Source of the DNA: a virus
Virus record (IMG/VR): IMGVR_UViG_3300042474_000123
Location: 1 to 21,927 of that record
Length of the DNA: 21,927 nucleotides
Reading direction: 5' to 3' (one strand)
In this document: positions 1 through 21,927 of the stretch, in pieces
Numbering within the stretch: the stretch's first letter is position 1
Layout: every line of letters begins with the position of its first letter
Notes under the pieces: generated by a model
Databases searched by the model: none
The model's input: only the letters and a program-made list of their open reading frames with translations
What the model was told of the DNA's origin: nothing
Made by a program: the position numbers and the translations under genes

Positions 1-37
1 ACCATATTAGTGTAGTCGGACTCAAAGGAGAAACACA

Positions 38-286
38 ATGGCTTTAACAGAAGAAAAAGTAATAGACCAAATCACAGTCACCGAGAACGGCACTATCCTC
101 TACCGTGAGGCTACTCGCATTTTAAAAGATGGTGAGCAGATAGCACAAACCTATCACCGTTCTAGCCTAGCCCCAGCGAGTGACTTAACAGACGTACCAG
201 CTAACGTAGTGGCAATAGCTAATGCAGCTTGGACAACAGATGTAGTAACAGCTTATCAAGAACAGGTAGCGAAAGTAGGAGCATAA
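38..286 (+). CDS. Small conserved phage protein upstream of the tail fibre
   Basis: An 82-aa protein of unknown function. A strong Shine-Dalgarno sequence (AAGGAGA) lies 7 bases before the ATG, which supports this start. It is soluble, with no membrane segment or cysteine motif. The middle part (REATRILKDGEQIAQTYHR) followed by an alanine-rich helical C-terminus resembles small proteins often found beside phage tail-fibre genes. It ends one base before the tail-fibre start, so the two are probably co-translated. A structural or fibre-assembly role is inferred from position only. Confidence 0.7.
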   Translation: MALTEEKVIDQITVTENGTILYREATRILKDGEQIAQTYHRSSLAPASDLTDVPANVVAIANAAWTTDVVTAYQEQVAKVGA

Positions 287-287
287 C

Positions 288-1247
288 ATGGCAATCACGC
301 TAAATGGTGACACAGGGATTACAACCCCAGCAGAAACAATACAGGGCAACCTAACAACCACAGGCAACACCATACTCGGTGACGCAAGCACAGACACCCT
401 AAACGTAGGCAACGGTGGGTTGGTCAAGGACGCTTCGGGCAACCTAGGTCTAGGTGTAACTCCTAGTGCTTGGACAAGTCAAACAGCATTGCAAATTGGT
501 GGTGGAGCTACAGGAGCTGCGGTAACTTCAGGCACTAATGGTGTTATGTTGTCTTCAAATACTATTTTTAACGCAGGCTGGAAATATCTAGCTAACGGGT
601 ACATTTCATACTATCAACAATATGATGGCATACATTATTGGGGTAGCGCTCCTAGCGGAACGGCTGGTAATGTAGCAGCCTTAACTGACAGAATGAAACT
701 AGATGCTAGTGGTAATTTAATTGTTGGTGGTACAACTTCTTACGGTCAAATAACTTCCGTTAATAGTACAGCTGTTGCAAACTTAATTGGTTTACTTGAT
801 TCAGGCACTACTTATGGTTCATCTAGCTATTATATGATATTAAGAAATAGTGTAGGAACAGTAAGTGGTGGTATTCAGCATACAGCATCTACTACAGTAA
901 ATTATGCAACAACTTCAGATGAAAGACTAAAAGAAGATAAAGGCATTGCAACAGATACATCTGTAATTGACAATATAGTTATTCACGATTTTGAATGGAT
1001 TGAAGACAATCGTTTAGACATAGGTGTATTTGCTCAAGAGGCTTATGAGATAAAACCTTCAGCCGTTGGCGTTGGTAGCGATGAAGTAACAGAATCAGGT
1101 GCATTGGAAAATCCTTGGTCTGTTGATTATTCTAAATTTGTACCTGATTTAATTGTTCATGCTCAACAACTTAAAAAATTAGTAGAACAACAACAAGCAA
1201 TGATAGACGAATTAAAGGCTAAAGTGGCCGCCTTAGAAGCTGCTTAA
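288..1247 (+). CDS. Tail fibre/spike with C-terminal S74 self-cleaving chaperone domain
   Basis: A 319-aa receptor-binding or fibre protein. Residues 1-60 are repetitive and rich in Thr, Gly and Asn (beta-solenoid-like). Residues 210-215 (SDERLK) match the SDxxLK signature of the intramolecular chaperone auto-processing domain (peptidase S74). In this family the serine (S210 here) starts cleavage that releases the chaperone after trimer folding. The domain continues through IGVFAQE (about 245-251) and ends in a predicted coiled coil (about 292-319), typical of the trimeric chaperone stalk. Codon composition changes strongly inside the gene: 34 of 60 bases are G/C at 361-420 but only 19 of 60 at 901-960. 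This suggests a conserved N-terminal anchor joined to an exchanged distal part. The S74 call is firm; the receptor is unknown. Confidence 0.87.
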   Translation: MAITLNGDTGITTPAETIQGNLTTTGNTILGDASTDTLNVGNGGLVKDASGNLGLGVTPSAWTSQTALQIGGGATGAAVTSGTNGVMLSSNTIFNAGWKYLANGYISYYQQYDGIHYWGSAPSGTAGNVAALTDRMKLDASGNLIVGGTTSYGQITSVNSTAVANLIGLLDSGTTYGSSSYYMILRNSVGTVSGGIQHTASTTVNYATTSDERLKEDKGIATDTSVIDNIVIHDFEWIEDNRLDIGVFAQEAYEIKPSAVGVGSDEVTESGALENPWSVDYSKFVPDLIVHAQQLKKLVEQQQAMIDELKAKVAALEAA

Positions 1248-1265
1248 ATTAATAGGAGATACGAG

Positions 1266-1478
1266 ATGGCAAAAGACAAACAGCCCCAAATCGTTACGAT
1301 AGATGAAGTAGAGTATGACGCTAATAACTTTAATGAGGAACAGGTGGCACTATTTAACCATTGCCTAGACCTAGACCGCAAGATAGGTAGCACAAACTTT
1401 CAACTACAACAATTAAATGTAGGTAAAGATGCGTTTATCAAGTTGTTAAAGACAGCACTAGAACCTAAAGAGGAATAA
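1266..1478 (+). CDS. Small conserved phage protein, probable coiled coil
   Basis: A 70-aa acidic protein preceded by a good Shine-Dalgarno (TAGGAGA). The pattern VTIDEVEYDANNFNEEQVALFNHC followed by an amphipathic helix resembles a small family common in marine phages (I believe DUF6447-like; not verified). It lies between the tail fibre and the lysis genes. Function is unknown. Confidence 0.7.
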   Translation: MAKDKQPQIVTIDEVEYDANNFNEEQVALFNHCLDLDRKIGSTNFQLQQLNVGKDAFIKLLKTALEPKEE

Positions 1479-1479
1479 T

Positions 1480-1770
1480 ATGGAAGCCCTGATAGCGAAA
1501 GTAAACGCATTCCTAGCTAAACTATACCCATCAATTCTTGCAGAGAAAGTGCCTGTGGATAAATTTATGCACTTTATATGTGGTCTAGTTATAGCAGCAT
1601 TGATTACACCGTTTATTGGGGCTTACTCCATCCTAGTGGTGGCTGTAATTGCAGCCTTAAAAGAGATATACGATGCCCGTCACCCTGACAAACACACCGC
1701 CGACTTCTGGGATTGGGTGGCTACGAGTTTGGGTGGTGTTTTAGGTATGCTAATAATTACGTTACTTTAA
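1480..1770 (+). CDS. Small multi-pass membrane protein, possible holin or lysis accessory
   Basis: A 96-aa protein with three hydrophobic segments at about residues 29-44, 46-60 and 80-96. A conserved-looking loop (KEIYDARHPDKHTADFWDW, about 61-79) is rich in His, Asp and Glu. The pattern DKFMHFICGL plus this loop recalls VanZ-like or DUF2279-type phage membrane proteins. It begins one base after the preceding stop and is followed by a second small membrane protein and the endolysin, so a role in lysis (holin, antiholin or spanin-like) is likely. The exact role cannot be told from sequence. Confidence 0.72.
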   Translation: MEALIAKVNAFLAKLYPSILAEKVPVDKFMHFICGLVIAALITPFIGAYSILVVAVIAALKEIYDARHPDKHTADFWDWVATSLGGVLGMLIITLL

Positions 1771-1786
1771 AAAGAAAGAAATACTA

Positions 1787-1993
1787 ATGATAAATATAGA
1801 CCCAGTTGAATATGGCAAACTAATCTCAAAGGTTGATTCCCTTGAGAAAAAGATTGACAAGATGGAAAGTGCACTTGAGGAACTACTTGCCTTAGCTAAC
1901 AAAGGTCGTGGTGGCTTTTGGGCAGGTATGATGATAGCTTCTCTAGTAGGAGCAGTTATATCTTACATCTCTAGGTACATTGTAGGACACTAG
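1787..1993 (+). CDS. Coiled-coil plus single-TM protein, holin-like
   Basis: A 68-aa protein. Residues 9-38 form a predicted coiled coil (heptads around SKVDSLEKKIDKMESALEELL). A glycine-rich turn follows, then one transmembrane segment (about 44-62). A short soluble coiled coil followed by one TM is the layout of XhlA/hemolysin-type and other class III-like holins. The stop codon is directly followed by the endolysin ATG. With the membrane protein before it and the membrane protein after the endolysin, there are three holin candidates in this cassette. Confidence 0.7.
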   Translation: MINIDPVEYGKLISKVDSLEKKIDKMESALEELLALANKGRGGFWAGMMIASLVGAVISYISRYIVGH

Positions 1994-2410
1994 ATGCAAC
2001 TGACACCTCACTTCTCTCTTGCTGAACTTACTACAACTAATACTAAAATAGATAACACACCATCTAAAGAAGTAATAGAGGTATTACGCACAACTGCTTT
2101 CTACATGGAGAAAGTAAGAGAGATATTAGGCAATGTAGCAATCACTATTAATAGTGGCTACCGCAGTACTGATGTTAATCGTCAAGTAGGTGGCACTAGC
2201 AACTCGTCACATACTTATGGGTATGCTGTGGATTTTACAGCCTATGGTCATACTCCACTTACTATATCTAATATTCTTGCTAAAAGTAATCTTAAGTTTG
2301 ACCAACTAATCTATGAGAAGACTTGGGTTCATATATCATTTGACCCTCGTATGCGTGGGAATATTCTCACACTCAAAGGTAAAGGTAAATATGTAAAGGG
2401 GATTGTATAA
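1994..2410 (+). CDS. Endolysin, peptidase M15 (D-Ala-D-Ala carboxypeptidase/L,D-endopeptidase type)
   Basis: A 138-aa protein matching the short Peptidase_M15_3 family (YcbK-like). The zinc-ligand pattern is visible: SGYRSTDVN (54-62), then SSHTYGYAVDF with H73 and D80, and WVHIS with H113. SxHxxGxAxD plus WxH is the metal-binding signature of this family, which cuts peptide cross-links of peptidoglycan. There is no signal peptide, so export probably depends on a holin. The gene abuts a coiled-coil/TM protein and overlaps the next membrane protein (TAATG). Confidence 0.92.
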   Translation: MQLTPHFSLAELTTTNTKIDNTPSKEVIEVLRTTAFYMEKVREILGNVAITINSGYRSTDVNRQVGGTSNSSHTYGYAVDFTAYGHTPLTISNILAKSNLKFDQLIYEKTWVHISFDPRMRGNILTLKGKGKYVKGIV

Positions 2411-2784
2411 TGTGGTCTGTCTTATTTCCAGCTCTACTACCAGCTTTAACAGATGGTGTTCGTGGTATCTTTGCTAAGTTTACAAAAGGAGCAGGAGGTA
2501 ATCCTGTCAATGTAGCTGAACGCATACAACTTATGCAAGCAGAAACCGCTCGTCTACAAGCACTAGCAGAGATAGATAAACCATCAGGTGAACCTTCTAT
2601 TTGGGTTACTAACTTAAGGTCTAGCTTTAGGTATATTGCAATTATCATTATTTGGTTAGCGACAGTGGCTGCTGTATTTACTCCTACTGTACCCGAAGCC
2701 ATAACTTTAATTATGTTAGATTTAAGTGGTGCGTGTATGTCATTCGTAATTGGTGAAAGAATGTATTTAACTTTAAGGAAATAA
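2410..2784 (+). CDS. Holin of the GTA-holin/3TM type
   Basis: A 124-aa protein that overlaps the endolysin stop codon by one base (TAATG). It has a hydrophobic N-terminus (about 1-13), an amphipathic helical middle (34-57) and two strong membrane segments (about 73-91 and 95-115), ending in a charged tail. The pattern [15 protein letters not shown] before the first strong TM resembles the gene-transfer-agent-type holins (Holin_3TM). The position directly after the endolysin fits. It is the best candidate among the three small membrane proteins for the main holin. Confidence 0.75.
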
Positions 2785-2785
2785 T

Positions 2786-2926
2786 ATGCCATTAGCAAAA
2801 GGTAAAAGTAAGAAAACAATCTCCAAGAATATATCTACATTAATGCACGAGGGTAAACCACAGAAGCAATCTATTGCTATTGCTTTGAGTGAGGCTGGTA
2901 AATCCAAGAAAAAAGGTAAGAAATAA
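2786..2926 (+). CDS. Very small basic protein (46 aa), conserved phage type
   Basis: A 46-aa, lysine-rich protein with the core [20 protein letters not shown], between basic N- and C-terminal tails. I recognise the pattern KGKSKK-x-I-x-x-NI-x-x-LM-x-x-GKPQKQ-x-x-AIAL from small proteins common in phages (DUF6496-like, not verified). It starts two bases after the holin stop and its stop overlaps the next start (TAATG), so it sits in a translationally coupled chain. A nucleic-acid-binding or virion-associated role is possible because of its charge. Confidence 0.72.
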
Positions 2927-3198
2927 TGCCAATTAAAAAAGGTCAAGAAACTTTTGAAGGGTATAACAAACCTAAACGCACACCAAATCACCCAACTAAA
3001 TCTCATGCTGTTCTAGCAAAAGATGGCGACAAAGAGAAGTTAATTCGTTTTGGTCAACAAGGCGTGAGGGGTGCAGGTGCCAATCCATCTACTCCTGCTG
3101 AGAAAGCTAGACAAAAATCTTTTAAGGCTCGTCATGCAGATAACATTGCTAAAGGTAAAATGTCTGCTGCATATTGGGCTGACAAAGTCAAGTGGTAA
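2926..3198 (+). CDS. Conserved basic phage protein of unknown function
   Basis: A 90-aa, strongly basic protein. Its C-terminal part (PAEKARQKSFKARHADNIAK then MSAAYWADKVKW) is a recognisable motif shared by many phage proteins of unknown role, which suggests a compact DNA- or protein-binding domain. It overlaps the preceding 46-aa gene by one base and is the last gene before a strong promoter. Confidence 0.75.
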   Translation: MPIKKGQETFEGYNKPKRTPNHPTKSHAVLAKDGDKEKLIRFGQQGVRGAGANPSTPAEKARQKSFKARHADNIAKGKMSAAYWADKVKW

Positions 3199-3206
3199 TA
3201 AATAGG

Positions 3207-3235
3207 TTGACAAATTGTATCTAGTGTGATATAAT
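3207..3235 (+). promoter_or_regulatory. Perfect consensus sigma70 promoter
   Basis: TTGACA at 3207-3212, a 17-base spacer, and TATAAT at 3230-3235. Both hexamers match the bacterial consensus exactly. It lies in a 63-base gap ahead of the head-tail adaptor gene, whose start is about 27 bases past the -10. It would let the host RNA polymerase transcribe the neck/ejection block separately from the fibre/lysis block. Confidence 0.8.
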
Positions 3236-3261
3236 TGTATTATAATTAAAAGGAATATAAA

Positions 3262-3903
3262 TTGACATACTTAGAATGTGTAAATCGAGTTTTAAGACGA
3301 CTTCGTGAGAACGAGGTTACTACTGTCAATGAAACTCCATACTCCAAGCTTATTGGGGATTTAGTGAATGTTGTAAAAGTAGAGATTGAAAACTCTTGGA
3401 ATTGGTCTGCTCTACGCACAACATTAACTGCCACTACAACTGATTCTTTGTTTAACTATGTGTTAGTTGATTCAGGCACTCGTTTCCGTGTATTAGATGT
3501 TGTAAATGATACAGAAGATGTATTCATGGAAGAACGCAGCAGCCGTTGGTTTGATGAACAGTTTTTAATGTCAAGTGTTCAGCACAGCGCACCTATCTAT
3601 TATAACTTCAATGGTGTAAATTCTAATGGGGATACTCAAATAGATTTATATCCAATACCTGATGGTGTATATGATATTCGTATTAATGTAATACTTCCTC
3701 AACAAGAGTTAGTAGTAGATTCCACACAAATACAAATTCCAGCCAATCTCCTTGTAGAAGGTGCTTTAGCTCGTGCAATTAGTGAGCGTGGCGATGATGG
3801 TGGTTATGCTGAACAAGAACAACGCTATCGTTCACTTGCTGCCGATTTAATTGCTATTGAAGCTTCTATTAGACAAGATGAAACTATTTGGAGAGCCTAT
3901 TAA
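3262..3903 (+). CDS. Head-tail adaptor / tail tubular protein A-like
   Basis: A 213-aa structural protein. It starts with TTG preceded by an AAAAGGA Shine-Dalgarno; no ATG fits better. The N-terminus (TYLECVNRVLRRLRE) is the typical start of podovirus adaptor proteins that form the dodecameric ring under the portal (T7 gp11-like or DUF6682-like). A beta-rich centre follows, then a long helical C-terminus (about 155-213). The next gene is the nozzle, and TAATG overlap couples them. The identification rests on motif memory and gene order. Confidence 0.75.
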   Translation: MTYLECVNRVLRRLRENEVTTVNETPYSKLIGDLVNVVKVEIENSWNWSALRTTLTATTTDSLFNYVLVDSGTRFRVLDVVNDTEDVFMEERSSRWFDEQFLMSSVQHSAPIYYNFNGVNSNGDTQIDLYPIPDGVYDIRINVILPQQELVVDSTQIQIPANLLVEGALARAISERGDDGGYAEQEQRYRSLAADLIAIEASIRQDETIWRAY

Positions 3904-5492
3904 TGGCAGGGGCTTTAAAAGCTCTTAGCAATGCCGCACTTGGCTTTCTTGGGTTAAATACTCAAGAGAGTGGTGTGACATTAGAGAGTGGATATGCCTC
4001 AAAAGCCATTAACTGTATTATTGATAAGTTTGGTCGTTTAGGTAGCCGCAGGGGTTGGACACCCGTTACTACTAATAATGGTTCTTTAAGTGATACTGAT
4101 TACTTAGAATCTTTGTTTGAGTTTATTGATATAGACTTAACAGCCACTATTCTCTCTTGTGGTGGTGGTAAGATGTATAGTGGTTCTACTACCCTTACAG
4201 AACTTCCAGTTAAACAAGCAAACCAAACATCAGATTTAACTATTACTTTTACTGGTAATAGGTGGCAATTCTCACAACTAGCAGAAGGTGCTGGTTATGG
4301 TAATACAATGTATGGGTTTGCTGCTCAAACAGGTAATCCACTCCTTGTATATCGCAAAGCTAACCATACTGGTGCTTATATTTGGCAACGAGTAGGGGAT
4401 TATGGCACTAAACCTACAGGTGTATCTACCTTTGACCCTGACTGTTCACATACAGCATTTGGTCGTCATTGGGTGGCAGGTGTAACTGGTGCTAAGACAA
4501 CAGTTTATTATAGCAAATTACTAGATGGTGCGGCTTTTACAGGGGTAGGTTCAGGTTTAATTGATATTGAATCTGTTGTTGGTAGCAGTGACCAAATTGT
4601 TGGTATATCCTCACATAATAATTATCTTATTATATTCTGCCGTAATAACATTATAATATACGATTCACCTGATGACCCTACTAATTTAACTCTTGCTGAT
4701 GTGGTTACAGGTGTTGGATGTATTGCTCGTGATACTATACAACAAACAGGTACAGATTTAATATTCTTAAGTAATAGTGGTGTACGTAGTTTTAATCGAG
4801 TAGTACAAGACAAGAGTATGCCAATGCGTGACTTGTCTGCTAATGTTCGTGATGACTTAGTTCAGTACATTTCAGGTGAAGTATTAACAGAAGTTAAAAG
4901 TATTTATTTTGAGAGAGATGCTTTTTATCTATTAGTTTTACCTAATTTAAAACAAGCCTTTTACTTTGACTTACGTCAGACATTAGAAAATGGTGCTGCT
5001 CGTGTAACAACATGGGAAAGTTTCTTACCTAAAGCTCTTTGTAAGACTAGAGATAGAAACTTATATCTAGGTATGGCAGGTGGTATTGGTAAGTATTATG
5101 GATATTCTGATAATGGGGATTCCTATCGTTTAGAATACTATACTTCTAACATAGATGCAGGTGAACCTTATAGTCTTAAATTTTTAAAGAAAGCAAGTGT
5201 AATTGTAATTGCTGCTGGTACACAAGATGTTGTATTTAAATATGGGTTTGATTATAAAACAACCTATACAAGTAGAACATTTACAAAAGATTTTATTGGT
5301 GGTAGTGCTGAGTATAATATAGCAGAATACAATGTAGGGGAATTCTCTACTGGTATTGCTATTAATGATATTGTTATGCACTTAGGTGGCTCAGGTAAAA
5401 TATTACAATTTGGTGTGGAAGTTCCAATTGAAGGTGCTCCTGTCAGCTTACAACAATTAACAATCTATTTGAAAACAGGGAAGATGGTATAA
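3903..5492 (+). CDS. Tail nozzle / stabilisation protein (P22 gp10 or T7 gp12-like)
   Basis: A 529-aa beta-rich protein. I choose the ATG at 3903, which overlaps the adaptor stop (TAATG), instead of an upstream TTG. The pattern of repeated blades (KMYSGST, YIWQRVGDYGT, HNNYLIIFCRNNIIIYD, GCIARDTIQQTG, DLIFLSNSGVRSF) is that of phage stabilisation/tail-tubular proteins, which fold as a beta-propeller and form the tube closing the virion. GVGCIARxTxxQ followed by LSxxGVRS is the most telling part. Order adaptor-nozzle-fibre-ejection proteins supports it. Confidence 0.8.
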   Translation: MAGALKALSNAALGFLGLNTQESGVTLESGYASKAINCIIDKFGRLGSRRGWTPVTTNNGSLSDTDYLESLFEFIDIDLTATILSCGGGKMYSGSTTLTELPVKQANQTSDLTITFTGNRWQFSQLAEGAGYGNTMYGFAAQTGNPLLVYRKANHTGAYIWQRVGDYGTKPTGVSTFDPDCSHTAFGRHWVAGVTGAKTTVYYSKLLDGAAFTGVGSGLIDIESVVGSSDQIVGISSHNNYLIIFCRNNIIIYDSPDDPTNLTLADVVTGVGCIARDTIQQTGTDLIFLSNSGVRSFNRVVQDKSMPMRDLSANVRDDLVQYISGEVLTEVKSIYFERDAFYLLVLPNLKQAFYFDLRQTLENGAARVTTWESFLPKALCKTRDRNLYLGMAGGIGKYYGYSDNGDSYRLEYYTSNIDAGEPYSLKFLKKASVIVIAAGTQDVVFKYGFDYKTTYTSRTFTKDFIGGSAEYNIAEYNVGEFSTGIAINDIVMHLGGSGKILQFGVEVPIEGAPVSLQQLTIYLKTGKMV

Positions 5493-6166
5493 TGTCAAAC
5501 TATGTAAAAGCAACAAACTTCTTTACAAAGGATGCCTTGCTTACAGGTAATCCTAGTAAGATTATTAAAGGTGCTGAGATTGATGATGAGTATAATGCTA
5601 TTGCAACTGCTATAACTAGTAAAGCAGATACTACTTCTCCTACTTTTACTGGTACTCCTATAGCTCCAACTGCAGGTGCAGGTACTAACACCACTCAAAT
5701 AGCAACAACTGCCTTTGTTGTAGCTGCTTTAGCTTTAATGTATCCTGTAGGAACAATCTTTACTTCTACTAGTCTAACTAATCCAGCTACATCCCTTGGT
5801 TTTGGTACATGGGTAGCATTTGGTGCTGGTCGTGTATTAGTTGGTGTTGGCGGTGCATTTACTGCTGGTGCAACTGGCGGTAGCGCAGATGCAGTTGTAG
5901 TAAGTCACTCACACACTGCCACATCAAGTGTTTCAGATTCAGGTCATAGTCACGTTGGTCGTGTTGCTACTACTTTAGGTGGATATGTTGGTCAAGATGG
6001 TTTTGAAGAAGGTCGTGGTAATCCTGATTGGTCTACACAAACAAGTACAAATTCTGCAACAACTGGTATCTCTGTAGCAACATCTGTAGCATCTGCTGGG
6101 GTAAGCGGTACAAACGCAAATCTACAACCGTATGTTGTAGTTTATATGTGGAATCGCACGGCTTAA
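5492..6166 (+). CDS. Tail fibre / collar-like receptor-binding protein
   Basis: A 224-aa protein in three parts. Residues 1-50 are a helical attachment segment (FFTKDALLTGNPSKIIKGAE). About 45-75 is a Thr/Ala-rich shaft with the TTQIATTAFV repeat found in many phage fibres. The distal domain (about 84-224) contains YPVGTIFTS, GFGTWVAFGAGRVLVGVG, the SHSHT pair (possible metal or contact site) and ends in the conserved LQPYVVVYMWNRTA. That C-terminal signature is typical of tail-collar/fibre tips in podo- and siphophages. Overlaps its upstream neighbour (TAATG). Confidence 0.82.
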   Translation: MSNYVKATNFFTKDALLTGNPSKIIKGAEIDDEYNAIATAITSKADTTSPTFTGTPIAPTAGAGTNTTQIATTAFVVAALALMYPVGTIFTSTSLTNPATSLGFGTWVAFGAGRVLVGVGGAFTAGATGGSADAVVVSHSHTATSSVSDSGHSHVGRVATTLGGYVGQDGFEEGRGNPDWSTQTSTNSATTGISVATSVASAGVSGTNANLQPYVVVYMWNRTA

Positions 6167-6474
6167 TGAAACATCCAGTATTAGTTAAAAAAGACTATAC
6201 AATTTACTTTGAATATGTTTTATATAATGAAATACAAGAAATTATAGTAGTGCATTGTGATATAAGTAAATGGAATAAAACAGTAAAACAACAGTTAGCG
6301 GTAGATAGTTATAATTTGTTTTCTAAACAAGATAAACCAGTAGTAGCTGTGCATGACAAAGAAGATAAAAAACATTTTAAATTTATAACAATGATGGGTT
6401 TCTATCCTTGTTTAGATGAAATACTAATAGAGGATGGTTCTAAAAATATGATGTTTATTTGGAGTAATATATAA
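6166..6474 (+). CDS. Unknown small protein, possible GNAT-like fold
   Basis: A 102-aa protein starting at an ATG that overlaps the fibre stop (TAATG); its own stop overlaps the next gene the same way. The section KKHFKFITMMGFYP (about 65-78) resembles the end of motif A/B of GNAT acetyltransferases (K-x-x-x-F-x-x-x-x-GF), and the rest is alternating strand and helix. The canonical acetyl-CoA loop is not visible, so this could equally be a fibre-assembly chaperone. The larger in-frame ORF reaching back to 6028 lies inside the fibre gene and is not used. Confidence 0.6.
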   Translation: MKHPVLVKKDYTIYFEYVLYNEIQEIIVVHCDISKWNKTVKQQLAVDSYNLFSKQDKPVVAVHDKEDKKHFKFITMMGFYPCLDEILIEDGSKNMMFIWSNI

Positions 6475-7376
6475 TGGGTGGAATCGTAGGAAGTATAGCA
6501 GGGGCTGTTGCTGGTCCTCTTATCGGGGGTTTAATGGCTCCTAAAGCACCAAAAGCCCAAGCGGCTCCTGGGTTTACACCTTATGGGGTTACTACTGGCT
6601 TTGGTACATCTACGTTTGATAATAAAGGTCAAACAGCAGGATATACCCTTACTCCTGAAATGCAAGCGTTTCGTGACCAATATTATTCAGGTGCTAGAGC
6701 AGCAATGCCTTCTGCTGAACAAACAGCTTACGGGCAACAAGTATCAAATTATGGTAAGGGATTATTTGGTCAAGCAACAGCTATGGACACTAATGCCATG
6801 ACACAAGACTATTTGGCTAGACAACTTGCTTTATTAGAGCCATCTCGTGCTGCTGAATCAAGTCGTTTAAACGATTTACAGTTTAGTCGTGGAACTCTTG
6901 GTGCAGGTGTTGGTATGGGTCAAGGTTATGTTAATCCTCAACAGTATGCTCAAGCAATGGCTCGTGAACAACAAAATGCTCAATTAGGTTTAGATGCTGA
7001 AAGCAGAGCAAGAGAGATTCAAAATTCACAATTCCAACAAGCTGGTGCTTTATATGGCTTAGGTCAATCTTACCTAACAGACCCATATTCTACTGCTAAT
7101 ACATTGTTTGGTTATGGTGCTAATATTGAAAATCAAGGATTACAAGCACTTAAAATAGGTTCAGATATGGGCACAATGTCAGCTCAAGCTAATAATCAAG
7201 CTGCTCAATTAAATAATGCCTCTAATCAAACACAATACTTAAATCAATTATCTCAGGCAAATGCTTGGGGTAATATGGTAGGTCAAGGTGTAAAAGCTTA
7301 TGGTACTTATAATAATAATGCTACAAAATTGAAAAGTATGCTTCCAACTCCTGTCTTTCAACAATACGGAAACTAA
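6474..7376 (+). CDS. Internal virion / DNA ejection protein (small)
   Basis: A 300-aa protein with a glycine/alanine-rich hydrophobic N-terminus (about 1-27, GSIAGAVAGPLIGGLMAP) that could insert into a membrane. A Gln/Ala/Asn-rich, largely helical body follows (from about 105). This composition is typical of podovirus ejection proteins (P22 gp7/gp20, T7 gp14-like), which leave the virion and build a channel across the host envelope. It is the first of three such genes in a row after the nozzle and fibre. No enzymatic motif is seen. Confidence 0.7.
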   Translation: MGGIVGSIAGAVAGPLIGGLMAPKAPKAQAAPGFTPYGVTTGFGTSTFDNKGQTAGYTLTPEMQAFRDQYYSGARAAMPSAEQTAYGQQVSNYGKGLFGQATAMDTNAMTQDYLARQLALLEPSRAAESSRLNDLQFSRGTLGAGVGMGQGYVNPQQYAQAMAREQQNAQLGLDAESRAREIQNSQFQQAGALYGLGQSYLTDPYSTANTLFGYGANIENQGLQALKIGSDMGTMSAQANNQAAQLNNASNQTQYLNQLSQANAWGNMVGQGVKAYGTYNNNATKLKSMLPTPVFQQYGN

Positions 7377-7378
7377 TC

Positions 7379-8692
7379 ATGGCTGAAATCGTACAAGGTT
7401 TATTTGGGGTTTCTACTGAACTGTTTAGACAGCAGCAAGATGCCCAATTTCAACAACAACAAATTGCTTTAGCGCAACTTGACCCACAACAACAACGGTT
7501 TCTTCAAATGGGAGAAGCTGGTAGGGCTATTGGTAGGGGTTTAGGAGGTTTATTGGGTGCAGAAGACCCAATATTAGCTAAACAAACAGCAGAAAATAAT
7601 CTGTTGCAACAAGTGCAAGCCTCATTGTCAGCTGAAGACTTACAAGACCCTTATAAATTAAGTAGTGCTGTATATCAAGCAGCTATAAAAGCTAATATGC
7701 CTGAATTGGCTAATCATGCTTTACAAAATATACAAGTGGCTAAAAATCAAGCAATTGCTCAAGGTAAAGATATGTCAGTTATATCTGAAAATTTAGCTAA
7801 AACACAAAAAGCTTATTTTGATAGTCAAACTAAAACAGAACAATATGTTGCAGCAATAGCTAAAGCTGAACTTGAAGGTAATACTGCAAAAGTTACACAA
7901 TTAAAAGCCCAGTTAGCTAAAGATTCTGAAATGAATCAAAAATCCATTGATAATCGTATTACAGAACTTACTACTGTAAAATCTAGTGGCAAAATGACTA
8001 AAGCTTTACAAGAAGAACTTGATTTATTAATATTTATTAAAAATGATGCAGCTTCAAAAGGTGCAGCAAAAACAACTATAGAAAATTTTGATAAATCTTT
8101 AGCAGGTAGATTAGGTCCAATGTATGAAAAAGGATTTAATGCTGCAAATCAAGCTGCTAAATCTATAGGCACTATTAATAATTTACGAGCAGTTGTTACA
8201 AGTAAAGATTTATTCTTAGGTCCTACTGCAACTCTTAGAAGTAATATAGATAGAATTGCAGTAACAATGTTTGGTGCAAAAGATGCAGGTGCTTTAGGTA
8301 ATACTCGTCAAGCTATTCAAGGATTGGCAGCTCTTGCATTAAATGCCCGTAGTAGTTTAGAGGGTACGGGTTCTATTTCTGATGCAGAACAAGCATTATT
8401 AACTAGAGCAACTACTGGTGCGTTAGATGACTTTACAAGAAATGAATTAATACAATTATTAAATATTGTTGAACGTGAATCTTCAGCAACTCATAGTAAC
8501 TATAAAGCTAGAGTAGCTAAAATTAAAGACCCTGATTTACGAGATGCTTATACTCCTGATAATATTCCAGCAAAACCAGCAGCTATTAAACGTCTTGATT
8601 TAAATAGACCTAAAGCTAAGTATTCTGCTGATGAGATATTAATACTTCAACAAGAACAAGCAGCACTAAGAGCTAAACAAGAGGGTAAATAA
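7379..8692 (+). CDS. Internal virion / DNA ejection protein (middle)
   Basis: A 437-aa, almost entirely helical protein, rich in Gln, Ala and Lys, with long coiled-coil-like stretches (about 130-240). I see no transglycosylase or peptidase motif. It starts two bases after the previous gene and ends in a TAATG overlap with the next. Gene order and composition match the middle internal virion protein of podophages (T7 gp15-like position). The function is inferred. Confidence 0.68.
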   Translation: MAEIVQGLFGVSTELFRQQQDAQFQQQQIALAQLDPQQQRFLQMGEAGRAIGRGLGGLLGAEDPILAKQTAENNLLQQVQASLSAEDLQDPYKLSSAVYQAAIKANMPELANHALQNIQVAKNQAIAQGKDMSVISENLAKTQKAYFDSQTKTEQYVAAIAKAELEGNTAKVTQLKAQLAKDSEMNQKSIDNRITELTTVKSSGKMTKALQEELDLLIFIKNDAASKGAAKTTIENFDKSLAGRLGPMYEKGFNAANQAAKSIGTINNLRAVVTSKDLFLGPTATLRSNIDRIAVTMFGAKDAGALGNTRQAIQGLAALALNARSSLEGTGSISDAEQALLTRATTGALDDFTRNELIQLLNIVERESSATHSNYKARVAKIKDPDLRDAYTPDNIPAKPAAIKRLDLNRPKAKYSADEILILQQEQAALRAKQEGK

Positions 8693-10791
8693 TGGCAGAA
8701 TATACAAGAACTGTTGATGTAACTGCTCCTAGACCTTCTCAAGCGGAAATTGACCAATTTGAAAAAGATAATCAGTTTGTTCAAGGTGTAAAGGGTGGTT
8801 TAACTGGTTTAATTAGTGCACCAATTTTCCTTCCATCGGCTCTTGCTGGATTTAAAAGTCCTGCTATGGCAGATATGCAAGAAAAAATGACAGAATTATT
8901 TGGACTAAAAGGTGAGCCACAACGAGATAATTATGTTACAACTGATAATTTAGGTGCGGAAACATTTGATGAATCCAAATACTTAACAGATAAAAGTTTA
9001 TATCTTGCTGGTGAAGGTGGTGGTTCAGGAGGATTGTTTGGTATATTTAAAAAAGGTCTTGCTAGTAAATTAGCAACAATAGGTATATTAGCTTCTGAAA
9101 ATGCTGTAACAAATACAGCTATTGGTTTATTTACTAATGACCCTGTTTCTAGAATGTTATACTCACTTCCTGCTGGAGTTTTAGTTGATGGTCAAAAAAT
9201 AGTTAAAAAAATTGTTGAAAAAAATTACATTGCTCCTACAGTTGACCCTACTACTGGAGTTATTTTAACTAATTTTCAATCAACGGGTTCAGGAGTACAA
9301 GGAGCAAAAGAACTCCAATTACGCATGAATCCTGAAGCGTATGATAAAGTAAATTTATTTGAAATAAATAAAGATAAGACAATTGATAGTTTTATTACAA
9401 ATATTCAAAAATTTGCTTCTAATAGTAATTTAGGATTTGATAAAGTAGTAAATGGTGTTCAAGCAGCTTATAAAAATTATACTTTATCATTAATTGGTAA
9501 AATGAAAAGTGATAGTAAAACTCAATTTGATTTAGCTATAAAAGCTGGAGCAAATCCATCTATTCAATTAAATAATACTAGAAATACTATTAAAAGTTTT
9601 TTAGATAGTGCTGATATGGCTACACCCAACGGTGGTAGAGTTGGTGATATGAAACGATTGTTAGCTGCTTATCCTGATGCGTCAGTACAATTTAAAACAG
9701 AATTTAATCCTTTGACAATGGTTCAAGAAAATAAAGCTATACCTATTGGGGCTACTGGTATTAATATTGACAAACTTCAACAACAATTAGCTGCTTGGGG
9801 TGATGCTGCTTCTACAGGTTCTTATAAACTATCTGATGATGCTTCTATAGGTGTTACTAAAGGTGAAGCAAAGATGGTATTAGGTGCGCTTCAACGAGAT
9901 TTAGATGAAGCTATTCAAGATGGTATGGCAGGTGCTAAAGAACTTAAATTAGCTAGAACAAATTTTAAAGATAATTTAACAGCTTTAAATAAATTTAACT
10001 CAAGAAGTTTAACTAAGTATTTTGGTAATGACAAAAATCCTACCATAGAATCTGCAATGGAAAGATTAACTAAAGCTTCTCCAAGTGAAAAGGTTGAGTT
10101 ATTAGCTGTCTTAGATAATACTAATCCTGCAATTGCTGATACTATTCGTAAAGAAACTTTTAATGCTTTATATGCAAAAACATATAATTCACTACCTGCT
10201 GCTGGACAAGGTAAAATAAATGTAGTTAAACTTTTAGAAAACTTTGGTAAATTAACTGAAAAAGAACTTAGATACCTTTTCCCATCTAATGTTGAATATA
10301 ATTCTTTTAAAACTGGTGCTGAAGTTTTGCGTACTGCCTCTAGAAGGATTGATGCTGGATTTGACCCAAATAATGTAGGTAGGCAAGATACTTCTTTATT
10401 AGCAGGGGCTGTTGCTGGTCCACAAGCTCGTTATATGTCTTTAATTGCTTGGGATACTATTAAGAAAATTGCAAACATTTCACCTGAACAACAGGCAATA
10501 CTTTTATTTGACCCTAGGGGACAAAAAGCTTTAGCGGAATTTAAAGTTGGAAATTATAAAGCTTTTAATCTTGCTATTGATGGTTTAGGAATAGTTCCAC
10601 AAGGTATGGCAGGTATATCTAGTGCTTCTAATTTAGCAATAGGGCAATCAGGAGTTGATAGGGCTGAAGCAGCTAGATTAAAAAAATTAAATAGTATTTT
10701 AGGTATTCAACCTGTTGTTAATGAAAATGCCTTTTCATCAGAAGATGCTAATCGGTTAGAAGAACTAAATAAACTACTAAATATGCCATAA
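8692..10791 (+). CDS. Internal virion / DNA ejection protein (large)
   Basis: A 699-aa protein, the last gene of the rightward operon. It has two hydrophobic, glycine-rich segments near the N-terminus (about 32-55 and 110-145) and a long helical remainder; no lysozyme-like catalytic motif is obvious. Position and size fit the largest ejection protein (T7 gp16-like position, P22 gp16 by composition). The AT-rich codon use is uniform across the gene. A terminator-like hairpin follows within 25 bases of the stop. Confidence 0.68.
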   Translation: MAEYTRTVDVTAPRPSQAEIDQFEKDNQFVQGVKGGLTGLISAPIFLPSALAGFKSPAMADMQEKMTELFGLKGEPQRDNYVTTDNLGAETFDESKYLTDKSLYLAGEGGGSGGLFGIFKKGLASKLATIGILASENAVTNTAIGLFTNDPVSRMLYSLPAGVLVDGQKIVKKIVEKNYIAPTVDPTTGVILTNFQSTGSGVQGAKELQLRMNPEAYDKVNLFEINKDKTIDSFITNIQKFASNSNLGFDKVVNGVQAAYKNYTLSLIGKMKSDSKTQFDLAIKAGANPSIQLNNTRNTIKSFLDSADMATPNGGRVGDMKRLLAAYPDASVQFKTEFNPLTMVQENKAIPIGATGINIDKLQQQLAAWGDAASTGSYKLSDDASIGVTKGEAKMVLGALQRDLDEAIQDGMAGAKELKLARTNFKDNLTALNKFNSRSLTKYFGNDKNPTIESAMERLTKASPSEKVELLAVLDNTNPAIADTIRKETFNALYAKTYNSLPAAGQGKINVVKLLENFGKLTEKELRYLFPSNVEYNSFKTGAEVLRTASRRIDAGFDPNNVGRQDTSLLAGAVAGPQARYMSLIAWDTIKKIANISPEQQAILLFDPRGQKALAEFKVGNYKAFNLAIDGLGIVPQGMAGISSASNLAIGQSGVDRAEAARLKKLNSILGIQPVVNENAFSSEDANRLEELNKLLNMP

Positions 10792-10811
10792 TAGCTCTAA
10801 ACCGCACATAA

Positions 10812-10863
10812 AGGGGTCTAGAAGCGAATATCATATAAAACTGATACCGTTACATAGACCCCT
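10812..10863 (+). terminator. Stem-loop terminator at the end of the structural operon
   Basis: A perfect 9-bp stem (AGGGGTCTA at 10812-10820 with TAGACCCCT at 10855-10863) is followed by CTTTTT. The 34-base loop is long for a terminator, but it contains an inner 5-bp stem (TATCA at 10829-10833 with TGATA at 10842-10846). It sits between convergent operons. On the minus strand the T-run is weak (TTT), so termination is expected mainly rightward. Confidence 0.65.
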
Positions 10864-10908
10864 CTTTTTAAACAAGCCCTAGAGTGCAAGACAAGCTTGC
10901 TAAAATCA

Positions 10909-11043
10909 TTATTTGTCAAACATCAAACGAATAATAAATAAATCTACTACAATCACATGACCACTTTCCTCACCAAGCATACGCTTATCAACTAACTCAA
11001 ACCCGACCATCATTCCCGTAATAAATTCTACTGATACAAACAT
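10909..11043 (-). CDS. Small hydrophobic phage protein (44 aa)
   Basis: A 44-aa protein with start MFVSVEFITGMMVGFELVD and a second hydrophobic stretch (VIVVDLFIIRLMF). It appears to be a strand-forming or membrane-associated peptide and resembles small early proteins seen in other phages. It begins two bases after the preceding gene ends and is the last gene of the leftward operon. A possible Shine-Dalgarno (AAGGA) lies in the end of its upstream neighbour. No function known to me. Confidence 0.6.
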   Translation of the reverse strand: MFVSVEFITGMMVGFELVDKRMLGEESGHVIVVDLFIIRLMFDK

Positions 11044-11045
11044 AT

Positions 11046-11216
11046 TTATCCTTTAAGTTTGGCGAGGTATGCCATATCTACATGAGCTTCTTTTCCATCG
11101 GGGAGTTTGGCAATAACTGTATCAGGATAATATCCCCTCTTGACAACTTCCACTTCACAATCTAGCTGAACGTGCCATTGCTTTTGGTCTACTTTTACTT
11201 TCGCTTTTTTTACCAT
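11046..11216 (-). CDS. Small conserved-looking protein (56 aa)
   Basis: A 56-aa basic protein starting at an ATG that overlaps the previous stop (ATGGTAA) and preceded by GGAGGAT, an excellent Shine-Dalgarno. It appears to be a small beta-barrel-like fold (alternating charged and hydrophobic: WHVQLDCEVEVVKRGYYP, then VIAKLPDGKEAHVDMAYL). Unknown function; perhaps an inhibitor or KOW-like fold. Strong ribosome binding site and overlap make it a real gene. Confidence 0.65.
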   Translation of the reverse strand: MVKKAKVKVDQKQWHVQLDCEVEVVKRGYYPDTVIAKLPDGKEAHVDMAYLAKLKG

Positions 11217-11392
11217 ATATCCTCCTGTTCATCAGCTAACTCTAGACAAATGCGTTTTTGGTATTTCGCTATCTTATCCTCAAAGGCATAAACTAAATCC
11301 TCTGCGGTGATTTCCAGTAGGTCAAATATCTCCAACTCATCTAACTGCTCAAGCATTACCTCTTGCAATTCTTTAATCGTCAGCACTCTCAA
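11210..11392 (-). CDS. Small acidic hypothetical protein
   Basis: A 60-aa, acidic, mostly helical protein (many Glu, Leu and Asp; ELQEVMLEQLDELEIFDLLE). It overlaps the DUF3310 gene upstream by 20 bases and the next gene by 7, typical of a tightly packed early operon. No known domain recognised. Confidence 0.65.
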   Translation of the reverse strand: MRVLTIKELQEVMLEQLDELEIFDLLEITAEDLVYAFEDKIAKYQKRICLELADEQEDIW

Positions 11393-11585
11393 ACTCCTTT
11401 AGCAGTTCAATAAAATGGATGGCTTTATCTAAATCCTGAATTCCACCCTTATCTCGCCAGCGACAAAGGTATTTGATTGCTGTGGCTTCTAGGTATGGTA
11501 TCCCATTCTTGTAGCAAAATTCGGCTGGTTGTATCTTGAACTTCTTGTAGTGGTCGCCACCTACTTGCTTATCAACTGCTTGCAT
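11373..11585 (-). CDS. DUF3310 protein (T7 gp1.7-like)
   Basis: A 70-aa protein with the family signature: GGDHYKKF (9-16), IQPAEFCYKNGIPYLEA, KYLCRW, and DLDKAIHFIELL. DUF3310 (PF11753) contains T7 gp1.7, a nucleotide kinase involved in thymidylate metabolism; the T7 protein is longer. Whether this minimal version is enzymatic cannot be told. It lies in the early operon near nucleic acid enzymes, which fits nucleotide metabolism. Confidence 0.88.
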   Translation of the reverse strand: MQAVDKQVGGDHYKKFKIQPAEFCYKNGIPYLEATAIKYLCRWRDKGGIQDLDKAIHFIELLKEFESADD

Positions 11586-11595
11586 ATCTTTTCCT

Positions 11596-11961
11596 TTAGT
11601 CTTTATATAAGTAATTTAATACTTTTTTATTTCTAATCTCTTGTTCTCTTTCTTTGCTTAATTCTTTAACAGGAGGTGAGTTTTGTTGTCTAGGGTTTTC
11701 AGTCTGTTGCTCTTGGGCAAATTCTAATAATCTATCATCAAATAAAGCATCCATTAAATTAGTAATTCCATAATAAGAATACCATTGTAATTCGCCTAGA
11801 ATTTTCCACCTACTTTTTTTATATGCAATTAATATTTTATTATTAACTCTTATTCCTTGAATACTATCTTTTATATCTACTGTTCTATCTGTGGCAAAAC
11901 AATATTCTTCTATTTTTTTAGCTTTTACATATCCAGCAAGACTTTTTATATAACTGCCCAT
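11596..11961 (-). CDS. AT-rich hypothetical protein, probable recent insertion
   Basis: A 121-aa protein of unknown function. It is basic, with strands in the N-terminal 80 residues (QGIRVNNKILIAYKKSRWKI) and a disordered Gln/Pro-rich, then Lys/Glu-rich tail (83-121). Its base composition differs from the flanking gene: 11 of 60 bases are G/C at 11821-11880, against 31 of 60 at 12061-12120 in the phosphoesterase. It does not overlap its neighbours (gaps of 10 and 9 bases) although most genes around it do. This suggests later acquisition. Confidence 0.6.
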   Translation of the reverse strand: MGSYIKSLAGYVKAKKIEEYCFATDRTVDIKDSIQGIRVNNKILIAYKKSRWKILGELQWYSYYGITNLMDALFDDRLLEFAQEQQTENPRQQNSPPVKELSKEREQEIRNKKVLNYLYKD

Positions 11962-11970
11962 ATATTTTCC

Positions 11971-12744
11971 TTATTCTTTATATCTTTTACGGAGATATCT
12001 TAAACTGATTGGACATTCATCAAACATACCATCCTTGACATCAAACAACATATACAAGCCCCTGAAGTGGCGGTTGGTTTGGTGATTTAGGTAATGCTCC
12101 TCGTGCTCGTAACAACTGCCTGTGATTAGAGCCATAACCTCTGACCCATCAGCCCTTAATCCGTAAGCAATATCTCTACCTTGTTGATGCCCTGCAATAC
12201 AACTCTGATGATGCTTAGCAAGCAAAGCACGGGCAGTCCCACAAGGGCGACCCATAACACCAGCAACAAAGTAATGACAGAAAGCAATACCTTCAATAAT
12301 GATAGGTTGCAGAAAAGGAACAGTTTCCCAGCCAGCTTCTTCATATTTTAAATCCTCCAAGGATATTAGTCCATCTAATTTAGGGTCATTATCTATTGCC
12401 CGATTTATGCGATTCTCGTGGTTTCCATACAACATAACCATTCGGGGATTCCAACGGGGTTTATGGTTATCTATTCTCCGTTGCTGTTCTTCTCGTATGG
12501 GGTTTAACAGCTTATCCATCGCCTCGTGAACCACCTTGATGTCTGCTTTGTAGCGTTGCCCCTCCATACTCTTGCTACCAGCCTTATCATGGCTAGACAA
12601 GGATGGCATATCTGCGAAATCGCCCAACATAACGATTATGTCAGGAAGCATATCAACAGCATATTTCCCAATGCGTTCTAGGTATTCTAGGTCGTCATTA
12701 GGTCTGACTTGAGTGTCAGGTATCACCATCATCCGTTTACTCAT
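11971..12744 (-). CDS. Calcineurin-like metallophosphoesterase
   Basis: A 257-aa enzyme. Motifs in order: PDTQ (9-12; first motif with Gln in place of the usual His), GDFAD (41-45), GNHE (107-110), CHYF (H157) and GHQQG (185-189; last His of GHxH replaced by Gln). These form the two-metal centre of calcineurin-like phosphatases and nucleases. Phage versions of this kind are widespread in early regions, with unknown substrate (phosphodiester or phosphomonoester). It overlaps the following zinc-motif gene by 8 bases. The altered positions 12 and 187 occur in several branches of the superfamily, so activity is still likely. Confidence 0.87.
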   Translation of the reverse strand: MSKRMMVIPDTQVRPNDDLEYLERIGKYAVDMLPDIIVMLGDFADMPSLSSHDKAGSKSMEGQRYKADIKVVHEAMDKLLNPIREEQQRRIDNHKPRWNPRMVMLYGNHENRINRAIDNDPKLDGLISLEDLKYEEAGWETVPFLQPIIIEGIAFCHYFVAGVMGRPCGTARALLAKHHQSCIAGHQQGRDIAYGLRADGSEVMALITGSCYEHEEHYLNHQTNRHFRGLYMLFDVKDGMFDECPISLRYLRKRYKE

Positions 12745-13075
12745 AGTGTAAGCCCTCGTTGCCGTTCTGACCTATGTTATCAATCCTATCCTCGTCCCAA
12801 TTGTCTTTAGGGCAAGATGTCCAAGCACATTCTGTAACCTTGCTTAAATCCTTACCACATATCTGACACAAAGATGAATCACTATCCACAGCCCACTCCT
12901 GTCCATTCTTCCACACTTCACCTAACTCATTGTATGTGTTTTTTGCAATGTTATAAGTGGAGAATACCTCTTGCCAAGCCTTAGTGCCCTCTTTACGATA
13001 AAACACTTCTAAATCTTTTAGTTTAATATTCCTGTATGGATGATGTTCGGGGAGGTCGTTTAAACTTATCTTCAT
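12737..13075 (-). CDS. Hypothetical protein with zinc-ribbon-like motif
   Basis: A 112-aa protein preceded by a strong AAGGAAAG ribosome binding site. Near its C-terminal half there are four cysteines in two groups (CQICG, then C-x4-C as CAWTSC), which could bind one zinc. The N-terminal half is helical and charged. It overlaps the phosphoesterase by 8 bases and its start overlaps the stop of the gene before (ATGA). Function unknown; a small DNA-binding role is possible. Confidence 0.65.
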   Translation of the reverse strand: MKISLNDLPEHHPYRNIKLKDLEVFYRKEGTKAWQEVFSTYNIAKNTYNELGEVWKNGQEWAVDSDSSLCQICGKDLSKVTECAWTSCPKDNWDEDRIDNIGQNGNEGLHYE

Positions 13076-13266
13076 TTCTTTCCTTTCTTCGGCACAAGCG
13101 ATTCGTCACGGAAATCACAAACCCTGCACTTAGTAAGTGTGTTAATAAGATATTTACAATCAGGAAGGCAACTTGGCTTAATGAGTTTAATACCCTCATC
13201 AAACTTCTTCTTACTACCTTTACCACTAATTATACTATCGCCTGTAATATCATTTTTTGTTGCCAT
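13072..13266 (-). CDS. Small cysteine-containing hypothetical protein
   Basis: A 64-aa basic protein with cysteines spaced C-x3-C (CLPDC) and C-x2-C (CRVC), a plausible zinc site. It starts inside the last codons of the HNH gene (17-base overlap) and ends with ATGA coupling to the next. No family recognised with certainty. Confidence 0.62.
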   Translation of the reverse strand: MATKNDITGDSIISGKGSKKKFDEGIKLIKPSCLPDCKYLINTLTKCRVCDFRDESLVPKKGKK

Positions 13267-13615
13267 GTCGTTCTACCCTTTCCTCAGCGGTCTTGATGTC
13301 GTGGCAAGGGGAGCATAACACCTGCAAATTCCCACCCTCACAAAACAACCTACTTATAAAAGTATTCCAATCTACAAATCCTGTAAAAGGACACACTACT
13401 GGTTCTACATGGTCTACATTCACTTCTTTAGCTGGGAATTCACCTTTGCACATATTACAAGTGAAGTGTTCAGCCATTCTATTTGTTTTGGCATTGACCT
13501 TTTTGCCTACTGATGCCGCTTTTAGAGTTTCATACTTGGGGGGATATTTTCTAAACCCACCTCGCAGAGTTGAAGTGATAAATGTCCGTAACCGACCTTC
13601 TGTCCAGCTAGACAA
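13250..13615 (-). CDS. HNH endonuclease, WTEGRL-type phage family
   Basis: A 121-aa nuclease when started at TTG (13615), coupled to the stop of the upstream small gene (CTTGTCTAG) and preceded by an AGG. A longer form reaching an ATG at 13696 would overlap that gene by 89 bases. I prefer the TTG because proteins of this family start just before WTEGRLRTFI. The zinc/HNH elements are C53-C56 (FTCNMC), DHVEPV with D68-H69, and C101-C104-H105 (CSPCH). Proteins of this type are common in podophages between replication genes and act as homing or nicking nucleases. Which site it cuts is unknown. Confidence 0.85.
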   Translation of the reverse strand: MSSWTEGRLRTFITSTLRGGFRKYPPKYETLKAASVGKKVNAKTNRMAEHFTCNMCKGEFPAKEVNVDHVEPVVCPFTGFVDWNTFISRLFCEGGNLQVLCSPCHDIKTAEERVERHGNKK

Positions 13616-13793
13616 GATTTTTACCTGAATATATATTATAAACTCTTTTAATTGCGTCACCGTCTTCTTTGTCCATACTTGATTGAAAAATGTCATACCA
13701 ATCGTTGTGCAAGGTTTGTATTAAGATATTCTCACAGTCTTCTTCTGATAAATCTATTACTTGTTTACTAACAACATTTACCTCAAACTTCAT
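13608..13793 (-). CDS. Small acidic hypothetical protein
   Basis: A 61-aa, acidic protein whose start lies within the last codons of the exonuclease gene (11-base overlap) and whose stop overlaps the presumed TTG start of the HNH gene. Strand then helix pattern (EVNVVSKQVIDLSEEDCENIL) seems soluble. Function unknown. Confidence 0.6.
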   Translation of the reverse strand: MKFEVNVVSKQVIDLSEEDCENILIQTLHNDWYDIFQSSMDKEDGDAIKRVYNIYSGKNLV

Positions 13794-14496
13794 TTAGTAG
13801 CCTCTCGTATCGTGAAATATAACTATCATCTAAAGACCTAAGAATATACAAGCATTGTGCGTTCATCAAGAACTCCTCCTCGCTGGCGTATTGTGAAAGG
13901 CATACATCCAACATAGCCCTCTCATTATCAATTCCAGCAAGGAGTTTGCGAGCCTTGGCTTCACCCAATCCCTTTACACCCTTCACATTATCAGATGTAT
14001 CACCCTTTAGGCATTGCTCGTAGAACAAGCGTGTGCCCTCTAGGGCTGTCTGTGTGATGAATGTATCAGGCTTAATCCACCGCTTTGCTTCAGGACCTCC
14101 CTGTATCTCCCATTGGAAGTGTCTACCTTCTATTTGCAAAAGGTCTTTGTCCAATGAACAGATAATCGTGTCAGCAGTTTGGTAGATTCCAAGGGCATCG
14201 TCAGCCTCAAGATTACTAGGGGCAACCTCAGCACCTAATTTCTTTATTGAGAACTCACGACACTCTTGCAACCAGTTTGGTTTTGGTTGTGTGCGGTTTG
14301 CTTTATACTCAGGGTAAACCTCTTTGCGGAAGTTTCTAGCCCCTGTGAGAAAAGCCCTATACTCTGTTGTTTGCACTTTGGTAAGGATGTTGTCTAGGAG
14401 TTCCTCTACACGATGAGTGGCAATAGCTAAGTCTTCATTCTCAGCACTAGCAGAACATCTGTAGCAGACCAAATCCATATCAATTAACGCTATCAT
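13783..14496 (-). CDS. 5'-3' exonuclease (FEN/RNase H type, T7 gp6-like role)
   Basis: A 237-aa enzyme of the flap endonuclease superfamily. Acidic metal sites are visible: DMD (6-8), EADD (97-100), SLDKDL (114-119) and GDTSD (165-169). The helix-hairpin-helix part GVKGLGEAKA (173-182) binds duplex DNA. FRKEVYPEYKANR (56-68) is the usual helical-arch region. It would remove RNA primers, resect ends for recombination, or degrade host DNA. It is complete and lies beside the ssDNA-binding genes and the polymerase. Confidence 0.92.
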   Translation of the reverse strand: MIALIDMDLVCYRCSASAENEDLAIATHRVEELLDNILTKVQTTEYRAFLTGARNFRKEVYPEYKANRTQPKPNWLQECREFSIKKLGAEVAPSNLEADDALGIYQTADTIICSLDKDLLQIEGRHFQWEIQGGPEAKRWIKPDTFITQTALEGTRLFYEQCLKGDTSDNVKGVKGLGEAKARKLLAGIDNERAMLDVCLSQYASEEEFLMNAQCLYILRSLDDSYISRYERLLNEV

Positions 14497-14587
14497 ATAT
14501 TACCTCGTGTAAAAATATACAACAACCAACCCCTACCAACATACCTAAGAAAAAGGCTGTGCTATAACAAAGGATGTATTCAATCAC
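14480..14587 (-). CDS. Small single-TM peptide (35 aa)
   Basis: A possible 35-aa membrane peptide starting at GTG that overlaps the ssDNA-binding protein's stop by the usual 4 bases (GTGA) and running 17 bases into the exonuclease start. Nearly the whole peptide is hydrophobic (MIEYILCYSTAFFLGMLVG then VGCCIFL). It fills an otherwise empty 87-base gap between two tightly packed genes. It lacks a clear Shine-Dalgarno and could also be non-coding. Confidence 0.42.
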   Translation of the reverse strand: MIEYILCYSTAFFLGMLVGVGCCIFLHEVIYDSVN

Positions 14588-14991
14588 ACGGCACCAGCTA
14601 AATCGGTGTCAGCATCTTCGTCAGCACCATACTCTAACAGCTTAGTAACAGTCAGGCGAGAGATTGTGGCACTTACACCCTTCTTACCCTTAAATTCCCA
14701 TGCAAAAGGTTTAACTGTTGCTACGGCTAGTGAACCGTTACCAATTTTGATGTTACTAGGAACTTCCGAACCATCCTCGTAATAGGCTGGGATTGGGTAG
14801 GTCGATTTACAAGTAATGTATACACCACGTTCGTCTTCTGCTTTTTGCGATTCACGGGCTTCAATTCCTTCTTTGGCTAATTCTTCTACTGCTTTGGTGG
14901 ACAAGTTTGACAGGTCAATCTGATATTTCCCTGACATCTCATTTACATGGTTTAGGTTTGCCCACATGATTGTTGCTTTTAATTTTGTCAT
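14584..14991 (-). CDS. ssDNA-binding protein, T7 gp2.5-like
   Basis: A 135-aa OB-fold-like protein. I choose the ATG at 14991 (MTKLKATIMW), 8 bases behind a GGAG Shine-Dalgarno, instead of an upstream TTG at 15003. The section IKIGNGSLAVATVKPFAWEFKGKKGVSATISRLTVTKLLEYG (about 83-125) matches the end of the OB fold in T7 gp2.5-type proteins, and the C-terminus is acidic (DEDADTD) as in ssDNA-binding proteins that recruit polymerase and helicase. Position between exonuclease and polymerase supports this. Confidence 0.75.
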   Translation of the reverse strand: MTKLKATIMWANLNHVNEMSGKYQIDLSNLSTKAVEELAKEGIEARESQKAEDERGVYITCKSTYPIPAYYEDGSEVPSNIKIGNGSLAVATVKPFAWEFKGKKGVSATISRLTVTKLLEYGADEDADTDLAGAV

Positions 14992-15063
14992 ACTTAACTC
15001 CAATGTCTAATAGTGTTGATAATAATACAAAAACAGGTAATAACTTCTAACATCCTAATCCAA

Positions 15064-15510
15064 TTATAAGGTTTCTGCTGGCTCAAAGACAAACTCCTCA
15101 AACTGTTTAGCAATGGCAATGATGTCACCTACCGTTGCTTTAGGGGATAGGGCAATAGCATTAGCAAGGGATGATTGTCTAACAATGTATCGTTGTTTAA
15201 TCGCCCGTTCCTCTGCTGTTTCATAGTTACTACCTATTACCTTGGTCGTTGGTGCAGCTTGTTTAAACGACCCTACTGGACCAATAGCAGACCAGTTGTC
15301 ATACTTACCATTCTTTGTGATGGCTACTTCAAATTTGTCACCAATGTTCGCATCATCTAACACACCAAACACCTTGGGGTTAGCAAAGGGAACTATGTTC
15401 TGTGTGCGAGTTACGCCTTCAGAGGTGAAGGTTACAGCTAGAGTGCGTGTGGGTTTCCCAAACTTATCCTCTTTATCTACCTTTGCTATATCTACAATCT
15501 CAATTTCCAT
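15064..15510 (-). CDS. Putative second OB-fold / replication accessory protein
   Basis: A 148-aa protein. The start at ATG 15510 overlaps the stop of the polymerase C-terminal gene (TAATG); an upstream in-frame start would lie inside that gene. The N-terminal 80 residues are beta-rich (EIEIVDIAKVDKEDKFGKPT, then TRTLAVTFTSEGV and FEVAITKNGKYDNWSAIGP), suggestive of an OB fold. Residues about 95-120 (YETAEERAIKQRYIVRQSSLANA) are a motif I associate with phage and plasmid ssDNA-binding accessory proteins. Role inferred: protein that coats ssDNA or clamps the split polymerase. Confidence 0.6.
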   Translation of the reverse strand: MEIEIVDIAKVDKEDKFGKPTRTLAVTFTSEGVTRTQNIVPFANPKVFGVLDDANIGDKFEVAITKNGKYDNWSAIGPVGSFKQAAPTTKVIGSNYETAEERAIKQRYIVRQSSLANAIALSPKATVGDIIAIAKQFEEFVFEPAETL

Positions 15511-16217
15511 TATACAACCTCCATATCTGCCCAATTCAAACCCTTTTGACACTCAGCCGCCATTGGGACATTAAATTTCACACCAAACATCTTTTCAAAA
15601 TTAGCTGGTAGGTCGTGAAACACGCTGTGAAACATTGCCACTAATTCCTTAGTATCGCACACTTTGTCATCAAAGTCAAGGATTATCGAATCGTGCACCG
15701 TATTTACTAACAAACATTTGTCGCCATATCCTAGCTTTTTCAATCGGTTATGAGCACTAACCCTAGCCAAAGCCATGAGGTCTGCACCCGTTCCCTGAAC
15801 AGCATAATTCTTAATCTGCGTGTCCTTATACTGCCCACCGAACTTCTGAAAGTAATATTCCCTACCAGTTGGGGCTACTAGTTTATTGGTTTCCACTACC
15901 TCACGAATAATCTTTGTGTGCCATGCCCCTATGCCCCGATACTTGTCGTAGTAGGCATCCACCACATCCTTCCAATATGCCTTACTCTTGCTTATAGAAG
16001 TGAAGTCGGGGTCATTAGCAAACGAGAATTCATTGCCACCATACAATATCCTAAAGTTTAAAATCTTTGCTATCAAACGGGATGGTAGCCCAAACTTCTC
16101 TTGGTTATCGGTATGTAAATCCACACCATTTACAATCTCGTTTATTAGGACTTGGTCTTGGCTAAGGTAGGCGGCAACACGGATTTCTAGAGCAGACGCA
16201 TCTGCCTGTAACAGCAT
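15510..16217 (-). CDS. polA (C-terminal part): DNA polymerase family A, C-terminal part (motifs A, B, C)
   Basis: A 235-aa protein holding the catalytic palm and fingers of a family A polymerase. Motif A is LQADASALEIR (D6, E11), motif B is RLIAKILNFRILYGG (R47, K51, F55, Y59), and motif C is VHDSIILD (H175, D176). The position equal to E. coli Pol I F762 is Phe here (F55). The gene starts just 5 residues before the catalytic aspartate, at an ATG overlapping the stop of a small gene (TAATG), with only a weak purine run (GAGAG) upstream. It lacks the thumb, the 3'-5' exonuclease and the RLSSTKPNLQN segment, which lie in a separate gene 1.3 kb upstream. It should be active only together with that part. 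Confidence 0.92.
   Translation of the reverse strand: MLLQADASALEIRVAAYLSQDQVLINEIVNGVDLHTDNQEKFGLPSRLIAKILNFRILYGGNEFSFANDPDFTSISKSKAYWKDVVDAYYDKYRGIGAWHTKIIREVVETNKLVAPTGREYYFQKFGGQYKDTQIKNYAVQGTGADLMALARVSAHNRLKKLGYGDKCLLVNTVHDSIILDFDDKVCDTKELVAMFHSVFHDLPANFEKMFGVKFNVPMAAECQKGLNWADMEVV
16211..16217. repeat. 7-bp direct repeat at the left edge of the polymerase interruption
   Basis: ACAGCAT (plus strand), which covers the start codon and next bases of the polymerase C-terminal gene. It recurs at 17541-17547 at the end of the N-terminal gene, 1330 bases away. Collapsing the two copies would not restore the reading frame. Confidence 0.35.
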
Positions 16218-16438
16218 TACGGCAACTCTCGAATGATTGCCATTAAGTTTGGATACTTCAGTTTTGACAAGAAGAATTCCGCACCATACCTGCTAATAAA
16301 CTCGTTAATCTCAATCATTGTGAATTCCACATACATTTCTTCTTCATTCATACCTGATTCGTTTTCTCTGTCCATGTTATTCCTCGGTCTGTTATATAAG
16401 TTAATCGGGGGTAGGTAAAACTTATGCCATTCTATCAT
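16217..16438 (-). CDS. Small hypothetical protein inside the polymerase interruption
   Basis: A 73-aa acidic protein (or 52 aa if started at the ATG at 16375, which has a better GAGGAA ribosome binding site). The stop overlaps the start of the polymerase C-terminal gene. Its last codons (about 16218-16240) read in the other frame as NHSRVAV directly ahead of MLLQAD, which resembles the end of the polymerase N-terminal part. Function unknown. Confidence 0.55.
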   Translation of the reverse strand: MIEWHKFYLPPINLYNRPRNNMDRENESGMNEEEMYVEFTMIEINEFISRYGAEFFLSKLKYPNLMAIIRELP

Positions 16439-16512
16439 AATTTCTTTGCATTTTCCTTCATCTTAGATAAGATTAAAAGATAAGTCAATTCCTCAAGTTC
16501 TGCTTGTGTCAT
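16435..16512 (-). CDS. Mini-gene, 25-aa helical peptide
   Basis: A 25-aa peptide (MTQAELEELTYLLILSKMKE with a NAKKL tail). It starts two bases after the stop of the upstream 160-aa gene with GGGA upstream, and its stop overlaps the next start (ATGA). Its amphipathic helix and perfect fit between two coupled genes suggest it is translated. Too short to assign a function. Confidence 0.45.
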   Translation of the reverse strand: MTQAELEELTYLLILSKMKENAKKL

Positions 16513-16514
16513 AA

Positions 16515-16997
16515 TCAATCCCACAAATTCCTATAATATTTACCAAATAAAGCAAGCCCTTTATCTATTCGCTTATTATGCGCCCTTAGTCCATCCCAAT
16601 CAATCCTATCTGTCCAAAACTTCTCATCACTTTCGTCATCTAACACTTGCTCAAATGACCAAATCATCTCATCTACTATGGTATTCCACTTCTTTTCAGT
16701 AAGAGTGCTTGGATATCCATACTTGTCTTCCTTTAGCTGTTTAAGCATTGGTAGGATGATTTTAGCAAGGGTGGTATTCATATTCCATGTGTCATATTCA
16801 TCAATGTGCACATATTCGACACGAGGGTGGATTGTGTCTAAAACCTTCTGCAAAATCGACATGACAGGGTATAAGATGTTGTTTAAACGCTTTACCCACG
16901 GTTCGTGATATTCAATCTCTCGCCAAAAGCACAACTTCTCTGCTATTTTCAATGGGCTTATCCAATGGTATCTATAATTAGATAGGTATATTTTCAT
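16515..16997 (-). CDS. Conserved marine-phage protein of unknown function
   Basis: A 160-aa protein that I recognise from many T4-like and marine phages, where it begins KIYLSxYRxHWISPxxIxEKxxFWREI and contains HIDxYDTWxMxxTLAxIILPMLKQLK, then VDEMIWSFEQ, and ends GLxLFGKYYxxLW. It is shorter here than the versions I remember (about 200 aa), missing most of an acidic insert. It has a proper start with AAAGGAAA behind it. Its role is unknown in all cases I know of. It lies inside the polymerase interruption, which is not its usual position. Confidence 0.8.
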   Translation of the reverse strand: MKIYLSNYRYHWISPLKIAEKLCFWREIEYHEPWVKRLNNILYPVMSILQKVLDTIHPRVEYVHIDEYDTWNMNTTLAKIILPMLKQLKEDKYGYPSTLTEKKWNTIVDEMIWSFEQVLDDESDEKFWTDRIDWDGLRAHNKRIDKGLALFGKYYRNLWD

Positions 16998-17147
16998 ATC
17001 TATTTCCTTTGTCTGTAATATTTCTTAAATTATGTGACACAAAGTGTACAATTTGGTAGTTTTGTTGCCAATAAGTAACAGTTTTAGTTCAAAACTAAAC
17101 TAAAAGTGTAGACCTACGCAAATAATTAAACTCAAAAAAGTGATATA
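16998..17147. other. Intergenic gap with inverted repeat in the polymerase interruption
   Basis: A 150-base AT-rich gap, the largest gene-free stretch between 11,000 and 21,000 apart from promoters. It contains TTTAGTT-CAA-AACTAAA at about 17080-17096, a 7-bp hairpin with a 3-base loop that could attenuate or terminate transcription. I looked here for group I intron core elements and found none. No strong sigma70 promoter is evident. Confidence 0.4.
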
Positions 17148-17375
17148 TCAAACAGTCTTCCCTATGTAGGTAGCCTTACTGTCTTTAAACTGAAATGTTA
17201 TTTCACACTCTTGCCCTTTCGTTCCATTAAAAAGCTTCCATACGCCATATCCCATAGAAACAAAAGCAATGAGCATAAGGGTAACCACCACTACGGTGGC
17301 TCTATCTATATTCCTGTCTTTTGAACAATCACAGTTGCGTCCTTGATTACAATTTTGATTACACGGCATCATCAT
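17148..17375 (-). CDS. Small single-TM protein with Cys-rich N-terminus
   Basis: A 75-aa protein. The cytoplasmic-like N-terminus has four cysteines (CNQNC, CDC) at about residues 5-17, followed by one TM segment (about 28-48, TVVVVTLMLIAFVSMGYGVW) and a short polar domain. The cysteines could hold a metal. It overlaps the preceding gene by 17 bases. The role is unknown. Confidence 0.6.
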   Translation of the reverse strand: MMMPCNQNCNQGRNCDCSKDRNIDRATVVVVTLMLIAFVSMGYGVWKLFNGTKGQECEITFQFKDSKATYIGKTV

Positions 17376-17547
17376 TCTCCTGTTCTACTACTCTATAAAA
17401 TTTAACATATTGCCAATCTAGCTGGCTTGCCTTAACAACATAATTGCCTTGAGAGCTGTAAGTTTCCACTTCAATCAAACTCTCAGGTGGCTCGTAACAT
17501 TCAGGTGAGCCGTCGTGTTTCCTCCAACCATTCCGTTCATACAGCAT
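17359..17547 (-). CDS. Small hypothetical protein overlapping the polymerase N-terminal gene end
   Basis: A 62-aa protein started at the ATG inside the last codons of the polymerase N-terminal gene (11-base overlap), with GGGAG as ribosome binding site; a GTG at 17565 is also possible. It is acidic with beta character (SLIEVETYSSQGNYVVKA, YVKFYRVVEQ). Its first codons ATGCTGT are identical to those of the polymerase C-terminal gene. Unknown function. Confidence 0.55.
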   Translation of the reverse strand: MLYERNGWRKHDGSPECYEPPESLIEVETYSSQGNYVVKASQLDWQYVKFYRVVEQENDDAV

Positions 17548-18703
17548 ATCTACTCCCGAATACACCCTTCATATCCCCACTAATGTTTTGTAGGTTGGGT
17601 TTAGTTGATGATAGTCGCCCTGTCCGAGCAACGCATTGGTTGAGGTTCCCGTGCAACATATTCACACCCCAATTCATTTTCTCCCGTAACGCTGGCAACC
17701 CTAAATAATAAGTTGATACTATCTTTTCTAGTTTAGCGAGTTCCAAGATGGTGTCCACTATTTTCTTTGCCTCACCTTTTGGCTTAAGGGATTTTAACAC
17801 ATCAGCCCCAGTAGCCCAATAACCCTCTTTCTTAAGTTCACTTCCCACCAAGGGTTTAACAAGCCGTGGCATATAGAATGAATAATCTTTCCAACCCAGC
17901 TTCTCCTGTCCCTTCCTATCCCCTGTCTTATACACCCCTACAACTTCTTTACGGGGAATGGTGATAGTGCCACCATATAACAAGGCGGATAGGTGGTCGC
18001 CACTCTCGGTGTTAAATTCAGGGATTGAATGGCTTGCATACAGCGATGCCCGTAACGCCTCAATCTCTTTACCTAAGACCTCAGCCTGTTTCAGACAAGC
18101 CCACTCGTCAAACAGCAGACCATTATATTCAATCTCCTGTAAGACAATCAGGTCTTGGTTGTGAAGGGAAACAAGTCGTTTAAACGCTGTGCTTTTTGCA
18201 TTTACTTCTTCAACCTGTTTTTTATAAACTTCTAAAGTTAAGGATATATCTTGCTTTAAATATTGTTCTAAAATATCTCTTGGAATATCAGGTGTGTCTA
18301 TTCCAGCATCCCAATAAGCCTTAACCTCATCTAATTTAGAACCAATGCCATAATACTCACATACTCCATTTAAACTTGGATAACTATCTGCTTGACCTTG
18401 TAGCATAAAGTGAACAAGTTGGCAGTCCCAGCAGCGAATATTACTAAAGTCTAACCCATATCGCTTACCCCATCCAATATCAAATTTAAGATTAAAGCCA
18501 ACAAGTAGGTCGCAATTATCTAAAATACTTTGAGCTTCTTTTAGGGAATTCCCATAAGGTTCATCATTATATTCTATGGGTAAAAGAGAATACTCTTGCT
18601 CATCTTTATAAAATCCTACATACACAAGTTTATTAGTTTGGCTATATGTTGAGCCCTTCTCATAAATAGTTGTTTCTACATCATAAGCGATTATATTTTT
18701 CAT
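17537..18703 (-). CDS. polA (N-terminal part): DNA polymerase family A, N-terminal part (3'-5' exonuclease, thumb, part of palm)
   Basis: A 388-aa protein. The proofreading exonuclease has ExoI DVET (D8, E10), ExoII GFNLKFD (N71, D75) and ExoIII YLKQD (D152). Thumb and the start of the palm follow, including RTGRLSSTKPNLQN (360-373), the block that precedes motif A in family A. The protein stops at GSRYAV, 388, where an uninterrupted polymerase would continue for a few residues into motif A. The missing catalytic part is at 15510-16217. Combined size (about 623 aa) is normal for a phage family A polymerase. Codons 1-174 are clearly AT-richer than codons 175-388. The start overlaps the end of the HNH-AP2 gene by 23 bases. 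Confidence 0.9.
   Translation of the reverse strand: MKNIIAYDVETTIYEKGSTYSQTNKLVYVGFYKDEQEYSLLPIEYNDEPYGNSLKEAQSILDNCDLLVGFNLKFDIGWGKRYGLDFSNIRCWDCQLVHFMLQGQADSYPSLNGVCEYYGIGSKLDEVKAYWDAGIDTPDIPRDILEQYLKQDISLTLEVYKKQVEEVNAKSTAFKRLVSLHNQDLIVLQEIEYNGLLFDEWACLKQAEVLGKEIEALRASLYASHSIPEFNTESGDHLSALLYGGTITIPRKEVVGVYKTGDRKGQEKLGWKDYSFYMPRLVKPLVGSELKKEGYWATGADVLKSLKPKGEAKKIVDTILELAKLEKIVSTYYLGLPALREKMNWGVNMLHGNLNQCVARTGRLSSTKPNLQNISGDMKGVFGSRYAV
17541..17547. repeat. 7-bp direct repeat at the right edge of the polymerase interruption
   Basis: ACAGCAT (plus strand) within the last codons of the polymerase N-terminal gene, matching 16211-16217. It also forms the start of the next small gene. Confidence 0.35.
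18178..18191. repeat. GTTTAAAC palindrome, 14-bp form
   Basis: GTTTAAACGCTGTG, identical to 21497-21510. It falls at codons 174-175 of the polymerase N-terminal gene, at the boundary between exonuclease and polymerase domains and at the base-composition step. Confidence 0.55.
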
Positions 18704-19184
18704 AATGAAATTCCTTATACAAGGATTTAGTAAATGTATTGTAAACCTCAGAAGCTTCTTCAGCCGTATTAAAACTACCTAGATGATGTCGAACACCATT
18801 ATAGGTGCATTTTGCTCTGTATTTCTTACTCTGAGTATGCCAATAAACCCCGATATACCCAGTAGCATTGTTAGATTGTTTTCCACGATTTAAAGCATTT
18901 TGAGCCCTAGTAGCTTCTCTTAAATTTTGCAATCGATTATCAGTTTTATCATTATTTATATGGTCTAAAAATTCAGATGGAAACTTACCATAAACATACA
19001 TCCATATAATTCTATGATACTGGTAAACCTTTTTATCAATAGTAATATGAATATATCCAGTATTATCTAATGTGCCTGCAACACTTCCAATTAAAGCTCT
19101 AGTACCTTTTCTAACTTTCCAAGTTAATTCCCCTGTAAATTCATCATAATTTAAGATACTGTTTAAATACTCTTGTGTAATCAT
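18681..19184 (-). CDS. HNH-AP2 homing-type endonuclease
   Basis: A 167-aa protein with an HNH nuclease centre (YHRIIW with H57; LDHINNDKTDNR with D74-H75 and N83) followed by NLREAT-x-x-QN (88-96) and a C-terminal AP2 DNA-binding domain (about 109-150, GYIGVYWHTQSKKYRA and LGSFNTAEEASEVYN). This HNH_3 plus AP2 layout is typical of phage homing endonucleases. It has an AGGAG ribosome binding site and its own promoter. Its last 23 bases overlap the polymerase N-terminal gene. It is AT-rich (17 of 60 G/C at 18901-18960), unlike the helicase. Its likely target is a nearby replication gene in related phages. Confidence 0.9.
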   Translation of the reverse strand: MITQEYLNSILNYDEFTGELTWKVRKGTRALIGSVAGTLDNTGYIHITIDKKVYQYHRIIWMYVYGKFPSEFLDHINNDKTDNRLQNLREATRAQNALNRGKQSNNATGYIGVYWHTQSKKYRAKCTYNGVRHHLGSFNTAEEASEVYNTFTKSLYKEFHYEKYNRL

Positions 19185-19206
19185 AGTTTATATCTCCTCT
19201 ATAACT

Positions 19207-19235
19207 ATTTTAACATAATTATAGTCACTTGTCAA
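19207..19235 (-). promoter_or_regulatory. Sigma70-type promoter for the HNH-AP2 gene
   Basis: On the minus strand TTGACA (19235-19230), 17-base spacer, TAAAAT (19212-19207); one mismatch to consensus. It lies 23 bases upstream of the endonuclease start and after the helicase stop, and would give the endonuclease (and polymerase genes downstream) independent host-driven transcription. Confidence 0.72.
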
Positions 19236-19242
19236 TCTATTT

Positions 19243-20463
19243 TTACATATCTTGATAGATACTCAAGTGAGGAACAATTAAAACTTCTTTGCCTTTTAGA
19301 TGTCGCATAGATTCAACGCTATCTATACTGCCTCGTAACTTATTCTTGGGGATATTTATATACCTAACATTCTCATATCCCTCTTTGTCTGTCCTACCAA
19401 TACCAATAATAAAATCTAGTTCCGATGGCTTACTGGTCTTACTGTCTGCCATTTGGCTTTCATTGATGTAGCGGTCATTATGCCCTGTGCTGTCCGCTTG
19501 TCCAACACTTATTACAGGGCAATAGGTCTTAGCGATATCTCGTCCCCACTTGTAAATCTCATGCAACACCAAATCTTTCCTATCGCCAACAAATCCCTTA
19601 ACCTTGTCCATGTTGTCAATGATAATTAGCGATGGCTGCACTTGCTCTATCAGCTTTTCCATTGTCTTGCGTTCAACAAGGGATGGTTGGTCAATAAATT
19701 TAATCTTATCGCCAATTTTCTCGTCCCATATCGCTTTGGCTTTCTTGATGTTGTTACTCAATTCCATGTAGGTGAAACCTGTAACAGCAGAATACATTCT
19801 CCATACAATATCCTTGCCACCCTCCTCATTAAAAAATATGAGAATTGGTTGTTCTACCTGTTCTGCCATAAAGGTAACTTCACTTATCCACATGGCGGTT
19901 TTACCTGTTTCCACACGGGCAAAGATGTGTCCGAAATTCCCCTTGCGTAGTGGTCCGAGTGATTGGTTGAGTGCGTTTAAACGCCACTTTAGTCCAAGTG
20001 ATAATTCCTCCTCGTCCATAAGTTCCTCAATGTCAGTTGTTACCCACTCTATCTCCTCTATCTCATCAACAACCGATAATTCCAGTTTATCAATGATAGG
20101 TGCTAAATCCTCTACCTTCTTGCGCCCCTCGGCAACATCAATTGCTACAAGGGATAATTCACTAGCAACGGATTGCGAGTAGTGTTGTTGCATATAATCA
20201 ACGATTGATTGGGTATAAACCTCGGTCTTATCAACAGTAGCCAACAGTTCACTTATAACTTTTCTATCACCATCTTTTAACACGGGATACAATGTTAGAT
20301 ATTTGGCTTCAAGTTCCCCTACGCTTTTAGCTGGCAACGATTTGAACAGCTTGAACAGTAGTGGGTAATCGGTTTTAATAAAATCTAGTTTTAAATAAGT
20401 GTGGTATTTAGTATATAAATCATTGTCCTCTAAAAATAGCTTCAATATGCTATGTTCTATCAT
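19243..20463 (-). CDS. Replicative DNA helicase, DnaB/T7 gp4 C-terminal type
   Basis: A 406-aa RecA-fold helicase. An N-terminal helical part (1-150) precedes the motor: Walker A ARVETGKT (182-189, first residue Ala in place of Gly), the catalytic acid in FNEEGG (211-216), Walker B LIIIDNMDK (279-287) and a motif 3/H4-like Gln in VISVGQADSTGH (about 317-328). It should unwind the fork as a hexamer. Unlike T7 gp4 it has no fused primase; the primase is the next gene upstream. The primase-helicase order and the AT-rich gap between them fit a replication-start region. Confidence 0.88.
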   Translation of the reverse strand: MIEHSILKLFLEDNDLYTKYHTYLKLDFIKTDYPLLFKLFKSLPAKSVGELEAKYLTLYPVLKDGDRKVISELLATVDKTEVYTQSIVDYMQQHYSQSVASELSLVAIDVAEGRKKVEDLAPIIDKLELSVVDEIEEIEWVTTDIEELMDEEELSLGLKWRLNALNQSLGPLRKGNFGHIFARVETGKTAMWISEVTFMAEQVEQPILIFFNEEGGKDIVWRMYSAVTGFTYMELSNNIKKAKAIWDEKIGDKIKFIDQPSLVERKTMEKLIEQVQPSLIIIDNMDKVKGFVGDRKDLVLHEIYKWGRDIAKTYCPVISVGQADSTGHNDRYINESQMADSKTSKPSELDFIIGIGRTDKEGYENVRYINIPKNKLRGSIDSVESMRHLKGKEVLIVPHLSIYQDM

Positions 20464-20492
20464 CTTTTTACCTCTTGAATTTGCTTATTGAC

Positions 20493-20511
20493 AACATAGG
20501 AAATCTATGTT
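20493..20511. other. 7-bp inverted repeat beside the AT tract
   Basis: AACATAG - GAAAT - CTATGTT, a perfect 7-bp stem with a 5-base loop, between helicase start and the pure A/T tract. It may be an operator, a leader hairpin for the helicase mRNA, or part of an origin. Confidence 0.45.
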
Positions 20512-20515
20512 ACCC

Positions 20516-20564
20516 TAATAATATATAATATATATATTTAATATATTATATTATTATATATATA
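20516..20564. other. 49-bp pure A/T tract, imperfect palindrome; candidate replication origin
   Basis: No G or C occurs in 49 bases. The arms TAATAATATA (from 20516) and TATATTATTA (ending 20556) pair, with the centre imperfect. The right part encodes the last residues of the primase (YIYNNIIY). Such a tract next to primase and helicase genes is what an origin unwinding element looks like. It could instead be a terminator-like hairpin or simple low complexity. Confidence 0.45.
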
Positions 20565-21236
20565 CTCTTTTATTGCATTGTCGTCATACTCTTTAGGGTC
20601 TTTAGGGGATATTACAACCCTTACCCTCTTGTTTAATCTCTCTGACAGGTTTCTAGCCGTTTTAATGGCATCTTTTGCCTTGTCAAAATCATTCCAAATG
20701 CAGATATTATTGTAGCCTTCTAGGTGGCTTGCCGCATCTTGAGATGGCATACTGCCTAACATTGGGACAGCAGTAAATTGTCGTCCAACCTTGACAGCAG
20801 ATATTATATCCTCGACAAACACCAATACATCTTGGTTATTACCATATTTTAAAAAGGGTTTTGTGCCACTCGTCAGGTATTTTGCACCCTTTCCAAAGTT
20901 TCTAGCGCACCAGTAATTGCTATCAGAATATAAAACCAGTAAATCACATGGCATTAAACCATATTTTCCAATTCTTTCCCTTGCATAAGTGAATTGTGCT
21001 ATCTCATCACTCGTTAAACCATACCCTAGGAGCCATTTTAAGGCACCGCCATCGAGTTTTGTGTCCAAAGTGATACCGTTACATATCTTAACCTCTTTTA
21101 TCGCCTTAAAACGCTTTAAACTAAGTTTAGGTGTATATTTATTACAGCTAAAACAGTAATAGCTGTCGTCATATTCTGCATTTGCATCACTTGAGCCGCA
21201 TTTTTCACAAGGTGTGAATTGTATAAACTTACTCAT
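20538..21236 (-). CDS. DNA primase with zinc ribbon and TOPRIM domain
   Basis: A 232-aa protein. The N-terminal zinc ribbon has C10-x2-C13 and C28-x2-C31 (CEKC, CFSC), which reads the template trinucleotide in T7-type primases. The TOPRIM domain is seen as VFVEDIISAVK (E142) and WNDFD (D183, D185). It is shorter than the T7 gp4 primase half but has all main elements. The start overlaps the preceding small zinc-ribbon gene by 8 bases. It primes lagging-strand synthesis together with the separate helicase next door. Confidence 0.9.
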   Translation of the reverse strand: MSKFIQFTPCEKCGSSDANAEYDDSYYCFSCNKYTPKLSLKRFKAIKEVKICNGITLDTKLDGGALKWLLGYGLTSDEIAQFTYARERIGKYGLMPCDLLVLYSDSNYWCARNFGKGAKYLTSGTKPFLKYGNNQDVLVFVEDIISAVKVGRQFTAVPMLGSMPSQDAASHLEGYNNICIWNDFDKAKDAIKTARNLSERLNKRVRVVISPKDPKEYDDNAIKEYIYNNIIY

Positions 21237-21393
21237 CTATAATTCCTTGCAATTCTTTTTCAATCTCAATATATGTGATTTCGTCTTTCGTAAACTGATA
21301 ACACTTGTTGCAAAAGTCCACATATACCCCATGACTATCTTTACGAATAGCCTCTAAATCTGATAATTCACAATCACAAGCCAAACACCTCAT
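21229..21393 (-). CDS. Small zinc-ribbon peptide (54 aa)
   Basis: A 54-aa protein beginning MRCLACDCELSDLEA with C3-x2-C6 and later CNKC, four cysteines for one zinc. It precedes the primase with an 8-base overlap and follows a promoter region, with an AAGGAAA ribosome binding site. It resembles small phage zinc ribbons of unknown role; a regulator or primase partner is possible. Confidence 0.65.
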   Translation of the reverse strand: MRCLACDCELSDLEAIRKDSHGVYVDFCNKCYQFTKDEITYIEIEKELQGIIDE

Positions 21394-21412
21394 TTTATTT
21401 CCTTATAATAAA

Positions 21413-21430
21413 TGTTGTCAAAAAGCAACA
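21413..21430. promoter_or_regulatory. Operator-like dyad, downstream copy
   Basis: TGTTGTCAAAAAGCAACA, an inverted repeat (TGTTG / CAACA) just downstream of the -10 of the minus-strand promoter. It matches the copy at 21445-21462 at 15 of 18 positions. Confidence 0.5.
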
Positions 21431-21432
21431 CT

Positions 21433-21460
21433 ATTATAACAGGTTGTTGTAAAAATACAA
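21433..21460 (-). promoter_or_regulatory. Sigma70-type promoter of the replication operon
   Basis: On the minus strand TTGTAT (21460-21455), 16-base spacer, TATAAT (21438-21433; perfect -10). It lies 40 bases ahead of the zinc-ribbon gene and should drive primase, helicase and downstream genes. Dyads flank and overlap it. Confidence 0.65.
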
Positions 21461-21462
21461 CA
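21445..21462. promoter_or_regulatory. Operator-like dyad overlapping the -35
   Basis: TGTTGTAAAAATACAACA holds a perfect 7-bp inverted repeat (TGTTGTA / TACAACA) around AAAA. It covers the -35 element; centres of the two dyads are 32 bases apart, about three helical turns. Confidence 0.5.
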
Positions 21463-21496
21463 TAAAACTCAGGTTCCCTATACACACACAAAGAGT

Positions 21497-21510
21497 GTTT
21501 AAACGCTGTG
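21497..21510. repeat. GTTTAAAC palindrome, 14-bp form
   Basis: GTTTAAACGCTGTG, identical to 18178-18191. It overlaps the stop codon of the 64-aa gene and lies about 35 bases upstream of the promoter at 21433-21460. Confidence 0.55.
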
Positions 21511-21693
21511 TTTAGGCTGTAATTTCCGTGATTTGCAGCGATTTTCGGTTAATTGCATGAAATTGTCAGGGATTTTGCCATATTTTTTACAAGGGATTAA
21601 AGCCCCATCTAATATGCGAAACCTTACGCAATTTTCCCAACCATCATAAAAATATACATCGAAAGTAAATACTGAAGTCCATTTGATTTTCAT
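21499..21693 (-). CDS. Small hypothetical protein
   Basis: A 64-aa protein with start overlapping the previous stop (TAATG) and an AGAGGA behind it. Aromatic-rich N-terminus (WTSVFTFDVYFYDGWENCVRF) with strand character and a basic C-terminus. Function unknown. Confidence 0.6.
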   Translation of the reverse strand: MKIKWTSVFTFDVYFYDGWENCVRFRILDGALIPCKKYGKIPDNFMQLTENRCKSRKLQPKHSV

Positions 21694-21890
21694 TATATAA
21701 AATCCTCTTCTATTTGAAAGTTGTCCATCTTATAATCCTCTTGTCCTAAGTCTAAATCTTTCCAATACTCAAGCAAAAAGTTTTCCGCTTCTTTTTTACT
21801 AGCCCAATAGGTTTTAGGCATACTCCATCTAGTCCAATCGTCGGTTTTATCGTCGCACTCCCAAATTGTGTAAACTTTAGTTAATCCCAT
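21693..21890 (-). CDS. Small acidic, Trp-rich hypothetical protein
   Basis: A 65-aa acidic protein with several tryptophans (TIWECDDKTDDWTRWSMPKT), strand-rich then helical (KKEAENFLLEYW). A GAGGG Shine-Dalgarno supports the ATG at 21890. First gene of the visible leftward set; unknown function, typical of early phage genes. Confidence 0.62.
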   Translation of the reverse strand: MGLTKVYTIWECDDKTDDWTRWSMPKTYWASKKEAENFLLEYWKDLDLGQEDYKMDNFQIEEDFI

Positions 21891-21927
21891 ATAATTTCCC
21901 TCACTTGTTGAATTTTAAGCAGTTCAG

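Follow-up and report, generated by a model that had tools for sequence, protein, structure and literature searches.

The replication operon of this phage is preceded by two near-identical inverted repeats that bracket the −10 element of its promoter. The pair is conserved in relatives, the same dyad recurs in unrelated phages and at bacterial porin promoters, and no recognisable regulator gene was found among the early and middle genes of relatives. From these observations we infer binding by a protein, which we take to be a single host protein that represses transcription here. More specifically, the dyads are putative operators, probably of a DNA-binding dimer made by the host and active at porin promoters as well. 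The window is the whole stretch of DNA analysed, 21,927 nucleotides of an IMG/VR virus record.

The first-pass annotation described two 18-bp inverted repeats, one over the −35 and the other past the −10 (TATAAT). According to the sequence of the minus strand, both the pair and its placement are as described (Table 1). The dyads form a direct repeat that is identical at 15 of 18 positions (83%), with starts and centres 32 bp apart. The outer arms are complementary at 6/6 bases in the upstream dyad and at 5/6 in the downstream one. TGTTG-N8-CAACA occurs exactly twice in the record, at these two dyads, and its reversed control does not occur. When 18-bp dyads with at least 5/6 outer pairs were sought within 60 bp of each other with at least 15 matching positions, these two were the only such pair in the record, and none of 60 dinucleotide-preserving shuffles produced one. 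On the strength of the shuffles and the reversed control, chance and low complexity were rejected as the source of the twin dyads.

Read on the minus strand, the start of the operon is TGTTGTATTTTTACAACA-acc-TGT-TATAAT-ag-TGTTGCTTTTTGACAACA, followed by AAGGAA and an ATG at 21393. TATAAT (21438-21433) is preceded by TGT, which yields an extended −10 (TGnTATAAT). The predicted transcription start, ~21426, is seven bases past this element and inside the downstream dyad. The hexamer at the usual −35 spacing, TTGTAT, is poor and lies inside the upstream dyad. With TGnTATAAT intact and the −35 poor, the promoter is best read as one of the extended −10 type. An 11/12 match to the sigma consensus, TTGACA-18-TAAAAT, begins inside the second dyad; it was set aside as the promoter because its −10 extends into the start codon.

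Table 1. Dyads, promoter element and replication genes in the window
Feature	Position	Strand	Remarks
Upstream operator dyad (putative), TGTTGTAAAAATACAACA	21445..21462	n/a	~−36 to −19 of the minus-strand promoter; invariant in 11/11 aligned sequences
Downstream operator dyad (putative), TGTTGTCAAAAAGCAACA	21413..21430	n/a	~−4 to +13, over the predicted start
Extended −10, TGT-TATAAT, between the dyads	21433..21441	−	From sequence; TGTTATAAT kept in 11/11
54-aa CxxC...CxxC zinc-ribbon-like protein, first gene of the operon	21229..21393	−	Homologue before primase in MEP401
DNA primase	20538..21236	−	phrog_47, E 1e-11
DnaB-like replicative helicase	19243..20463	−	phrog_19, E 3e-45; PF03796
DNA polymerase A (split gene, further along this strand), exonuclease/N-terminal half	17537..18703	−	PF00476, phrog_9556
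DNA polymerase A, C-terminal half	15510..16217	−	PF00476, phrog_17

Among annotated phages, the nearest helicases were those of the Methylophilales phages MEP401 and MEP402 (38% and 37%, respectively), which are listed under Zobellviridae. The gene for the family-A DNA polymerase is in two pieces: its ORFs share a strand and are separated by 1.3 kb that holds small ORFs. Four annotated phage records retrieved through their helicases (MEP401, MEP402, ct2os315 and QDWS535) also have two polymerase ORFs. An ORF in the gap between the helicase and polymerase genes (18681-19184) resembles, by eye, an HNH/AP2 homing endonuclease; it is missing at that place in one relative (G009, L438) and a different ORF stands there in another (G008). 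A long AT palindrome (20516-20557) lies between the primase and helicase genes. The IscU gene of the phage was uninformative as a pointer to the host, its best identity being 85% in many genomes.

Relatives were drawn from IMG/VR, ten through the primase (88-97% identity) and 14 loci through the helicase, several of the latter from the same contigs. Conservation of the dyads in relatives had been set beforehand as a refutation test; both dyads were present at all ten primase loci, with the 32-bp spacing and with TGTTATAAT between them. In the alignment of 11 sequences, 4/50 columns of the 50-bp module were variable, as were 35/60 of the upstream non-coding columns, 13/30 of the downstream non-coding columns, and 46/200 and 25/160 columns of coding DNA. 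The variation within the downstream dyad was confined to 2/18 columns and left the outer arms, TGTTG and CAACA, intact. The module was the same in a relative whose flanks had diverged (L010) and in one with another upstream gene (L012), indicating that it outlives its surroundings. In half of the relatives (L003, L005, L007, L008 and L012), the downstream dyad is followed at once by ~20 additional bases that include a small inverted repeat (aaggcaagcttgtcttgc).

A distant relative (L021; helicase 59%) also carried these dyads, in its case at the early region and adjoining partial second dyads. The early region of G009 contained an 11/12 dyad; for G007 and G008, 9 was the best score in the parts that were read. 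No perfect dyad occurred in the examined parts of helicase loci L020 and L022-L025. The motif was likewise absent from the parts read of MEP401 (26 kb), MEP402, ct2os315 and QDWS535, and from 50 kb of Limnohabitans phage DC31. A search of annotated phages for near-copies of the module returned 16 weak matches, none of them convincing.

Across IMG/VR, pairs of dyads 5-35 bp apart were found at at least 120 loci, 120 of which fell into 63 groups by shared proteins. Because the result of this pair scan could reflect selection alone, we counted the sites that lay outside the selected pairs: 73 were present in 1.05 Mb versus 0-2 for nine permuted half-sites. These 73 sites had a spacer of 6; 14 other spacers gave 0-5 sites, the next best being a spacer of 7, with five. 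Two records stood out, one with 10 sites in 17.6 kb and the other with 9 in 342 kb, and controls gave 0 in both. Fifty further records all contained the motif, having been chosen for it, and had control counts of 0 or 1. A term search of the open-access literature found no published record of the motif.

The sites are tied to promoters. Although 70% of the sequence is taken up by ORFs longer than 300 nt, 244 of 333 sites lay outside them. TATAAT occurred near 297 unique sites 123 times, mostly downstream of the dyad, versus 36 times for the permuted hexamer TAATAT. A scan for the dyad (TGTTGY-N6-RCAACA) followed after 4-34 bp by TTGAC and, 16-18 bp further, by TATAAT returned at least 120 loci, versus five for the reversed dyad, two of which the true motif also matched. 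By eye, the genes that follow the 134 unique promoters obtained include small early-looking ones and tRNA genes. At these promoters the centre of the dyad is ~50 to 75 bp from the start, upstream of the −35, which is the usual position of an activator. The same dyad site thus recurs in unrelated phages, at intergenic and promoter places and above control levels, as recruitment of a host regulator calls for.

The layout of the window (a dyad, 6 bp, TATAAT, 0-2 bp, a dyad) was rarer elsewhere, but was present in an unrelated phage (L062). Spacings between twin dyads in other phages ranged broadly, from 18 to 52 bp, so that 32 bp is no fixed rule. Gaps between dyad and TTGAC peaked at 6, 9-10, 16 and 19-20 bp; the periodicity score at 10 bp was 0.24, too weak for phasing of the two elements on one face of the helix to be claimed. 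Clusters of TGTTGC-N6-GCAACA, possibly another use of the motif, were seen near HNH and terminase genes in a Pseudohoeflea record (L222, 963-1015) and in two similar contigs, L077 (1655-1700) and L091 (3663-3725).

Dyads were also found at bacterial porin loci. In five regions (L274, L275, L276, L279 and L283) of 14 places picked mainly for AT-rich centres, a dyad preceded a porin gene. We then assembled 30 PF13609 loci from 143 genomes by porin score alone, disregarding the motif. These 114 kb contained 10 perfect and 14 one-mismatch dyads, and for nine permuted motifs the counts were 0-1 and 0-3, respectively. A dyad matching at 11/12 positions or better lay within ~210 bp upstream of the porin start at 12/30 loci (L476, L477, L480, L482, L483, L486, L488, L489, L496, L498, L499 and L500), which may share ancestry and hence are not 12 independent events; without L477 and L482, repeats of loci seen before this test, the count is 10/28. 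At the remaining 18 loci, no dyad could be tied to the porin start. By eye, several loci share an arrangement of a dyad, ~12 bp, a TGTTGT half-site, ~21 bp and TGTTGC over the −35. Dyads are thus enriched upstream of porins in a gammaproteobacterial sample.

Beyond porins, perfect sites were few in 369 genomes from the class to which a record titled Gammaproteobacteria bacterium belongs: 253 had at least one, and reversed-control sites were also common. The phage-type layout of dyad, TTGAC and TANNNT was not commoner there than its control (2 versus 2). A broad host regulon is disfavoured, as 12 genomes with many sites showed, by eye, no clear regulon among the sites listed. In a single case (L273), a dyad lay 50 bp before TATAAT at a ribosomal operon, named rpsP by eye. 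CRISPR or REP repeats were rejected as the source of the motif's matches; most of the bacterial scan (at least 120 loci) consisted of other families, which were set aside as presumably unrelated. These families included palindromes of Bacteroidales, Bradyrhizobium and Streptomyces, and GTAGGG-TGTTGT-N6-ACAACA repeats (L146, L148, L150-L154 and others, mostly Sulfurovum) that occur as pairs of inverted units and have the look of REP or MITE elements.

A two-operator layout around a −10, as proposed in the first-pass annotation, is typical of a dimeric regulator and is supported by its conservation in the relatives. The annotation had noted no repressor gene in the window. This held when the search was extended to 61 early and middle proteins of three longer relatives: no HTH, MetJ/Arc or similar match was among the 25 most frequent Pfam/PHROG families, a view that could overlook a diverged HTH protein. 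One GMT-like wHTH match among the 61 proteins (E 0.0095) was too weak to use. Among 62 proteins of two other phages with the motif, no HTH family stood out in Pfam. The widest protein clusters reached just 6/21 motif-bearing records and none was common to all; a single shared phage regulator was therefore rejected. The lack of a protein common to the motif-bearing phages, together with the failure to find an HTH protein, points to the host. Against this, none of the 25 most frequent families among 69 neighbours of the porin genes was that of a regulator.

As to who makes the regulator, the earlier annotation left the choice between a small unknown phage gene and a host protein. The motif's presence in unrelated phages and upstream of bacterial porins argues for the latter and against the former. 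It is unlikely that a small early protein of the phage, acting as repressor or activator, binds the dyads and times the replication genes. Many early proteins of the family are indeed short and of unknown function, dyads overlapping a core promoter suit early or middle control in phages, and the lack of a Pfam/PHROG HTH match is no proof of absence. However, the motif occurs in groups of phages with no protein in common with the present one, as well as upstream of porins. Of the features of a phage-encoded two-operator switch, near-identical dyads overlapping the promoter are present, but no cognate HTH or RHH repressor gene was found among the families listed for the 61 early and middle proteins. 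The product of the zinc-ribbon gene is disfavoured as the regulator: MEP401 has a homologue and no dyad in the 26 kb read.

We therefore return to a host protein. One host dimer would read TGTTGY-N6-RCAACA. In this phage it would occupy the −35 region and the start site of the extended −10 promoter, from which the zinc-ribbon, primase and helicase genes, and probably others, are transcribed. Once bound, the protein would keep RNA polymerase out, so that the replication genes would be expressed while it is scarce or inactive. Where the protein would sit upstream, as at porins and most phage promoters, it may activate. Repression is the likeliest outcome in this phage because the dyads cover the core promoter and the start site. 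This prediction is one from position, and in most other phages the dyad is at an activator-like place, where activation is the more likely effect; the same protein may act either way.

It is improbable, though, that the bound protein activates the present promoter, for instance by replacing contacts of sigma region 4, with the second dyad serving as fine tuning. The good extended −10 without a good −35 would be consistent with such a role, as would the position of the dyad upstream of the −35 at the 134 other phage promoters. Here, however, the centre of the upstream dyad is near −27 and the downstream dyad covers the start site, unlike the usual classes of activator site. Class I and class II activator sites lack this geometry.

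We consider it very improbable that the dyads are sites for an initiator or host protein at a replication origin rather than transcriptional operators. They lie just before the primase and helicase genes and, in L021, a stretch of DnaA-box-like sequences has a dyad on either side. Elsewhere, however, the dyads track promoters, as the TATAAT counts above indicate, and the DnaA boxes of G007 and G009 lie in the early region, kilobases from the conserved dyads. No DnaA boxes were seen by eye at the dyad promoter of the window. Clusters of DnaA boxes (TTATCCACA) occur in the early intergenic region of relatives (L437, 15980-16090; L435, ~6010-6070; L439, 170-280) and mark a likely origin outside the window.

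Overall, the twin dyads first observed are confirmed, their first interpretation is partly supported, and the finding is larger than first stated. In phages of the lambda, 434 and P22 type, a dimeric repressor exerts two-operator control of phage promoters. The present case is similar in having two near-identical 18-bp dyads at which a dimer would cover the core promoter and start site. Unlike those systems, no cognate repressor gene was seen in the family, and the motif is common to unrelated phages and porin promoters. By analogy, the nearest precedent appears to be CtrA in phages of alphaproteobacteria. According to PMC9437464, CtrA represses in one such phage and activates in others, and governs the surface appendages that those phages use. 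Like the CtrA sites described there, the dyads recur in unrelated phages and are mostly intergenic and at promoters (PMC9437464). They differ in motif, in that the host genes here are porins, a word absent from the main text of PMC9437464, and in that the regulator here is putative. PMC10688885 describes XRE regulators of Caulobacter and phage phiCbK, in which one DNA-binding family acts on host and phage genes; that phage, unlike the present one, carries its own XRE paralogue.

Porins are common phage receptors. A tentative idea, to which we would give only a modest chance, is that many unrelated and mostly environmental phages read one host porin regulator to sense the receptor on neighbouring cells. 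Each phage would hold back or release its early and replication genes accordingly. Such sensing would be, speculatively, a porin-based counterpart of the lytic deferment attributed to CtrA, extending over far more phage groups. If one host porin regulator is read by dozens of unrelated phages, there would be a widespread link between the state of the host envelope and phage gene expression. The motif would then be a handle for matching uncultured phages to their hosts, and the unnamed porin regulator would become findable by a simple pull-down.
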